Of a DNA stretch of 64,000 nt, positions 1 to 64,000 are shown piece after piece (the stretch's first letter is position 1; the number at the start of each line of letters is the position of its first letter). The notes below the pieces were generated by a model that worked only from the letters and a program-made list of their open reading frames with translations, made no database searches and was not told the DNA's origin. A program made the translations under genes and the position numbers. Origin of the DNA: Fibrobacterota bacterium (GTDB lineage Bacteria > Fibrobacterota > Fibrobacteria > UBA11236); NCBI GenBank assembly GCA_028287505.1, contig JAQBPN010000076.1:64069-128068 (forward strand), read 5' to 3'.

Positions 1-455
1 AACGGGAGTCCCGGGGCGGGACGGAAAACGTATTGGGCATCGTGGGATTCGGGAAGGCGGTGGAGGTCTGGACCCGCTTCGGGGCGCAGGAACGGGCGCG
101 CCTGGCGGTCTTGCGCGACGCCTTGGCGGCGGCGTTGCTCGCCAGGATTCCGGACCTGGTGGTGAACTCGGCCCTGGCGCCGAGGATTCCCAATACCTTG
201 AACGTGACTTTGCCCGGTTGCAAAGGGGACCTGATGGTAATGGGCCTGGACATGCGGGAAGCGGCCGTTTCGGCGGGCTCGGCCTGCGCTTCCGGGTCCG
301 TGAAATTTTCCCACGTATTGCTGGCGATGGGGAAAGGCAAGGATGCGGCCGCTTCGTCGCTGCGTTTCTCCCTGGGGTTGGGGAACACGGAATCGGAAAT
401 AGGACCCTTGGCGGAACACGTCGCCCGCGTGGCCGCGTCCGTGCGGGGGATGTAA
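1..455 (+). CDS. Cysteine desulfurase, C-terminal part (cut by left edge)
   Basis: The reading frame is open from base 3 to the TAA at 453-455, so the gene enters from the left; the TTG at 33 is only an internal codon. Bases 3-33 encode RGGTEN, the conserved GTEN segment of NifS/IscS enzymes. The active-site loop SAGSACASGS is present, with the catalytic Cys codon at 285-287, and a conserved RFSLG-type segment follows. These PLP enzymes remove sulfur from L-cysteine for Fe-S cluster and thio-cofactor assembly. The N-terminal half with the PLP lysine is outside the window, so NifS, IscS or SufS cannot be told apart. It ends 71 bases before putA, which has its own AAAGGAAG ribosome binding site. 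Confidence 0.9.
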   Translation, partial: RESRGGTENVLGIVGFGKAVEVWTRFGAQERARLAVLRDALAAALLARIPDLVVNSALAPRIPNTLNVTLPGCKGDLMVMGLDMREAAVSAGSACASGSVKFSHVLLAMGKGKDAAASSLRFSLGLGNTESEIGPLAEHVARVAASVRGM

Positions 456-526
456 ACTCCGCTAACACGCTGACATCGGGACATGTAGTTTGATAGACTA
501 AAGACAAAACCCCGGAAAAAGGAAGC

Positions 527-3500
527 ATGTCCGCTCCGCTATCGAACCCGCCCGCGAATCCGGAAACCGACGTCCTTAAGCTCGGCCAGGAAATCTGGCG
601 CGAGATGCGGGGCGAAGTCCCCGGCATCTTCAACAAGGATTTCTGGCAGGGGCGCATCCTGGAATGGGCCATGAAGGACCCCTCCTTCCGCGTGGACCTG
701 TTCCGTCTGGTAGACGTACTTCCGGTTCTTAATTCCCGCAAACAGGTTTGGCACCATATGCGCGATTACCTGATGCGGGAAGGCCGGCCCCTGCCTGCCG
801 TATTGGGCGCCGCCCTGAAGGCGGCTTCGGGCGGGCTCACCGGCGTGGTGGCGGTGGAAGTGATCAAACGCAATGTCGTCAACATGGCCGAGAACTTCAT
901 CCTGGGCCATGACGCCGCGGAAGCCATTCCCCTGTTACGCAAACTGCATGGACAAGGCATCGGGTTCACCGCGGATCTCCTGGGGGAAGCCACCCTGAGC
1001 GAAGCGGAAGCGGAAGCCTACCTGGGCCGCTACCGGGACCTGATCGAATCCCTGTCCGCGGAGGTCCGGAAGTGGCCCGCGGATCCCATCCTCGATCAGA
1101 ACCATCTGGGTCCCATTCCCCTGGCCAACGTATCCCTGAAGCTTTCCGCCCTGGAGGGACGCCTCGATCCCGTCAACACCGCAGGTTGCGTGGCCCGCCT
1201 CAAGGAGAAGGTGCTTCCGCTTTTCCTTCTGGCCAAACGGAAGAACGTATTCCTGAACGTCGATCTCGAGAATTGGCAATTGCACGGCATCACCTATGAT
1301 CTGTTCGAGGAAATCCTTTCCCATCCCGATCTGAAAACGTGGCCCCACGTGGGCATCGTGGTGCAGGCTTATCTCAAGTCCGCGCCGGCCGATCTGGCGC
1401 GTCTGTCGGGCTTGGCGGAAAAACGCGGCGCGCCCATCACGGTCCGCTTGGTAAAGGGAGCCTATTGGGACTACGAAGTGACGATGGCCAAGCAATGGGG
1501 GTTGCCCTGCCCGGTGCTCACCAGCAAGGCCGCCACGGACGCCCAGTACGAATCCCTGACGCGCTTCCTGCTCGTGAATTACCGGCACCTGGCGCCCGCT
1601 TTCGGAAGCCACAATCTGCGATCCCTGGTCCATGCCCTGGTGGCCGCGGAGGAACTGCAGGTTCCGCGCAACGCGTACGAAATCCAGATGCTCTACGGCA
1701 TGGCCGAACCGGAACGCAAGGTGCTCCGGGCCCGCGGCCACCGCCTGCGCGTGTATTCGCCGGTGGGAGCCCTGCTTCCCGGCATGGCCTACCTGGTGCG
1801 GCGGCTGCTGGAGAATACTTCCAATTCCGGCTTCCTGCGGCAAAGCTATCATGAAGGCGAGGACATCGCTGGATTGCTGGCGGCGCCCCGGGCTCCGGCG
1901 GCTTCGGCCTCAGGGTCCGCCATCCCGGCCGAATTCGCCGCCGACGTAACCGATATGATACCCGGGGATCTGGCCACTCCGTTCCGCAACTGTCCCAGGA
2001 TCGATTTCGCCCTTCCCCTGGCGCGCCTGAACTATGCCAAGGCGATCACCGATTGGAAAACCGTTCTGCCGATGCGCGTGCCCGTGGTGCGCGACGGCAA
2101 AGAGGAGCCCGCCCCCGATTCCAGGGAATGGTTTTCCCCCAACGATGCGAAGCTGCCGGTCGCGCGTCTGGACCTGGCTTCCGCCGCCCAGGCGGACAAG
2201 GCCGCGGACGCGGCGGACAAAGCCTATCCCGCTTGGCGGGATCGTCCCTTGCGGGAGCGCGCCGGTCTGGCGGAAAAGCTGGCGGACATCCTTTCCGCCG
2301 ATCGCGTTCGCTTGGCCGCCATGCAGACCCTGGAAGTGGGGAAGCCTTGGCAGGAAGCCGATCTGGACGTTGCCGAGGCCGTGGACTTCTGCCGGTACTA
2401 TGCGCGCCAGGCATTGATGGAGCTGGCGCCGAAAAACCAGGGCCAGGCTCCGGGAGAATCGAATACCCTGGCCTATCAGGGCCGGGGTCCGTCCGCCATC
2501 ATCGCCCCTTGGAATTTCCCCTTGGCCATTCTCTGCGGCATGTCCGTGGCGGCCCTGGTGGCGGGCAACCCCGTCATCATCAAGCCCGCGGAACAGAGCA
2601 GCGCCATCGCCTATCTCCTCTACCTTGCCATGATGAAAGCGGGCTTTCCCGCGGAGGTCGTGCAATTCCTGCCCGGCCTGGGCGAGGAGGCCGGCGCGCG
2701 CCTGGTGGCCCATCCCCGTATCGCCCAGATCGCCTTCACCGGCAGTCTGCAGGTGGGAACGCAAATCCTCCGGGAGGCCGCCGTGCTCCGGCCCGGTCAG
2801 GCCCGCCTCAAGCGCGTGGTCTGCGAGATGGGCGGCAAGAACGCCATCATCATCGACGACGACGCGGATCTGGACGATGCCGTAGCCGGAGTGCTGCGCA
2901 GCGCTTTCGGATACGCGGGGCAGAAATGCTCCGCCTGTTCCCGCGTGATCGCCGTGGGCGAGGTTTACCGGCCATTTACGGATCGCCTGGTGGCGGCCTG
3001 CCGGAGCCTGGCCGTCATGTCGGCGGAATCGCCGGCCTGCGATATGGGGCCCGTCATCGACGCGGAATCGCGTGCGCGCCTGGAAGCCGTCATCGCGGAC
3101 CCGGGACCGGGAGCCCGTTTGCTTTATCGGGGGCCCGCGCCCCAAGGCGGCCAGTACGTGGGTCCCGCCATATTCGAGGTTCAAGATGCGGGCCACCGCC
3201 TGATGCAGGACGAATTGTTCGGTCCGGTTTTGGCCGTGATGAAGGCGGAAGATTTCGGCAAGGCCCTGGACCTGACCGCGGCCACCCCCTTCGCTTTGAC
3301 GGGCGCGGTATTCACCCGCAGCCCCAGCCATATCGAAGAAGCGCGGGCGCGGTTCCGGGTGGGAAACCTGTACATCAACCGCGGTTCCACCGGAGCCTTG
3401 GTCGAGCGCCAACCCTTCGGCGGATTCGGTCATAGCGGGCTCGGCACCAAGGCCGGCGGGCCTGGATACCTGCTCCATTTCGCGGATCCATTATGTATTA

Positions 3501-3547
3501 CGGAAAACACTATGAGACATGGATTCACTCCGGACATTCAGGCCTAA
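527..3547 (+). CDS. putA: Bifunctional proline dehydrogenase / L-glutamate gamma-semialdehyde dehydrogenase (PutA)
   Basis: Oxidises proline to glutamate in two steps. The N-terminal half (about residues 110-440) is the FAD-dependent proline dehydrogenase barrel, with the [10 protein letters not shown] motif around residue 308 and [15 protein letters not shown] near its end. The C-terminal half (about 530-980) is an NAD-dependent aldehyde dehydrogenase, with APWNFPL, FTGS, catalytic base Glu767 (CEMGGKN) and nucleophile Cys801 (GQKCSA). At 1006 residues it lacks both the N-terminal ribbon-helix-helix DNA-binding domain and the long C-terminal domain of trifunctional PutA, so it should be purely enzymatic. 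The ATG follows AAAGGAAG. It stands alone and probably feeds carbon and nitrogen from proline into central metabolism. Confidence 0.97.
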
Positions 3548-3683
3548 ACGCTCCAAACTGAATCGACCTGAAAAAGGCCCGATTTCCCAATCCGTACACG
3601 ACTGGAGAACGCATTTTACGCAACCAAGGTAGAGTTTAAGGCTTTTTCCTCGCGTATTCCCCGCAGAAGGCTTATTTTGCCCG

Positions 3684-4088
3684 ATGAAGTTACCGGCCGA
3701 TGCCAGGCGGAGTCTAAAGCACGTGCAGTTACCGAACACCATTTCCATATTCGGAGCCCTGTTGATGGGCGGGTTGGGTCTTGGACTGGCCTGGTTCGCG
3801 GTCAGGAATGGCTCCCAGAAAACCGTCTCGGGCATTCGCCAGAATCTGCATCGGGATCTGGATCGCTTGTTCTCGGATATCTCCAAGGGGTTGGGAAGCC
3901 TATCTTCATCCCGCTTCGGGGGATTGGCCGTGACGCGGGAAAAGCAGGACGAAGTGGAGCGGCTGCTTTCCGAACTGCAACGGCGCCTACGCATGCTGGA
4001 AGATGGCGTCCGGGAAAAGTACGAAGAGCGTACCCATAGGGTTTTGGCGAAAGCCGCGCGGTTCGGCATCACCCTGCCCCCTCCCTGA
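3684..4088 (+). CDS. Small membrane-anchored hypothetical protein with coiled coil
   Basis: A 134-residue protein I do not recognise. Residues about 20-42 (TISIFGALLMGGLGLGLAWF) form one hydrophobic, glycine-rich segment. The rest is charged and heptad-like (EKQDEVERLLSELQRRLRMLEDGVREKYEE), so it is likely a single-pass membrane protein with a cytoplasmic coiled coil. The design resembles small YtxH-like or phage-shock-associated proteins, but there is no specific motif. A longer reading frame on the opposite strand covers the same bases but is Ser/Arg-rich with no domain, so I prefer this strand. It lies between putA and bioB with no clear operon link. Confidence 0.55.
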   Translation: MKLPADARRSLKHVQLPNTISIFGALLMGGLGLGLAWFAVRNGSQKTVSGIRQNLHRDLDRLFSDISKGLGSLSSSRFGGLAVTREKQDEVERLLSELQRRLRMLEDGVREKYEERTHRVLAKAARFGITLPPP

Positions 4089-4207
4089 GCCGGTTTCCGG
4101 CGCATCCAAACCTCAATTTCCCGGATTTTGTCTTAAGGCTTAGCCTCCCGCTTAGGCGAAAATTGCCGATCATTCCTATATTTAGGGGCTTTTCAAAGGC
4201 AGACTCC

Positions 4208-5287
4208 ATGGACAACCGCCCGATTTCCGCCCTGACTTTCAATGCCACTGATTTGGCCGAAAAGAGCCTGGCGGGCGAGGATTTATCCAGGGAGGAGGCT
4301 TTCGCCATTCTGGAATGGCCGGATGAAGATATCCTGACCCTGATGCAGGCGGCCTTCAAAGTGCGCCAGGCCGCCTTCGGCAAGAAGGTCCGTCTGAATT
4401 ACCTGGTCAACATCCAAAGCGGCATCTGCCAGGAAGATTGCGGCTACTGTTCCCAGTCCAGCATTTCCGACGTGCCCGTCGAGAAATACAAGCTGATGAC
4501 CCCGGATGAGGTGGAAGCTGCGGCCGAAAAGGCCGTCGCCAACAAAGCGGCCCGCCTATGCATGGTCGCTTCCATGCGCGGCCCTTCCGATAAGGATGTT
4601 GCGGGGGTGGCCGCCGCCATCCGCCGGGTCAAGGAACGTTTCCCCCAATTGGAGCTGTGCGCTTGCCTGGGGCTGCTCAAGGACGGTCAGGCGGATACCT
4701 TGAACGAAGCGGGCGTAGACGCCTACAACCACAATCTCAATACCAGCGAACGCCACTATGGCGAAATCTGCACCACCCACGGTTTTTCCGATCGCCTGGA
4801 CACTGTGCGCAAGGTGCGCGAGGCCGGCATTTCCTCTTGCAGCGGCGCCTTGTTCGGCATGGGGGAAACCCGCGAGGATATCCTGGACGTGGCTTATCGC
4901 CTGCGGGAGCTGGGCGTCGATTCCATTCCCGTGAACTTCCTGATCCCTTTCAAGGGAACGCCCCAAGGCCATCGCGAAGAGTTGACGCCGGTGTATTGCC
5001 TCAAGATCCTGGCGCTGTTCCGCCTGGTCAATCCGTTTTCGGAAATCCGCATCGCCGGCGGACGCGAACTGCATCTGCGCAGCCTGCAGCCGCTGGGCCT
5101 GTACGCCGCCAATTCGATCTTCGTGGGCGACTATCTGACCACGGAAGGCCAGGCGGGTTCGCTGGATCGCGAAATGATCCGGGACATGGGTTTCGAAATC
5201 GTCGGCGAGAACGCCGCGGAAGGCTCCGCCGTGCCCTTGGTCGATCGCGTCACCCTCACCTCGCGGCAGGCGCGCCTGGCCAAATAG
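4208..5287 (+). CDS. bioB: Biotin synthase
   Basis: Radical-SAM enzyme that inserts sulfur into dethiobiotin, the last step of biotin synthesis. The CX3CX2C ligands of the SAM-binding [4Fe-4S] cluster are Cys74, Cys78 and Cys81 (CQEDCGYC). The family motifs YNHNLNTS and the C-terminal RIAGGRE, whose Arg helps ligate the second cluster, are present. I place the start at the ATG at 4208 (MDNRPIS), preceded by AAAGG, rather than the upstream in-frame TTG at 4163; this gives 359 residues, typical for BioB. No other bio gene is adjacent; hisH follows after 43 bases. Confidence 0.96.
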   Translation: MDNRPISALTFNATDLAEKSLAGEDLSREEAFAILEWPDEDILTLMQAAFKVRQAAFGKKVRLNYLVNIQSGICQEDCGYCSQSSISDVPVEKYKLMTPDEVEAAAEKAVANKAARLCMVASMRGPSDKDVAGVAAAIRRVKERFPQLELCACLGLLKDGQADTLNEAGVDAYNHNLNTSERHYGEICTTHGFSDRLDTVRKVREAGISSCSGALFGMGETREDILDVAYRLRELGVDSIPVNFLIPFKGTPQGHREELTPVYCLKILALFRLVNPFSEIRIAGGRELHLRSLQPLGLYAANSIFVGDYLTTEGQAGSLDREMIRDMGFEIVGENAAEGSAVPLVDRVTLTSRQARLAK

Positions 5288-5330
5288 GACGCGCGGGGCG
5301 GCGCCCCGTACCGGTCCCGCCCCGAGCACC

Positions 5331-6047
5331 ATGATTGTCATCGTCGATTACAAAGCCGGCAACCTCACCTCCGTCAAGCTGGCCTTGGAGGAAGTGGGGG
5401 AAGATGCGGTCATATCCGCCGATGCCGCCGTCATCGCGGGGGCGGACCGGTTGATCTTCCCCGGCGTGGGCGCCGCGGGATCGGCCATGGAAGAGCTGAA
5501 CAAAATGAGGCTCGCGCCCGTGCTCAAGGATTTCATCGCCACCGGAAAACCCTTCCTGGGAATCTGCGTGGGCTGCCAGATCATCATGGAATGGAGCCTG
5601 GAGGACGGGCGCACGCCTTGCCTCGGTTTCCTCCCCGGCGGGACGGACATTTTCACCGCTGCGCCGGACGCGAAAGTCCCCCACATGGGCTGGAACCAGG
5701 TCCGCTTGGCTTCGGCCGGCGGCCACGGCGCATCGGCTTCCCGGGCCGCGACCGTTCCCCATCCCGTTTTCGAGGGGATACCGGACGGCAGCGAATTCTA
5801 TTTCGTCCACAGCTATTTCCCGACTCCAAGGGATCCCGCCGACGTGCTGGCGGAAACCGAATTCGGAGGCAAGACCTTCGCTTCGGTGCTGGGACGGGGC
5901 AATCTCGTGGCTTGCCAGTTCCACGTCGAGAAAAGCGGCAAGTGGGGGCTCGCGTTGCTCAAGAATTTCTGCAAGTGGAGCGGGAGCTCCACCTGGAACG
6001 GCGGCTCCGCCCGCGGCCACGGTCCCTCGGGAAGCGGCATATGCTGA
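5331..6047 (+). CDS. hisH: Imidazole glycerol phosphate synthase, glutaminase subunit HisH
   Basis: Class I glutamine amidotransferase that supplies ammonia to HisF in histidine synthesis. The nucleophile is Cys79 (GICVGCQ; many HisH have GICLGMQ) and the His198/Glu200 pair lies in QFHVEKSG, where the usual Pro between them is Val. The N-terminus [15 protein letters not shown] is typical. Length is 238 residues; about 25 residues after the catalytic core form a Gly/Ser-rich tail ([10 protein letters not shown]) beyond the usual end. The stop overlaps the hisF start (ATGCTGA at 6041-6047), consistent with coupled translation of two subunits of one complex. The rest of the his pathway is elsewhere. 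Confidence 0.96.
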
Positions 6048-6817
6048 CCAAGCGGCTCATCGTCTGCCTGGACGTGCGTAACGGCAAGGTTACCAAGGGC
6101 GTCAAGTTCAAGGAGAACGTGGATTTGGGCGATCCGGTGGAAATGGGCCGCAAGTACTACCAGGACGGCGTGGATGAGCTGGTGTTCTACGACATCATGG
6201 CCTCCGCCGAAAAACGGCCGATAGACATCGCCATGGTCCGGGCCGTGGCCCGGAAAGTGTTCATCCCCTTCTCGGTGGGAGGCGGCATCCGCAACCTGGA
6301 AGACATGCGGGAAGTCCTGTTGGCAGGCGCGGAAAAGGTGAGCGTGAACTCCCTGGCCGTGCAGAATCCGGACATCATCCGCCAAGGGGCCAAAGCCTTC
6401 GGCAAGCAATGCATCGTACTGGGGATGGACGCGAAGAAGACCGACCTGCCCGGGTTGTCTTCCGGATACGAAGTGTTCGTGCAGGGCGGGCGCAAGGCCA
6501 TGGGCATCGACGCTGTGGCCTGGGCCAAACAGGCCGTGGCGCTGGGGGCGGGGGAGATCTGCGTCAACTCCATCGACGCGGACGGAACCAAGAACGGATA
6601 CGAACTGACATTGACGCGCCTGATCGCGGAGGCCGTGGAGGTTCCCGTGATCGCCTCGGGCGGAGCGGGGACGCCGTCCCATCTGGTCGACGTCTTCAAA
6701 AAGGGCGGAGCGGACGCGGGTCTGGTCGCCTCCATGGTGCATTACGGCACCTATGGGATTTCCGCGATCAAGGCCGAGCTTGCGGCCGCGGGGATTCCCG
6801 TGCGCGCAAGCGCATAA
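6041..6817 (+). CDS. hisF: Imidazole glycerol phosphate synthase, cyclase subunit HisF
   Basis: A 258-residue (beta/alpha)8 barrel that uses HisH-derived ammonia and PRFAR to make imidazole glycerol phosphate and AICAR. Both catalytic aspartates are at their classic positions: Asp11 (CLDV) and Asp130 (GMDAKK). The phosphate-binding loops ([26 protein letters not shown]) are intact. The start is the ATG at 6041, which overlaps the end of hisH by 7 bases; upstream extension in this frame is only the shadow of hisH. It ends the bioB-hisH-hisF group; a 278-base gap follows before the sigma54 activator. Confidence 0.97.
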
Positions 6818-6858
6818 GTCCCGCCGACAACCTTCCATGCTTACATTTTGGTTCGCGG

Positions 6859-6952
6859 ATGGACTTGATCGTCCGGTGCGCGGCGCATGACAAGTTCGGG
6901 CAGGAAATGACAATGGCCTCGCCGTCTTCCTCGATTGGCCCATCAAGTCCAT
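6859..6952. repeat. Widely spaced 11-bp inverted repeat upstream of the sigma54 activator gene
   Basis: ATGGACTTGAT at 6859-6869 is exactly repeated as its reverse complement, ATCAAGTCCAT, at 6942-6952, with 72 bases between. The gap between hisF and the activator gene (6818-7095) has no convincing coding frame. The repeat could fold the leader RNA into a long hairpin or be a paired protein site. I found no confident promoter hexamers around it. Confidence 0.4.
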
Positions 6953-7095
6953 GAAAACCCCTTAAAATGGCCATTGAAAACCATTTCTTTGATTGGCTGG
7001 ATTCTTGCTTTCCTGATCCTCGGACATCGGGCCGGCTTCAACGGCCTTGCCGGCATTGCCGGCATTGACCGAACCAGTGGGATGGGAAAGAAAAT

Positions 7096-8748
7096 ATGCT
7101 ACCCAATAACCCAGCAAGCACCATGGTATTTGCGAACGGCAGAGGCAGGGAACGCTTCGGCGTGGAATCGGAAGCCCGGGACGTAGTCTCCGAGTTGAAG
7201 GGCCAGGATCTGGTCTTCATGCTTCTGGAAATCGCCCAATTGATGGAAAAGCAACGGGAGCCGAAGATCATCATCGACGGCATCCTGTCCATGCTTTCGG
7301 AAAAGCTCCATCTCATCCGGGGACGTGTCATCGTGCCCGGCAGGGAATCGGGCCTCCCGGAAATCCGCTACTGTCTGGGTGCCCGGGAAAAGGAATCCCT
7401 GGACGTTCCGGTCGGCAGGGATTCCCTGGTGGGACAGGTGCTTGCGACCGGCAAGGTGAAGCTCGTCCCGGAGATAGACAGGGAGTCGGCCATCCTGGGT
7501 TTTTCGCCTCCGCGCAACGCCCTGCCCCCGGGCAAAGTCTCTTTCTTCGCGGTCCCCATCTTCGAAAACGACATCGTGTTGGGGGCCTTGGTGGCCTTCC
7601 GCATGCGGGACGAAAAGCGCAGCTTCATCCACGACATGGATATGCTCCGCTTCTCCGCCGCCGTGATCGGCCAAAGCCTGGGGATCGAAATGCGGGTGGC
7701 GGAAGAAATGCGATCCCTGAGGAGCACGGGCAAAGGCATCGCCCATGGGATCCTGGGCAACAGCGCCAAGCTGAACGAGGCGCTGAGGCAGACGGATCAG
7801 ATCGCCGCCAGCGATGCGCCGGCCATGCTGTTGGGCGAATCGGGAACGGGCAAGGAGAAATTCGCCCGCATGATCCACCAGGAAAGCCGCCGGGCCGAGG
7901 GGCCTTTCGTCTGCATCAATTGCGCTGCCATCCCTCCCTCCCTGCTCGAATCCGAGCTGTTCGGTTACGAAAAAGGCAGTTTCACCGGCGCCAACCAGAG
8001 CCGCAAGGGCAAGATTGAATGCGCCGACAAAGGCACCCTGTTCCTGGACGAAATAGGGGATTTGCCCCTGGAGCTCCAGGCCAAGCTGTTGCGCGTCATC
8101 CAGGAAAGGCAGATAGAGCGGGTCGGCAGCAGCCAATCCATCCAGGTGGATTTCCGGATCATCACCGCCACCAACGTCGATCTGCAGACCGCCGTGAACG
8201 AGGGCCGCTTCCGGCTCGACCTGTTCTACAGGCTCAACGTGATTCCGATTTACCTTCCTCCCCTGCGTGAACGCAATGGGGACGTGCGCATCATCGCTTT
8301 GCATTTCCTCAACGAGTTCAACCACAACTACCAGAGGAATATCACCTTCGACGACGGCATCCTGGATCTGATGGAGTCCTTCGATTGGCCGGGAAACATC
8401 CGGCAATTGGCCAACGTGATCGAACGGGCGGGGTTGACCGCGGAAACCCGGCGCATCACCCGGGAGCAGATCGAAAGGATCCTGGTGCAGGAGGCCAGCG
8501 TGTTCATCGCCAAGCCCAGGCACATCGAGCCGGATCGGGCGCCCTTGCAGCCGGACCTCGCCGGAAAAGCCAAGGATTGGGAAGCCGACGGCTCCCGGCC
8601 CTATATGAAGGTGCAGGAAAGGGAAACCGACGAGATAGCCACGGCCATCCGCCGTTTCGGCGGGAACAAGACCCATGCGGCCCGCAGCCTGGGAATGACC
8701 ATCCGTCAGTTGCGATACCGTATCCAAAGGCTGGGAATAGCCTCCTAG
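7096..8748 (+). CDS. Sigma54-dependent enhancer-binding transcriptional activator (GAF - AAA+ - Fis-type HTH)
   Basis: A 550-residue NifA-like activator. Residues about 30-200 form a GAF-type sensory domain. The AAA+ domain has Walker A GESGTGKE starting at residue 247, the sigma54-contacting loop GSFTGA at 294-299 (Ser in place of the common Ala), Walker B LFLDEIGDLP, and an arginine-finger region (FRLDLFYRLNV). A Fis-type helix-turn-helix (GNKTHAARSLGMTIRQLRYRI) ends the protein. There is no receiver domain, so it probably responds to a small molecule or partner protein through the GAF domain. The gene sits directly upstream of an amide transport operon whose promoter is a near-perfect -24/-12 site, making it the likely activator. 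RBS-like GGGAAAG precedes the ATG; a terminator follows the stop. Confidence 0.94.
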   Translation: MLPNNPASTMVFANGRGRERFGVESEARDVVSELKGQDLVFMLLEIAQLMEKQREPKIIIDGILSMLSEKLHLIRGRVIVPGRESGLPEIRYCLGAREKESLDVPVGRDSLVGQVLATGKVKLVPEIDRESAILGFSPPRNALPPGKVSFFAVPIFENDIVLGALVAFRMRDEKRSFIHDMDMLRFSAAVIGQSLGIEMRVAEEMRSLRSTGKGIAHGILGNSAKLNEALRQTDQIAASDAPAMLLGESGTGKEKFARMIHQESRRAEGPFVCINCAAIPPSLLESELFGYEKGSFTGANQSRKGKIECADKGTLFLDEIGDLPLELQAKLLRVIQERQIERVGSSQSIQVDFRIITATNVDLQTAVNEGRFRLDLFYRLNVIPIYLPPLRERNGDVRIIALHFLNEFNHNYQRNITFDDGILDLMESFDWPGNIRQLANVIERAGLTAETRRITREQIERILVQEASVFIAKPRHIEPDRAPLQPDLAGKAKDWEADGSRPYMKVQERETDEIATAIRRFGGNKTHAARSLGMTIRQLRYRIQRLGIAS

Positions 8749-8776
8749 CCCCCGGCAATCCATCGAATCCAGAAGG

Positions 8777-8808
8777 ACGGAGCCCTCCAAAGAGGACTCC
8801 GTTTTTTT
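8777..8808 (+). terminator. Rho-independent terminator after the activator gene
   Basis: The stem ACGGAGCCCTC / GAGGACTCCGT has one mismatch and a CAAA loop. It is followed by eight T residues (8802-8809). It lies 28 bases after the activator stop and isolates it from the downstream sigma54 promoter, so the transport operon should depend on that promoter. Confidence 0.85.
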
Positions 8809-8837
8809 TACGCCGGCGGTTTCCCGGAAGCAGCCGA

Positions 8838-8881
8838 TTGTCCGGATTGTCTGCTTTGCGCGCCTGCCAATCAGGACATTG
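8838..8881. promoter_or_regulatory. Candidate enhancer (activator-binding) site, paired half-sites
   Basis: Half-site TGTCCGGATTG at 8839-8849 and an inverted partner CAATCAGGACA at 8868-8878 match in 10 of 11 positions, with centres 29 bases apart (about three helical turns). The proximal edge lies 93 bases upstream of the -24 GG of the sigma54 promoter, a usual distance for enhancer-binding proteins. The same half-sites recur at 15243-15285 before the second sigma54-like promoter at the same 93-base distance. That the neighbouring activator binds here is an inference. Confidence 0.7.
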
Positions 8882-8969
8882 CGATGTCACCCCGCGCGCG
8901 ATTGAGGGCATGCCGGCGCCCATGGGCGGGAACCCGGACGATTAGGCGGAAAAGGTCAGGTAACCTTCA

Positions 8970-8985
8970 TGGCACGTAGCTTGCG
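8970..8985 (+). promoter_or_regulatory. Sigma54 (-24/-12) promoter of the amide transport operon
   Basis: TGGCACGTAGCTTGCG matches the sigma54 consensus TGGCACG-N4-TTGC completely, with GG at 8971-8972 and GC at 8983-8984 separated by ten bases. Transcription should begin near 8996, giving a leader of about 70 bases before the transporter start at 9065. A possible TTG start at 8969 falls inside this promoter and is therefore not the gene start. Confidence 0.88.
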
Positions 8986-9064
8986 TTCTCTATCAGCGTT
9001 CGGCGGCAATCCGGGACGCCACAAACAACGTCCTTCCGGAACGTGCAACCATAGGAGGTCCAGA

Positions 9065-10318
9065 ATGACGAAGGGAATCGGGAACACGCAGAAGCGTTTC
9101 GGGAATTTTATCCGCGGGGTGGTACCGGCGGCGATATTGGGAGCGCTGGCGGCGGCATATGGCGCGGACGCCAAGTACCCCACGGCCAAGGTGATGACGA
9201 CGGGCCTTGCCGTTACGGACAACGAGGTGACGGTCGGCATCCTGCATTCTCTGACCGGCACGATGGCCATCAGCGAAACGGGATCGGTGGAAGCGGAAAA
9301 GCTCGCAATCGCCCAGATCAACGAGAGCGGCGGCATCCTGGGCCGCAAGATCAAGTTCATCGTCGAGGACGGCGCCAGCGATTGGCCGACCTTCGCCGAA
9401 AAGGCCAGGAAGCTCCTGGTGCAGGACAAGGTGGCCGCGGTGATGGGCTGCTGGACCTCCGCCTCGCGCAAGGCCGTGCTTCCCGTGTTCGAGAAGGAAA
9501 ACGGCATGCTCTACTACCCCACTTTCTATGAAGGGCTGGAGCAGTCGAAAAACGTGATCTACACCGGGCAGGAGGCCACCCAGCAGATCCTCGCGGGCCT
9601 GGATTGGATTGCCAAGGAGAAGAAGGCCAAGACCTTCTACCTGGTGGGTTCGGATTACATCTGGCCGCGCACCTCGATGAAAATCGCCAGGAAGCATATC
9701 GAGAACGTGCTGCATGGAACGGTGGTGGCCGAGGAGTTCGCCCCACTTGGACATACCCAGTTCGGATCCCTCATCAACAAGATCAAACTCAAGAAGCCGG
9801 ACGTGGTGTTCGCGGCGGTGGTGGGCGGCAGCAATGTCTCCTGGTTCAAGCAGTTGAAGGCCGCCGGCATCACGGCCGACAAACAGACCCTGCTGACCAT
9901 TTCGGTCACGGAAGACGAGGTGCTGGGAATCGGGGGCGAGAACCTGGTGGGCTTCTATTCCTCCATGAAGTATTTCGAGAGCCTGGACAACCCCAACAAT
10001 AAGACCTTCGTACCGGCCTTCAAAAAGATGTGGGGCCCCAATAGCGTTATCGGGGACGTGACCCAGGCGGCCTATCTGGGACCCTGGCTCTGGAAGCTGA
10101 CCGTGGAAAAGGCGGGCAGTTTCGACGTGGACAAGGTGGCGGCGGCCTCCCCGGGGATCGAGTTGAAGACGGCTCCCGAAGGCTACGTCAAGTTGCATGA
10201 GAACCACCATCTCTGGAGCAAGCTGCGTATCGGCCAATGGAAGGCGGACGGCCAGGCTCTGGTGGTGTACGAGTCGGGGCTAATCGAACCCAACCCCTTC
10301 CCCAAGGGATATCAATAG
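9065..10318 (+). CDS. urtA: Periplasmic urea/short-chain amide-binding protein (UrtA/FmdD type)
   Basis: Substrate-binding protein of a branched-chain-amino-acid-family (HAAT) ABC importer, 417 residues. It opens with a basic stretch and a hydrophobic signal segment (VVPAAILGALAAAYGADA), then a Peripla_BP_5 fold with UrtA-like sequence (TVGILHSLTGTMAISE, MGCWTSASRKAVLPVFE, LYYPTFYEG). The start at 9065 is set by AGGAGG at 9053-9058 and by the promoter lying upstream. It binds a substrate and delivers it to the permeases encoded next. Sequence alone suggests urea, but no urease is encoded here and two amidases are, so short amides such as formamide or acetamide are equally likely, as in FmdD of Methylophilus. 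Confidence 0.9.
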   Translation: MTKGIGNTQKRFGNFIRGVVPAAILGALAAAYGADAKYPTAKVMTTGLAVTDNEVTVGILHSLTGTMAISETGSVEAEKLAIAQINESGGILGRKIKFIVEDGASDWPTFAEKARKLLVQDKVAAVMGCWTSASRKAVLPVFEKENGMLYYPTFYEGLEQSKNVIYTGQEATQQILAGLDWIAKEKKAKTFYLVGSDYIWPRTSMKIARKHIENVLHGTVVAEEFAPLGHTQFGSLINKIKLKKPDVVFAAVVGGSNVSWFKQLKAAGITADKQTLLTISVTEDEVLGIGGENLVGFYSSMKYFESLDNPNNKTFVPAFKKMWGPNSVIGDVTQAAYLGPWLWKLTVEKAGSFDVDKVAAASPGIELKTAPEGYVKLHENHHLWSKLRIGQWKADGQALVVYESGLIEPNPFPKGYQ

Positions 10319-10412
10319 CGTCCCCGACCGGCGAGGGCGGCTTTGCACCGGCCCCCGTCGGATCGGGTTCGGCATGAAAACCAACGGTAACGGATCGGAT
10401 TAGGATTTTGCG

Positions 10413-10430
10413 GGGCCCCGGACGGGGCCC
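10413..10430 (+). other. GC hairpin between urtA and urtB
   Basis: GGGCCCC (10413-10419) pairs with GGGGCCC (10424-10430) around a GGAC loop, with no T tract. It lies in the 141-base spacer between the binding-protein gene and the first permease. Such hairpins often protect the upstream mRNA from 3' decay and partly limit read-through, giving more binding protein than permease. The role is inferred. Confidence 0.55.
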
Positions 10431-10459
10431 GATGGACCGGGACAAGTGCAGGAGGATTC

Positions 10460-11383
10460 ATGGGCGGCTATACATTCAGCGAATTGGGTTCGATTTTCGT
10501 GATGCAGGGATTCAGCGGGCTCAGCCTGTTCTGCGTGTACCTGCTGATGGCCTTGGGTCTGGCCATCATATTCGGGCAGATGGGGGTCATCAACATGGCC
10601 CACGGGGAGTTCCTCACCATGGGCGCCTACACCACCTATTTCATGTCCAAACTGGCCGTGGATCACTTTCCCGCGCTGGTGGGCATTTATTTCCCCTTCG
10701 CCATCATCCTCGGTTTCCTCATCGCCTTCGGGATGGGCTATCTGCTGGAAGTCCTTTTGATCCGGCATCTGTATAAGCGTCCCCTGGATACGCTGCTGGC
10801 CACCTGGGGTGTGAGCCTGGTGCTCCAACAGGTGTTCCGCTCGGCCTTCGGCGCGCGCGAAGTCAGCGCGACCCTGCCCGCCTGGCTGCTGGGTTCCGTC
10901 AAACCGACGGAAACCATCGATATCCCGTTGAACGGCCTGTTCATGATGGGCCTGACCCTGGTCCTCTCCCTGTTGGTCTTCATTTTCCTGTTCCGGTCCC
11001 GCTGGGGGCTCAAGGTGCGGGCCACCACCCAGAACCGGGTGATGAGCGGAGGGGTGGGCATCAACACCAAGAAAGTGGACAGGATGACCTTCGCGGTGGG
11101 CTGCGGCATCGCCGGGGTGGCCGGGGCGGTATTCACCACCATCGCTTCCACCGGTCCAACCACCGGTTCGCTCTACATCGTGGATACCTTCCTGGTGGTG
11201 GTCTTCGGGGGCGCGGCCAGCCTGGTCGGCACGGTCGCCTCCGCCTTTTCCATCGCCCAGGCCCAGTCCGTGCTGGAATTCTTCCTCACCAGTTCCATCG
11301 CCAAGGTGCTGACCCTGCTCACCGTCATCACCGTCATCATGGCCCGCCCGGAAGGGCTGTTCACCATCCGGGTGCGCAAATGA
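10460..11383 (+). CDS. urtB: ABC transporter permease, LivH/UrtB type
   Basis: A 307-residue inner-membrane permease of the branched-chain family with about eight hydrophobic segments. It has the family features GLAIIFGQMGVINMAHGEFLTMGAY near the N-terminus and a cytoplasmic loop (RVMSGGVGINTKKVDRMTF) that should contact the ATPases. It lacks the long N-terminal extension of many true UrtB proteins. A GGAGG box precedes the ATG. Its stop overlaps the start of urtC (ATGA at 11380), so the two permeases are likely made in equal amounts to form the heterodimeric channel. Confidence 0.93.
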   Translation: MGGYTFSELGSIFVMQGFSGLSLFCVYLLMALGLAIIFGQMGVINMAHGEFLTMGAYTTYFMSKLAVDHFPALVGIYFPFAIILGFLIAFGMGYLLEVLLIRHLYKRPLDTLLATWGVSLVLQQVFRSAFGAREVSATLPAWLLGSVKPTETIDIPLNGLFMMGLTLVLSLLVFIFLFRSRWGLKVRATTQNRVMSGGVGINTKKVDRMTFAVGCGIAGVAGAVFTTIASTGPTTGSLYIVDTFLVVVFGGAASLVGTVASAFSIAQAQSVLEFFLTSSIAKVLTLLTVITVIMARPEGLFTIRVRK

Positions 11384-12618
11384 AGAAGGCCGCCGTGGAT
11401 GAAAACCGGTCCAAGGACGGATCGTGGCTGTTGGGCCTGGCCGTCCTGTCGGCTTTAATCTTCATCGTAATGCCCCTGTGTTTCGACATCTTCCGCCTGA
11501 ACCTGGTCGGGAAATACCTTACCTACGCCTTCGTGGCCGTGGGCCTGGTGTTGTGCTGGGGCCAAGGCGGGATCCTGAGCCTGGGGCAGGGGGTCTTCTT
11601 CGGCCTGGGCGGCTACTGCATGGCCATGTTCCTCAAGCTGGAAGCGTCGGATCCCAAGAGTACGGCAATCCAGTCCACGCCCGGCATCCCGGATTTCATG
11701 GACTGGAACCAGCTCACGAAACTGCCCTGGTTCTGGCAGCCGTTCCATAGCCTGACCTTCACTTTGATCGCCGTGGTGCTGGTGCCGTCCCTGTTCGCCT
11801 TCATCATCGGCGTGGCCATGTTCAAGCGCAGGGTGGGAGGCGTCTACTTCGCCATCATCACCCAGGCGGTCGCCGCCATCCTGACCATCCTTATCGTGGG
11901 GCGGCAGGGACTGACGGGCGGCATCAACGGCATTACCGATCTCAAGACCCTGCATGGCTGGGATATCCGGACCAACGGCGCCAAATACGTGCTCTACTTC
12001 ATCAATGCCGGCTTGCTGGTTGCGTCCCTGCTGGTCTCGAAATACATCACCTCCAGCAAGCTGGGAAGGCTGCTGCTGGCCATGCGCGACAAGGAAGAGC
12101 GGGTCCGGTTCTCGGGCTACGACGTCTCCAATTTCAAAGTGTTCATCTTCTGCATGGCCGCCGGCATCTCCGCTTTGGGCGGCGCCATGTTCACCCTGCA
12201 AGTGGGCTTCATGTCCCCTTCCTTCGTGGGGATCGTGCCTTCCGTCGAGATGGTGATCTTCACCGCGGTGGGGGGACGCATGTCCTTGCTGGGGGCCGTG
12301 TACGGAACCCTGCTCGTGAATTTCGGGAAGACATACTTCTCCGAAAGCTATCCCGCGCTGTGGCTGCTGCTGATGGGCGGCCTCTTCATCTCCGTGGTCA
12401 TGTTCTTTCCCAACGGACTGGCGGGTCTCTACGACCAGCACCTGAAGAAAAGGGTGGCGGCCGCGGGGGCGAGGTTCAGGGCCGGCCGCGCGGCGGGACT
12501 CAAGACGGCTCCCGCGGGAGAACCGCCGGGGATGGAAAAGACCGCCGCCACCCTGCCGGGCGGCATACCGGGCAAACGCACAAAGGGGCCCAAGCAGCCC
12601 TTGGAGACCAGGCCATGA
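11380..12618 (+). CDS. urtC: ABC transporter permease, LivM/UrtC type
   Basis: The second permease subunit, 412 residues, highly hydrophobic up to about residue 355. Typical motifs are VLCWGQGGILSLGQGVFFGLGGYCMAMF, the ATPase-coupling loop LLLAMRDKEERVRFSGYDVSNFK and SLLGAVYGTLLVNFGK. About 55 extra C-terminal residues are Ala/Gly/Lys/Pro-rich (RAGRAAGLKTAPAGEPPG) and probably a disordered cytoplasmic tail. It overlaps urtB at its start and urtD at its end by four bases each, which marks one tightly coupled operon. Confidence 0.93.
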   Translation: MKKAAVDENRSKDGSWLLGLAVLSALIFIVMPLCFDIFRLNLVGKYLTYAFVAVGLVLCWGQGGILSLGQGVFFGLGGYCMAMFLKLEASDPKSTAIQSTPGIPDFMDWNQLTKLPWFWQPFHSLTFTLIAVVLVPSLFAFIIGVAMFKRRVGGVYFAIITQAVAAILTILIVGRQGLTGGINGITDLKTLHGWDIRTNGAKYVLYFINAGLLVASLLVSKYITSSKLGRLLLAMRDKEERVRFSGYDVSNFKVFIFCMAAGISALGGAMFTLQVGFMSPSFVGIVPSVEMVIFTAVGGRMSLLGAVYGTLLVNFGKTYFSESYPALWLLLMGGLFISVVMFFPNGLAGLYDQHLKKRVAAAGARFRAGRAAGLKTAPAGEPPGMEKTAATLPGGIPGKRTKGPKQPLETRP

Positions 12619-13358
12619 CAAACACCGAAGTCCTGCTCGCCATCGAAGATTTGACGGTGTCCTTCGACGGTTTCAAGGCCGTGGATGCCCTCAACCTGTA
12701 CGTCAACAAGTACGAGCTCCGGGCCGTGATAGGGCCCAACGGAGCGGGGAAGACCACGGTCCTGGATCTCATCTGCGGCAGGACCAAGGCCACCGCGGGC
12801 AGAATCCAGTTCAAGGAAAAGGATCTGACCAAACTGTCCGAGCATCAGATTGTCCATCTGGGAGTGGGCAGGAAGTTCCAGACCCCGTCCATCTATGGCA
12901 ACCTCACGGTGTTCGAAAACCTGGAGATCTCCTTTCCCAGGGGCCGGACCGTGCTGGGTTCATTGGTCTTCCGGCGCACCCAGGATATCCGCGACCGGGT
13001 GCGGGAAGTGGCGAAGGAGATTTTCCTGGATGCGCACCTGGACATGGAAGCCGAACTGCTCAGCCACGGCCAGAAGCAGTGGCTGGAGATAGGCATGCTG
13101 CTGATCCAGGAGCCGGAACTGATGATGCTGGACGAGCCGGTGGCGGGCATGAGCGTGAAGGAGCGGGAGCAGACCGCGGAATTGCTCGGCAGGATCTGCC
13201 GCAACCGGTCCGTGATCGTCATCGAGCACGATATGGAGTTCGTGAAAAGCATCGCCCACAAAGTGACGGTGATGCACCAGGGAAAGATCCTGGCCGAGGG
13301 CACCATGGAGAGCGTCCAGGAAAACGAAAAGGTGATCGAAGTGTATCTGGGCCACTGA
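12615..13358 (+). CDS. urtD: ABC transporter ATP-binding protein, LivG/UrtD type
   Basis: A 247-residue cytoplasmic ATPase subunit. Walker A is GPNGAGKTT, the signature is LSHGQKQWLEIGM (the GQKQWLEI form is typical of UrtD), and Walker B is LMMLDEPVAGM with His in VIVIEHDMEFV. I start it at the ATG at 12615, which overlaps the urtC stop as ATGA; bases upstream in this frame are the urtC shadow. It pairs with the next gene to form the ATPase dimer that drives uptake. Confidence 0.94.
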   Translation: MTNTEVLLAIEDLTVSFDGFKAVDALNLYVNKYELRAVIGPNGAGKTTVLDLICGRTKATAGRIQFKEKDLTKLSEHQIVHLGVGRKFQTPSIYGNLTVFENLEISFPRGRTVLGSLVFRRTQDIRDRVREVAKEIFLDAHLDMEAELLSHGQKQWLEIGMLLIQEPELMMLDEPVAGMSVKEREQTAELLGRICRNRSVIVIEHDMEFVKSIAHKVTVMHQGKILAEGTMESVQENEKVIEVYLGH

Positions 13359-13411
13359 AGCGGACGGGCCATTCAAATCACGTATCCGGTTCGGAAAGGC
13401 TGGGAGCGAGC

Positions 13412-14101
13412 ATGTTGGAAGTGAAGGATCTGCAGGTCAGCTACGGCCAGAGCGAGGTGATCGGCAACCTCGCGTTCGAGGTGGGCAGGAACGAGACCTT
13501 GGCGATCATGGGCCGCAACGGGATGGGCAAGACCACGCTCATGAAGGCTTTGATGGGAATCCTGCGCAGCCGCAAGGGAAGCGTCAAATTGGACGGCAAG
13601 GACCTGACCAAGATGGAAAGCTATCAGCGGGTGGCCGCGGGACTGGCTTTCGTGCCGCAGGGGCGCATGATCTTCTCGGCCCTGACGGTGCAGGAAAACA
13701 TCGAAACCGGGCTCGAGACCGCGGATTCCAAAACCATCCCCGATGACATCTTCGCCCTGTTTCCGGTGCTCCACGAAATGCGCAAACGCAAGGGGGGGAA
13801 CCTCTCCGGAGGCCAGCAGCAGCAATTGGCCATCGCCCGGGCCCTGGTCTCGGAACCCAAGGTGCTGATCCTGGACGAACCCACCGAGGGAATCCAGCCG
13901 TCCGTCATCAAGGACATAGCCCGGGTCCTCAACGAGATCCGCAAGACGCGGGAAATCAGCATCCTGGTGTCCGAACAGGTTTTGAGCTTCACCTTGGCGA
14001 TCGCCGATCGCCTTTTGGTGATCGACAAAGGACGTTTCATCCACGAGAACAGGCGCGACCAGGTGGACGCGGAGAAGATCAAGCAGTATCTGTCGGTCTG
14101 A
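13412..14101 (+). CDS. urtE: ABC transporter ATP-binding protein, LivF/UrtE type
   Basis: The second ATPase, 229 residues. Walker A is GRNGMGKTTLMKALMG, the form usual for UrtE; the signature is LSGGQQQQLAIARAL, followed by LDEPTEGIQPSVIKDI. The start at 13412 (MLEVKDLQVSYGQ) follows GGGAGCGAG. A 53-base gap separates it from urtD, the only real break among the permease and ATPase genes. It ends 47 bases before the amidase gene, which has its own AAGGAGG. Confidence 0.94.
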   Translation: MLEVKDLQVSYGQSEVIGNLAFEVGRNETLAIMGRNGMGKTTLMKALMGILRSRKGSVKLDGKDLTKMESYQRVAAGLAFVPQGRMIFSALTVQENIETGLETADSKTIPDDIFALFPVLHEMRKRKGGNLSGGQQQQLAIARALVSEPKVLILDEPTEGIQPSVIKDIARVLNEIRKTREISILVSEQVLSFTLAIADRLLVIDKGRFIHENRRDQVDAEKIKQYLSV

Positions 14102-14148
14102 ACATCCACAAACAACCGGGTTCCCGGGAACCCGAAAAGGAGGGCGCC

Positions 14149-15207
14149 ATGCCGCAAGGTTCCATTTCTTCCAGCGAGGATGCCGTCGGCGTAGCCGTGG
14201 TCAACTACCAGGTTCCCGTGGTGGAGACGCGGGAGCAGGTCATGCAGAACTGCCTGCGCATCGCCGGATTCATCGACGGCATGAAGCGGGGATATCCCGG
14301 GCTCGATCTCATCATCTTTCCGGAGTATACGACCCAGGGTTTCCATCCCACCAAGTGGTCGGAGCTCACCACCACCCTGGACGGGCCCGAAGTGGCCGTC
14401 TTCTCCGAGGCTTGCAGGCGCAACAAGGTATGGGGTGTTTTTTCCCTGACCGGTGAAGCGCACCCGGAAGGGTTGAACCCGTACAATACCTTGATCATGC
14501 TCAACGACAAGGGGGAGCTGGCCCTGACCTACCGGAAAATCTTCCCCTGGGTGCCCATGGAGCCTTGGACCGCGGGCCATGAGACGGTCGTCGCGGAGGG
14601 GCCCAAGGGCCTGATGGTGGGCGCGGTGATCTGCTATGACGGGAACATCCCGGAAATCGTCAGGGATACGGTCATGAAAGGGGCGGAATTGGTGGTCCGC
14701 ATCCAGGGCTACATGTACCCGTCCAAGGAACAGCAACGAATCATCTCCCAGGTGCGCGCCTGGGAGAACATGGCCTACATGGCCGTGGCCAACATGGCGG
14801 GCCGGGATCTAGTCTATTCCTATTTCGGCCATTCCAACATCGTGGACTTCGACGGAAGCGTGCTGGCCGAATGCGGGACCGGTCCCGACGAGTCCACTTA
14901 TGCCACCCTGTCCCTGACCACCCTCCGGGACGCCCGCCGCAATTGGACGGCCGAGAACCATCTTTACAATCTGGTGCACCGCGGGTACACATCGGAGCCG
15001 GGCGGGCATGCGCGCTGTCCCTTCGACTTCTACCGGAAATGGGTCCAGGATCCGGAAGCCGCGCGTGAACAGGTGGAGGCCCTGACCCGGGACGCCGACA
15101 GCCCGGACCAGGCCACTACACCGCGGATTCCGGCGCCACCCCGGGTTTTCCGCATCAAGCAGCCCGCCCGCGCCAAGGAGCTCATTTACGCGGAATCCGG
15201 ACCATGA
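14149..15207 (+). CDS. amiE: Aliphatic amidase of the nitrilase superfamily (AmiE/AmiF type)
   Basis: A 352-residue enzyme that hydrolyses short aliphatic amides to the acid and ammonia. The Glu-Lys-Cys triad is Glu59 (FPEYTTQG), Lys130 (YRKIFPW) and Cys162 (ICYDGNIPE); Glu59 has the same number as in Pseudomonas AmiE. The N-terminus (ISSSEDAVGVAVVNYQVP) and GAELVVRIQGYMYP resemble AmiE, while PWVPMEPW and LDGPEV resemble formamidase AmiF, so formamide may also be a substrate. About 20 C-terminal residues (ATTPRIPAPPRVFRIKQ) differ from AmiE. It is the last gene of the transport operon, so imported amide would be cleaved at once to release ammonia. Confidence 0.92.
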   Translation: MPQGSISSSEDAVGVAVVNYQVPVVETREQVMQNCLRIAGFIDGMKRGYPGLDLIIFPEYTTQGFHPTKWSELTTTLDGPEVAVFSEACRRNKVWGVFSLTGEAHPEGLNPYNTLIMLNDKGELALTYRKIFPWVPMEPWTAGHETVVAEGPKGLMVGAVICYDGNIPEIVRDTVMKGAELVVRIQGYMYPSKEQQRIISQVRAWENMAYMAVANMAGRDLVYSYFGHSNIVDFDGSVLAECGTGPDESTYATLSLTTLRDARRNWTAENHLYNLVHRGYTSEPGGHARCPFDFYRKWVQDPEAAREQVEALTRDADSPDQATTPRIPAPPRVFRIKQPARAKELIYAESGP

Positions 15208-15242
15208 TGGAGACGATAACGTTCGCGGCATCCGGAGTCCGC

Positions 15243-15285
15243 CAATCGGGACATTGTCCGGATTGTCAGCCCGGCAATGTGGACA
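15243..15285. promoter_or_regulatory. Candidate enhancer site, 23-bp palindrome plus third half-site
   Basis: CAATCGGGACA (15243-15253), one base, then TGTCCGGATTG (15255-15265) form a near-perfect 23-bp palindrome. A further half-site CAATGTGGACA, with two mismatches, is at 15275-15285. The same half-sites occur before urtA. The proximal edge is again 93 bases upstream of the GG of the downstream -24/-12 sequence. The half-site order differs from the first locus, where the two are farther apart. Confidence 0.7.
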
Positions 15286-15377
15286 ATCCCCGCATGCCGG
15301 GGTCACTCCGCCGATGGTCGCGGCGGATGTCGCGCAGCGGGCGGGAATTCGCGATGCCGACCGGGCCCATCGGGCGC

Positions 15378-15392
15378 GGCATGATTCCTGCT
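15378..15392 (+). promoter_or_regulatory. Probable second sigma54 promoter (fmdB-fmdA)
   Basis: GGCATGATTCCTGCT has GG at 15378-15379 and GC at 15390-15391 with the required ten-base spacing; GGCATG versus GGCACG and CTGC versus TTGC are single mismatches. Transcription would begin near 15403, about 20 bases before the fmdB start. The call rests mainly on spacing and on the upstream enhancer repeats. Confidence 0.65.
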
Positions 15393-15421
15393 TCGGTTTA
15401 AGGTGAACGGAAGGAATCGAT

Positions 15422-15694
15422 ATGCCCATCTACGAATATCTGTGCCGACCCTGCGAGACGCCTTTCAGCGAGATCCGCAGCATCGCCGACCGGGACGAGC
15501 CCGCCCCCTGTCCCGCGTGTTCCGTGCCGACCGCGACCCGCACGCCCCCTTCCTTTTTCGTCCGCGGATCCAGCGGCTCCAACCGGCCGCGTTCCCTGGC
15601 CGAACAATTGGCGGGGCGGGGCGTCATGAAACCGGCCGGGGACGGTTCCACGGGCATCCTGGGACATAAATGCCACAGCGGTTGCGGCTGCTGA
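15422..15694 (+). CDS. fmdB: FmdB-family zinc-ribbon protein
   Basis: A 90-residue protein opening with MPIYEYLCRPC, the hallmark of the FmdB putative regulatory family. The ribbon cysteines are the CRPC and CPAC pairs; a C-terminal CHSGCGC adds more cysteines. FmdB of Methylophilus methylotrophus was proposed to regulate formamidase; family members are widespread and poorly understood. GGAAGG precedes the ATG. It is 61 bases upstream of the formamidase gene and shares its promoter. Confidence 0.88.
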   Translation: MPIYEYLCRPCETPFSEIRSIADRDEPAPCPACSVPTATRTPPSFFVRGSSGSNRPRSLAEQLAGRGVMKPAGDGSTGILGHKCHSGCGC

Positions 15695-15755
15695 ACAGGC
15701 CGGGATCCCGATCCCATCCGCGAAAACCATAAACAGCCACCGAAGGAGGAGATTC

Positions 15756-16904
15756 ATGACCAAGCGAATAAAAATGAAGCCAGGCACCCGCCTCAGCGAG
15801 CAACCCGAAAACATAGGCATGAACCGGTGGCATCCGGACATTCCCGCCATCACCCATGTCAAGCCGGGCGAGGATATCATCCTGGAGACGCTGGACTTCC
15901 TCGATTGCCAAATCGCCAACAATGACGATCCCTCGGACGTGCGCGACATCGATCTGACGCGGGCCCATCCCCTGACCGGTCCCATCTATATCGACGGCGC
16001 GGAGCCGGGCGATCTGCTGGTGGTGGATATCCTCGACATCGGCACCATCACGCCGTACGGTTTCTCCGGCATCTTCGCCAAGGAAAACGGCGGCGGCTTC
16101 CTGGCCGAATACTTCCCCAACGCGGCCAAGGCCATCTGGGATTTCCACGGCATCTACACTTCGTCCCGGCACATCCCCGGAGTCCGGTTCGCCGGCCTGA
16201 CCCATCCCGGCCTCATCGGCACCATGCCCTCCATCGACATGGTCCACGAATGGAACAGGCGCGAGGCGCCCCTGGCCGCCGAAGGCAAGGCCAAGCCGCC
16301 CTATGAACCCACCGCCTACGTCGGCGCCCTCAAGGGAGCCGAAAGGGATCGGGTGGCCAAGGAGGCATGCCGCACCGTGCCGCCCCGGGAACATGGCGGT
16401 AATACGGATATCAAGAACATCTCCATCGGCACGCGCATCTATTTTCCCGTGTTCACCAAGGGCGCGGGCTTCGCCATGGGCGATCTGCACTTCTCCCAGG
16501 GGGACGGGGAAATCGCATTCTGCGGCGCCATCGAGATGGACGGCTACACGCACCTGGGTTTCGATCTGATCAAAGGGGGCATGGCGAAATACAAGCTTAA
16601 GCAACCCATCTTCGTCCCCGGTCCCACTGATCCCAAGTTCGAAAAGTGGCTCATGTTCGAAGGCATCTGCGTCGAGGACGGCAAGCAATACTACCTGGAT
16701 GCCACCGTGGCCTACCGCCGCGCCTGCATGAACGCCATAGAGTATCTGCAGAATTTCGGGTACACCGGCGAGCAGGCTTATATGCTCCTGACCGCGGCGC
16801 CCGTCGAGGGCAGGATTGGCGGAATCGTGGATATTCCCAATTGCGCCTGCACGGTGGCCATCCCCACCGGCATTTTCGACCAGGACATTCTGCCCAGGAA
16901 GTGA
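15756..16904 (+). CDS. fmdA: Formamidase (FmdA/AmdA acetamidase-formamidase family)
   Basis: A 382-residue member of the FmdA family, unrelated in fold to the AmiE-type enzyme upstream. Family segments include ITHVKPGEDIILETLDFLDCQI, the GPIYIDGAEPGDLLVVDI region, GGNTDIKN and the C-terminal VDIPNCACTVAIPTGIF. It hydrolyses formamide and related amides to formate and ammonia. AAGGAGG precedes the ATG. It forms a two-gene unit with fmdB, and with the importer and AmiE-type gene it makes a complete amide scavenging route. Confidence 0.94.
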   Translation: MTKRIKMKPGTRLSEQPENIGMNRWHPDIPAITHVKPGEDIILETLDFLDCQIANNDDPSDVRDIDLTRAHPLTGPIYIDGAEPGDLLVVDILDIGTITPYGFSGIFAKENGGGFLAEYFPNAAKAIWDFHGIYTSSRHIPGVRFAGLTHPGLIGTMPSIDMVHEWNRREAPLAAEGKAKPPYEPTAYVGALKGAERDRVAKEACRTVPPREHGGNTDIKNISIGTRIYFPVFTKGAGFAMGDLHFSQGDGEIAFCGAIEMDGYTHLGFDLIKGGMAKYKLKQPIFVPGPTDPKFEKWLMFEGICVEDGKQYYLDATVAYRRACMNAIEYLQNFGYTGEQAYMLLTAAPVEGRIGGIVDIPNCACTVAIPTGIFDQDILPRK

Positions 16905-17058
16905 CGCCGGCCCCGCCGGAACCCGTCCCCCTCGGGTGGCAAGCTGGCTGGACACGCCGTCCGAGCGGCTTCGGTGCCTCTTGCCCATCCGAGGGTTTCC
17001 GCGCATGTGTGCGCTCTCACTCCTTCTGGCGCCAATACCAAGTATCCTTTTCCAGTAC

Positions 17059-17096
17059 TGTAGCTGCATTGTAATTACAACGGATGTAGCTACAAT
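17059..17096 (+). promoter_or_regulatory. Promoter with nested palindromic operators for the RHH gene
   Basis: TTGTAA (17069-17074) and TACAAT (17091-17096) are -35 and -10 boxes with a 16-base spacer. The -35 lies in the perfect palindrome TTGTAATTACAA (17069-17080). Outside it, TGTAGCT (17059-17065) and AGCTACA (17088-17094) are inverted repeats. This AT-rich, symmetric design suits autorepression by a ribbon-helix-helix protein. Confidence 0.7.
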
Positions 17097-17125
17097 GTGG
17101 TGGCATGGTGTGGAGGTGAGTAAGG

Positions 17126-17461
17126 ATGAGGGGTCCAAAATCGACTGATTTTTGGTCGAATAGCCATACCCTCCGGGAATACAGGACCGAGGAAGAGTTC
17201 AAGGGGGCCTTGAAGAGTGGAGCGTTGCCTTGGACGGAAGTTGAGCGCTACTTCGAGTGGAGGAAGGCGGAGCTCAAGGATTCCCTGATCACGCTACGGA
17301 TAAGTAGTACCGATCGGATGAAATTGAAGTCCTTGGCGCGGATGCAGGGGAAAAAATTCCATAGCTATATCGGTGAAATCCTGAAACGGGAGATCCATTT
17401 GCAGGAGGACCGCCTGGCAAATTCCATCCCGGAAAAGCCGGGTTTGCCCTCCGAGGGATGA
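17126..17461 (+). CDS. Ribbon-helix-helix (CopG/BrnA-like) antitoxin-type protein, no toxin partner seen
   Basis: A 111-residue protein. The C-terminal half, ITLRISSTDRMKLKSLARMQGKK followed by SYIGEILKREI, reads as a ribbon-helix-helix DNA-binding fold as in CopG-type antitoxins. The N-terminal half (DFWSNSHTLREYRTEEEF, WTEVERYFEWRKAELKDS) is acidic and Trp-rich. A short RHH antitoxin is normally next to a small toxin gene, but none is visible between fmdA and prfB. The upstream sequence is AT-rich compared with its neighbours, which suggests acquisition. It is likely self-regulated through the palindromes at 17059-17096. A solitary repressor remains possible. Confidence 0.75.
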   Translation: MRGPKSTDFWSNSHTLREYRTEEEFKGALKSGALPWTEVERYFEWRKAELKDSLITLRISSTDRMKLKSLARMQGKKFHSYIGEILKREIHLQEDRLANSIPEKPGLPSEG

Positions 17462-17583
17462 CCTCGTGGCCCGGGGGACCAACCTGTCGTGGAAGGCACC
17501 CAGGAAGCGGCAGCCGAATGCCCCGCCGTTGGCCCCGGCCGCCCAATTAACTACCTTTGACCGCGTTATCCCAGGAGCGAATT

Positions 17584-18682
17584 TTGGAAGAAATCACCAA
17601 TCTGAAGGCCCGCGTAGACCGCCTATGGGGGTATCTTTGACCTCGCCCGCAAGGAAGAAGAAGTAGCCCTTCTCGAACGCTCCGCCTCGGAACCGGGATT
17701 CTGGTCCGACATCGCCAAAGCCCAAAAAATCCAGAAGCAGCTCAAGACCAGCCAATGGTGGCTTGAGCAGTGGAAGTCCCTGGACACCCAGGTCAAAGAG
17801 CTGGAAATGCTCGCCCAGATGGCCGAAGAGGACAAGGACGACGCCTCCCTGAAGGAGGCGCGCGATTCCGTGGGCGCCCTGGAAGAGAAGGTGCGCGAGC
17901 TGGAGCTGAAGAAGATGCTCAGCGGCGAGAACGACGAAAAGCCGGCCATCCTCAGTATCCATTCGGGCGCGGGCGGCACCGAATCCCAGGATTGGGCGCG
18001 CATGCTGCTGCGCATGTACGTGAGCTGGATGCAGAAGCGCGGGCTCAAATTCGAGATCCTGGACGAGCAGCCGGGCGAAGAGGCCGGCATCAAGGGCGCC
18101 ACCATCGAAGTGGCGAGCGAATTCGCTTTCGGCTATCTGCGATCGGAAATCGGCGTGCACCGGCTGGTCCGCATTTCGCCGTTCGATTCCAACGCCCGCC
18201 GGCATACCTCCTTCGCGGCCGTTTACGTGTATCCGGAAATCGAGGAAGTGGAATTCGAGCTCAACGAGAACGATATCAAGGTGGACACCTTCCGGGCGGG
18301 CGGCGCGGGCGGGCAGCACATCAACAAGACGGATTCGGCCGTGCGCATGACCCATCTTCCCACCGGGATCGTGGTTTCCTGCCAAAGCGAGCGCAGCCAG
18401 CACAAGAACCGCGCCAGCGCCATCAAGATGCTGCGCGCCAGGGTGTACCAGAAGCACAAGGACGATGAAGAGGCCAAGCGGGAGTCCAAGCTGGCCTCCA
18501 AGCTCAAGATCGAATGGGGCAGCCAGATCCGGTCCTACGTATTGCAGCCATACCAGATGGTCAAGGACGCGCGCACGGATTTCGAGACCTCGGACGCCTT
18601 CGGCGTGCTGGACGGGAACCTGGACGGATTCATCAACGCCTACCTGCTGGCGGCGGACGAAGAGCGTCTGAAGGGCACTTGA
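17584..18682 (+). CDS. prfB: Peptide chain release factor 2, with programmed +1 frameshift
   Basis: RF2 recognises UGA and UAA stop codons. The first frame begins at TTG 17584, with AGGAG at 17573-17577, and runs 18 codons to the in-frame TGA at 17638-17640. The slip site GGGGGTATCTTTGAC (17627-17641) is the classic prfB signal: ribosomes shift +1 at CTT and continue from GAC at 17639. The combined product is 365 residues, the size of E. coli RF2. The stop-recognition tripeptide SPF (RISPFDSNARR) and catalytic GGQ (AGGAGGQHINK) are intact. The Shine-Dalgarno-like stimulator is TGGGGG rather than AGGGGG. Low RF2 allows the shift, so expression is self-regulated. It precedes lysS by 46 bases. 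Confidence 0.95.
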
Positions 18683-18728
18683 TCCCCATTGTTAGATTAC
18701 CAAGAAGAGCATCGAAAGCGGACGCAAA

Positions 18729-20234
18729 ATGGAAATGAATGATCAGGTCGAAGCCAGGCTGGAAAAGCTGCGCAAGCTGCGCGAGATGGGGATCAATCCG
18801 TATCCCTATGGCTTCGCTCCCACCCACGACAGCGCCGCCCTGCTGGCCGAAAAGGAAAAGCTCCTGCCTCCCTCCGAAGGGGCGACGGGTCCCGAGGTGG
18901 CGTTCGCCGGACGCATCGTGCGCTACAACCTTAAGGGCAAGCTGGCTTTCGTGCATCTCAAGGACGATATGGGCCGCATGCAGATCATGTTCGGCCGGGA
19001 CGCTGTGGGAGAGCCTTCCTTCGAACTGGTCAAGATCCTGGACATCGGCGATTGGATAGGCGTGAAAGGAACCATGTTCATCACGCGCGCGGGCGAATAC
19101 ACCATCCACGCCAAGACGGTGGAACTGCTGTCCAAGGCCGTCCGCCCGCTTCCCATTCCCAAGGAGAAGATCGAAAACGGCGTCAAGATCATTTTCGACG
19201 AGTTCAAGGACGTGGAGACCAGGTATCGCCAGCGTTACGTGGATCTGACCCTGAACGACGGCGTCCGGGAGACCTTCAAGAAGCGATCCCGCATCATCCA
19301 GTCCATCCGCCAGTATCTTTTGGACAATGCCTACTTGGAAGTGGAAACTCCCATCCTCCAGGCCATCTACGGGGGCGCCAGCGCCCGCCCGTTCCTGACC
19401 CACCACAACGCCCTGGACATCCCCCTGTACCTGCGCGTCAGCAACGAACTGTACCTGAAGCGCCTGATCACGGGCGGATTCCCCAAGGTATTCGAGTTCG
19501 CCAAGGATTTCCGCAACGAGGGCATCGACCGGACCCATAATCCCGAGTTCACCCTGCTGGAGTTCTACCAGGCCTTCGCCGACTACAACGACATGATGAA
19601 GCATTTCGAGAACATCTACGCGGCGGCCTGCACCGCCGCCAACGGTTCCCCCAGGTTCACCTACCAGGGCCAGGAATTCGATTTGACACCGCCCTGGCCG
19701 CGCCTCACCGTCAAGCAGGCCCTGAAGAAGTTCGCCGGTCTGGACGTGGACGCAATGTCGGACGGGGACCTCATGGCCGAACTGGAGAAAGGCGGCATCG
19801 AACTGAAGGGAAAGTACATCCGCGGTCTGGCCATCAAGGCCCTGTTCGAGGCCAAATGCGAGTCGCAACTCTCGGGCCCCATCTTCATCATCGATCATCC
19901 CAAGGAAAGCACGCCCTTGTGCAAGGGCCATCGCAGCGATCCGGACCTGGTCGAGCAGTTCGAGCCGTACATCAACGGTTGGGAGGTGGGCAACGCCTAC
20001 TCCGAGCTGAACGATCCCCTTTTGCAGCGCAAGCTCCTGGAAGACCAGGTGGAGCGCGGCCGCGGCGGCGAGGATGAGACCCATCCCCTGGACGAAGACT
20101 TCCTGCGGGCGTTGGAATACGGTATGCCCCCCACGGGCGGCGTGGGAATCGGCATCGATCGGATGGTGATGCTGTTGACCGACAGCGCGACCATCAAGGA
20201 CGTGTTGCTGTTCCCCCTGATGAAGCCAGAGTGA
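18729..20234 (+). CDS. lysS: Lysyl-tRNA synthetase, class II
   Basis: A 501-residue enzyme that charges tRNA-Lys. The N-terminal OB fold (VAFAGRIVRYNLKGKLAFVHLKDD, about residues 55-150) binds the anticodon. The class II core has motif 1 (FKKRSRIIQSIRQYL), motif 2 (FRNEGIDRTHNPEFTLLEFYQ) and motif 3 (GGVGIGIDRMVMLLT). It follows prfB as in many bacteria. Its stop overlaps the GTG start of the next gene by four bases (GTGA at 20231), so it begins a chain of overlapping genes running to mcsB. Confidence 0.97.
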   Translation: MEMNDQVEARLEKLRKLREMGINPYPYGFAPTHDSAALLAEKEKLLPPSEGATGPEVAFAGRIVRYNLKGKLAFVHLKDDMGRMQIMFGRDAVGEPSFELVKILDIGDWIGVKGTMFITRAGEYTIHAKTVELLSKAVRPLPIPKEKIENGVKIIFDEFKDVETRYRQRYVDLTLNDGVRETFKKRSRIIQSIRQYLLDNAYLEVETPILQAIYGGASARPFLTHHNALDIPLYLRVSNELYLKRLITGGFPKVFEFAKDFRNEGIDRTHNPEFTLLEFYQAFADYNDMMKHFENIYAAACTAANGSPRFTYQGQEFDLTPPWPRLTVKQALKKFAGLDVDAMSDGDLMAELEKGGIELKGKYIRGLAIKALFEAKCESQLSGPIFIIDHPKESTPLCKGHRSDPDLVEQFEPYINGWEVGNAYSELNDPLLQRKLLEDQVERGRGGEDETHPLDEDFLRALEYGMPPTGGVGIGIDRMVMLLTDSATIKDVLLFPLMKPE

Positions 20235-21478
20235 AGTATTTCGAATGGTTCATCGCCCGGAAATATTTCTGGGCCCAACGCCGGACCCTCTCAACGGGGC
20301 TGATAGCCTTGTTCTCGGCGGCCGGCGTCACCGTGGGCACCTGGCTCTTGATCTTCGTGCTCTCCGCCATCAACGGCTTCGAGCATGAGGTCAAGAAACA
20401 GTTGATCGGCAAGGATGCGCACATCGAGGTGACCCAATACCAATACGCGCCTATCCGCGGGTACGATTCTTTGGCGGAGCAGGTGCGCAAGTTCCCCCAT
20501 GTGACGGCGGCTTCGCCGTTCATCATGTCCAAGACCATCATTTCCCGCAAGAAGAACCAGGACGGCATCGTCGTCTACGGCATCGACAGCGCCAGCAGCC
20601 GCAACGTGATCGGGCTTGCCTCCACCATTTCCCATGGGAAATACCGTTTCCAGGGATTGAAGGACTCCTCCGGCAGGGTTTTCCCCGGCATCATCCTCGG
20701 TTACGCTTTGGCGGCCCGCTTGCAGGCTTCCGTGGGGGACAAAGTCTTCCTGGCGGACTTCACCGGGGCGGGCGAATTGGGTTCATCCGGCTTCGCCCCC
20801 AAGATCGCCCCTTTCATCGTCGCGGCCACCTTCGAATCGGGCATGTACCAGTTCGACGAATCCCTGGCCTACATTTCCCTATCGGAAGCCCAACGCCTGT
20901 TCGATCTTTCCGGATCGGTTACGGGCCTGCAATTGCGGGTGGACGACCCGTACGCCAGCGGCCCGGTATCCCGGGACCTGGAAGACACCCTGGGCTTCCC
21001 CTACCGCGCCCTGGATTGGCAGGCCAAGAACTACACGTTGATCAAATGGATGTCCTACGAAAAGGTATTGGTGGGGCTGGCCCTGGGCATCATCATCATC
21101 ATCGCCGCATTCAACATCATTTCCTCCCTGGTGATGGCCGTGAACGACAAGGTGCGGGAAATCGGCATCCTGCGCGCCATGGGCGCCACCCGGCGCGGCA
21201 TCCTGCGTATTTTCATCCTGGAAGGGATGCTCATCGGCGTGGCCGGATCGGCGGCGGGAACCCTGCTCGGCCTGCTCAGCTATTGGCTGCAAAGCCGCTT
21301 CGGGCTCATTCAATTGCCCGGGGACGTGTATTTCGTGACCGTGCTGCCGGTGGAACTGCATCTGGTGGACGTGGTTTCCGTTCTGGTGCTGACCAATTGC
21401 CTGTGCGGGCTCGCAACCATCCTGCCGGCGCTGAAGGCGGCCCGGCACGACCCCGTGGAGGCCATCCGCCATGAATGA
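20231..21478 (+). CDS. lolC: Lipoprotein-releasing ABC transporter permease (LolC/LolE family)
   Basis: A 415-residue inner-membrane protein that extracts mature lipoproteins for transfer towards the outer membrane. The layout is one N-terminal transmembrane segment (GLIALFSAAGVTVGTWLLIFVLS), a periplasmic domain of about 220 residues, and three C-terminal membrane segments around VREIGILRAMGATRRGILRIF. Only one permease gene is present, so it probably acts as a homodimer (a LolF-like arrangement). The GTG start overlaps lysS by four bases, and the end overlaps lolD by eight. Confidence 0.93.
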   Translation: MKYFEWFIARKYFWAQRRTLSTGLIALFSAAGVTVGTWLLIFVLSAINGFEHEVKKQLIGKDAHIEVTQYQYAPIRGYDSLAEQVRKFPHVTAASPFIMSKTIISRKKNQDGIVVYGIDSASSRNVIGLASTISHGKYRFQGLKDSSGRVFPGIILGYALAARLQASVGDKVFLADFTGAGELGSSGFAPKIAPFIVAATFESGMYQFDESLAYISLSEAQRLFDLSGSVTGLQLRVDDPYASGPVSRDLEDTLGFPYRALDWQAKNYTLIKWMSYEKVLVGLALGIIIIIAAFNIISSLVMAVNDKVREIGILRAMGATRRGILRIFILEGMLIGVAGSAAGTLLGLLSYWLQSRFGLIQLPGDVYFVTVLPVELHLVDVVSVLVLTNCLCGLATILPALKAARHDPVEAIRHE

Positions 21479-22217
21479 CACCCTGGAGTCCAAGGCCCGC
21501 GCGGCTTCCGTGGGCATGCCCCTCCTGTCGGTCGAGAAGATCCAGAAGGTTTTCGAGGAAACCGGCACCCGCATCGAACTGTTCAAGGATCTGGATTTCG
21601 CCATCGCGTCCGGGGACTTCGTGGCCATCAAGGGCGCCTCCGGAGTGGGGAAGAGCACCCTGTTGCACATCCTGGGGTTGTTGGACCACCCCACCGTGGG
21701 CCGCGTGCTCTTCAAGGGCAAGGATACCGGCGGCCTTTCCGACAAGCAGCTCAGCGCCATCCGCAACAAGCAAATCGGCTTCGTGTTCCAGTTCCATCAC
21801 CTGCTGCCCGATCTCACCGTCAAGGAGAACGTGCTCATGCCCAAACGCATCGGAGGCGGGTTGCGCCGCGCCGACGAGGAGAGGGCCCTGGAGCTGATCC
21901 GCATGGTGGGCATGGACCATCGGCTCAAGCATCTTCCCGCCGAATTGTCCGGCGGCGAACGCCAGCGCATCGCTCTGGCCCGCGCGTTGATCAATGATCC
22001 CGGCATCCTGCTTTGCGACGAACCCTCAGGCAATCTGGACTCCAAGAATTCCGAGCATCTGCATGCGCTTCTGCTGGATCTGAACCGGCGCCTGTCCGTG
22101 GCCATCCTGGTGGTGACTCATGATTTGAACCTCGCCGCCCTGGCGCGCCGCGTCTATATGATGGAAGCGGGAGGGCTGCGGACCGAACGGGAAGACGAGG
22201 GCGCGGCCGGTGGCTGA
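21471..22217 (+). CDS. lolD: Lipoprotein-releasing ABC transporter ATPase LolD
   Basis: A 248-residue ATPase that powers lipoprotein release with the preceding permease. Walker A is GASGVGKSTLLHILG, the signature LSGGERQRIALARAL, and Walker B LLCDEPSGNLD; the Q-loop VFQFHHLLPDLTVKENV is characteristic of LolD. It overlaps the permease by eight bases at the start and the McsA-like gene by eight at the end. Confidence 0.96.
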   Translation: MNDTLESKARAASVGMPLLSVEKIQKVFEETGTRIELFKDLDFAIASGDFVAIKGASGVGKSTLLHILGLLDHPTVGRVLFKGKDTGGLSDKQLSAIRNKQIGFVFQFHHLLPDLTVKENVLMPKRIGGGLRRADEERALELIRMVGMDHRLKHLPAELSGGERQRIALARALINDPGILLCDEPSGNLDSKNSEHLHALLLDLNRRLSVAILVVTHDLNLAALARRVYMMEAGGLRTEREDEGAAGG

Positions 22218-22527
22218 ATTCCCCGTCTGCACCCAATGCGGATTCACCTGGGGCGAATACAGGTCCCGCGGGCTGCTCGGCTGCCCCCAATGCTATGTCG
22301 CCTTCGGCGAGGCCTTGCAGGCCGACGTTGCCTGGTTCCACCACGCCCTGGCTTTGGCGGTTCCGGAACCGTCCGTTTCCGAAGGTCCGGATCCGGAAAG
22401 CCTGGCGCGCTGGCGTGAACAGATCGCGGAAGCCGTGCGCGCCGAGAACTACGAGGAAGCGGCCCGCCTGAACCGGCTCATCCTGGGAAGCGGCCTAGCG
22501 CAAAGACCCGGCCTTGGACTGGCCTGA
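22210..22527 (+). CDS. mcsA: Reduced McsA-like zinc-finger/UVR protein
   Basis: A 105-residue protein starting at GTG 22210. Two CxxC pairs (CTQC at 7-10, CPQC at 25-28) flank GFTWGEYRSRGLLG, the McsA pattern FxEFxxxGxxGC. Near the C-terminus, RWREQIAEAVRAENYEEAARLNRLI is a UVR-type helix pair. Normal McsA is about 180 residues with two zinc modules, so this is a shortened form. McsA activates the protein arginine kinase McsB and binds ClpC through its UVR motif. It sits directly before a McsB-like gene and clpC, which supports the assignment. Confidence 0.85.
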   Translation: MAEFPVCTQCGFTWGEYRSRGLLGCPQCYVAFGEALQADVAWFHHALALAVPEPSVSEGPDPESLARWREQIAEAVRAENYEEAARLNRLILGSGLAQRPGLGLA

Positions 22528-22582
22528 CTCCGGCGACCGGTCCCCGACCGGCCGGTCTTTGACCGGCGGTTCCCTGGCCGCC

Positions 22583-23665
22583 ATGCCCTTGGCGTGGGCA
22601 GGTAACCCGGATGTTTCCTCCGATCCGGCCTCGCGCGCCGTCCTGTTCACCCGGGTGCTCTCCTTCCGGAACTTCTCCGGGCTCCCCTTCGTGGTCTCGG
22701 CTCCGCCCCATGTCTGCGCCTTGGTGGCGGACAAGGCCTTGGAGCATATCTCCAAGCCCGCCAAGCGCGCGGGCCGCACGGTCTGGCGTCTGGCCGAATG
22801 TCCGCCGCGCGTGATCCGCCTGCTGCGGGAGCGGGAAATCCTTCCCTTGCGCGCCGCCTCCTTTCCCGGAAAGAAAGGGTTCAAGTACCTGGCGTCGGCC
22901 CCTGATGGCGGGGCCTGGACCCTGGTGAACGAGGTGGAGCACATCACCTCCGGCCGGATCTTTCCCGGACGCCTTGATCCCGCCGCGTTCGAATCCCTCT
23001 ATGCCCCGCCAGATGAGGGCCCGGCCCGCACGCCATGGGCCTGGTCGGGGCCTTTCGGATACCTGGCCTCGGATCCGTCCCGCATCGGTCCCGGACTTTC
23101 CGTGGAATCGGTCGTTCACCTGCCCGGGCTCGCTTTGTCGCGGCAATTGCCGCATGCGCGGAATTATCTGACGGCGGCGGGTGTCGGTTTCCTTCCCGTC
23201 GGCTCGCCGTCGCCCCATTCCGCTTCGCCCGGCGCCGCCGATGCGGGCCTTTTCCGTCTGACCTCAAGAGGCGGACTGGGGAAAACTCCCCGGCAGGTTT
23301 ACGAATCGTTTCTGGAAGCCGTCGAACCGGTATTGCGCAAGGAACGGGAGGCGCGCCTGCGCTGCGCGGAAAAACATCACAAAAGGCTCGAAGAACGGGT
23401 TCGGCAATCGTTCCGGAGTTTGGCCGGGGCCGCCACTCTCGCTTTCGCGGAGTTACTGTCCGCCGGTTCGCTGGCCCGTCTGGGAGCGGCTTTGGGAATG
23501 TTAAACCCCCAAATTCCAGGGATACTGGAAGAACTGCGGATTACCGCGGCCAGCGGTCACCTTGCGGTAACTTCAGGCCGGGATTTGTCGAAAGAAGAGG
23601 AGGACATTACCCGGGCGAATGTTGTAAGATTATCCTTGATGGATCACAGTGGAGAAATCTCTTAA
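22583..23665 (+). CDS. mcsB: McsB-like protein, catalytically degenerate (probable pseudokinase)
   Basis: By context and motif order this is the protein arginine kinase McsB (phosphagen kinase fold). VLFTRVLSFRNFSGLPF replaces SSRVRLARN; RLAECPPRVIRLL and FGYLASDPSRIGPGL match the family; VNEVEHITSGRI replaces NEEDHLR; a loop LTSRGGLGKTPRQVYESF follows. Key residues are lost: the catalytic Glu of NEEDHLR is Val118, its phosphate-binding Arg is Thr122, the reactive Cys of SCPTN is Asp164, and the next Arg is Ser173. Kinase activity therefore looks unlikely. I chose the ATG at 22583; an in-frame TTG at 22514 overlapping mcsA would add 23 residues. It may serve as an adaptor for ClpC. Confidence 0.8.
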   Translation: MPLAWAGNPDVSSDPASRAVLFTRVLSFRNFSGLPFVVSAPPHVCALVADKALEHISKPAKRAGRTVWRLAECPPRVIRLLREREILPLRAASFPGKKGFKYLASAPDGGAWTLVNEVEHITSGRIFPGRLDPAAFESLYAPPDEGPARTPWAWSGPFGYLASDPSRIGPGLSVESVVHLPGLALSRQLPHARNYLTAAGVGFLPVGSPSPHSASPGAADAGLFRLTSRGGLGKTPRQVYESFLEAVEPVLRKEREARLRCAEKHHKRLEERVRQSFRSLAGAATLAFAELLSAGSLARLGAALGMLNPQIPGILEELRITAASGHLAVTSGRDLSKEEEDITRANVVRLSLMDHSGEIS

Positions 23666-23698
23666 AGATTGGGATTTTAGGGGATAACAAGTATTTTA

Positions 23699-23727
23699 TT
23701 CACTGGATGAGATGGGGCCGGTATAAT
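23699..23727 (+). promoter_or_regulatory. Sigma70-type promoter of clpC with an inverted repeat around the -10
   Basis: TATAAT at 23722-23727 is a perfect -10; TTCACT at 23699-23704 is a 4/6 match to the -35, with a 17-base spacer. The -10 is flanked by GGGCCGG (23715-23721) and CCGGCCC (23728-23734), a perfect inverted repeat that would place a dimeric repressor over the start site. The same bases would form a hairpin in read-through RNA from mcsB. Confidence 0.75.
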
Positions 23728-23748
23728 CCGGCCCAACGGAGCAAAAAA

Positions 23749-26235
23749 ATGAACGGCATGTTTACGGATAGAGTCAAAAAAGTCATGCAGCTGGCGCGCG
23801 AGGAGTCCGTCCGTCTCGGCAACGACTACGTCGGCACCGAGCATCTGCTGCTCGGCCTCATCCGCGAAGGCGACGGAGTGGCTGTCGCCGTACTGAAGAA
23901 TCTCGGGATCGATCTCGATGATCTCGCGCGCAACATCGAGAAGTCCATTTCGTCCTCGGGCGGAATGATGACCATCGGACAGATGATCCCCTTCACGCCC
24001 CGGGCGAAGAAGGTCCTGGAGATCGCGGCGCAGGAAGCCCGCTCCATGAGCCACAAATACATCGGCACCGAGCACCTGCTTCTGGCGCTGATGAAGGATC
24101 ATGAATCCGCGGCGGCCAACGCCCTCGCCAGCATCGGCGTCGAGTACGAACGCGTGAAAGAGGAAATCGAGCGCGTGCTCCGCGGCGGCGACGCCCAGAG
24201 CGGCACCGACTTCGCCGGCTCGCGCAAGAAGTCCAAGACCCCGTTCCTGGATCATTTCGGACGCGACCTCACCGAGCTCGCCCGCCAGGGACAATTGGAT
24301 CCCATCATCGGCCGCGGCCCGGAGATCGAGCGCGTCATCCAGATCCTGTCCCGCCGCAAGAAGAACAATCCCGTGCTCATCGGCGAACCGGGCGTGGGCA
24401 AGACCGCCATCGTGGAAGGCCTGGCCCAGAAGATCGTGGAGCGCAACATTCCCGAAGTGCTCGAGAATAAGCGCGTCGTCACCCTGGACATGGGCAGCAT
24501 CGTGGCCGGCACCAAATACCGGGGCCAGTTCGAAGAACGCCTCAAGTCCCTGATGACCGAGCTGCAGAAGAACGACAACGTCATCATCTTCATCGATGAG
24601 TTGCACACCATCGTCGGCGCCGGCGGCTCCGAAGGATCGTTGGACGCTTCCAACATCTTCAAGCCCGCCCTGTCGCGCGGCGAGTTCCAGTGCATCGGCG
24701 CCACCACCCTGGACGAGTACCGCAAGTACATCGAGAAGGACGGCGCCCTGGAGCGCAGGTTCCAGACCATCCTGGTCGACCCGCCCTCACTCGTCGAGAC
24801 CCTGCAGATCATCAAGGGCCTGCGCGCCAAGTACGAGGCCCATCATAAGGTCACGTATACGGAACCGGCCCTGGAAGCGTCCGTGCGCCTGTCGGACCGG
24901 TACCTTTCCGATCGTTTCATGCCGGACAAGGCCATCGACATCATCGATGAGGCCGGCGCGCGCGTGCGCCTGGCAAGCCTTTCCATTCCGCCCGAGCTCC
25001 GCAACAAGGAACTCGAGCTGGAAGCGGTGGTGAAGGAAAAGGAAGCCTCGGTCGAGAACCAGGACTACGAGACCGCCGCCTCCCTGCGCGACACCCAGGA
25101 AAGCCTCAAGGCCGAGCTGGAAGAGATGCGCAAGAAGTGGCGCGAACAGAAGCGCGAAGAGCGCCTGATCGTGGACGAGGAAGCCATCCAGGAAGTGGTC
25201 GCCAAGATGACGGGCATCCCGTTGGCCAAGATGGCCAATCAGGAAAGCCAGCGCTTGCTGAACATGGAAAAGGAACTGAACCAGCGCGTGGTGGGACAGG
25301 ACAAGGCCATCGAGGTCATTTCCAAGGCCATCCGCCGCTCGCGTTCGGGCGTGCATTCGACCAAGCGCCCCATGGGCAGCTTCATCTTCCTGGGCCCCAC
25401 GGGCGTGGGCAAGACCGAGTTGGTCAAGGCCCTGGCGGCTTTCCTGTTCGAAACCGAAGAAGCCCTCATCCGCATCGACATGTCCGAGTACATGGAGAAG
25501 TTCGCGGTCTCCCGCCTGGTGGGAGCGCCTCCGGGATACGTCGGTTACGAAGAAGGCGGCCAGCTCACCGAGAAGGTGCGCAAGAAGCCCTATTCCGTAA
25601 TCCTGCTGGATGAAATCGAAAAGGCGCATCCGGATGTGTTCAACATCCTGCTGCAAATCCTCGATGACGGCCAGTTGACCGACAGCTACGGCCGCAAGGT
25701 GAACTTCAAGAACACCCTGATTATCATGACCTCGAATCTCGGGGCCAAGGATATCAAGAAGGGCCTGGGCCTCGGCTTCGGCAAGGATGACCTGGACAGC
25801 GAATACGAGCGCATGGAAAAAGTGGTCCGCGAGGAAGTGAAGCGCACCTTCAATCCCGAGTTCCTGAACCGCTTGGACGATCTGGTCGTGTTCCGCCCCC
25901 TGGAAAAGCGCGACATGGGCCGCATCGTGGACATCCTGGTGGCCGAGTTGGAAAACCGCCTCGGACCCCGCGACATCAAGGTTCAGATCTCGGATTCGGT
26001 CCGCGAACTCATCGTGGAAAAGGGCTTCGACCCGCAGTTGGGCGCGCGTCCGTTGCGCCGCGCCATCCAGAAGCTCATCGAGGATCCGCTCGCGGAGGAA
26101 ATCCTGCGCGGGAAGATCACCGACAACTCCAGCCTGAAGGTCGGTCGCAAGGGCGATCAGCTGACCTTTACCTCCGGTCCCGGCAAAAATGCCAAAAAGG
26201 AGGAAAAGGAATCCACGGAAGTGAAGGGAGAGTAG
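23749..26235 (+). CDS. clpC: ATP-dependent chaperone/unfoldase ClpC
   Basis: An 828-residue Hsp100 protein. It has an N-terminal double Clp repeat ([15 protein letters not shown] through residue about 145), AAA+ domain 1 with Walker A GEPGVGKT from residue 212, a middle domain with a UVR motif ([22 protein letters not shown]), and AAA+ domain 2 with Walker A GPTGVGKT from residue 549. The short middle domain and UVR motif mark ClpC rather than ClpB. It unfolds substrates for a ClpP-type protease encoded elsewhere. The start at 23749 gives MNGMFTDRV; the longer upstream frame is the mcsB shadow. Its own promoter lies in the mcsB-clpC spacer. The C-terminus is Lys/Glu-rich. Confidence 0.96.
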
Positions 26236-26275
26236 GACTCTTCTCCGCCTTCGGGCGCATGCGTCGACTCTGAAC

Positions 26276-26325
26276 AATGGCGTCGGGACTCGGGTTTGAA
26301 TACCTGAAACCCGGCGCCTTTTTTA
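26276..26325 (+). terminator. Rho-independent terminator after clpC
   Basis: CGGGTTT (26291-26297) pairs with AAACCCG (26307-26313) around a nine-base loop, and outer GGCG/CGCC pairing extends the stem. Six T residues follow at 26319-26324. It separates the clpC transcript from bamA. Confidence 0.8.
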
Positions 26326-26432
26326 TTTTCACCCCAAATCGTCTACTCCCGATGTAATCTGTCCGGCCTCGTAACGACTCAAATTTCAGCCTTTTATCTA
26401 TATTGTCAGCGGTTTCCAACCGGGAAGGCGTT

Positions 26433-28829
26433 TTGACCATTTTCAAGCACTGTTTCGCGCTTCTTCTTCTATTTCTGGCCATCGCCCCTTCCTCCGCCCA
26501 GCAGCTCGCAGGTCCCGGCTTTCGAAGCCCGGTCAAGGAAGTCAAGATTGCCGGCATCGTCCTCGAAGGCAACAAGACCGTGGACAAGTCCCTGGTCATC
26601 CGCACCCTTCAGGTCGAAAAGGGAGAAGAATATCTGCCTCCCGTTCTCCGCCAAAAGGTCCAGGCTTCGGTCACGGCCTTGAACAAACTGGGCCTCTTCT
26701 CGGATATCAAGGTCGACATCGACTATCCGGACTCGGTGGACGGAGCCATCCTGACCTTCACGGTGTCGGAATTGCCCACTTTGGCCCGCGCCGAGGTCAA
26801 AGGCAACAACAAGATCAAGAAGGACGATATCAAGGAAGTCATGGATCTGCTGGACGGGCAGGTCTATTCCCGCGGCGCGGTGGAACGCAACCGCCAGAAG
26901 ATCCTGGACCTGTACCATAATAAGGGGTACCTGCTGGCCCAGGTGGACGTGGAAGAGGGCGTCGAGACGGAAACCGGCCGCAAGACCATCACCTTCAAGG
27001 TGGACGAAGGCAAGAAGGTCCGGGTGCGCTACATAACCTTCGCCGGCAACACCCATGTGAAGGACAAGCTGCTCCGCAAGAAGATTCCCACCAAGGAAGA
27101 CAGGTGGTGGCGGGACGGGGATTTCAAGGAAGACGAATACCGCCTCGGCCTGGATACCCTGGTGGACTATTACCGGGAGCTGGGTTACCTGGACGCATCG
27201 GTGCAAGGCGAAAAGATCACCTATACCCCGGACAAGAAGTGGATGGATGTCCGCGTCAACGTCGAGGAAGGCAAGCGCTACCGCTTCGGCAAGGCCACCT
27301 TCATCCACAACAACATCATCGAGGATGCCGCCCTGAAAGCCCAGGTCCTGCTGGATTCCGGCGAAATCTTCAACATGAAGAAGTTCGAAGCCACCAAGTT
27401 CCAGGTGCAATCCCTGTTCCGCGAAGAAGGTTACCTCTTCATGGACATGCAGGACCAGTTCACTTATCGGGACACGGTCGTGGACGTGACTTTCAGCATC
27501 AAGGAAAACAGCATCGCCCACATCCACCTGGTGGATATCCGCGGCAATACCAAGACCAAGGACAAGGTCATCCGCCGGGAAGTGAAGCTTTTCCCGGGCG
27601 ACATCTTCCGCCAGTCCCTGATCATGCGCGCCCAGCGCGACATCATGCAGCTGGCCTTTTTCGACAATGTGGAGCCGAACATCGAGCAGGTCAAGGACGG
27701 GGATCCCAGCGACGTGAACCTGGTGATGAAGGTGACCGAAAAGCAGGCCGGAACCGGAACCGTCTCCGCGGGTCTGGCCTACAGCCAGCGCGACGCGTTG
27801 GTGGGAACCGTGGGCCTTCAGATTCCGAACTTCCTTGGCAATGGCCAGCGGGCGGACTTCAGCCTGGAATGGGGCCCGAACAAGCAACTCGGATCGATCG
27901 GATTCACCGAGCCCTGGTTCCTGGACACGCCCACCCTGGTGGGGGGCAGCATCTTCTACAGCTACCAGGCGGCCCTGCGCTCCATCGACCATGATTATAC
28001 CCGCTATGGGCTGCGCCTGAATCTGGGCCGGCGCCTGACCTGGCCGGATGATTATTTCACCGTCAGCTCCAGCTATAACCTCACCGAGAACGATAACGGC
28101 CTGACCAGCAACAAGAACTCCCTGATCATCCCTTCGGGCCTGGAATCCTCGCTGCATCTGACCCTCACCCGCGATGACAAGAACCTGCCCTTCTTTCCGT
28201 CCGAAGGTTCTTTGTACCGACTGACCTATAGCCGCGTGGGCGGCCAGTTGGGCGGCGATTTCGACTATCATCAGATCGAGAGCAAGGTGAACTGGTGGTT
28301 CCCCACCGTCGGCAAGCTGGTGTTGGGCGCTTCCACGGAATTCGGCATGCTCCTGGGCGGCAACATCCAGAGCTACGATTTGTTCCAGATGGGCGGCGTG
28401 CTCGGCTATCAGGGCAAGATGCGCGGATACGACCCGGGCAGCATCGGCAGCGCCCGCATCGGCCGCAGCTATTTCTCTTTCGTCACCGAGCTGACCTATC
28501 CCGTGGTCGAGAACACCTTCTATCTTCTCGGCTTCTACGATGTCGGCAACGTGTTCGGGAATCTGGCCAAGTTCGATCCCAATGTGGCGGGCAATTACAA
28601 TCCCATCGGCAAGAGCGCGGCTCCGGATCCCTGGGAGGAAATCGATTTCTCCGATCTGCGCCGCGATTTCGGCTTCGGATTCCGCCTGGTCATTCCCCTG
28701 GTCGCGCCCTTCGGCATGGGCTTCGACTTCGGCTGGCCGTTGGATGATCGGGAAACCTATGATGGCGCGCGCGTGCCCGTGGTGGGCAAGGCGCCTGTGG
28801 TCAACTTCGTAATCGAGCAAGGATTTTAA
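26433..28829 (+). CDS. bamA: Outer membrane protein assembly factor BamA
   Basis: An Omp85-family protein of 798 residues that inserts beta-barrels into the outer membrane. A signal peptide (FALLLLFLAIAPSSAQ) is followed by five POTRA repeats (about residues 35-420; for example VKEVKIAGIVLEGNKTVDKS) and a C-terminal barrel. The lid-lock motif MRGYDPGS lies in the barrel, and the protein ends in Phe (VNFVIEQGF), a beta-signal feature. I chose the TTG at 26433 because GGAAGG lies just upstream; the TTG at 26403 has no ribosome binding site. It leads the bamA-skp-lpxD group. Confidence 0.96.
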   Translation: MTIFKHCFALLLLFLAIAPSSAQQLAGPGFRSPVKEVKIAGIVLEGNKTVDKSLVIRTLQVEKGEEYLPPVLRQKVQASVTALNKLGLFSDIKVDIDYPDSVDGAILTFTVSELPTLARAEVKGNNKIKKDDIKEVMDLLDGQVYSRGAVERNRQKILDLYHNKGYLLAQVDVEEGVETETGRKTITFKVDEGKKVRVRYITFAGNTHVKDKLLRKKIPTKEDRWWRDGDFKEDEYRLGLDTLVDYYRELGYLDASVQGEKITYTPDKKWMDVRVNVEEGKRYRFGKATFIHNNIIEDAALKAQVLLDSGEIFNMKKFEATKFQVQSLFREEGYLFMDMQDQFTYRDTVVDVTFSIKENSIAHIHLVDIRGNTKTKDKVIRREVKLFPGDIFRQSLIMRAQRDIMQLAFFDNVEPNIEQVKDGDPSDVNLVMKVTEKQAGTGTVSAGLAYSQRDALVGTVGLQIPNFLGNGQRADFSLEWGPNKQLGSIGFTEPWFLDTPTLVGGSIFYSYQAALRSIDHDYTRYGLRLNLGRRLTWPDDYFTVSSSYNLTENDNGLTSNKNSLIIPSGLESSLHLTLTRDDKNLPFFPSEGSLYRLTYSRVGGQLGGDFDYHQIESKVNWWFPTVGKLVLGASTEFGMLLGGNIQSYDLFQMGGVLGYQGKMRGYDPGSIGSARIGRSYFSFVTELTYPVVENTFYLLGFYDVGNVFGNLAKFDPNVAGNYNPIGKSAAPDPWEEIDFSDLRRDFGFGFRLVIPLVAPFGMGFDFGWPLDDRETYDGARVPVVGKAPVVNFVIEQGF

Positions 28830-28838
28830 GGAGTAAAG

Positions 28839-29354
28839 ATGAAAAAGTCGGTATTGATTCTGGGTCTTCTCTTGGTCGGCATGGCCTTTCCCGCCGACTT
28901 GAAAATCGCGCACGTGGATTCCAAGCTGGTGTTCGACAAATATGCGGACACGAAAAAAGCGCAGAAGGAATACGACAAGCAGGTGCAGAAGTGGGAGCAG
29001 GACGCCGCCACCAAGCAGAAGAGCCTGATGGAGCTGAAGGACAAGCTGGAAAAGCAGTCCCTGATGCTCAGCGAAGAAAAGAAGAAGGAAATGGAAGCCG
29101 ACTTCCTCAAGAAGAAGAGCGAGTACGAGCAATTCGTACAGCAGATTTACGGCAAGGACGGAGCCCTGTTCCAGAAGAACGAGGAATTCTCGGGTCCCAT
29201 CATCACCAAGATCAAGAAGACCATCCAGGACGTGGCGAACCAGGAAGGCTATGACATGGTTTTCGACCGGGCCGCGGGCGCCGTTGTGTTCTGGAAGAAA
29301 GACAATGACCTTACCCAGAAGGTCATCGACGTGCTGAACAAAGAGGCCAAATAG
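28839..29354 (+). CDS. skp: OmpH/Skp-family periplasmic chaperone
   Basis: A 171-residue secreted protein that carries unfolded outer-membrane proteins to BamA. The signal peptide is MKKSVLILGLLLVGMAFPA, followed by LKIAHVDSKLVFDKYADTKKAQKEYDKQ, the usual OmpH opening. Residues about 45-120 are long, Lys/Glu/Gln-rich helices that would form the tentacles of the trimer. AAGGAG precedes the ATG. It lies 9 bases after bamA and 2 bases before lpxD, an arrangement conserved across many diderms. Confidence 0.93.
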   Translation: MKKSVLILGLLLVGMAFPADLKIAHVDSKLVFDKYADTKKAQKEYDKQVQKWEQDAATKQKSLMELKDKLEKQSLMLSEEKKKEMEADFLKKKSEYEQFVQQIYGKDGALFQKNEEFSGPIITKIKKTIQDVANQEGYDMVFDRAAGAVVFWKKDNDLTQKVIDVLNKEAK

Positions 29355-29356
29355 GC

Positions 29357-30439
29357 TTGCGCCTCGCCGCCTTGCGGCGCGGGGCCGCAAATCCAGCGGC
29401 CGCGGAAGCGGTCTCCCTCCCGGACATCCTCAGGATCTGCCGGCCCCACCTGATCCCGGGGTCCGGCGCCGCTCTCCCCTCCGACATCGCCTTCTCCGCC
29501 CTTGACGCGCCCGAATGCTCGGGGTCCGATTCCCTGACCTTCGTGGGTTCCCGGACTCCGCTCCGGGTGCGTTCGACCCTGCAGGCCGCCTTGATCATCG
29601 CGGAAGCGGGAACCGAGATGCCCGCCGTCCAGGGAAGAAAGGACATCCCCATCCTCCGGGTCCGCTCTCTGCATGCCGCCATGGCCGACCTCCTGAACGC
29701 ATTGGAGCCCCGTTTCCATCGCCCCGAACCCCGGCCTTCCGGTCCGGGAAACCGCATCGCCACCGGCGCCGTGGTGGAGGGTTGTCTGGAAGGGGATGTT
29801 TCCGTGGGCCCAGGGGCCTACGTCGGCAAAGGATCCTTCGTGGGCAGGGGAAGCCGGATCGAAGCCAACGCCGTCATCCAGGATCATTGCCGGATAGGAC
29901 GCAACTGCGTGGTGCAGTCCGGGGCGGTGATAGGCTGCGCCGGATTCGGATTTTTTCCGGCGCCGCTTTCCGAACCGGAGATGCTTGCGTCGGGATCCGC
30001 CGCCGCCGGGACGCCCATTCCCGGGTTGGCCGCCATGCCCCATCCGGCCGGCGTCGAGATCGGCGACGAGTGTTGGATCGGGGCCAACGCCGTGGTGGCG
30101 GCGGGCGTGCTCAATCCCACCGTACTCGGCCGCGGATGCAAGCTCGACAGCCATGTGCAAATCGCCCACAACGTCCGGCTCGGAGAGGATTGCCTGCTGG
30201 CTTCCCAATCCGGCATAGCCGGATCGACCGTGGCCGGAAATCGTTTGCGAATGGGAGGCGCGTCCAGCGTGGACGGCCATTTGCGGATCGGGGACGATGT
30301 GTCCATCGCCGCGTGTTCGGGGGTCACCAAGGATCAGCCCGATAAGGCGATAGTGGCGGGCTTCCCCGCCCGCCCCATCAAGGAGTGGCGCCGCCAGCAG
30401 ATTGCCTTGAAACGGATCGAGGGCCGCGGAGAGGGCTGA
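29357..30439 (+). CDS. lpxD: UDP-3-O-acylglucosamine N-acyltransferase LpxD
   Basis: A 360-residue left-handed beta-helix acyltransferase, third step of lipid A synthesis. Hexapeptide repeats run from about residue 135 to 335. The catalytic His lies in SHVQIAHNVRLGEDC and the LpxD-specific segment GAVIGCAGFGFFP precedes it. The start is TTG 29357, two bases after the skp stop, indicating coupled translation. The N-terminal domain has an unusual Ala/Arg-rich opening (RLAALRRGAANPAAAEA). Normally lpxC, fabZ and lpxA would follow; here they resume only at 33671. Confidence 0.93.
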   Translation: MRLAALRRGAANPAAAEAVSLPDILRICRPHLIPGSGAALPSDIAFSALDAPECSGSDSLTFVGSRTPLRVRSTLQAALIIAEAGTEMPAVQGRKDIPILRVRSLHAAMADLLNALEPRFHRPEPRPSGPGNRIATGAVVEGCLEGDVSVGPGAYVGKGSFVGRGSRIEANAVIQDHCRIGRNCVVQSGAVIGCAGFGFFPAPLSEPEMLASGSAAAGTPIPGLAAMPHPAGVEIGDECWIGANAVVAAGVLNPTVLGRGCKLDSHVQIAHNVRLGEDCLLASQSGIAGSTVAGNRLRMGGASSVDGHLRIGDDVSIAACSGVTKDQPDKAIVAGFPARPIKEWRRQQIALKRIEGRGEG

Positions 30440-30659
30440 AGGCGCTGAAGAGACCGGCGCGCCAGGTGTACATTCCCCACTTCGTACAGTCCGGCGGCCG
30501 GCCAATCGTAATACCCGGGATTTTCAGGAGGGCCGCTTTGCGTGCCGTTGCGCGGGATTTTTTCCGCGACCGCTCCCACCCAGCCAAGATATCCCGAATC
30601 CGACGGGCCCATTTGCGCGTCCGGGAAAAGAACGTATTCCCGCAGAATACAGTCCGGAC

Positions 30660-31922
30660 CTAATGTCGGATATATCCGAATGATGAAAGCAGATTGGTCT
30701 TGTCGTCCGGGCAGGCGGCGGGGCGTTCGCCGGGATTTCCAGGTTCCCGCGGCGGAAGCGTCCGCAGCCATCCCTTGACCACGTAGGCCCCGGTGGAGGC
30801 GATGTAGCCGGTGGCGCTGGCGGGATACCACATCAGGGAAATGGCCCGCCTGCCGTCCGATCCGGGGACGATGTTCGCCAGCATCTCCGCCGTGACTTCG
30901 CCTTTGGCCCGATTCACCATTCCGCCCTGATTCGTGAAGAACCCCAGATTGAATTCGAAAGGACCCGGCGTCGTCACCCGGATGTCCGGGCCGTTGGGAA
31001 ACCGGGTTTCGTCCGGACGGCGCGGATCCATCAGGCGCCAGGACTGATCCATGAAAATCCGCGCCTGGGACGGATCGCGCCGGGGCAGGATGGCGGAGAC
31101 CGGAAGGATCATGGGTTTGGAAAAGAACGTTTCCCCGCGGGCCACCCCGCCGGCTTCGGCTTGGATGGCGCAGGCCGGATTTCCCGGAATCGGCACGGGT
31201 TTGGAGACCTCGCCCGGCACGATGGGCAATCCGTTCCGCTCCACATCCATTTCCACGCCCGTCACCAGGATCACCATGTCTCCGAAGGTTTCGTTGGCGC
31301 CATCGTTGAAGGAAAAAAGGATCCCGCCCTCGCCATTCGCAACCTTGGCCGTTCCCGGGCAGGGAGGCCCCAGGGAATCCACCTGCTCCTTGGTGACCCG
31401 GGCCGCTTCTGCCCAGAGGTGGCGCGCCATATGTCCGTACTCCCCGCGTGAATAGAACCGGCTTTTCAGCGGATCATTGAGGCCGGTATAGCGAGGGCCG
31501 CAGGCCTCGCCCGTGCAATACAATCCGGCGTAATTGCTGGAAATGGTTCTCAGCATGAAAACGATTTCCTCGGTGGAATCGTACACGCCCAGGTCCGCCC
31601 TCAAGCCGCCGCTGTCCGGGCATCGTCCGCCCCGGCCGCTGCCGTGATAGAGCAGGAGCGGGTTCTCGTCCCCGGTGCGCGGGTCCATGAAGAAAAGCTG
31701 GTTTCCCCAATCCGCCGTGCTATGGACGAAGCGGACGCCCACGGGCTTTCCCGTGCCGTAAACCGTGGCCCCGCGGTACAAGGTGGTGACCGGAATGAAT
31801 GCCGAAGGCGTGTTGGGAATGACCTGGGTCCCGCCGGCGGCCAGAAGCGCGGCCGCGGCCGCGGAGGCTAAGAAGGCAAGCAGCCGGAACGACCTGCCTA
31901 TGTTGGCTCCCGCCGCCCTCAT
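30660..31922 (-). CDS. Secreted hypothetical protein, third gene of the TIGR02147 module
   Basis: A 420-residue protein I do not recognise. The start at 31922 overlaps the lipoprotein stop by one base (TGATG) and gives a signal peptide (LLAFLASAAAAALLAAGG). The mature part has short beta-type segments, several Cys (GLYCTGEACG, RCPDSGG), GGILFSFNDGANETFGDMVILVTGVEMD, and a C-terminal LMWYPASATGYIASTGAYVVKGWLR. FNDGANETFGDM resembles the acidic calcium-loop style of extracellular proteins, but this is only an impression. Translational coupling to the lipoprotein suggests both act together at the cell surface. The 220-base gap towards lpxD (30440-30659) shows no other gene. Confidence 0.8.
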   Translation of the reverse strand: MRAAGANIGRSFRLLAFLASAAAAALLAAGGTQVIPNTPSAFIPVTTLYRGATVYGTGKPVGVRFVHSTADWGNQLFFMDPRTGDENPLLLYHGSGRGGRCPDSGGLRADLGVYDSTEEIVFMLRTISSNYAGLYCTGEACGPRYTGLNDPLKSRFYSRGEYGHMARHLWAEAARVTKEQVDSLGPPCPGTAKVANGEGGILFSFNDGANETFGDMVILVTGVEMDVERNGLPIVPGEVSKPVPIPGNPACAIQAEAGGVARGETFFSKPMILPVSAILPRRDPSQARIFMDQSWRLMDPRRPDETRFPNGPDIRVTTPGPFEFNLGFFTNQGGMVNRAKGEVTAEMLANIVPGSDGRRAISLMWYPASATGYIASTGAYVVKGWLRTLPPREPGNPGERPAACPDDKTNLLSSFGYIRH

Positions 31923-32623
31923 CAAGGCCCCAAGTCTACCGTTTCCAGGGAAACCCGTCCGCCCGCATCCAGGGCCACGTCGGAAATCAGGGTTGTCAGG
32001 CCCGTATTGGCCATGGTGGATATGTGCAGGCTGTATTTGCCGGGCGGAAGCCCGCTCAAAGTGAAATCCCCCCCGATGGTGGCGGCGGTCCAGCGGTCCA
32101 TCCCATATACGGCGATGATGATTTTCGGCGGCGGGGATTGCGCGGGGCCGCGGTAAATCACTTTGCCTGAAATCCATCCGGTGGTGTCGATGAAAACCGG
32201 AGCCAAGGTCAGAAGATTGGAGCGGCCATCCTGGGACACTTCCATGATCGCGCCCCGCCCGGAGGTGTCGATCGCCTCGATCCGATAGTCCCCGCGGGGT
32301 ACGGAGTCCAAGGTGAAGAATCCCTGGGTATCGCTGAATCCATCCTGGACCGCCTTGCCCGCTTGTCCGGGAGCGCTGTCCGGATTGGAGAGGAATGCTT
32401 TCGGGCGCAGGTGGATGGGGATCAACGCCGCGGGACTTCCATCCCTATGCTTGATGGAACCGGAAATGCGGGCGGAGAAATCGGGGTTGCCCACATCTGT
32501 TCCGCCGCCGAGATTGCATGCGGTCGGCAGGAATGCCGATACGCACAGGAGCGCGGCCAGGCATAGGCCCGCCAACGCGCCGCGTATCCGCGGGAATGGG
32601 GAAGTCGCGGATGAGGGTTTCAT
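31922..32623 (-). CDS. Lipoprotein with GGGTDVGNP motif and carboxypeptidase-regulatory-like repeats
   Basis: A 233-residue exported protein. The signal peptide ends with LPTAC (lipobox-like, with Cys as lipidation site), followed at once by NLGGGTDVGNP, a tag I associate with Fibrobacter-type lipoproteins next to TIGR02147 genes. Two beta-sandwich repeats follow: GSIKHRDGSPAALIPIHL with GFFTLDSVPRGDYRIEAID, and GWISGKVIYRGP with GDFTLSGLPPGKYSLHIST. Both are of the carboxypeptidase-D regulatory (CarboxypepD_reg) type, often used in adhesion or surface assembly. The ATG at 32623 overlaps the regulator stop (ATGA), and the stop overlaps the next start. Confidence 0.85.
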   Translation of the reverse strand: MKPSSATSPFPRIRGALAGLCLAALLCVSAFLPTACNLGGGTDVGNPDFSARISGSIKHRDGSPAALIPIHLRPKAFLSNPDSAPGQAGKAVQDGFSDTQGFFTLDSVPRGDYRIEAIDTSGRGAIMEVSQDGRSNLLTLAPVFIDTTGWISGKVIYRGPAQSPPPKIIIAVYGMDRWTAATIGGDFTLSGLPPGKYSLHISTMANTGLTTLISDVALDAGGRVSLETVDLGP

Positions 32624-33519
32624 CGCATGCCTTCCGCGTTGCGGGTCTCGGAATGCTTGGCGCCGCCCGTCCGCTTTGCCTTGACCAGGGGAAAGAGCTG
32701 GAAGTTCAACTGGTAAACCTGATCGGCGCCGGCGCTTTGCGCGGCCAGGCCCAGGATCTTCATCCGGAACTCCCGCAACCAGGTTTTGATCTTTTCCATG
32801 TCGGGCTCGGAGACGCGCAGGGTGGTGCCGCTGATTTCCCGGTCCTTGCCGGAGAAACGGGACAGGGATTCGCCGCCCAGGCGGATCATCTCGCGGTGGA
32901 ATTGGGAAACCATCACGGATTTCACGCGCGCATCGGTGGCCATGGTTTTTTCCACCTGGGTCCAGCTGCGATCCTTTTGCATGGCGATCAGCCCCAGGGT
33001 CTTGAGCAGGGACAGGGAGTCGGCGGCTTCATCGGGCGTGATGGACGGGGAAAGCGCGTCGGCGACCCAATCGGGCGAGAATTGGAAATCCGGCAAGGAT
33101 ACGATTTCCCGGATGGCGAGATGCCACCAATGGGAGAAGACCTCGTATTGCCGCTCGCCCAGGCGCGCCGGATTTTCCCGGTCCCGCATATCGATCAGCT
33201 CCTGGAAGGACTTTTCCTTCTCGGTGGCGGTCCCCGCCTGGTTGTATTGCACCAGGGAAAGGAAATAGCGCTTGGAGTTCGCGTCGAGCTTGAAGGCCTT
33301 GGCGAAAGCCTCGGCGGCCGCGAAGGTGAGATTCCGTTTCCCATCGATGACGTTCTTGAGCACGTTCGGGGATTTGAAGCCCGCCCGCGTCACGATATAC
33401 CGGTGGGAAAACCGCCTCGATTGGGCCTTGTTGAACTCGAACAGGGCCTTGAGAAAGGCGCGATAATCGTAGAAAAGGAAAATGTCCGGCGCAGCCGGTA
33501 CGTTTCGGGCTTTATCCAT
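32620..33519 (-). CDS. TIGR02147-family putative transcriptional regulator
   Basis: A 299-residue protein of the family defined from Fibrobacter paralogs (TIGR02147/DUF4423). The opening DIFLFYDYRAFLKALFEFNKA, the HTH-like part GFKSPNVLKNVIDGKRNLTFAAAEAFAKAFKL, the central QYEVFSHWWHLAIREIVSL and the TLRVSEPDMEKIKTWLREFR segment near the end are diagnostic. A helix-turn-helix N-terminus suggests DNA binding; I am not aware of a proven target. I start it at the ATG at 33519; the TTG at 33555 would add 12 residues. It is the first gene of a coupled three-gene minus-strand unit and is divergent from lpxC. Confidence 0.9.
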   Translation of the reverse strand: MDKARNVPAAPDIFLFYDYRAFLKALFEFNKAQSRRFSHRYIVTRAGFKSPNVLKNVIDGKRNLTFAAAEAFAKAFKLDANSKRYFLSLVQYNQAGTATEKEKSFQELIDMRDRENPARLGERQYEVFSHWWHLAIREIVSLPDFQFSPDWVADALSPSITPDEAADSLSLLKTLGLIAMQKDRSWTQVEKTMATDARVKSVMVSQFHREMIRLGGESLSRFSGKDREISGTTLRVSEPDMEKIKTWLREFRMKILGLAAQSAGADQVYQLNFQLFPLVKAKRTGGAKHSETRNAEGMR

Positions 33520-33670
33520 AAGAGAATGTATAGCGCCAGGGTGGGGTTCGGCCAAGGAGGCTGCTCCGATTTACGTATTCCATAAGGATACATCCGTACG
33601 AAAGTTTTCGACTGGGGAAACCCTTCCGAACCCCGGAAATCGCGAAAAAACCTAATTTTACCTGAACCCC

Positions 33671-34540
33671 ATGGAAATCATCACCTCTTTGGATCTGGCC
33701 GGCACAGGCCTGCACAGCGGCTTTTCTTCCCGGCTGAAACTGGGCTTGAGGAACGGCGCTTCGGCTCCGGAACCCCGGTTCCGGTTTCCGGGATTGGGGC
33801 CGATTTCGCCCGCCGAATTGGGCCGCCTGCCGCGGCAGGCCCGCCGTTCGACCCGGTTGGGCGAGGGAGAGTCCGTCATCGCCACGCCCGAGCACTTGCT
33901 GGCCGCCTTGCTTTTCTTTTCCACCCTTCCCTTGGACGTCGAATGCGACGCTTCGGAATTGCCCGGCCTTGACGGCAGCGCCTTGCCGTACCGGGATGCC
34001 CTGTCGCGTCTGGCTCCCGGCGTGGCCGCCTCGCCCGCATGGCGCGAATACCCTTCGGACCTGGGCTGGGAGTACCATTGGAGTTACGGTTACATCCGCG
34101 TCCGGCCCGCCGCGCGTTTCCGGGTGCTCTGGCACCTGGATCGGCCCCCCTTGCGCCAGTCCTTTCTCCTCGAAGATCCCGCCACCGCCTTCCGGGAAAT
34201 CCTTCCGGCCCGCACCTTCGCCTTCCATCGCGAATGGCGGGAAGCCTCCGCGAACGGCCTGATGGCCGGGGTCGGGGAGGATTCCGGACTGCTCCTGGCC
34301 GAATCGGAAGCGGAATACGCGGAAGTACTGGGCCTCCATCCCCGATGGAAGGGCGGACCCTACCCCTTGCTCAACCTGCCCGGCTGGCGCGTGGAAAACG
34401 AATTGGCGAAACACAAAATCCTGGACTTATTGGGGGATCTGGCCTTGGTGGATTTGTCGCTGCCGAAATTGGATATCGAAATCCGCAACGGCGGGCACCA
34501 CGTCAATCATCTTCTGGTGGCAAGGCTGCTGGCCGCTTAG
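33671..34540 (+). CDS. lpxC: UDP-3-O-acyl-N-acetylglucosamine deacetylase LpxC
   Basis: Zinc-dependent deacetylase, the committed step of lipid A synthesis. Zinc ligands are His75 (TPEHLLAAL), His248 and Asp252 (KHKILDLLGD), and the C-terminal GGHHVNHLL holds the general acid/base His. At 289 residues it is slightly shorter than the usual 300-305. The N-terminus MEIITSLDLAGTGLHSG is typical. It is a separate gene, not fused to fabZ as in Bacteroidetes. FabZ begins 48 bases downstream. Confidence 0.93.
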   Translation: MEIITSLDLAGTGLHSGFSSRLKLGLRNGASAPEPRFRFPGLGPISPAELGRLPRQARRSTRLGEGESVIATPEHLLAALLFFSTLPLDVECDASELPGLDGSALPYRDALSRLAPGVAASPAWREYPSDLGWEYHWSYGYIRVRPAARFRVLWHLDRPPLRQSFLLEDPATAFREILPARTFAFHREWREASANGLMAGVGEDSGLLLAESEAEYAEVLGLHPRWKGGPYPLLNLPGWRVENELAKHKILDLLGDLALVDLSLPKLDIEIRNGGHHVNHLLVARLLAA

Positions 34541-34588
34541 ATACTAGATTTACCCTTCCAAACACCATTCGCTCGAAGAGGCCCTGCC

Positions 34589-35065
34589 ATGGGTGACAGC
34601 CCGGAATCCCTGTTCAAATCGGAAAACCCCAAGTTCATCATGGATTTCGCGGGCATTCTCAAGGTCCTGCCCCATCGCTATCCCTTTCTCCTGGTGGACG
34701 GCATCATCGCCTTCGAGAAGGAGAAATCCATCGTCGGCCAGAAAAACGTGAGCTTCAACGAGCCCTTTTTCGCCGGCCATTTTCCCGGAGAACCGGTCAT
34801 GCCCGGGGTGCTCCAGATTGAGGCGCTGGCCCAGATCAGCTGCATCCTGGTGGCGCTTTCCTATCCCGAAGAGTCGGCGGGCAAGCGGCCCGCCTTCGCC
34901 GGCATCGAGGAGGCCCGCTTCCGTAAACCCGTGCGCCCCGGCCATGTCCTAACCCTCAAGGGAGAGTTGGAAAAATACCGCCGCGGCTATGCCGTGGTCA
35001 AGACCCGCGCGGAAATCGACGGGGACCTGGTGGCGGAGGCGATCATCAAAGCCTCCATGATCTGA
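34589..35065 (+). CDS. fabZ: (3R)-hydroxyacyl-ACP dehydratase FabZ
   Basis: A 158-residue hot-dog-fold dehydratase of fatty acid elongation; it competes with LpxA for hydroxyacyl-ACP, which explains its place in lpx operons. Catalytic His64 lies in [12 protein letters not shown] and Glu78 in LQIEALAQ, 14 residues apart as in E. coli. [11 protein letters not shown] is the usual N-terminal signature. It is 22 bases upstream of lpxA. Confidence 0.96.
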
Positions 35066-35087
35066 GCCGGGTCCAATCCCCATTTCC

Positions 35088-35870
35088 ATGCGCATCCATC
35101 CCACCGCGGTCCTGCATCCGTCCCTGGAGTTGCCCCCGGACCTGGAAGTAGGACCTTACGCCATCCTGGACCAGGACGTGGGTCTGGCGCCCGGCATCCG
35201 CATCGGTCCGTTCAGCCATGTCTATCCGGGTGTGCGTCTGGAGGCGGGCGTCCGGCTCGAGGATGGCGTCATCCTCGGCAATGCCCCCCAGGATATGAAG
35301 TACCGCGGGGAAAAAACCGGCGTCCGCATCGGGGCCGGAACCCACTTGCGGGAATACGTCACCGTGAACCGCGGCACCGCGGCCTCGGGTTGGACTACCG
35401 TGGGAAGCCATTGCCTCATCATGGCCTATACCCATGTGGCCCACGATTGCCACCTCGAGGATCAGGCCATAGTCGCCAACGGCGTGCACATGGGCGGCCA
35501 TGTCCGGATCGGCAAGGCGGCCGTCATCTCCGGAATGACCGGCATCCACCAATACGTCGTCATCGGCGCCGGAGCCTTCATTGGCGGAGGATTGCGGGTG
35601 GACAAGGACGTGCTGCCTTTTTCCAAGGCCCTGGGAGATCCCTTGCGTTATGCCGGCCTGAATGAAATGGGGCTCTCCAAATCCGGACTGCCGGCGGGAA
35701 CCGGGGCGGATTTGAAGGCGTTCTACCGGGGTCTGTTCCGGGACGGCAAAGAGGCGACCCTGGCGAAAGCGGAGGCGCTTGGCTCAGGGGCGATAAACCT
35801 GGTATTGAAGGATTTTTTCGGGAGCCAGAAGAGGGGCGTGCTGATGCGCCCTTCCGGCGGCATAGAATAG
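35088..35870 (+). CDS. lpxA: UDP-N-acetylglucosamine acyltransferase LpxA
   Basis: A 260-residue left-handed beta-helix enzyme, first step of lipid A synthesis. The start IHPTAVLHPS, the LGNAPQDMKYRGE segment, the REYVTVNRGT motif and the catalytic His in MAYTHVAHDCHL all match LpxA. A C-terminal helical part (about residue 190 onward) completes the trimer. It ends the lpxC-fabZ-lpxA group; a hairpin follows the stop. Confidence 0.96.
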   Translation: MRIHPTAVLHPSLELPPDLEVGPYAILDQDVGLAPGIRIGPFSHVYPGVRLEAGVRLEDGVILGNAPQDMKYRGEKTGVRIGAGTHLREYVTVNRGTAASGWTTVGSHCLIMAYTHVAHDCHLEDQAIVANGVHMGGHVRIGKAAVISGMTGIHQYVVIGAGAFIGGGLRVDKDVLPFSKALGDPLRYAGLNEMGLSKSGLPAGTGADLKAFYRGLFRDGKEATLAKAEALGSGAINLVLKDFFGSQKRGVLMRPSGGIE

Positions 35871-35903
35871 GCTCCGGTGCGCATTGTCAATGCGCACCGG
35901 AGC
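35871..35903. terminator. Perfect hairpin between convergent genes (probable bidirectional terminator)
   Basis: GCTCCGGTGCGCATTG and its exact reverse complement are separated by a single base. It starts directly after the lpxA stop and ends 8 bases before the 3' end of the minus-strand gene. Neither side has a strong T tract, so termination may be partial. Confidence 0.6.
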
Positions 35904-35911
35904 AAGACAAG

Positions 35912-36340
35912 CTAGGCCGTGTGGAGGTTGAGTTCCTCTTCAATCAACGGCATCAGCTGATCCTTCAGCTTTTCGAAGCAAAACACCTGCTGGAACATGG
36001 ACGTGCTGCGATGGGCTTCGGCTTTGTGGCGGATCCATTCGGCGACGCAGGTCTGGCGCTTGGAAAGGTCGTCGGCCTGGCCCCCGTCGATTTCCTTGCG
36101 GATGGTGTCGGACTGCTTGACCATGTATTGGGCCATGTTGAACGGCATATTGTGCTGGATGATGAAAATCTTGATGAGCATTTCCAGCGGGCGGGGGCCT
36201 TCGATGCGTTGGAAGTCTTGTATGAACTGTATCAGTTTGTCGCGATTGGCGCGGATGAACGGCAGGATTGAGGCTTTGAGATCGTTCATCTCGCCGCAAT
36301 CAAAGGCGTGTTCCAATTCTCTTACGACTTCGGATCCCAC
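35912..36340 (-). CDS. Hypothetical helical cytoplasmic protein
   Basis: A 142-residue protein that I do not recognise. It has no signal peptide or membrane segment and reads as mostly alpha-helical (DKLIQFIQDFQRIEGPRPLEMLIKIFIIQHNMP; MVKQSDTIRKEI; CFEKLKDQLMPLIEEEL). The GTG start at 36340 is supported by AGGGG nine bases upstream and an extended -10 promoter (TGGTATAAT) at 36392-36400, so it seems a real single-gene unit. It converges on lpxA. Confidence 0.7.
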   Translation of the reverse strand: MGSEVVRELEHAFDCGEMNDLKASILPFIRANRDKLIQFIQDFQRIEGPRPLEMLIKIFIIQHNMPFNMAQYMVKQSDTIRKEIDGGQADDLSKRQTCVAEWIRHKAEAHRSTSMFQQVFCFEKLKDQLMPLIEEELNLHTA

Positions 36341-36391
36341 CTGAGAATTCCCCTGAAAAAGAACCGAGAAAAAAGGTAGTACGCTATGATC

Positions 36392-36400
36392 ATTATACCA
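36392..36400 (-). promoter_or_regulatory. Extended -10 promoter for the hypothetical gene at 36340
   Basis: Read on the minus strand, TGGTATAAT combines a TGn extension with a perfect TATAAT. No good -35 hexamer is seen 17-18 bases upstream, which an extended -10 tolerates. The start would be near 36385, about 45 bases before the GTG. Confidence 0.6.
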
Positions 36401-36596
36401 AGTATTGCTTTTGTCCGCTCTGGTTTAGCGTGGGCGCCACCTCCAGAAAGTTAGGGTTTTTCCTTTTATTTCCGATATTTCACGGTGTGTTGGGGCCTAC
36501 ATTTTCATCTAGGGTCAAGGACTCGTAAAGTCCATATCGGATTTTTTTACAATCAAAAAAAGTGTTTGCTTGTAGTGTGCGTGTGGCGCGGGGAGC

Positions 36597-36630
36597 AAAA
36601 AAAAGATCCCCGGGTGGAAGCCCGGGGATC
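36597..36630 (-). terminator. Strong terminator after pyruvate phosphate dikinase
   Basis: On the minus strand, GATCCCCGGG pairs perfectly with CCCGGGGATC around a six-base loop and is followed by eight T residues. It lies 65 bases after the dikinase stop. Confidence 0.92.
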
Positions 36631-36694
36631 CTAGGAATGCGGAATCGAAAAAACGGACTCAGGGTTCCCCGGATGGGAAACCTGGAATCCGGAT

Positions 36695-39676
<2,982 letters not shown>

Positions 39677-40120
39677 ATGGACTCCCTTGATATTGGTCTT
39701 TTGACCCTGGATCTGTGGAAAAAAACCTGATTTTGAGACAGGTCAATGTAGTTCGAAGGGGGGGAATCCTCAAGGTTTTTGGCGTTCCAGCCCTGTGGCG
39801 GCGGGGGTTGGGAGGAAGAGCGGACGGAGAATCCGAGGCGGGGATTTGTGGGAGGGGATGCTTTGATGGGCGTTTCGTCGGGCGTCGGGCGACGGGCGTC
39901 GGGCGTTAAGAAAAACAGGACTGCGGGGAAGCGGCAGTGAATGCGCTGCCGCGAGCCCCAGCCGCCCAAATCTTTGTTGTTTTCTGGTTTTTCTTTACGC
40001 CCGACACCCGACGCCTAGGCGCGAAGCGGGGAAGGCAGGGATGCCGTACGCCCGACGAGATGTTGCCTTAAGCGGGGTGTCTAAAGTTCAGGGGAGCCTT
40101 ACTCGGCGGATCCTCCGGTC
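39677..40120. other. Gene-free region upstream of ppdK with a hairpin repeat
   Basis: It contains a TCGGGCG-type inverted repeat (39873-40015) and, near ppdK, a short minus-strand hairpin ACCTG/CAGGT (39739-39743 with 39725-39729) followed by seven T residues, which may be an attenuator or terminator ahead of ppdK. I see no gene. Longer open frames here translate the repeat and have no homology-like features. Confidence 0.5.
39873..40015. repeat. TCGGGCG/GTTAAGAAAAAC inverted repeat, copy 1
   Basis: Tandem GGCGTCGGGCG units lead into GGGCGTTAAGAAAAAC (left arm ends at 39916). The right arm, GTTTTTCTTTACGCCCGAC plus CCCGACGCC (39987-40015), is its near-exact inverse, so the element folds into a long stem with a loop of about 70 bases. 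The left arm shares an identical 22-base core with a second copy at 43522-43543. Confidence 0.75.
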
Positions 40121-40924
40121 TCAGCCATCGCCCAAGCGCATAATCCCCGAGTCCATGGGTCCTCGGCGGTGGAATGCAACGGCGGGATCCCCGTCGATGG
40201 ATTTGTTGTACAGGCTCCGTTCCAATTCCCGGGCCGCCGTGTACAGGGCCTTGGATTCCAGATCGTAATGGGCGTTCAGTTTGTCCCTGAGGCTTTCGGT
40301 CAGTTCGGCCATTTCCCCGGCCGCGATGGAACCGGGGTGGGCCGCTTCGTGGGCGCGCATGCGCAGGGCCAGCGCGGCGATATTGCCGTAGAATTGCCGG
40401 CCTTCCTTGGCGTCCTGGTTGGCCATATAGGTCTGGATGGATCCCAGGTGGAATTCAGGATGCACGTTGCGGTCCCGGAGGCAGGCCTCGTAGCGGAGAA
40501 CCTTGGGAAACAGGTAGCCTTCTTCCTGGTCTATATGGGCCTGGAAGTCCCGCACCCAATCCTTGAAGGCCGCCTGGAATTTGCGCAGGTCCGCGGATTC
40601 CCCGGAATCGGCGAGGGCATGGATGTCGAGCAGATGGTTGATGTCGGCGACTTCCTGCAAAAGAAAGCTGCGGTGCTCGTGGGTGAGAAAATCCACCAGC
40701 ATGTACAGGGGCATGGCGCTCCAGTCGGTATCGGAAGCCGGAACCCGGGCATAGGACACTTCATCCAGGAAATCGTCCATCCCATCCCGACGGAAAAGGT
40801 CGCCCAGAGGTTTGTCGAGGGAATCCCAATAGCGGATCTTGCGCTTGTCTAATATGGCTATGGCCATGGGCCGCATCTTGAGGAGGGAGCGAACCGGGGT
40901 TTGTTGGGAAAGCATGCTCTTCAT
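40121..40924 (-). CDS. Hemerythrin-like di-iron protein, RIC/YtfE-ScdA type
   Basis: A 267-residue protein. Residues about 8-60 (SLLKMRPMAIAILDKRKIRYWDSLDKPLGDLF) match the ScdA N-terminal (DUF542) fold, but the usual Cys pair (FCCGG) is missing. The rest is a hemerythrin-like four-helix bundle with candidate iron ligands in LTHEHRSFL, HIDQEEGYLFPKV, HPEFHLGS and HEAAHPG, plus HYDLESKALY near the end. RIC proteins repair iron-sulfur or di-iron centres after nitrosative or oxidative stress. The ATG at 40924 follows AAAGGA; a further upstream start has no support. It stands alone. Confidence 0.82.
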   Translation of the reverse strand: MKSMLSQQTPVRSLLKMRPMAIAILDKRKIRYWDSLDKPLGDLFRRDGMDDFLDEVSYARVPASDTDWSAMPLYMLVDFLTHEHRSFLLQEVADINHLLDIHALADSGESADLRKFQAAFKDWVRDFQAHIDQEEGYLFPKVLRYEACLRDRNVHPEFHLGSIQTYMANQDAKEGRQFYGNIAALALRMRAHEAAHPGSIAAGEMAELTESLRDKLNAHYDLESKALYTAARELERSLYNKSIDGDPAVAFHRRGPMDSGIMRLGDG

Positions 40925-41168
40925 GGCAGTCCTTTCAATAGGCTGTCTTGCTGGTTCCCGATTTTTCCGGCTCCACCTGGGGCCCGCGGCCATGTAGTTA
41001 AGGTACTGGATCCCCTGTAAAAACTCCACCTATAAAAGCGCAATCTTGCCGGGGAGAAGTTTGGATTTTTTTCGAACGCGCGGTCCGCCTCCCGGGTCTG
41101 CCCGCCGCGCCATCCGCTCTATTCCGGTTTTCGGGCCGGAAACGGCGGGAGCCCGCTGGTGCTGGGGT

Positions 41169-42320
41169 TCAGCCGATCCGGAAGCCGAGCGCCGCAAGCC
41201 GGGAGCGCAACTCCCGCTTTCCCTCCGGTAAGCGCCGGATGGTATACGACGGGAATTCGTGACGGACCGGATAGTCGCGTCGTTGGCGATCGAATGCTTT
41301 GCCCGCGTCTTTTTCCCGGAAGGATTCCCGCAAGCGGGCATCGTCCGCGGTGATATCGTAGGCGGCGGCCGTGCAATGATGCAGAAATGCCTCGTCCGAT
41401 CCCAGATCCGCATAATCTATGACCGGGCGCGCCGGCGCCGGGTATTCCGGAAGCCATTGGTCCGTGAACCCGAAATGGCGCCGGAAGGCTTGGGCCACTT
41501 GGCCGGTGCCGTTGAGTTTGCCCTGCAGCGAATAACCCGCGATGTGCGGCGTGACCAAGTCGGCCCGGGCGCACAGGTTCTGATCGATGCGCGGCTCTCC
41601 CGTGAACACGTCCAGGATCAAATGGCGGATTCTGCCGGCGTCGAGAGCGGCGGCCAAGGCGGTATCCTCAATCACCTCGCCCCGGCAGGTATTGAAGAGC
41701 ACGACCGGACGCGTCAAGCGCGCGAAGAAATCCGCGCCGGCCAGCTTCAGGGTGGGGCAGGGGCCGTCGAGCGTAAGCGGCACATGCAAGGTGAGAACAT
41801 CGCATTGTTCAAGCAGGGCGGGCAATGCCATGTAAGCGTCCGGGTCTCCGCCGGCCGCCCGGGCCGCATCCCGCAGGGGCGGATCGGATTTCAGGACGCG
41901 CATTCCCAAGGCCAGGGCTTTGCGCTCCACCTGTTTGCCTACGTGGCCGTGGCCGATGATGCCGAGGGTCTTGCCCGCCAGGGGAAAACCATTCCGGGCC
42001 TGCAGGTGGGCCAGGGCGGCGGTGACGTAATCGCCCACCGAGTTGGCGTTGCAACCGGGAGCGGAGGAAAAACCGATGCCGCGCGAGCGCAGATAGTCCT
42101 GATCGATGTGATCGGTGCCGATGGTGGCCGTGCCCACGAAACTCACCGGCGTCCCGTCCAGGAGGCGGGCATCCACCCGCGTGATGGATCGGACGATGAG
42201 CGCATCGGCCTCGGCGATGTCCTTGCGGGTCAGCTCCCGTCCCGCGAAGGGAAACACCTCCCCGTGGGCCGAAAAGGCTTCCTTGCCCATGGGAATGTTC
42301 TCATCGACCCAAATCTTCAT
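41169..42320 (-). CDS. pdxB: Erythronate-4-phosphate dehydrogenase
   Basis: A 383-residue D-2-hydroxyacid dehydrogenase, second step of DXP-independent pyridoxal 5'-phosphate synthesis. PdxB-type features are the N-terminus MKIWVDENIPMGKEAF, GCNANSVGDYV, the nucleotide-binding LGIIGHGHVGKQVERKALALGM, FNTCRGEVI and PHIAGYSLQGK with the catalytic His. The C-terminal extension beyond the catalytic domain, a dimerisation region in PdxB, is present. It is divergent from the serine acetyltransferase gene across 155 bases; both use serine-pathway chemistry, but a link is speculative. Confidence 0.94.
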   Translation of the reverse strand: MKIWVDENIPMGKEAFSAHGEVFPFAGRELTRKDIAEADALIVRSITRVDARLLDGTPVSFVGTATIGTDHIDQDYLRSRGIGFSSAPGCNANSVGDYVTAALAHLQARNGFPLAGKTLGIIGHGHVGKQVERKALALGMRVLKSDPPLRDAARAAGGDPDAYMALPALLEQCDVLTLHVPLTLDGPCPTLKLAGADFFARLTRPVVLFNTCRGEVIEDTALAAALDAGRIRHLILDVFTGEPRIDQNLCARADLVTPHIAGYSLQGKLNGTGQVAQAFRRHFGFTDQWLPEYPAPARPVIDYADLGSDEAFLHHCTAAAYDITADDARLRESFREKDAGKAFDRQRRDYPVRHEFPSYTIRRLPEGKRELRSRLAALGFRIG

Positions 42321-42475
42321 GCGGCCTCCGTGCAGCTGACCCTTCGCGCAAAGGTCAAAATAGCATTTCCCGGGCCGGCTTTAGCCGCGGCGCGGGGCTT
42401 CCCGACGTCCGCCGCCGCCGTCGGGGCCCCAGGCTTTGCGGGGCCGGGCTTTGCTAGTATATTTCGGCCACTACC

Positions 42476-43408
42476 ATGGACAAACGCAACGCGGACGGAA
42501 ACAAAGACGGATTGGAAGAGCTTGCCGGAAAATTGGGCAAGGCCATAACCGGGGATCATCTGGCGAACATCTGGGAGGGCTGCAATCTGCCCGGCCGGGA
42601 CGCGGTGGCCCAAGTGCTCGATCAATTGCTGTCCGTGCTGTTCCCGGGCGTATTCGGCAATCAGGTGGTGCGCGAGGATGAGCTCGATGATTTCCTGTTG
42701 GAAAGCCTCGCTTCCGTGCGGCATTCCCTGTCCCATCAGATCGGCATGGCGCTGGACTTCCGGGCTTCCCTGGACAGGCCCATCCTTCCCGGGGATCCAC
42801 GTTGCGGGACCAATGCGGAAAAGGGCGCCGTAGCCGCGACCAGACTGTTGGAGTCCCTGCCCCGCATCCGTCAGGTGCTGGGGCAGGACCTCCTGGCCGC
42901 GTATGAAGGGGATCCCGCGGCGGGTTCCGTGGTGGAAGTCCTCATGAGCTATCCGTTCGTCCAGGCCATCTCCACCCATCGCATCGCCCATGAGCTGTAT
43001 CTCGCGGGCGTTCCCCTGCTGCCCCGCATGATGAGCGAAGTCGCCCATTCCCGCACGGGCTCGGACATCCATCCCGGCGCGACCATCGGCCCCGGATTCT
43101 TCATCGACCACGGCACCGGAGTCGTCATCGGCGAGACGACCGTCATCGGCCGGGGCGTCAAACTTTACCAGGGCGTGACCCTGGGGGCGCTCAGTTTCCC
43201 CAAGGACCAGGACGGCAATCCCATCAAGGGCATCAAACGTCATCCCAACATCGAGGACAACGTTACCATCTACGCGGGAGCCACCGTGCTGGGGGGGGAG
43301 ACCACCATCGGCAAGGGCAGCGTCATCGGCGGTAACTGCTGGATTACCTCCTCCGTGCCGCCGGAAACGGTGGTCATGTCCGAACAGGCCCGGCGCAAGC
43401 ACAAGTGA
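42476..43408 (+). CDS. cysE: Serine O-acetyltransferase (CysE/EpsC type)
   Basis: Makes O-acetylserine for cysteine synthesis. The N-terminal 170 residues are helical (VVEVLMSYPFVQAISTHRIAHELYLAG). A left-handed beta-helix follows, with the catalytic His in IHPGATIGPGFFIDHGTGVVIGET and the hexapeptide coils GVTLGALSF and GAKV-like turns. The long helical N-terminus and 310-residue length resemble the SrpH/EpsC branch rather than E. coli CysE. It ends RRKHK without the Ile that in CysE docks into cysteine synthase, so that complex may not form. Confidence 0.92.
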   Translation: MDKRNADGNKDGLEELAGKLGKAITGDHLANIWEGCNLPGRDAVAQVLDQLLSVLFPGVFGNQVVREDELDDFLLESLASVRHSLSHQIGMALDFRASLDRPILPGDPRCGTNAEKGAVAATRLLESLPRIRQVLGQDLLAAYEGDPAAGSVVEVLMSYPFVQAISTHRIAHELYLAGVPLLPRMMSEVAHSRTGSDIHPGATIGPGFFIDHGTGVVIGETTVIGRGVKLYQGVTLGALSFPKDQDGNPIKGIKRHPNIEDNVTIYAGATVLGGETTIGKGSVIGGNCWITSSVPPETVVMSEQARRKHK

Positions 43409-43514
43409 ATGTGAAGATCGGCGGGGAAGCGGATTAGTAGCTTGACGCCGGCTGCGTAGAGAAGTGTTTCGTCGGGCGACCGGGCCGCCCCCTGGCGACG
43501 ACGCTGCGCCCCTT

Positions 43515-43605
43515 GGCGTCGGGCGTCGGGCGTTAAGAAAAACCGGAAAACACCATTCATAACTCATTCTTAGGTTTTTCTTCGCGCCCGACGCCCGACG
43601 AAACG
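43515..43605. repeat. TCGGGCG/GTTAAGAAAAAC inverted repeat, copy 2
   Basis: The left arm GGCGTCGGGCG then GGGCGTTAAGAAAAAC ends at 43543. The right arm, GGTTTTTCTTCGCGCCCGAC and CCCGACG, spans 43573-43600, separated by a 29-base loop. An extra CGTCGGGCG-like unit lies at 43471. The left core is identical over 22 bases to copy 1. It sits between cysE and the glycosyltransferase gene; the rest of this 275-base gap has no gene. Confidence 0.75.
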
Positions 43606-43671
43606 CTGGTACAGTGTTCTTAGGCGTCCATAGAGAACCTCCTTTTCCATAACCTCCTCTTCGAATTACGC

Positions 43672-43683
43672 TATAATACCCAC
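43672..43683 (+). promoter_or_regulatory. Promoter giving a likely leaderless glycosyltransferase mRNA
   Basis: A perfect TATAAT at 43672-43677 lies six bases before the ATG. Standard spacing puts the start of transcription at about 43684, the A of the start codon. No ribosome binding site is present; the -35 region is poor. Confidence 0.5.
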
Positions 43684-44784
43684 ATGCCGTCCCTTCGCAT
43701 TGGTCTCATCGGTCCCGACCGGACCCAGCCTTGCGGTATCGCGGACTACACTTCGCGCCTGGCCGCCGCCCTAGCGGGGAAATGCGATTTGGCGTTCGTG
43801 CCTTTCCGCGACGCCCTTGCGGATTCCCGCCTGGCCGGATGCAGCGGCATCCTGGTCCAATACGAACGATCCCTGATGCCGCCGCCAACGCGCGAGGGCG
43901 ATTTCCTGGCCGCGCTTTCCGCGCGCCATCCGGACCGTGTTTTCGTGGTGCCTCATGAAGTCTACGACCAGGATCCGTTCGCGTTTCCGTATGCGGGCCT
44001 GCGCTCCAGGTTTCCGCCTTTGCTGTGGTTGAAACGTCTGCGTTACCTGCGCCTCCATCGCGACTATGCCGCGGAGAAACGGCTCCAGGCCCGGGGCTAC
44101 GGGGCCCACCGCGTCATCCCGCTCTCGGGTCCCGGCGCGGAGATCCTGCGGGGGTTGGCGGGGGACAAGGTGCTGGATCCGGTACCCCATGCTTTTTACG
44201 CCCCGCCTGAATCAGGGGAAGCGCAAGGCGGAACACCCGGACGGGATGCGTTTTTCCCGGTTCCGCCCAAAGCATTACTGGGCATTTTCGGATTCCTCAA
44301 TCCGGGCCTGGATTATGGGGCTGCATTGGATCTGCTTGCGGGCCTGGACCCGGGAGTCTGCCTGTTGATACTGGGCGGGCTGCGCGGAGAAAAGGCCGGG
44401 GAGGTTGGACTCGATCGCGAAGTCGCGGCGCGCGGGGTGCAGGCCCGTGTGCGGGTGACCGGTTATCTGCCGGAAGCGGGATTGGCAGCCCACCTGCGCT
44501 TGTGCGATGTATTCCTCTGCCCCATGCGTTTCAAGAGCAACAGCGGTTCCCTGCTGCACCTGCTCCACCTGGGAAGGCCCATCATCGTTTCCGATCTTCC
44601 CTTGACCCGGTACCTCAAGGATCAGGGCGCGCCTTTGCAGTTGTATGCCGGACCCGGAGAAATGCGGATGCAGGTGGAGGCGGCCCTTTCGGGAGCGGCG
44701 CCGGCGCAGGCCAACCGTTATCCCTGGGACTTCGATGCGGTAGCGGAGGCTTACCTGCGGATCCTGGGCGCGCAACGGAGTTAA
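43684..44784 (+). CDS. GT4-like glycosyltransferase
   Basis: A 366-residue protein with a GT-B two-Rossmann layout. The N-terminal domain begins LRIGLIGPDRTQPCGIADYTSRLAAAL, the form seen in sugar-nucleotide-dependent GT4 enzymes. The C-terminal domain has GIFGFLNPGLDYG, RVRVTGYLPEAGLAAHLRLCDVFLCPMRFKSNSGSLLHLLHLGRPIIVSD, where the RFKSNSGS segment is at the usual EX7E nucleotide-binding site, though the first Glu is not obvious. Its sugar and acceptor are unknown. It stands alone, with a start that may be leaderless, and converges on the OM protein gene. Confidence 0.8.
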   Translation: MPSLRIGLIGPDRTQPCGIADYTSRLAAALAGKCDLAFVPFRDALADSRLAGCSGILVQYERSLMPPPTREGDFLAALSARHPDRVFVVPHEVYDQDPFAFPYAGLRSRFPPLLWLKRLRYLRLHRDYAAEKRLQARGYGAHRVIPLSGPGAEILRGLAGDKVLDPVPHAFYAPPESGEAQGGTPGRDAFFPVPPKALLGIFGFLNPGLDYGAALDLLAGLDPGVCLLILGGLRGEKAGEVGLDREVAARGVQARVRVTGYLPEAGLAAHLRLCDVFLCPMRFKSNSGSLLHLLHLGRPIIVSDLPLTRYLKDQGAPLQLYAGPGEMRMQVEAALSGAAPAQANRYPWDFDAVAEAYLRILGAQRS

Positions 44785-44818
44785 GGCCGGCTCCGCGCTT
44801 CCTTCCGATCAGCCGTTG

Positions 44819-46438
44819 CTAGAAGTTGAAGGACAGGCGCAAGGAGAGGTTATGCGTGCTGGGAAAACGGTTCTTGACGTCTTCGAGCTGTTCCTTCACT
44901 TGGTACAGATACCCGACTTCCAGATTTCGGCTTAGGAAAAACCGAAAGTCCGCAGTGAGATCGACCAGGCGCAGGCGCGACAGACTCGCATTGGGGGCGA
45001 ACAACTCAGTGCGCAAATCCAGGGCCATCTGCGAGCCCAAACGCACAGTAGCGTTCAGATTGGATTCGACTCCGATCTCATATGCGGATTTGCTTCGAAA
45101 AAAGTCCCCGTTGGAATTCGCTGAATAGCTGTAGTCCACCAGGTTCTGACGCGCGGAAAAGCCGATCTGCGTGGAGGCCTCCAGGTAGTACTTTGAGAGC
45201 ATCTCCACATTGATGCCGATTCCTTCAGCCAACTCGACGGGATCGAATGCAGGGCTGATCAGGAAATCCCCCGAGGTATCCGTGGAAAACCTTTGTACCG
45301 GAGTTCCGCTCGAGTCCACCGTTACAAAGATTTTGACCGTATCCTTGTCCGAGTAACGGGGAAAGACATGCGTATCGACGGTGGTCCGGATGTAAGGGCC
45401 CAGCCATTCATTCAACCGACGGATCCATGTGGTGCGCAGTTGGGCGATATCGGAAGTCACGCTGAAACGGCGTCCGCGCTCTTTGCTGAAAATGTCCTGC
45501 AGGAAGACTTCGCTGATTCCCAGATAGCGTACGTTGTCGAAATTGGCCCGGAGGCGAAGATCGCTGGAGACCTGCATGGTCTCCTTCCGGACATCCTCCT
45601 GACTGGTCTGGCGGGACAGGTTCACGTTGCCGCCCGCCCTCAAACCGTAGCTCCAATAACTTCCCGCCTTCTTGCGGGCATCGAGGGATTTCAGGCCGCC
45701 GGAAATGATATCGCCGCTGGTCTTGTCGTAGATCACCTCGACCTGGGAGAGTTCCCCGGGGTTGAGCTGCACGGTGATATAGTTGCGGAGGGAGTTGAAA
45801 CCTTCGCCCGGTTTGCTGATGCGGTACAGGCCGGGCGGAAGGAGCCAGGTCCTGATGTCCTGCAGTCTTTCCTGTTTCAGGCCATGCCCTTTGCCGAAAT
45901 TGATCCACTTGTCCATGCGGATCACTTCGTATTGCCCGTCGATATAGTCCCCGTCCCCGGTCATGGTTTCCACGATCAGGCCGGCCCAATCCGGCGGGAT
46001 GACGGTGGTATGGCCTTCCTCCACCGTCACGTCGACGGGAATCTGCTGGATGGAGGTGCCGGATCCCAATCGCAAGGTATAGAAGCCCGAGTCGAGCAGG
46101 ATACGCTCGCCGGTCTGTCCGGATTTCACGAGCTTGCCGCCGAGGGTGTATATGGAGACTTCCGGTTCGCGCCTGGGTTCCGAATACGTGGGGACGAATA
46201 CCGCGCCCTTTCCCAGGGGAATGAGGGTGCGGTCGCGGGAAAGCTGCTCTTCAACCGGAGGAGTGAGCCAGTTGGTGCTCTTGATTACCGGCTTGGCCTC
46301 CGCCTTGACCTTGGTTTGGGACTTTTCCACTTCTCCGCTGGAGATGTCTTCGCCGGGCAGATCGCCGATTTGGGCGGCCCGGCCGGAATGGGCCGCGGCC
46401 AGGAAGGCGATGAGCATCGCTGGAAGGGAAAATCGCAT
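44819..46438 (-). CDS. Putative outer-membrane beta-barrel protein of the Mla-like operon
   Basis: A 539-residue exported protein (signal LPAMLIAFLAAAHSGRA). Residues about 65-200 look like beta-sandwich modules (VSIYTLGGKLVKSGQTGERILLDSGFYTLRLGSG; WLLPPGLYRISKPGEGFNSLRNYITV) of the PEGA type. From about 240 there are alternating amphipathic strands and a terminal SLRLSFNF, the beta-signal for BamA insertion. I do not recognise the family. It is the last gene of a minus-strand operon (4 bases from the lipoprotein) encoding an MCE lipid transporter, so it may be the outer-membrane partner. Confidence 0.75.
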   Translation of the reverse strand: MRFSLPAMLIAFLAAAHSGRAAQIGDLPGEDISSGEVEKSQTKVKAEAKPVIKSTNWLTPPVEEQLSRDRTLIPLGKGAVFVPTYSEPRREPEVSIYTLGGKLVKSGQTGERILLDSGFYTLRLGSGTSIQQIPVDVTVEEGHTTVIPPDWAGLIVETMTGDGDYIDGQYEVIRMDKWINFGKGHGLKQERLQDIRTWLLPPGLYRISKPGEGFNSLRNYITVQLNPGELSQVEVIYDKTSGDIISGGLKSLDARKKAGSYWSYGLRAGGNVNLSRQTSQEDVRKETMQVSSDLRLRANFDNVRYLGISEVFLQDIFSKERGRRFSVTSDIAQLRTTWIRRLNEWLGPYIRTTVDTHVFPRYSDKDTVKIFVTVDSSGTPVQRFSTDTSGDFLISPAFDPVELAEGIGINVEMLSKYYLEASTQIGFSARQNLVDYSYSANSNGDFFRSKSAYEIGVESNLNATVRLGSQMALDLRTELFAPNASLSRLRLVDLTADFRFFLSRNLEVGYLYQVKEQLEDVKNRFPSTHNLSLRLSFNF

Positions 46439-46442
46439 GGGC

Positions 46443-47132
46443 CTAGGGCTTGGCCTTTTTCGAAAGCGTATCCGCGGACACCGAGTCCCTGCGGGTCAGG
46501 GTCTTGTACTTCGCCTCGTCCAAGGTGACTTCCAATTCCTTCACCAGGCGTTCATTGATGTTTTCGGTCAGGAAGGAAAGTTCCCGCACGATGAAGACCG
46601 GTTCCTGCTGGGGCACGTTCTTGCGCAGATCGTAGAGTTTCTTCCAGACAATCTGGTTGGTTTTGGCATCCTCCAGCGCGTACTCGATGGCCATGTGGGC
46701 ATACCACTGATCCTTGCTGTCGTACTCCTCTATGGCTTGGATGTCGCAGCTGAGGAAGTAGTCCGGAACGTAGTTTTCCACCGTGCGGGTCACGTTGTCG
46801 AACAGTTGCGCGGCTTTGAGGTGCTTGACGAGCAGATCATTGACCATGCGATCCGGATCCACGGCCCAAAGATGCAGACCGTAGAACTGCATCTGGTTGG
46901 CGGATTGGCGGTATACTATCTGGCTGCGCCGGTACGCTTCCGCGATGCTGCAATCGCGGACCCGGACCACGTAGGGGTAGGGCCCTTTCTCGAGGCGTTC
47001 CTTGGGAGGCGTGGGGAGATAGTCCAGCACGTAATATTGGGTGACCTGCGGCTTGGCGAGGAAGCTGCATGCCGTGAGCATGGCCGCCGCCAGGATCGGG
47101 AGGGTTATCAGGGCCGCGCGCGCGAACTTCAT
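46443..47132 (-). CDS. ABC-transport auxiliary lipoprotein (PqiC/DUF330-like)
   Basis: A 229-residue lipoprotein with lipobox LTAC (MLTACSFLAKP) at about residue 22. The opening VTQYYVLDYLPTPP resembles ABC-type transport auxiliary proteins such as PqiC, which anchor MCE systems at the outer membrane. A segment around YRRSQIVYRQSANQMQFYGLHLWAVDP is the family core. The start overlaps the stop of mlaD (ATGA at 47129). It would bridge the MCE protein and the outer membrane. Confidence 0.83.
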   Translation of the reverse strand: MKFARAALITLPILAAAMLTACSFLAKPQVTQYYVLDYLPTPPKERLEKGPYPYVVRVRDCSIAEAYRRSQIVYRQSANQMQFYGLHLWAVDPDRMVNDLLVKHLKAAQLFDNVTRTVENYVPDYFLSCDIQAIEEYDSKDQWYAHMAIEYALEDAKTNQIVWKKLYDLRKNVPQQEPVFIVRELSFLTENINERLVKELEVTLDEAKYKTLTRRDSVSADTLSKKAKP

Positions 47133-48013
47133 TTATGGCGCTCCTGCTTCTCTTCACCGCGCAAGAGGACCGAAGGGTTCTCCTTTATCTGCCGGCTGAA
47201 GGTGTTCATGTTCTTCATGGTTTCTTTCAGGTTGCTCATGGATTGGGCCAGGTCCTCCTGCACGCGCAGCACGGTCAGATCCACCTTCTGGGCCACGCCG
47301 GTCATGCCTTCCGCCGCCTTCCGGTATTCGTGCACGGTCTGCTCCACCTCCATCCTCTGAATCTTGGTTTTCAGGGTGGAGGACGCTACTTCCATGGAAC
47401 CCAGGATATTGTCCATCCTTTTGCCGGGCTTGACACGGTTGATGTCCGTTGCCAGGCTGTCCAGGGAGGAACTCAGGTTGGCGGAACTTCTTACAAGCCG
47501 CTCGAGTTGCTCCCGGTTCTGGGATTCGGTGAAGGAGATGACGTTGCCCAGCAACCTGTCGATCTTGTATGCGATGGAATCGGCGCGCAGGGTGATCTTG
47601 CCCAAGGTGGAAAGTTCGGATTTCACCTCCCCGCCCCGGGGCACGTCCGGCGCGGAATAGCTGCCGCCCGTGATTTCCAGGTACTTGAGGCCCGTGATTC
47701 CGTAACTGCCCATGGTGGCGACCATATCCGCCTTCATGGGCGTCCCCGCGGCCACTTCGAAATGCACCACCGATTTGGATATGTCGGCGGAATCAGTATT
47801 GATTGCGGAAATGTTCCCCACCTCGACGCCGTTCTGCTTCACCGGCGTTCCCAACTCCAGCCCGCTCACGGACTCTACGAGCTTTGTGTAATAGGGGACC
47901 TTCTTGGTGAAGATTTTCTTTCCCACCATTAAGAAGAGGACCACCGCCAGGAACGCGCCGGTTCCCAGCAGGAAGGCGCCCAGGCGGATCTTTTCGCCCT
48001 TGCTCACATCCAT
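47129..48013 (-). CDS. mlaD: MCE (MlaD-type) lipid-binding protein
   Basis: A 294-residue inner-membrane protein. One transmembrane segment (FLLGTGAFLAVVLFLMVG) is followed by an MCE domain (VPYYTKLVESVSGLELGTPVKQNGVEVGNIS, GSYGITGLKYLEITGG) and a long helical C-terminus (about residues 150-275) that could form a hydrophobic needle. I use the ATG at 48013, which overlaps the ATPase stop (TAATG); upstream residues are a shadow. It carries phospholipids between the membranes. Confidence 0.92.
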   Translation of the reverse strand: MDVSKGEKIRLGAFLLGTGAFLAVVLFLMVGKKIFTKKVPYYTKLVESVSGLELGTPVKQNGVEVGNISAINTDSADISKSVVHFEVAAGTPMKADMVATMGSYGITGLKYLEITGGSYSAPDVPRGGEVKSELSTLGKITLRADSIAYKIDRLLGNVISFTESQNREQLERLVRSSANLSSSLDSLATDINRVKPGKRMDNILGSMEVASSTLKTKIQRMEVEQTVHEYRKAAEGMTGVAQKVDLTVLRVQEDLAQSMSNLKETMKNMNTFSRQIKENPSVLLRGEEKQERHK

Positions 48014-48807
48014 TATCCATCCTCCAGATTGAAAACGACGGTCCGCCCCGTATGCTTGACCTCGCCGGGCTTGCGGTTCAGGAAATCCTTGACCTCTTGC
48101 GGGCCGCGGGCCTCCGCTTCTTCCAGCTCGCCGTCGAAAATGACCTTGCCTCCGGACAGGAAGGTCATGCGATCGCAAATGGTCCGGATGGAATCCAATT
48201 CATGGGTGACCACCACCATGGTAATGCCCAGGCTGTCCCGGAGCTCCAGCAACAGATCATCCAGGCCCCGGGAAGTCACCGGATCCAGTCCGGCCGAGGG
48301 TTCGTCGCAGAAAAGCAATTCCGGATCGGTCACGATGGCGCGCGCCAGGCCCGCGCGCTTGCGCATGCCGCCGGAAAGTTCATTGGGGCGCTTGCCATAG
48401 GCATGGCCCAGCTTCACCTGTTCCAGCTTCAGCCGCACCAGTTCTTCGACTATGTCCATGGGAAGACCCGGATTGTGGATGCGCAGGGGCAGAGCCACGT
48501 TCTCGCCCACGGTAAGCGAGGAAAGCAGGGCGCCGCCCTGGAAAAGCACGCCGATGCGGCGCATCAATTCGTTGGTCGGGCGGCCTTCGCTCCAGTCCAC
48601 CACGTTGCCGAGCATTTCAATGGTTCCGCCCATGGGCCTTTCCAGGCCGATGATGTTCTTGAGCAGGGTCGATTTGCCGCAGCCGGAAGCGCCCAGGATG
48701 ATGCGGATCTCTCCCGCGGCCACATGCATGGACACGTCCTCCAGCACCACATGGCCGTCGTAGCCGGCTCGCAAATGGTCCACTTTCAACTTGACGGTCT
48801 CGTTCAT
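48013..48807 (-). CDS. mlaF: Lipid transport ATPase MlaF
   Basis: A 264-residue ATPase. Walker A is GASGCGKSTLLKNIIGL, the signature LSGGMRKRAGLARAI (typical of MlaF), and Walker B LLFCDEPSAGLDP. The Q-loop is LFQGGALLSSLTV. It energises the MCE permease. It lies 16 bases after mlaE and is coupled to mlaD. Confidence 0.95.
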   Translation of the reverse strand: MNETVKLKVDHLRAGYDGHVVLEDVSMHVAAGEIRIILGASGCGKSTLLKNIIGLERPMGGTIEMLGNVVDWSEGRPTNELMRRIGVLFQGGALLSSLTVGENVALPLRIHNPGLPMDIVEELVRLKLEQVKLGHAYGKRPNELSGGMRKRAGLARAIVTDPELLFCDEPSAGLDPVTSRGLDDLLLELRDSLGITMVVVTHELDSIRTICDRMTFLSGGKVIFDGELEEAEARGPQEVKDFLNRKPGEVKHTGRTVVFNLEDG

Positions 48808-48823
48808 GGCCTATCCGGGTTTC

Positions 48824-49891
48824 CTAATAATAGAAGATGAAGGAAAACACGGCATCGGCCATGATGATGGAGAATATGCAGGTGACCACGCAGGAGGTGG
48901 TGGCTTTTCCCACCGCGTCCGCGCCGCCGCGGACGTTCAGGCCTTTATTGATGGCCACCAAGGCGATGATCCAGGAGAACGTCAGGGATTTGATCAAGGC
49001 CTGGCCCAGGTAGTTGACCGTGACCGCGTCCTTGAGTTCATGCAGGTAGGACGCCGGGGAAAGCCGGAAGAACAGGAAACCCACCACCAGCCCCGCGATG
49101 ATTCCGGAAGCCGCGGAACAGACGGTCAGCAGCGGCATGCAAAGGCTCATGGCCCAGAAGCGGGGGAGAACCAGGAAGTGGATGGGATTGATGGCCATGG
49201 ATTGGAGCGCTCCCACCTCTTCCTGGACCACCATGGTGGAGATTTCGGCGGTGATGGAGCTGCCGGAGCGCCCGGCCAGGATGACCGCGGTCATGACCGG
49301 ACCGATTTCCGTGACCATGCTGATGCCCATGCCGCTGGCCAGGAAAACCGTGGCGCCGAACTTTTGCAGCTGGACTCCGGATTGCAAGGCGAGCGTGAAT
49401 CCGATGAGCGTCGAAAGCAACAGGACGATCGGCAGCGCCGTGCTGCCCAAGCGGACCATCTGGATGCGGGTGTCTTCCCGGAGCAGGGTCTTGGGGCGGA
49501 AAAGGGCGAAGGTGGACCAATACAGGGATTCCGACAGCAGCACCAGGGTATCGCGGATTTCCCCGAAGAACTTCATGGCGCTGTCCCCCACGCGCTCCAG
49601 CAATCCGTGGGATTCCTGTTCTTCCGGCTTTTCCTGTTCCGGCAAGGTGACCTTGGCCAGGTCTTTTTTCAATTCCGGGGATAGGTGGGCGAGCACCAGA
49701 CGGCGGCCGGACTTCTCCAGGGACTCCTGGAGATGGGACAGCCAGGCCAGGGAAAGCGCGTCCAGCTTGCGCAACCGGTGACAGTCGAGCCTTAGCGTCC
49801 CTCCTTCGGATTTCTCCATAAGGCCGGAATGTTCCCGGGAAACCCAATCCGGGGTTATCTCTTCGGGTAGTTCGACTTCAGTAACCTTCAC
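48824..49891 (-). CDS. mlaE: Lipid transport permease MlaE with N-terminal STAS domain (MlaB-MlaE fusion)
   Basis: A 355-residue protein starting at GTG 49891. Residues about 15-80 (GTLRLDCHRLRKLDALSLAWLSHLQESLEKSGRRLVLAH) form a STAS domain that in E. coli is the separate MlaB. From 120 on is the MlaE permease, with GFTLALQSGVQLQKFGA, AGRSGSSITAEISTMVVQEEVGALQSM and five membrane segments. It heads the minus-strand operon mlaE-mlaF-mlaD-lipoprotein-OM protein and is divergent from a TolC-like gene. Confidence 0.94.
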   Translation of the reverse strand: MKVTEVELPEEITPDWVSREHSGLMEKSEGGTLRLDCHRLRKLDALSLAWLSHLQESLEKSGRRLVLAHLSPELKKDLAKVTLPEQEKPEEQESHGLLERVGDSAMKFFGEIRDTLVLLSESLYWSTFALFRPKTLLREDTRIQMVRLGSTALPIVLLLSTLIGFTLALQSGVQLQKFGATVFLASGMGISMVTEIGPVMTAVILAGRSGSSITAEISTMVVQEEVGALQSMAINPIHFLVLPRFWAMSLCMPLLTVCSAASGIIAGLVVGFLFFRLSPASYLHELKDAVTVNYLGQALIKSLTFSWIIALVAINKGLNVRGGADAVGKATTSCVVTCIFSIIMADAVFSFIFYY

Positions 49892-50022
49892 TCGCCTGTC
49901 CCGTTAACGTTCAAGGGCACTCATCATGCGGATAATTAATGTTAATTTTCAATGGTCTGTGAGCGAAGTCATCCATCTAACCGATATTTTATACAAAAAA
50001 CCCACCGGGTTCGAAGATTAAA

Positions 50023-51708
50023 ATGAAATATAGGCTTTTCCCGCTCCGGCACGGCGCCCGGCCTGCGGTTTGCAATCGGACCTGGCGTCCGGCCGGACTG
50101 GTTTTCGTCCTTCTGGCCGCGGCTTTGCATCTTTCCGGCGCGCTTGCGGCCGGCCCACTAATGTTGGCGGCGAAGACTCCGGCGGGATCGAAGGCAAAAC
50201 CCTCCGGGAAGCCGGCAGCGGCCAGGACTCCCGTCGATTCCTCTTCCGCCAAGGCCCAAAGCGCCGCCGACTCCGCCAAAGCCGCCGCACCTGCGTCCTC
50301 CTCTGATTCGGCATCGGCCGGGACGGCGGCGATTCCTCCCGGTGCTCCCGCGGCCGCTACCCTGGTTTTCGACTATGTCACCATGGAGCACAGGTCCCAG
50401 GAAATCCATCCCATCCTCAGGGAGAAAAAGCTCGAGATCGACAAGGCCGAGCAGCAAATGCATGAACTGGAAATGGGGGCCATCCTTCCCAAGTTCCAGG
50501 TCGAAACCGGAATCGGCCCGGCCCCGGGCCTGAAATCCATCTACGATACCCTCCATATACAGCCGGCGGGCAGCACCGACTATATCATCCAATCCAACAA
50601 GGATTTCGATTTCGGGAATTGGGGCCCTTTCTTCGGCATCGAAGTGACCGTGGCCCAGCCTTTGAACCTGTCCCGCTACCGGGCGGGGCACAAGGCCGCC
50701 GCGGCCAATATCAAGGTCTCGGAAGCCGCCTTCCAGAAGGAGAAGATGGACGTTTCCGAAGACGCCCAGAAGCTTTACTTCCAACGGGTATTCGCCGGCC
50801 AGATGTTGTCCATCCTGCAGGATGCGACGCATGAACTGGATCGCGCCCAGAAGAAGATGGAGGATTTGCTGGACGAAGGGGATCAAAGCATAAAGCAGAC
50901 CGATCTGCTGGAACTGAAGGCCGGGCGGTATGCCCTGGAAAAAGGGCGCAATGAAGCCGGCCTGGGCGTGGCCCGGGCGGATCTGGGCCTTCGGTTTCTG
51001 ATGCAGCTTCCCGACTCGGTGGTGCTGTCGCCCAAGGATTCCCTCCTCTCCATCCGGCCGGAAAGTTTCCCCTCCTTGGATTCCCTGAAGATGCTGACCC
51101 TGCTCAATCATCCGGACCTCAAGCGGCTCGCCAACGGCCTGGCGGCCCGGCGGGAACTGGTACGCGTGGCCAAAGGTGAAATCGGCCCGGATATCTTCCT
51201 CTTCGGAACCTTCAAATACACCAAGGCCTGGTCCTCGGATCGGCAATCCGGCGGCGAGGATCCTTTCGCGCGGGATCCCTTGAACGAACTGACCGGCGTG
51301 GGCGGACTGGGAATGCGGATCAACCTCAACTTCTGGTCCCGCTATGAAAAGGTGCGCAAGGAGAAAATCGAACTCACGCAACTTGAGCGTACGGAAACCT
51401 ATGCGGCCCGCGGCCTCATCATCAAGATGCAGGACGAGTACGTGCAAATGCTCAATCATAGGGCCAACGTGAACGAGGCGCAGAAATCCCTCCGCGCCGC
51501 CGAAGCCTGGCTGAAGGGCGCGGCCCTGAAATACGATCTGGATCCCTCCACCGCCAAGGACATGATTTCCCCCTACAAGACCGCAATCGGAGCCCGCCGG
51601 GATTATTACGAAGCGGTGCTGAATTACAATCTGGCCGTGTCCAAAGTGATCAAATCAATTGGATGGACTCTGACCGATTATATTCATAATTTGAGACCAA
51701 ACGGGTAG
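50023..51708 (+). CDS. TolC-like outer-membrane efflux protein
   Basis: A 561-residue protein of the OEP/TolC family. A signal-like N-terminus leads to a low-complexity Ala/Lys/Pro/Ser linker (about 45-110), then the helical-barrel repeats (IHPILREKKLEIDKAEQQMHELEM; VSEAAFQKEKMDVSEDAQKLYFQRVFAGQMLS; YVQMLNHRANVNEAQKSLRAAEAWLKGAALKY). TolC proteins form trimeric channels through the outer membrane and periplasm. It is immediately divergent from mlaE and is followed by mlaC, so it probably belongs to the lipid transport set. Whether it serves lipid flow or another exporter is unknown. Confidence 0.82.
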   Translation: MKYRLFPLRHGARPAVCNRTWRPAGLVFVLLAAALHLSGALAAGPLMLAAKTPAGSKAKPSGKPAAARTPVDSSSAKAQSAADSAKAAAPASSSDSASAGTAAIPPGAPAAATLVFDYVTMEHRSQEIHPILREKKLEIDKAEQQMHELEMGAILPKFQVETGIGPAPGLKSIYDTLHIQPAGSTDYIIQSNKDFDFGNWGPFFGIEVTVAQPLNLSRYRAGHKAAAANIKVSEAAFQKEKMDVSEDAQKLYFQRVFAGQMLSILQDATHELDRAQKKMEDLLDEGDQSIKQTDLLELKAGRYALEKGRNEAGLGVARADLGLRFLMQLPDSVVLSPKDSLLSIRPESFPSLDSLKMLTLLNHPDLKRLANGLAARRELVRVAKGEIGPDIFLFGTFKYTKAWSSDRQSGGEDPFARDPLNELTGVGGLGMRINLNFWSRYEKVRKEKIELTQLERTETYAARGLIIKMQDEYVQMLNHRANVNEAQKSLRAAEAWLKGAALKYDLDPSTAKDMISPYKTAIGARRDYYEAVLNYNLAVSKVIKSIGWTLTDYIHNLRPNG

Positions 51709-51806
51709 TTGCGGAAAGTAGCGGATAGGGGCCCGGCAAGCGTCCAATCCACGGAACCGGTCCCGGAGGACCGAAACGGTCCCAACGGACTTGAGAAGGA
51801 GTTTCC

Positions 51807-52556
51807 ATGCGGGGAGTGAAATTAGGAGTATTGGCGGGTATGGCGGCTTTGATGCTGGCGGCGGCGCCGGTTTTTTCCGCTCCCGGAGATCCGGTCGCCA
51901 TCATCAAGAAAAAGGACGCCGAGCTCCAAAAAATGCTCCGGGACAAGGCGGCTTCCAAACAGACCGATAAAATCAAAGTGCTCATCAACGGCATATTCGA
52001 CTTCGAGGAACTGGGCAAGCGCGCCTTGGGCCCGGAAACCTGGAAGACCATGACTCCGGATCAGCAGAAGCGCTTCGTGAAGGCCTTCCGCGAGATGGTG
52101 GAAAACGCCTCGGTCAAGAAACTGGAAGTCTATCAATCCGATTCCAGCACTTACGATCCTCCGGAGCTGGGCGAAGGCAAAGCCAGCGTCACCGCGCACG
52201 TCTGGTCCAAGGGTACGGAATCCATCGTAACCTACAAGTTGCTGGCCGAAGGCGAGACCTGGAAAGCATGGGATCTCATCATCGACGATCTGAGCACGGC
52301 CCGCAACTACGGGGAACAGTTCCACAAGATTCTCCAGACCTCGAACATGGACGGGCTGATAGCCAAGCTTGAGAAAAAAGGCAGCGGAGCCATAGAGGGC
52401 AAGCCCGCCGACAGCATGAAAACCAAGTCCGAGCAGGCCACCGGCGCGGCCGCGAAGGCCCCAGCCGCCAAGACGGGAACGTCCGCCGGCGCGGCCAAAA
52501 AAGTTCCGGCCAAGTCCCCCCCGGCCGCTCCCGCGCCGGCACCGGCCGCGCAGTAG
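51807..52556 (+). CDS. mlaC: Periplasmic phospholipid-binding protein MlaC
   Basis: A 249-residue secreted protein (signal LGVLAGMAALMLAAAPVFS). The MlaC core is LINGIFDFEELGKRALGPETWKTMTPDQQKRFVKAFREMVENASVKKL with AHVWSKGTESIVTYKLLAEGETWKAWDLIIDDLS. From about residue 195 is a tail rich in Ala, Lys and Pro (AAKAPAAKTGTSAGAAKKVP), absent from E. coli MlaC. GAGAAGGAG-type RBS precedes the ATG. It would shuttle lipid between MlaD and the outer membrane. Confidence 0.92.
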   Translation: MRGVKLGVLAGMAALMLAAAPVFSAPGDPVAIIKKKDAELQKMLRDKAASKQTDKIKVLINGIFDFEELGKRALGPETWKTMTPDQQKRFVKAFREMVENASVKKLEVYQSDSSTYDPPELGEGKASVTAHVWSKGTESIVTYKLLAEGETWKAWDLIIDDLSTARNYGEQFHKILQTSNMDGLIAKLEKKGSGAIEGKPADSMKTKSEQATGAAAKAPAAKTGTSAGAAKKVPAKSPPAAPAPAPAAQ

Positions 52557-52568
52557 GATTATACGGGG

Positions 52569-53312
52569 ATGGTCTGGGTCTACATCGCCCTGTCCATTCC
52601 CGTCCTGATTCTCCTTCTTCTCCATTTCCTTCGTTTCCATTTCTCCATCGACGTGCAAACCCCGGCAAGCCTCCGGGGTTCCGTGGGTGTTTCCTTTATG
52701 GGCTTCCGCCGTGAAATCTCCGTGGACGCCGGCCGGGCCTTTACCGCGCAAGAAGGCGAGAACGGGGATGAAGATGAAAATGGGGAACCGGCGCCGCAAA
52801 GCTCCGGACAGGATGGCTCCGGCACGGGCCCGGCGTCCGATAAGGGACAACGGGGAGCCTTGAGCATTCCCGATTCGTGGCTGGGATATTTCTCGCGCCT
52901 GAAAGTGCGCCTCCAGAAGGCCTTCATCAAATGGGCCCTGGACTTCAGCGTGTGGCGCCTCCTGGTCCGCTTCACCTTGAAATCGGGAAAGCGCGTTTTT
53001 GGCCTTTTGCAACCGGGTTTGAAATCCCTGCATCTGGGGATGGAGGACGTCTATGATCTGGGCCGCATCGCGGCCGCCTGGTCGGTGGTGAGCGGGACCG
53101 TTCCCGCCTTGAACTGTCCGGTGCAGTTCGGTTTCACCGAGCCGTTCAATTTCCAGGCCAAGCTGGCCGGAGGATTCACGGGCCTGAACACGCTCATTTT
53201 CGGCCTCCTCACGGTCTTCTCCTTCCCATGGATCCCGCTCGGGACCCGTTTCGTCCATTGTTGGCGGGACCCGCGCCTAAGCCGATGGCAAAGACGGGTT
53301 TTACTACCTTAA
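52569..53312 (+). CDS. DUF2953-like membrane protein
   Basis: A 247-residue protein. An N-terminal membrane helix (VYIALSIPVLILLLLHFLRF) is followed by a beta segment, an acidic low-complexity linker (GENGDEDENGEPAPQSSGQ), and a C-terminal part (LGMEDVYDLGRIAAAWSVVSGTVPAL, FQAKLAGGFTG) resembling DUF2953. Function unknown. It starts 12 bases after mlaC and probably shares its transcript. Confidence 0.7.
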   Translation: MVWVYIALSIPVLILLLLHFLRFHFSIDVQTPASLRGSVGVSFMGFRREISVDAGRAFTAQEGENGDEDENGEPAPQSSGQDGSGTGPASDKGQRGALSIPDSWLGYFSRLKVRLQKAFIKWALDFSVWRLLVRFTLKSGKRVFGLLQPGLKSLHLGMEDVYDLGRIAAAWSVVSGTVPALNCPVQFGFTEPFNFQAKLAGGFTGLNTLIFGLLTVFSFPWIPLGTRFVHCWRDPRLSRWQRRVLLP

Positions 53313-53342
53313 AAGCCCGGACAAAGGAAAAGGGAACGACCC

Positions 53343-53792
53343 ATGAGTTTTCTCGAAAAAGAGGATGGCGAAAAAGCCAGCAGCTTCTGGGACTGGGTGG
53401 TCGGCATCGGTCTGGCCGTCGTCATCGGCGGATTCACAGTGTTCTACCAATACCAAAAGCGCTCGTCCAACAGCCGTTTTCACGAGGCGGACGCCCTTTA
53501 CCAGGCCGGTAAAATCAAGGAAGCCGGCAAACTATACGAGGAGCTGAAGTCGGCCCAGTACCTTACCACCAAAGACGACAGCACCATCTACGCCCGCCTC
53601 GACACCATCGAAACCGCCCAGGAACAGGAAAACGCCCTGGTCACGGACGCCAAGAAGAAGGCCGCCGCCGGAGACACGGTCGGCATCGCCGTCGGCTTGC
53701 AGAAACTGCCGCATAAGGAACTGCTCACGCCCGAAGATCAGGCCTGGGTGGATTCCGTGGTCGGCAAATCCTCCCTGGCGTCCAAGCCCTAG
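53343..53792 (+). CDS. Small membrane-anchored TPR-like protein
   Basis: A 149-residue protein. One membrane helix (WVVGIGLAVVIGGFTVFYQY) at residues 18-37 is followed by a TPR-like pair (FHEADALYQAGKIKEAGKLYEELKSAQYL). The rest is charged helix. Function unknown; it may scaffold envelope complexes. It follows the DUF2953 gene by 30 bases and converges on tsaE. Confidence 0.72.
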   Translation: MSFLEKEDGEKASSFWDWVVGIGLAVVIGGFTVFYQYQKRSSNSRFHEADALYQAGKIKEAGKLYEELKSAQYLTTKDDSTIYARLDTIETAQEQENALVTDAKKKAAAGDTVGIAVGLQKLPHKELLTPEDQAWVDSVVGKSSLASKP

Positions 53793-53824
53793 CGGATCAA
53801 CCGCTACAGCCCAACCCCCCTAAA

Positions 53825-54268
53825 CTATCCCAGGGTCACCCGGATGTTACGGGAATCCTCCCCAGCCATCCGGATTTCCATCCGATAGGTGAACGCCTGT
53901 TCCGCCGGCAACCTTTCCGGCCACTCCACCAGACACACTCCCCCCTGCTGGAAATAATGATCCAGCCCGATCTCCTCCCAATCCGCCCCATCCTTCAGGC
54001 GATATAGATCCATATGGAACAAGGGCAGACGGGCTCCGGTATACTCATGGACCAAGGCATAGGAAGGGGAATGGACGTCCCCCGCAAACCCAAGGCCGAG
54101 CGCAAGTCCCCTGGACACGACCGTCTTGCCCGCTCCCAGGTTCCCGGACAACGCCACCGTATCGCCCGCCTTCAAGCGGCCGGAAAACACCTTGGCCCAC
54201 TCCAACGTTTCCGCCTCCGAAGCGGAAACGAACTCCTCAACATTTTCCGGCTCTCTCTTCTCTTTCAC
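53825..54268 (-). CDS. tsaE: tRNA t6A threonylcarbamoyladenosine biosynthesis ATPase TsaE
   Basis: A 147-residue P-loop protein needed, with TsaB, TsaC and TsaD, for the t6A37 modification of tRNAs. Walker A is GNLGAGKTVVSRGLALGLG, and HSPSYALVHEYTG and LFHMDLYRL follow, with LVEWPERLP near the end. The start is GTG 54268. A minus-strand hairpin terminator lies 64 bases upstream (54332-54353), so it is probably transcribed from its own promoter rather than from porX. Confidence 0.94.
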   Translation of the reverse strand: MKEKREPENVEEFVSASEAETLEWAKVFSGRLKAGDTVALSGNLGAGKTVVSRGLALGLGFAGDVHSPSYALVHEYTGARLPLFHMDLYRLKDGADWEEIGLDHYFQQGGVCLVEWPERLPAEQAFTYRMEIRMAGEDSRNIRVTLG

Positions 54269-54331
54269 GGCATCGACCCTTCCATCCCCAGGAATCTAGG
54301 ATTTCTCCCCCTCTTTTCCCCGTCAGCAAAA

Positions 54332-54353
54332 GGCCGGCTTCCCCGGGCCGGCC
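54332..54353 (-). terminator. Terminator after the structured element
   Basis: On the minus strand GGCCGGC pairs with GCCGGCC around an eight-base loop, followed by TTTT. It would end the porX transcript after the structured element and before tsaE. Confidence 0.6.
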
Positions 54354-54477
54354 TGGACCGTAAGGCACAAAAGCCCCTGGACCTACGTCTTGTTTTCATC
54401 GTAAGGCCCAAACATCTGGGCTGCGGGGCTTGGGTTGTGGGCCTAACCCCACACCTCGATCCAACTCGAGTGCTCAA

Positions 54478-54709
54478 GCCTGCGGGGCCGCGCGGGGGCC
54501 GGGGCGAATCAGGCGTAGCCGGCCAGGCGGGACGCATGGTGGAGCACCCGCGAGCCCTTCTTCCAAAGGAATCAATGCGTAAAACCGGGTAATGGGCGAG
54601 TGGGTGCAAAAGCCCCAGCGTATCGATCTACCTTGCGGCCGTCAACCACAGCGAACTGACGCATGGCAGGTGGAGCCGTCCGCCCCGGCCCCCGCGCGGC
54701 CCCGCAGGC
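54478..54709 (-). repeat. Structured 3'-UTR element, copy A (after the PorX-like gene)
   Basis: A perfect 29-bp inverted repeat (54478-54506 with 54681-54709) closes a 174-base interior. Read on the minus strand, 20 bases after the porX stop, it has the shared core ATTACCCGGT then CATTGATTCC, TTTG, GGAAGA at 54593-54559. Distances stem-core and core-stem are 87 and 52 bases. The stem sequence differs from the other two copies while pairing is complete. I do not recognise the family. RNA rather than DNA function is inferred from this pattern. Confidence 0.75.
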
Positions 54710-54729
54710 ATGCGCCCGCGAAGCAAACG

Positions 54730-56298
54730 TCACTCTACCGGCGGCTTGGGCGTCAAGGTGACCAGGGGAACCAGAAGCTCCTCGATGGACAGCCCCCCGC
54801 CCACCATCTGTCCCTTGAACTGGGTCACGAAGTACTGGAACTTGTTCGGATACACGAAGTAGTAGTTGTCCTTCGCGATGGCATAGGCGATTTCGCCCAC
54901 CTCACCCGGCAACCCGTATTGCACCGGAGTCTCGACGAACAGCGCATGGCGTTCATCGCAGGAAATGTTCTGCCCGATCTTCACGCGGGGATTGGGAGTC
55001 TTCTCTTCTTGGCAGAAGACCTCCGCCGGGGAATCGACCAGGACCGTGCCGTGATCGCTGGTCAGGATCACGGTGCGATTCCGTTCCGCGAACATTTTCA
55101 GGATCTCGAACAGCTTTGAGGAGCGGAACCATGTCTTGGCCAGCTCGCGGAAGCCTTTTTCGTCCGGAACGATTTCCTTCACCAAAGCGCTTTCGCGGCG
55201 CAGCTGGTTGAGCATGTCGAAGAATTCCACCACGATGGTAAGCAGGGATTCTTCGTCGTATTTGCCGATTTCCTCGGCCAGCATCTGGCTGTCTTCCGGT
55301 TGGCGCAGGTGGACGATCTTGGGCTCTTCGATATCCACGCCGTTGATGCGGAGATTCATCCGCAACAGCTCGCGTTCGTATGGGGCCTTATCCTCTTCCT
55401 CCTGCATCTTCCGCCACATCTGCGGCTGCTTGAGGCTGACTTCGCGCGGGGTCTGGCCCGAGAACAGGCCTACGCGGCAATTGGTCTTTTCGCTGGGCAG
55501 CAGCGACCAGGACATGGCGTTCTCGACCTTGAAATACTGTTCCAGCATGGGCTGCAGGGCCAGCCATTGATCCACGCGGAAGCCCGCCATCACCAGCATG
55601 CAGACCTTGTCGCCCTTTTTGAGGAGCGGCACGACCTTACGCTTGATGGCCTGGGTGCAGATGTTGGGATTGCCGCCTTTTTTTCCGAACCAGGACACGT
55701 AGTTCTCTTCCACGTAGGCGATGAACTTGCGCGACATCTCTTTCTTCTGCCCCTGGTGGGTATCCTCCAGCCCCTGATCGGAAAGGGCTTGGATGTCGTT
55801 GTCCCACTTGCACAGCTGGAAATAGATCTTCTCCCACTTGGAGGGGAGGAGGTTGGTCATGAGGTTGGATTTGTTTTCCGAGAGCTCGCGCACGTAGGAG
55901 GACGTGACGTGATTGCTGCGGATGGCGCGCGAATGGAGAATGCTTTTGCAGACCGACAGGATCTGGGAAGGGTTGACGGGTTTGATCAGGTAGCCGTTGA
56001 TGTTGCGTCCCAGCGCGGCTTCCATCAGGCGTTCTTCCTCGCTTTTGGTCACCATGACCACGGGAATGTTCTGATCGTACTCCTTGATTTCCTCCAGGGT
56101 GCTCAAGCCGTCCTTGCCGGCCATCTGCTCATCCAACAGCACCAAATCGTACGGCTTGCTCTTGATCATCGCCACGGCATCGTCTCCGTTGGTGGCTTTC
56201 TCGACCACGTAGCCGTGTTCCTCCATGAACATGATATGGGAGCGGAGGAACTCGATTTCGTCGTCGACCCAAAGCAGGCGTTTTCCGGTATTGTTCAT
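54730..56298 (-). CDS. porX: PorX-like response regulator with PglZ/alkaline-phosphatase-type domain
   Basis: A 522-residue two-domain regulator. The receiver domain has the acidic pair Asp12-Asp13, phospho-acceptor Asp56 (VLLDEQM), Thr84 and Lys106. There is no DNA-binding domain. The C-terminal part from about residue 200 is of the PglZ (alkaline-phosphatase superfamily) type, with the TSDHGT metal-site motif in RTVILTSDHGTVL. This is the architecture of PorX, the regulator of type IX secretion in Porphyromonas, where the effector domain cleaves oligonucleotide messengers. The start overlaps the kinase stop by four bases (56295-56298). It is probably phosphorylated by that kinase. Confidence 0.92.
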   Translation of the reverse strand: MNNTGKRLLWVDDEIEFLRSHIMFMEEHGYVVEKATNGDDAVAMIKSKPYDLVLLDEQMAGKDGLSTLEEIKEYDQNIPVVMVTKSEEERLMEAALGRNINGYLIKPVNPSQILSVCKSILHSRAIRSNHVTSSYVRELSENKSNLMTNLLPSKWEKIYFQLCKWDNDIQALSDQGLEDTHQGQKKEMSRKFIAYVEENYVSWFGKKGGNPNICTQAIKRKVVPLLKKGDKVCMLVMAGFRVDQWLALQPMLEQYFKVENAMSWSLLPSEKTNCRVGLFSGQTPREVSLKQPQMWRKMQEEEDKAPYERELLRMNLRINGVDIEEPKIVHLRQPEDSQMLAEEIGKYDEESLLTIVVEFFDMLNQLRRESALVKEIVPDEKGFRELAKTWFRSSKLFEILKMFAERNRTVILTSDHGTVLVDSPAEVFCQEEKTPNPRVKIGQNISCDERHALFVETPVQYGLPGEVGEIAYAIAKDNYYFVYPNKFQYFVTQFKGQMVGGGLSIEELLVPLVTLTPKPPVE

Positions 56299-57629
56299 GG
56301 CTTTTTCCTGGTGGTTCTTTCCGGGGCCAGTGGCAGTACTATCTCGAACTGAGTGCCCACATCCCGTTGACTTTTCTCAACATAGATTTTTCCGTCGTGG
56401 TATTCATTAACTATCCGGCGACAGAGCGACAGGCCCAAGCCCCAGCCCCTTTTCTTGGTGGTAAAGCCGGGGTTAAAAATGTGTTTGACGTGCTCGCGCG
56501 GGATGCCTTTACCATTGTCCGCCAGGGAGATGTGCACGCTCTCCTCTTCGGAGGCGTACCGGGTGGAAATCGTGATCAGTCCCGCCTCAACCTCGATGGA
56601 GTCCACCGCGTTGCGGATGAGGTTTTCGATCACCCAGCCCATCAGCTCCCGGTTGATCCAGATTTCCGGCAGGTCCTCCAGCTTCAGGTCCAGGCTGATG
56701 CGCTTGCCGAGGTGGGGAAGGCGGGAAGAGAAGTAATTGGCCGTGAAGCCTATGATCTCGTTGAGATCCGCCTTCTTCAGTTCCGGGGTCGAACCTATCT
56801 GGGAGAACCGGGTGGCCACCTTGTTGAGGCGGGAAATGTCGCTTTCCATCTCCCCTAGGATGCGCAGGTTCTTCTCCGAATCCGGGATGCTCTCCAGCTT
56901 CATCCGCAGGAAATCGATCCAGCCGAGCAGGGAGGAGATGGGCGTTCCCAACTGGTGCGCCGTTTCCTTCGCCAACCCCACCCACAAAACGCTCTGTTCG
57001 TTGGAGCGGATGATGTGGAAACCGAAATAGCCCACGAAGCAGAACAGGAAGATGATGACGAGTTCCACCATGGGCATCCAGGCCAGGATGTGCACCAGGG
57101 TGAATTCCCCGTAATGCAGAAAGCCGAAGGTGTGTCCCTCCGCTTCCAACTCCAGGGGCTGGTTCTTCTTGTCCATGTCCTTGACCAGCTTGAGCAGGAA
57201 CTCCTGCTCCCTTTTCGCCAGGTAGAAGAAGGGCACCTGCGGGATCTTGTTCTTGCCTTTGCTCCAGAACTTGTAGCTGATGTTGTTCCAGTTGATGGGC
57301 ACGTTCTGGTTGTCGGTGATGACCATGGGCACCTGGGACTTGCGCACGATCTCGTTGAAGATGACGTTGATCTCTTCGCGGTTCAACTGTTCGGCGATGG
57401 CCACGGCGTAGAGACGCGCTTCCTTGTCGTTGATCTGGAGCGCCTGGGATTCCAGGTTGCTGATGAAGATCTGGTTCAGGATGGTGAAACAGGCCAGCAA
57501 GGCCAGGGCGCTGGTGAAGAGGATGTACTTGATGTTGGCGAGGGAAAGGGAAGTCAGCCACCCCCGCAGTTTGCGCAGGGGAGGCAGCAGTTGGAAGAAC
57601 CGGGTGGGGAAGGAACGGTCGGAAGCCAT
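56295..57629 (-). CDS. Sensor histidine kinase, PorY-like partner of PorX
   Basis: A 444-residue membrane kinase. Two membrane segments (about 30-52 and 190-212) bracket a periplasmic sensor of roughly 140 residues. The phospho-acceptor His is in AKETAHQLGTPISSLLGW, and the HATPase part has VIENLIRNAVDSIE, DNGKGIPREH and GWGLGLSLCRRIV. It overlaps the PorX-like gene, forming a co-transcribed pair. In P. gingivalis porX and porY are unlinked, so an operon here is informative. Confidence 0.92.
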   Translation of the reverse strand: MASDRSFPTRFFQLLPPLRKLRGWLTSLSLANIKYILFTSALALLACFTILNQIFISNLESQALQINDKEARLYAVAIAEQLNREEINVIFNEIVRKSQVPMVITDNQNVPINWNNISYKFWSKGKNKIPQVPFFYLAKREQEFLLKLVKDMDKKNQPLELEAEGHTFGFLHYGEFTLVHILAWMPMVELVIIFLFCFVGYFGFHIIRSNEQSVLWVGLAKETAHQLGTPISSLLGWIDFLRMKLESIPDSEKNLRILGEMESDISRLNKVATRFSQIGSTPELKKADLNEIIGFTANYFSSRLPHLGKRISLDLKLEDLPEIWINRELMGWVIENLIRNAVDSIEVEAGLITISTRYASEEESVHISLADNGKGIPREHVKHIFNPGFTTKKRGWGLGLSLCRRIVNEYHDGKIYVEKSQRDVGTQFEIVLPLAPERTTRKKP

Positions 57630-57708
57630 CGCCTAGACCATGCCTGGGTGGAAGCCGGAATGCAAAATGGAAATTACAAAGTGCAAAATGTCCGGACCCC
57701 CTGGTTTT

Positions 57709-58989
57709 TCACTTCTTCTTCGGCTTGATCTCCGTCAGCCCGCCCATGTACGGCTGCAATACTTCCGGGATGCGCAATCCGCCCTCGGCGGTTTGATGGC
57801 TTTCCAGCAAGGCCACCAGCACGCGCGGGGTGGCCAGTCCGGACCCGTTCAAGGTATGGATGAACTGCATCTTGCCGTCGATCTTGGTGCGGATGTTGGC
57901 CCGGCGGGCCTGGAAATCCTCGAAGTTGGAAACGGAAGAGACCTCCAGCCAACGCTCTTCGGCGGGGGCGAATACTTCCAGGTCATAGCATTTGGCGGCG
58001 CCGAATCCCAAATCCCCCGCGCACAGCTCCAGGACCCGGTAGTGCAATCCCAGTTTCTGCAGCAAGGTTTCCGCGCAGGCGCGGAGATATTCGTGGGCCT
58101 CGTAGGATTTGGCCGGATCGCTGAACATCACCATTTCGACCTTGTTGAACTGATGCAAGCGGAGGAAACCGCGCGTATCCTTCCCCCACGATCCCGCCTC
58201 GCGGCGGAAGCAGGCGGAATAGGCGGCGTAGGATATGGGCAGCGTCGCCGCGTCCAGAACCTCGTTGCCGTGCATGTTGGTCACCGGCACTTCCGCGGTG
58301 GGGATCAGATACAGATCATCGGCATCGCAATGGTACATGTCCTCTTCGAATTTCGGCAGCTGGCCGGTTCCGATCATGGAGGCCCTGTTCACCACGTAAG
58401 GAGGCGAGACTTCGGTGAATCCATGGTTTGCCACATGGAAATCGAGGAAAAAGTTCAGCATGGCCCGTTCCAGGCGCGCGCCCAGGCCGGTATAGATGGG
58501 GAATCCGCTGCCCGTGATCTTGGCGCCCCGCTCGAAATCGAACAGGCTCAGCTCTTTGCCCACGTCAAGATGGTGTTTGGGCTTGGCCGATGCGGCGGCG
58601 GGTTTCTGTCCCCATTCCTTGACGACCTTGTTGTCCGCGGAGGAGCGTCCATCGGGAACGGAGGCGTGGGGAAGGTTCGGCACCAGCAAGGCCAAGGCCT
58701 TGAAGCGCGACTCCAAGTCGTCGAACTTTTCCTGTTGGGCCTTGATCTCATCGCCCAGGGTGCGGGTCTTTTCGATGTCCGCCTGGGCGTCCTGCCCGGT
58801 GCGCTTGAGCTTGGCGATGTTTTCCGTGGCGGTGTTGCGCTCGGATTTCAGTTGATCGAGGCGCACATTGATTTTGCGCTTTTCGATATCGATGTTCACC
58901 ATGGCGTCCAGGTCCACCTTGGCGCCACGCCGTTCCAGGCCATGCCTGATTTTGTCGACCTCTTCCCGGTACAACCGCGGATCCAGCAT
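57709..58989 (-). CDS. serS: Seryl-tRNA synthetase
   Basis: A 426-residue class II synthetase. The N-terminal coiled coil (residues about 30-100: DQLKSERNTATENIAKLKRTG ... DDLESRFKALA) binds tRNA-Ser. Motif 2 is FRREAGSWGKDTRG and motif 3 NGSGLATPRVLVALLESHQ. The C-terminus is Lys-rich. It is divergent from the TonB-receptor-like gene across 204 bases and lies 79 bases upstream of the kinase gene on the same strand. Confidence 0.97.
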   Translation of the reverse strand: MLDPRLYREEVDKIRHGLERRGAKVDLDAMVNIDIEKRKINVRLDQLKSERNTATENIAKLKRTGQDAQADIEKTRTLGDEIKAQQEKFDDLESRFKALALLVPNLPHASVPDGRSSADNKVVKEWGQKPAAASAKPKHHLDVGKELSLFDFERGAKITGSGFPIYTGLGARLERAMLNFFLDFHVANHGFTEVSPPYVVNRASMIGTGQLPKFEEDMYHCDADDLYLIPTAEVPVTNMHGNEVLDAATLPISYAAYSACFRREAGSWGKDTRGFLRLHQFNKVEMVMFSDPAKSYEAHEYLRACAETLLQKLGLHYRVLELCAGDLGFGAAKCYDLEVFAPAEERWLEVSSVSNFEDFQARRANIRTKIDGKMQFIHTLNGSGLATPRVLVALLESHQTAEGGLRIPEVLQPYMGGLTEIKPKKK

Positions 58990-59193
58990 TTTCTCAATCT
59001 CCTATCAGCGGGAATGAAATTTAGTCAAGAATGGCCTGATAAGCACGCGGCTGACCTGAAAGGGCGCCCCGGACGGCCCATTCCCCCGCCGGACGACGAC
59101 TATGCCCGAAGCGGCATACTATAGTAGTTTATAACCGTTTTTGGCCATTGCCGCCGGACCCGGATCGGACCGGACGGTCATCAACCCCAGGGG

Positions 59194-61635
59194 GTGCTTT
59201 TGCAGCGTACCGTAGGTATCAGGATATGGGGAGCGTCCCTCTTCGCGTGGTTGCTCGTGTCGGCCATGCCCGCGTTCGCCCAGACCTACAATGTGGTGGG
59301 ACTCGTCCAGGACGGAGAGAAAGGAGAACCCATCGGCCAGGTGGAAATCTCCCTGCAAAGCGGAAAAATCCTGGGCTATACCAAGTCCAACGGCCGGTTC
59401 GAAATCACCGTCAACAGCCATAACTCGACCCTGGTATTCAAGCACCGCACCTACAAACCGCAAGAGCTGGATCTCACCGATCTCACCGAACTGATCGATA
59501 TCGAAGTGTCCCTGGAATCCGAGATCATCGAACTGGCGCAGAAGGATACCCTGGCGCACCGGACTTTGTCCCGCGAGTTGGGCCAGGCCAAATCGATGGA
59601 AGAGCTGGAGCTGATGCAGGGCATGCGCATCGATCTCAACGATCACCTCCGCCAGCTTCCCGGCGTGTCCGGCATGAATGAATTCACCAACGACATTTCC
59701 GTGTGGGGCTCCCGCACCAACGATGTGACCCATTATCTGGGCCAAAGCCGCATTCCCAGCCTCCGTCATCTGGACATCGGCTTTCCCGGGAACCAGAGCG
59801 TCCTCAATCCCCGCCTTCTCAAATCCATCACCCTTTCGGACAACCTGGCCAAAGGTCCCATCAACCAGGGCAACGCCTCCGCGCTGGTCTATGATTTGAA
59901 GGAAGGCGATCCCAACAACATCACCGGCGACGTGGTCTTCGGCACCGTCAACCGGGAGCTGAACCTGACCGGCTATTGGGGCGGCCGCACCTTCATCGTC
60001 AGCGGCCGCTATTTGGAGCCCACCTTTCTGGCCAATCTAGGGGAGCATTTCTACACCGACCCCAAGGATGCCCGCATCCAAAGCGACGGCAAGCCCTGCA
60101 AAACCGATTGCCAGACCCTCAAGGAACCCTTCACGTTCAAAACCGCGGACGGCTATATAGGGACCTTTCAAAAGGACTCGACGGGCGCCTTTTCCCGCCA
60201 TAGCATCATAGGCCTGGACGACTCCTACCGGGTGCTGCAGGATGTTTCCACCACACCGGGCAAAAGCGAAGCCCAAACCCTGGTGGACGGTACCCAGGAC
60301 GGGTGGATGTACGCCTATGAGGCGATGACGCCGCATGAAACGGGGGACCTTCAATACGCCTTGGGCTTCATGCGCCGCAACCGCGAGGAAACCTTCCGGG
60401 ATACCCTGCCGCCCAACATCGGCGACCTTTCCTCATCCTATCCCTGGTACCCGGCCAACGGGACGAGTTCCGTGGACAACTTGATCGGGGACAACAGCAC
60501 CCAGGATTTCCAGGTGACCACCTCGATGCAATGGAATTCCAACGGAAAGCTGTTGGGCGCCTCCTACGGTTATGGTTGGGACATGGAGTATCTCCAGCAA
60601 ACCCGCAATTACCTGGATATCAGTCCCGGAAATCCCCCTCTGGTGCGGAACCAGGATTATGGATTGGGCAACGGGTTGTTGCGGCTGCGCTGGAACACCG
60701 GGGAAAAGCAGACCGTGGAGGCGGCGGTCGGCGCCTCCTTTGTCTATCAGGCATTGTTCGACGGCGAGGATGCCGGCCTCAAGACGCCGGCGCCGCTGGC
60801 TTCCCTCCGCTATACCCGTCCTTTGATCGGCAATATCATCGGATACGGAGAACTGGCCTTGCGGGAAAACACGGCCATCCAACCTACGGGATTGAACCGC
60901 ATCGATGCGGTCACCACTTCCAGCGTGGAAGGCAAAATCGGAACCGAAGCCGCTTGGCTCGATGAAATCAAAATGACCGCCAGCCTGTATTCCCGCTTTT
61001 ACAAGGACCCGGTCCTTCCCGTCCCCGAGGTGTTCTGGAATTACGCGGAGACCCATTCTTCAGACTACGCCTACGCCAATGGCGGCAATGTGACCGTGGC
61101 CTGGCTGCCCAGCCATCACTTCGGAATGAACGTCAACGCCTCGGTGGTGCAAGGCGATTACCATCTGGAAGACGATACCTTCCTTCCCTGGGAAGCCAAC
61201 CGCAGCCTCGATCTGGTTTCCAACATCCGCATCCTGCCCCGCAACGATTCCCTGTTGAGTTTCATCCTGACCTACGGCGCAAGCAATGACGGCCCGCTCT
61301 ACGAATACACGGGCCTGTACGACAACGGACCGACGCAAAGCCGTACCGTCGGAGTCGACCAGCTCTATCCTCTGGTCTCGCGGCAGAGGACGGATGTCCG
61401 CATCAATCTCGATTTGCCCAGCAAATGGCGGCCGCTTGAATCCATGCGTTTCTTTTTCGAAGCGGACAACATCTTCGCCGACTTCGACAACTCGAACTTC
61501 TCCTACCTGGGCGGCTCGAACCAGCGCAAACGCGGGTGGTCGCGGGCCAACGCCAACGGAGATCTGACGCCGGTGGTGACGCGGGGCATGGGCCTCTTCA
61601 TCATGTTCGGCTTTGAGGGGAAGCTGCTTCTCTAG
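59194..61635 (+). CDS. TonB-dependent receptor-like outer-membrane protein
   Basis: An 813-residue exported protein (signal GASLFAWLLVSAMPAFAQ). A carboxypeptidase-D-regulatory-like domain (VVGLVQDGEKGEPIGQVEISLQSGKILGYT ... LVFKHRTYKPQELDL) is followed by a plug (DLNDHLRQLPGVSGMNEF, SISVWGS-like DISVWGSRTNDV) and a long beta-barrel (about 230-813), ending GFEGKLLL. No TonB box is evident. The substrate is unknown. The GTG at 59194 is next to AGGGGG, so the TTG at 59200 is also a fair start. The gene ends 12 bases before structured element C. Confidence 0.85.
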   Translation: MLLQRTVGIRIWGASLFAWLLVSAMPAFAQTYNVVGLVQDGEKGEPIGQVEISLQSGKILGYTKSNGRFEITVNSHNSTLVFKHRTYKPQELDLTDLTELIDIEVSLESEIIELAQKDTLAHRTLSRELGQAKSMEELELMQGMRIDLNDHLRQLPGVSGMNEFTNDISVWGSRTNDVTHYLGQSRIPSLRHLDIGFPGNQSVLNPRLLKSITLSDNLAKGPINQGNASALVYDLKEGDPNNITGDVVFGTVNRELNLTGYWGGRTFIVSGRYLEPTFLANLGEHFYTDPKDARIQSDGKPCKTDCQTLKEPFTFKTADGYIGTFQKDSTGAFSRHSIIGLDDSYRVLQDVSTTPGKSEAQTLVDGTQDGWMYAYEAMTPHETGDLQYALGFMRRNREETFRDTLPPNIGDLSSSYPWYPANGTSSVDNLIGDNSTQDFQVTTSMQWNSNGKLLGASYGYGWDMEYLQQTRNYLDISPGNPPLVRNQDYGLGNGLLRLRWNTGEKQTVEAAVGASFVYQALFDGEDAGLKTPAPLASLRYTRPLIGNIIGYGELALRENTAIQPTGLNRIDAVTTSSVEGKIGTEAAWLDEIKMTASLYSRFYKDPVLPVPEVFWNYAETHSSDYAYANGGNVTVAWLPSHHFGMNVNASVVQGDYHLEDDTFLPWEANRSLDLVSNIRILPRNDSLLSFILTYGASNDGPLYEYTGLYDNGPTQSRTVGVDQLYPLVSRQRTDVRINLDLPSKWRPLESMRFFFEADNIFADFDNSNFSYLGGSNQRKRGWSRANANGDLTPVVTRGMGLFIMFGFEGKLLL

Positions 61636-61647
61636 TCGCTCTTGGGC

Positions 61648-61886
61648 CCCCGGCCTGCGCGCCGCGCGGGGCGTGGGGCTGGCAGCTCCAGGGGGTCGGC
61701 GCCGGGTTCCCTGCGGGCTTCCGGCCCGACAACGGATCCATTCTCTGCGGCCGCTACGCTTGCTCGTGATTAGCCGGTCGCTCCATTGATTCCTTCGGAA
61801 GACCACTCGCTGCGCGCTCCGGTCGCCGGGCCCGCCTCACCCCTTACGCTGAACGCCCCACGCCCCGCGCGGCGCGCAGGCCGGGG
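61648..61886 (+). repeat. Structured 3'-UTR element, copy C (after the TonB-receptor-like gene)
   Basis: A perfect 31-bp inverted repeat (61648-61678 with 61856-61886) starts 12 bases after the receptor stop. The core ATTAGCCGGT (61769-61778), CGCTC, CATTGATTCC-TTCG-GGAAGA (61784-61802) forms a stem with a UUCG tetraloop. Stem-core and core-stem distances are 90 and 53 bases, nearly those of copies A and B. This copy has the most stable core hairpin. Confidence 0.78.
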
Positions 61887-62335
61887 TCGCAACGGTGGCC
61901 CGGGGAAATAGCGTCCCCGCGAGAGACCTTTCACGGCGGGGTGGAAAAGGCGCTGCCGAGGCCACACCGGTGTTTGGGTTTCCCGCGTGGGAATACGAAG
62001 AGACTTCTCAGACTCCCACGGGATGAAAAGCGTCCGGCCTCAGGGCGTGGTGGGAAAGCGGGGAAGTGTGTCAACAGAGGACGACGGGAAAGCGAAGAGG
62101 GTCTGACCGCAGGGGTATTCGCGGAGTTAAGGCCAAGAGGGTTGTGTCGCGGGGAGAGATCCCTAGGAGGATGCGGCGCCTAAGCTGACGGGGTTCTGTG
62201 ACCGTCCACGCTGGGGCTCAAGCGTGGACTGGACTGATGGTGGGTCAATCGGGTTAGGCACCCGTGGCTTCCGTCGCTTTTTCTTATGGGACCACGCAGA
62301 CCCGCCGCGTCCCCTGCGTTCGACCGTGTGCGCCA

Positions 62336-62544
62336 GCGGGGGGGGCTCGGGGCGAATCAGGCGCAGGCAACAAAACCGGGGTCGCCGACGGAGCGTCCGC
62401 GCGACCCTCTTCCAACGGAACCAATGGTGAGACCGGCTAATGGGCGCGTGGACGCGGCGACCGCCAGGAGCCGATCCGTCGGCGACCAGCGACCCACCGC
62501 ATCAGCCGGTGACTTGCCGAAGCCGTGCGCCCCGAGCCCCCCGC
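62336..62544 (-). repeat. Structured 3'-UTR element, copy B (after the HtrA gene)
   Basis: On the minus strand, 38 bases after the HtrA stop. The closing helix is 62528-62544 with 62336-62354 (CGCCCCGAG... with GCGGGG...CGGGGCG), perfect except for two extra G residues. The core is ATTAGCCGGT, CTCAC, CATTGGTTCC, GTTG, GGAAGA at 62441-62408. Stem-core and core-stem distances are 86 and 53 bases. Confidence 0.75.
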
Positions 62545-62582
62545 GCCCCCCCTCGCGGACGTGCGCGACCAACCAGACCGCG

Positions 62583-64000
62583 CTACTCCTCGGATTGCAG
62601 CGCGATGTAGTCGGTACGGCCCTTGAAGAAGACTTTGAAGGCGATCTTTTCGCCTTGCTTGAGGGTCTTCACCGCGGCCAGCAGCTTCTTGGGGTCATCC
62701 ACCTTCTGGAAGCTCGCATCATTCTGCCGCTTGTAATAGGAAAGGACCATGCCTTCCTGAAGGCCGTTCTCCGCCGCGCTGGAACCGTCCGAGACGCCGG
62801 TGATCACCACGCCGGCCTGATCGTTCGGGATCGAGTATTTCACCCTGGCATCCTTGTCCAGGGTTCCGAAACGGATACCGAGCTTCTTGGAGAGGAAGCT
62901 TCCGTCATTCTCGTCCGGTTCCGGCGCGCTCACGGCATCATCGCCGGCGACTTCGCTTTCCTCCGGCTTCGCGCCGATCTTGAGGCCGATGGTGGTCCGC
63001 TTGCCGTCGCGGAGCACTTCGAAATCGTACTTTTCACCGGGCTTGAGATCGGCGACCATGTTGCGGAGGTCAGCGGCATCCTGGGCCACGATGCCCTGGA
63101 CCTTGAGGATGATGTCCCCCTCCTTGAGTCCGCCCTTGGCGGCCGGGCCGTTCTTCATCACTTCGCGGACCAGGCAGCCATCCGTGCTGGCAAGCCCCAG
63201 GGCGTCGGCCAGGTTTTCGGAAACGTTGTCGATGCCTATTCCCAGGTAACCGCGGGTGACCTTGCCTTCATAGATCAAATCCTCCGCCACCTTGACGGCC
63301 ATGTTGATGGGGATGGCGAAGCTGACGCCCATGTAGCCGCCGGTGCGGGTATAGATGCTGGAGTTGATGCCCACCACCTCGCCTTTCAGGTTGACCAGGG
63401 GCCCGCCCGAATTTCCCGGATTGACCGCCGCGTCCGTCTGGATGAAATCCTGGTAGGCATCGCCTTGTTGCACCTGATCGCGGCGGCCCTTGGCGGAAAC
63501 GATTCCCGAGGTCACCGTGTTCTGGAGACCGAAGGGATTGCCGATGGCCAGAACCCATTCGCCGATGCCCAGCTTTTTGGAATCGCCGAAGGCGACCACG
63601 GGCAGCTCTTCGCTGGGGGCCTTGATCTTGAGTACGGCCACGTCGGCCTTCTTGTCCACGCCCACCACTCTGGCCACGTAGGTCTTCTTGTTGATCAGGC
63701 TGACTTTCACGATATCGGCGCCTTCGACCACGTGGGCATTGGTGAAAACGTAACCCTGTTTGTTCACGATGAAACCGGAGCCGCCGCCCAGGGGGATGTT
63801 GCGTTTGGGGGAGTTGTCTTCGGGTCCGCCCGGCTGGTTGGGCATGCCGAAGAATTCGAAGAAGGGATGGTTCTGCTGCTTGTCCTGCTCGGACCACTTC
63901 TTTTCCGTGTTCACGCTGACCACGCATGGTGAAACCGACTCCACCACCTTCGCGAACGCGCCATTCAGGAGTTCGATCTTGGCCGCGTCGGTCTGGGCCG
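62583..64000 (-). CDS. HtrA/DegP-family periplasmic serine protease (cut by right edge)
   Basis: The frame stays open to base 64000 (AQTDAAKIELLNGAFAKVVESVSPCVVSVN), so the N-terminus and signal peptide are outside. The catalytic triad is in TNAHVVEGAD (His), KKADVAVLKI (Asp) and GNSGGPLV (Ser). Two PDZ domains follow (YLGIGIDNVSENLADALGL ... and the C-terminal SSAAENGLQEGMVLS). It degrades or refolds damaged envelope proteins. Element B follows its stop codon. Confidence 0.94.
   Translation of the reverse strand, partial: AQTDAAKIELLNGAFAKVVESVSPCVVSVNTEKKWSEQDKQQNHPFFEFFGMPNQPGGPEDNSPKRNIPLGGGSGFIVNKQGYVFTNAHVVEGADIVKVSLINKKTYVARVVGVDKKADVAVLKIKAPSEELPVVAFGDSKKLGIGEWVLAIGNPFGLQNTVTSGIVSAKGRRDQVQQGDAYQDFIQTDAAVNPGNSGGPLVNLKGEVVGINSSIYTRTGGYMGVSFAIPINMAVKVAEDLIYEGKVTRGYLGIGIDNVSENLADALGLASTDGCLVREVMKNGPAAKGGLKEGDIILKVQGIVAQDAADLRNMVADLKPGEKYDFEVLRDGKRTTIGLKIGAKPEESEVAGDDAVSAPEPDENDGSFLSKKLGIRFGTLDKDARVKYSIPNDQAGVVITGVSDGSSAAENGLQEGMVLSYYKRQNDASFQKVDDPKKLLAAVKTLKQGEKIAFKVFFKGRTDYIALQSEE

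Follow-up and report, generated by a model that had tools for sequence, protein, structure and literature searches.

Fibrobacterota is a phylum of fibre-degrading bacteria. A 64,000-nt stretch of one of its genomes (Fibrobacterota bacterium, GCA_028287505.1, contig JAQBPN010000076.1; hereafter the window) contains three overlapping genes for a transcription regulator, a lipoprotein and a secreted protein, which raises the question of why a regulator should be translated together with exported proteins. An earlier note on this DNA had proposed a three-part sensor-anchor-effector system that signals from the surface.

Three-gene module in the lipid A gene cluster

The module comprised the following features:

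32620..33519, minus strand: TIGR02147/DUF4423 regulator gene (299 aa), with an XRE-type helix-turn-helix, a winged helix and a C-terminal helical domain
31922..32623, minus strand: lipoprotein gene (233 aa), with two CarboxypepD_reg-like repeats and an ATGA overlap with the regulator stop
30660..31922, minus strand: third gene, for a secreted protein (420 aa), with TGATG coupling and orthologs in the genus only
30663..30992, minus strand: C-terminal part of the third gene product, a domain that ends in SFGYIRH and recurs at the C-terminus of many large secreted proteins in the source genome

The ATGA and TGATG overlaps were present as the earlier note had described them. The arrangement is not due to chance, because the three genes and their order were kept in four genomes of the genus. 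The module stands between lpxD and lpxC, within the cluster of lipid A genes, which suggests a connection with control of the outer membrane; it was found in four of the six genomes of the genus, with clean presence or absence between these two genes. Regulator orthologs within the genus were 84–90% identical versus 57–69% for the neighbors lpxC and lpxD, and the regulator is therefore under strong constraint.

The regulator had been called a TIGR02147-type protein, and the profile matched it over its full length (263 bits, cut-off 50; E 3.7e-78), as did DUF4423 (PF14394) with 129 bits (cut-off 30). The NCBIfam entry TIGR02147 (Fsuc_second) denotes a paralog family only, without function. The AlphaFold model of the regulator (mean pLDDT 89) contained a winged helix and long helices. 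An XRE/lambda-repressor-like character was indicated by HTH_3 matches in 10 of 47 TIGR02147 regulators, by helix-turn-helix residues 45–59, which track the operator bases (see below), and by a Foldseek match of the model to 3vk0 (probability 1.00), taken as a hint given the weak E-values of the fold matches. The regulator sequence had no match in the PDB, no TPR domain was found in the regulators by domain search, in the model or by fold comparison, and none of 104 TIGR02147 regulators contained a transmembrane segment.

The third protein carried a signal peptide and had no match in Pfam, NCBIfam, PHROGs or PDB sequences, in agreement with its previous description as an unknown secreted protein. 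The structure prediction suggested as a check was uninformative, as the model, built from five sequences, was unusable (pLDDT 32). The C-terminal domain is possibly a type IX secretion signal: models for T9SS (TIGR04183), FlgD_ig and CHU_C weakly matched single members of the C-terminal domain set, and SprA is present in the source genome.

Regulator–lipoprotein pairs across the phylum

The source genome contained 56 TIGR02147 matches. A lipoprotein gene directly followed 48 of the approximately 52 full-length TIGR02147 genes, nearly always with the motif described in the next section, and the two genes mostly shared a 4-bp ATGA overlap (exactly −4 in 29 of 48 pairs), showing that the translational coupling seen in the window is real and recurrent. 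Such a partner was found at all 30 TIGR02147 loci of the Fibrobacter-like family, once minus-strand matches had been turned to the coding strand, whereby 16 apparent exceptions vanished, and at most loci of other families. The system was near-universal in Fibrobacterota (111 of 121 genomes). The search of the phylum for the gene order and the motif, proposed in the earlier note, thus bore out the regulator–lipoprotein pair, with its motif, and not the third gene, which is no regular member of the module outside this locus and is absent beyond the genus. The third gene was also rejected as a general effector, since the genes downstream of other modules were diverse.

The divergence of regulators and lipoproteins was correlated (Spearman 0.47; permutation maximum 0.30), and the nearest neighbor was the same for both in 18 of 47 cases, with 1.0 expected. 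The bodies of the paired lipoproteins were of ligand-binding types (LamG, DUF2341, CBM6/35, LRR, and Kelch), and some modules adjoined glycosidases, e.g., GH39 and alpha-L-fucosidase. Neither a peptidase nor an importer was found as a member of the pair.

Post-cysteine motif of the lipoproteins

The lipoprotein of the window matched CarboxypepD_reg above its cut-off in two stretches, and its lipidated Cys36 was followed by NLGGGTDVGNP, which contains the GGGTDVGNP stretch named in the earlier note.

32483..32509, minus strand: codons of the post-cysteine motif GGGTDVGNP (residues 39–47; lipidated Cys, residue 36), assigned from the motif model and co-variation with DUF4423

Paired lipoproteins shared the motif G-[GT]-[GS]-[ST]-[ED]-[TV]-[GE]-N-[PT] soon behind the lipidated cysteine. 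A plain search for six codons was too unspecific (26 matches, and 6 in the reversed control) and was replaced by a profile trained on the source genome and run on two other genomes (E ≤ 0.01). This gave 21 matches, 18 of which began 36–161 bp behind a TIGR02147 match, and the motif was nearly exclusive to lipoproteins adjoining TIGR02147 genes. Because its codons vary freely, the motif is conserved as protein, and a nucleic-acid element was rejected.

Predicted operators and promoters

Upstream of the regulator genes, we identified a family operator type, the palindrome YGYnnnn-N4/5-nnnnRCR. In the first locus set, it occurred 20 times with spacer 5 (1.2 expected) and 12 times with spacer 4 (0.8 expected); no other spacer or signature upstream of regulator genes gave anything comparable. 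The operator type had been defined after inspection of that set, a circularity answered in part by 60 held-out loci, with 11 palindromes against 0.7 expected and 8 against 0.5. A clear copy was present in only about a third of the upstream regions. General enrichment of inverted repeats upstream was set aside, since these could be terminators, and only the spacer- and signature-specific test was kept. In 34 of 50 operators, 39–42 bp lay between the end of the palindrome and the first base of a −10 hexamer; with transcription starts placed from these hexamers, the operator center would lie at about −61, the position of a class I activator, at the fixed distance expected of one. The module of the window had two such sites, one at each end:

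33574..33592, minus strand: predicted operator 1, TGTATCC-TTATG-GAATACG, ~61 bp upstream of the predicted regulator transcription start
33527..33555, minus strand: predicted promoter, TTGGCC - 17 bp - TATACA; 7 nt separate the −10 hexamer from the ATG, and the mRNA is predicted to be leaderless
30633..30651, minus strand: predicted operator 2, TGTATTC-TGCGG-GAATACG, 9 bp downstream of the third gene
30586..30591, minus strand: −10 hexamer TATCTT of a second predicted promoter, 41 bp after operator 2
30454..30501, minus strand: conserved hairpin with loop AGTGGGGAA, in a candidate transcript from the second promoter

In the window, the −10 hexamer begins 41 bp after operator 1. Four genomes of the genus retained this operator, and relatives in Chitinispirillaceae and the Fibrobacter class had a counterpart (GTATTC-N5-GAATAC) at the corresponding position. 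Its location would also allow it to control lpxC, which we do not propose, as it does not lie at a standard distance from any recognizable lpxC promoter. Operator 2 was kept in all four genomes holding the module, and its 41-bp distance to the −10 hexamer was the same in the four, although the intervening sequence was not conserved. The hairpin had three pairs in which both partners changed, among only four sequences, which is weak by itself, and no Rfam family matched at the second promoter.

Co-variation of regulators with operators and motifs

The functional link between regulator and lipoprotein suggested in the earlier note gained sequence evidence from co-variation. Operator bases tracked the helix-turn-helix (residues 45–59; z 6.2) and did not track DUF4423 (residues 165–284, z ≤ 1.2) except for residues 135–149 (z 3.4). 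The lipoprotein motif tracked DUF4423 residues 195–284 (z 5–6.5) and the helix-turn-helix only at z 2. Common descent alone does not account for this pattern, because the motif follows DUF4423 while the operator bases follow the DNA-binding half. The signal peptide and the residues flanking the motif did not co-vary with the regulator, nor did the lipoprotein body outside the motif, segment by segment.

Among residue pairs, L256 occurred with G3 (motif position 3) in a distribution of 49/4/4/47 over 104 pairs, and independent contrasts between residue 256 and position 3 were 17 for and 1 against, the best of all residues. After correction for descent, only L256–G3 and residue 128–position 4 were strong; R252–D/E5 (contrasts 4 to 1) was not. 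The correlation of the whole map between two halves of the data was weak (0.16). Co-variation of this kind shows that evolution is linked and does not show contact.

Proposed mechanism and alternative explanations

From the position and co-variation of the operator, and from the co-variation of motif and DUF4423, TIGR02147 proteins appear to be auto-activators that use the C-terminal domain to read the tether of their co-translated lipoprotein. We consider it fairly probable that the regulator is an auto-activator with a private operator, its DUF4423 domain reading the motif of its own lipoprotein, most plausibly on the unexported precursor. Sequence statistics support the pairing, the operators, their fixed distance to the promoter, and the co-variation of operator with helix-turn-helix and of motif with DUF4423; from these we infer activation rather than repression, direct binding of the motif, the precursor as the form that is read, and the direction of the response. 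The regulator would be a one-component transcription factor that activates its own operon, with the N-terminal helix-turn-helix on a private palindrome centered ~61 bp upstream of the operon's transcription start. DUF4423 would bind the GGGTDVGNP-type motif carried by the lipoprotein whose translation immediately follows (CNLGGGTDVGNPDF as the candidate peptide ligand of the regulator in the window), so that the activator's own product, the lipoprotein, would also be its ligand. Since the cytoplasm holds the motif only before export, the unexported precursor, and hence export-coupled control, appears the likeliest route. While export keeps up, the activator would be in one state; a build-up of precursor would switch it, most simply off. 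In the window, the coupled secreted protein and the second transcript, which starts behind it, are probably further targets of this activator, and across the phylum there would be dozens of orthogonal pairs, each for one surface lipoprotein and sometimes a neighbor too.

The motif might instead be a sorting signal, read by an envelope machine for surface placement, with the regulator controlling only the operon and the co-variation arising from joint inheritance. Its position behind the lipidated cysteine is the site of the Bacteroidetes export signal (PMC5080379), the lipoprotein bodies suit the surface, and the rarity of Asp at +2 (2 of 104 lipoproteins) is consistent with outer-membrane sorting. 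However, a general sorting signal is hard to reconcile with near-confinement to lipoproteins beside a TIGR02147 gene, with the opposite behavior of motif and operator bases toward the two halves of the regulator, beyond common descent, or with the L256–G3 contrasts, and we regard this explanation as unlikely. Still less probable is a peptide cut from the exported lipoprotein and re-imported to bind the regulator, in the manner of Gram-positive lipoprotein pheromones, even though an XRE-type regulator with a separate C-terminal domain tracking a short partner peptide would suit it. In those pheromones, the released part is the signal peptide, whereas here the motif belongs to the mature protein, adjacent to the lipid; the lack of co-variation between signal peptide and regulator led us to reject a signal-peptide pheromone, and the pair includes no peptidase or importer.

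Signaling through the envelope, in which the lipoprotein would bind an outside ligand and the third protein act as effector, draws on the carbohydrate- and protein-binding domains and on the adjoining GH39 and alpha-L-fucosidase genes. The regulators lack membrane-spanning elements, however, and mature lipoproteins have hardly any; in the module of the window, neither regulator nor lipoprotein has such a part that could relay a surface signal into the cell. The lipoprotein body outside the motif does not follow the regulator segment by segment, and the third gene does not occur beyond the genus. The sensor-anchor-effector proposal was therefore not upheld, and we judge this route about as improbable as re-import. 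The modules could also be largely selfish chromosomal cassettes, each an auto-activating regulator with a coupled surface protein, that were inserted into conserved operons and whose operators diversified against cross-talk. The 56 copies in the genome, the clean presence or absence between lpxD and lpxC in one genus, and the operators at both ends of the local module would fit, but no transposase or integrase was seen with the module, the regulator is under strong constraint, and the system is near-universal in the phylum, which makes this explanation very unlikely.

Significance and comparison with known systems

TIGR02147, hitherto a curated paralog family with no assigned function, here acquires a partner and a candidate ligand as well as a predicted binding site on DNA and its position relative to the promoter. 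Family descriptions and the literature searched gave no DNA site, promoter position, lipoprotein partner or partner motif for TIGR02147, and, as the earlier note had supposed, no function described for such a module was found. If the tether is read, surface lipoproteins would be controlled individually, each through its precursor, and dozens of naturally diversified regulator–operator–peptide sets would be available for learning specificity rules. More tentatively, these proteins may form a new export-coupled class, in which the activator senses the unexported co-translated lipoprotein via a tether-specific DUF4423 pocket, with about fifty orthogonal copies with private operators per cell. For the Fibrobacter succinogenes genome, few recognizable regulators were reported near cellulase genes (PMC3079729), and the modules, some of which adjoin glycosidases, are candidates for part of this missing regulation.

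We found no description of gene control tied to envelope proteins by private switch–lipoprotein pairs. The regulator is a full-length member of the TIGR02147/DUF4423 family. Large paralogous sets of surface proteins with dedicated regulators are also known in polymer degraders from signaling by ECF sigma factors, anti-sigma factors and TonB receptors; in contrast, the present pair has no sigma factor, anti-sigma factor, TonB receptor or membrane-spanning part. RRNPP regulators, such as PrgX with cCF10, respond to lipoprotein-derived pheromones, and the present proteins resemble them in being XRE-type regulators whose C-terminal domain seems specific to a lipoprotein peptide, but no TPR domain was found and the part read would belong to the mature N-terminus rather than to the signal peptide. 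In Bacteroidetes, the lipoprotein export signal is, like the present motif, a short conserved segment that closely follows the lipidated cysteine. It is charged (QKDDE or K-(D/E)2), occupies +2 to +6, and is shared by surface lipoproteins in general (PMC5080379). The present motif, by contrast, is G/T/N-rich, lies mostly 2–11 residues further on, and occurs almost only in regulator-paired lipoproteins. Transcription coupled to secretion is known from FlgM–sigma28. In the ExsE-ExsC-ExsD-ExsA system of type III secretion, as would be the case here, an exportable protein reports export status to a cytoplasmic transcription factor (PMC7303211, PMC5138213). Here, however, the exportable partner is a lipoprotein that depends on Sec and stays the product. 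It would touch the regulator directly, with no anti-activator cascade between them, and each genome holds dozens of private pairs.

Regulator, lipoprotein and third protein

All three genes lie on the minus strand with the positions and overlaps that the earlier note gave (gene and transcript starts are computed throughout):

33519-32620, minus strand: regulator, a full-length TIGR02147/DUF4423 protein (profile matches)
32623-31922, minus strand: lipoprotein, Cys36 followed by NLGGGTDVGNP, with CarboxypepD_reg-like repeats
31922-30660, minus strand: third gene, encoding a secreted protein without a recognised domain

The TIGR02147/DUF4423 profile covered the full length of the regulator, bearing out its proposed type, and the lipoprotein proved equally well described in its GGGTDVGNP stretch behind the cysteine and its CarboxypepD_reg-like repeats. 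In an AlphaFold model of the regulator (pLDDT 89) the N-terminus is XRE-like and a winged helix occupies the centre. For the third protein, the suggested fold prediction gave a model of no use. Its orthologs were restricted to the genus among the genomes searched, and its last 110 residues matched C-termini ending FG-[YF]-x-R in many large secreted proteins. The C-terminal domain family, ending TGAYxxKG...FG[YF]xR, was found in large secreted proteins at loci L081-L089 and at 30663-30992 of the window. Type IX models gave weak hits to this domain, and SprA is encoded in the genome; the domain is perhaps a type IX signal, and its family possibly a Fibrobacterota type IX sorting domain outside current models.

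Distribution of the regulator–lipoprotein module

The genomes compared were mostly MAGs, with relatedness treated by dereplication and contrasts alone. Of 121 genomes from the phylum, 111 held TIGR02147; relatives bear names of Fibrobacteria, Fibrobacter and Chitinispirillaceae. Outside the phylum the check covered 14 control genomes, which gave no match. In the genome from which the window comes, an assembly of 6.07 Mb in 130 contigs, there were 56 matches, 55 of them exceeding the cut-off. Inspection of the next gene downstream of every copy in this genome showed a lipoprotein partner behind 48 of the roughly 52 full-length regulator genes, overlapping the regulator in 36 and starting exactly at −4 in 29. 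The regulator–lipoprotein part of the gene order described in the earlier note recurs phylum-wide: pairing was seen at 30/30 loci of the Fibrobacter-like family and at most loci of other families, where misses partly reflected contig ends or the strict lipobox rule. The lipoprotein bodies carried CarboxypepD_reg repeats with LamG, DUF2341, CBM6/35, LRR, Kelch or other ligand-binding types.

Three truncated TIGR02147 genes without a partner lipoprotein (L054, C47:47767; L049, C129:13228; L053, C96:53677) are probable remnants of expansion. Genes for GH39, alpha-L-fucosidase, PA14 and BNR proteins lie downstream of other modules (L044, L042 and others), placing some modules in polysaccharide loci.

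A post-cysteine motif of paired lipoproteins

The consensus from 149 lipoproteins, shortly after the cysteine, was G-[GTN]-[GSV]-[ST]-[ED]-[TV]-[GE]-N-[PTG]. A 38-position profile built on lipoproteins of the window's genome recovered these and one unseen case, likewise behind a TIGR02147 gene, and ranked paired lipoproteins ahead of nearly all others in that genome. Searches of two genomes of another family yielded 21 hits (E<=0.01), 18 of which start 36-161 bp downstream of a TIGR02147 match; two more were second lipoproteins 2.2-2.5 kb downstream of one, and one was unlinked. Since nearly all hits lie behind TIGR02147 genes, the motif marks regulator-paired lipoproteins rather than lipoproteins generally. 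The window's variant, GGGxD[VI]GNP, also occurred behind eight regulators with 48-53% identity to the window's regulator, from Chitinispirillaceae and one Fibrobacter genome, most of the lipoproteins being otherwise unrelated to that of the window.

A conserved operator upstream of the regulator

When the DNA ahead of the regulator gene is compared across four genomes of the genus, conservation is confined to one block: TGTATCC-TTATG-GAATACG, the promoter TTGGCC-17-TATACA and an ATG 7 nt further. Distant relatives of the window's regulator had GTATTC-N5-GAATAC in the same position. Among 86 non-redundant upstream regions, the palindrome YGYnnnn-N5-nnnnRCR occurred in 20 (1.2 expected) and its spacer-4 form in 12 (0.8 expected); other spacers or outer signatures showed no comparable enrichment. 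Because this signature was picked after spacer-5 sites had been seen, we retested it on 60 new loci, obtaining 11 spacer-5 (0.7 expected) and eight spacer-4 operators (0.5 expected).

At many TIGR02147 genes, −10 hexamers lie 6-7 nt ahead of the start codon without a ribosome-binding site (window 33519-33532; L213, L214, L219 and L220); such mRNAs are predicted to be leaderless.

Co-variation of the regulator with operator and motif

Regulator and lipoprotein diversified in parallel (Spearman 0.47; permutation maximum 0.30). By segment, in 104 non-redundant pairs, residues 195-284 of the DUF4423 half tracked the motif (z 5-6.5) but the helix-turn-helix hardly did (z 2); neither the signal peptide nor residues downstream of the motif tracked any regulator segment. 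The operator pattern was the reverse: helix-turn-helix residues 45-59 tracked operator bases (z 6.2), and no DUF4423 segment did except residues 135-149 (z 3.4; 165-284, z <=1.2). Common descent by itself is thus insufficient to explain these opposed patterns in the same proteins.

Residue 256 was Leu in 49/53 pairs with Gly at motif position 3 and another residue in 47/51 pairs without it, the top association among all residues (independent contrasts on a tree: 17 for, 1 against). Residue 128 (Tyr/Phe) went with position 4 (Ser/Thr; 17 to 3). Arg252 and an acid at position 5 would fit a salt bridge, an association that was weak after correction (4 to 1). Counted along the last helix of the AlphaFold model, residues 245, 248, 252, 256 and 259 fall on a single face. 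The window's pair holds the expected residues (L256/G3, R252/D5, F128/T4, H208/V6).

The lpxD–lpxC locus

The module, on the opposite strand, splits a cluster ordered bamA, skp, lpxD, module, lpxC, fabZ, lpxA (window 26403-35870). The three genes do occur together elsewhere, all of them at this site in 4/6 genomes of the genus, with 84-90% identity between orthologs for the regulator, 50-67% for the lipoprotein and 61-71% for the third protein. No TIGR02147 gene separates lpxD and lpxC in the other two, where these are directly adjacent, pointing to recent insertion (or loss) of the module, nor in the three sister-genus genomes examined, one of which carries 1.6 kb of other DNA between the two genes. 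A 142-aa protein gene adjoining lpxA (35912-36340, minus strand) had no family match and showed 79-94% identity in all five genus relatives.

Directly behind the third gene lies a further operator copy:

Operator 2: TGTATTC-TGCGG-GAATACG

A TATCTT hexamer follows exactly 41 bp after it in all four genomes, across unconserved DNA. All four have this predicted second promoter under the operator, along with a putative short RNA (30454-30591, minus strand); the predicted transcript would extend antisense in the direction of the lpxD 3' end, and contains a conserved hairpin in which three pairs have changed on both sides among the four sequences. Two other modules also have a second copy of their own operator downstream of the lipoprotein gene, about 35 bp away at L070 (C129; −10 at 39-41 bp) and about 196 bp away at L064 (C33). 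In these modules the regulator's control may extend to the next gene.

Proposed mechanism

The regulators lack a membrane segment, so the motif would be reachable only in the cytoplasm and hence as part of the precursor, barring re-entry of a peptide. Synthesis of the lipoprotein immediately behind the regulator fits a meeting on the precursor. On these two grounds we favour an auto-activator of its own operon that would read its own unexported lipoprotein, with direct contact, activation and the sign of the response being suppositions of the model. The distance from the palindrome to the start of the −10 hexamer was 39-42 bp in 34/50 cases, so the predicted operator centre falls near −61, the position from which CRP acts as a class I activator.
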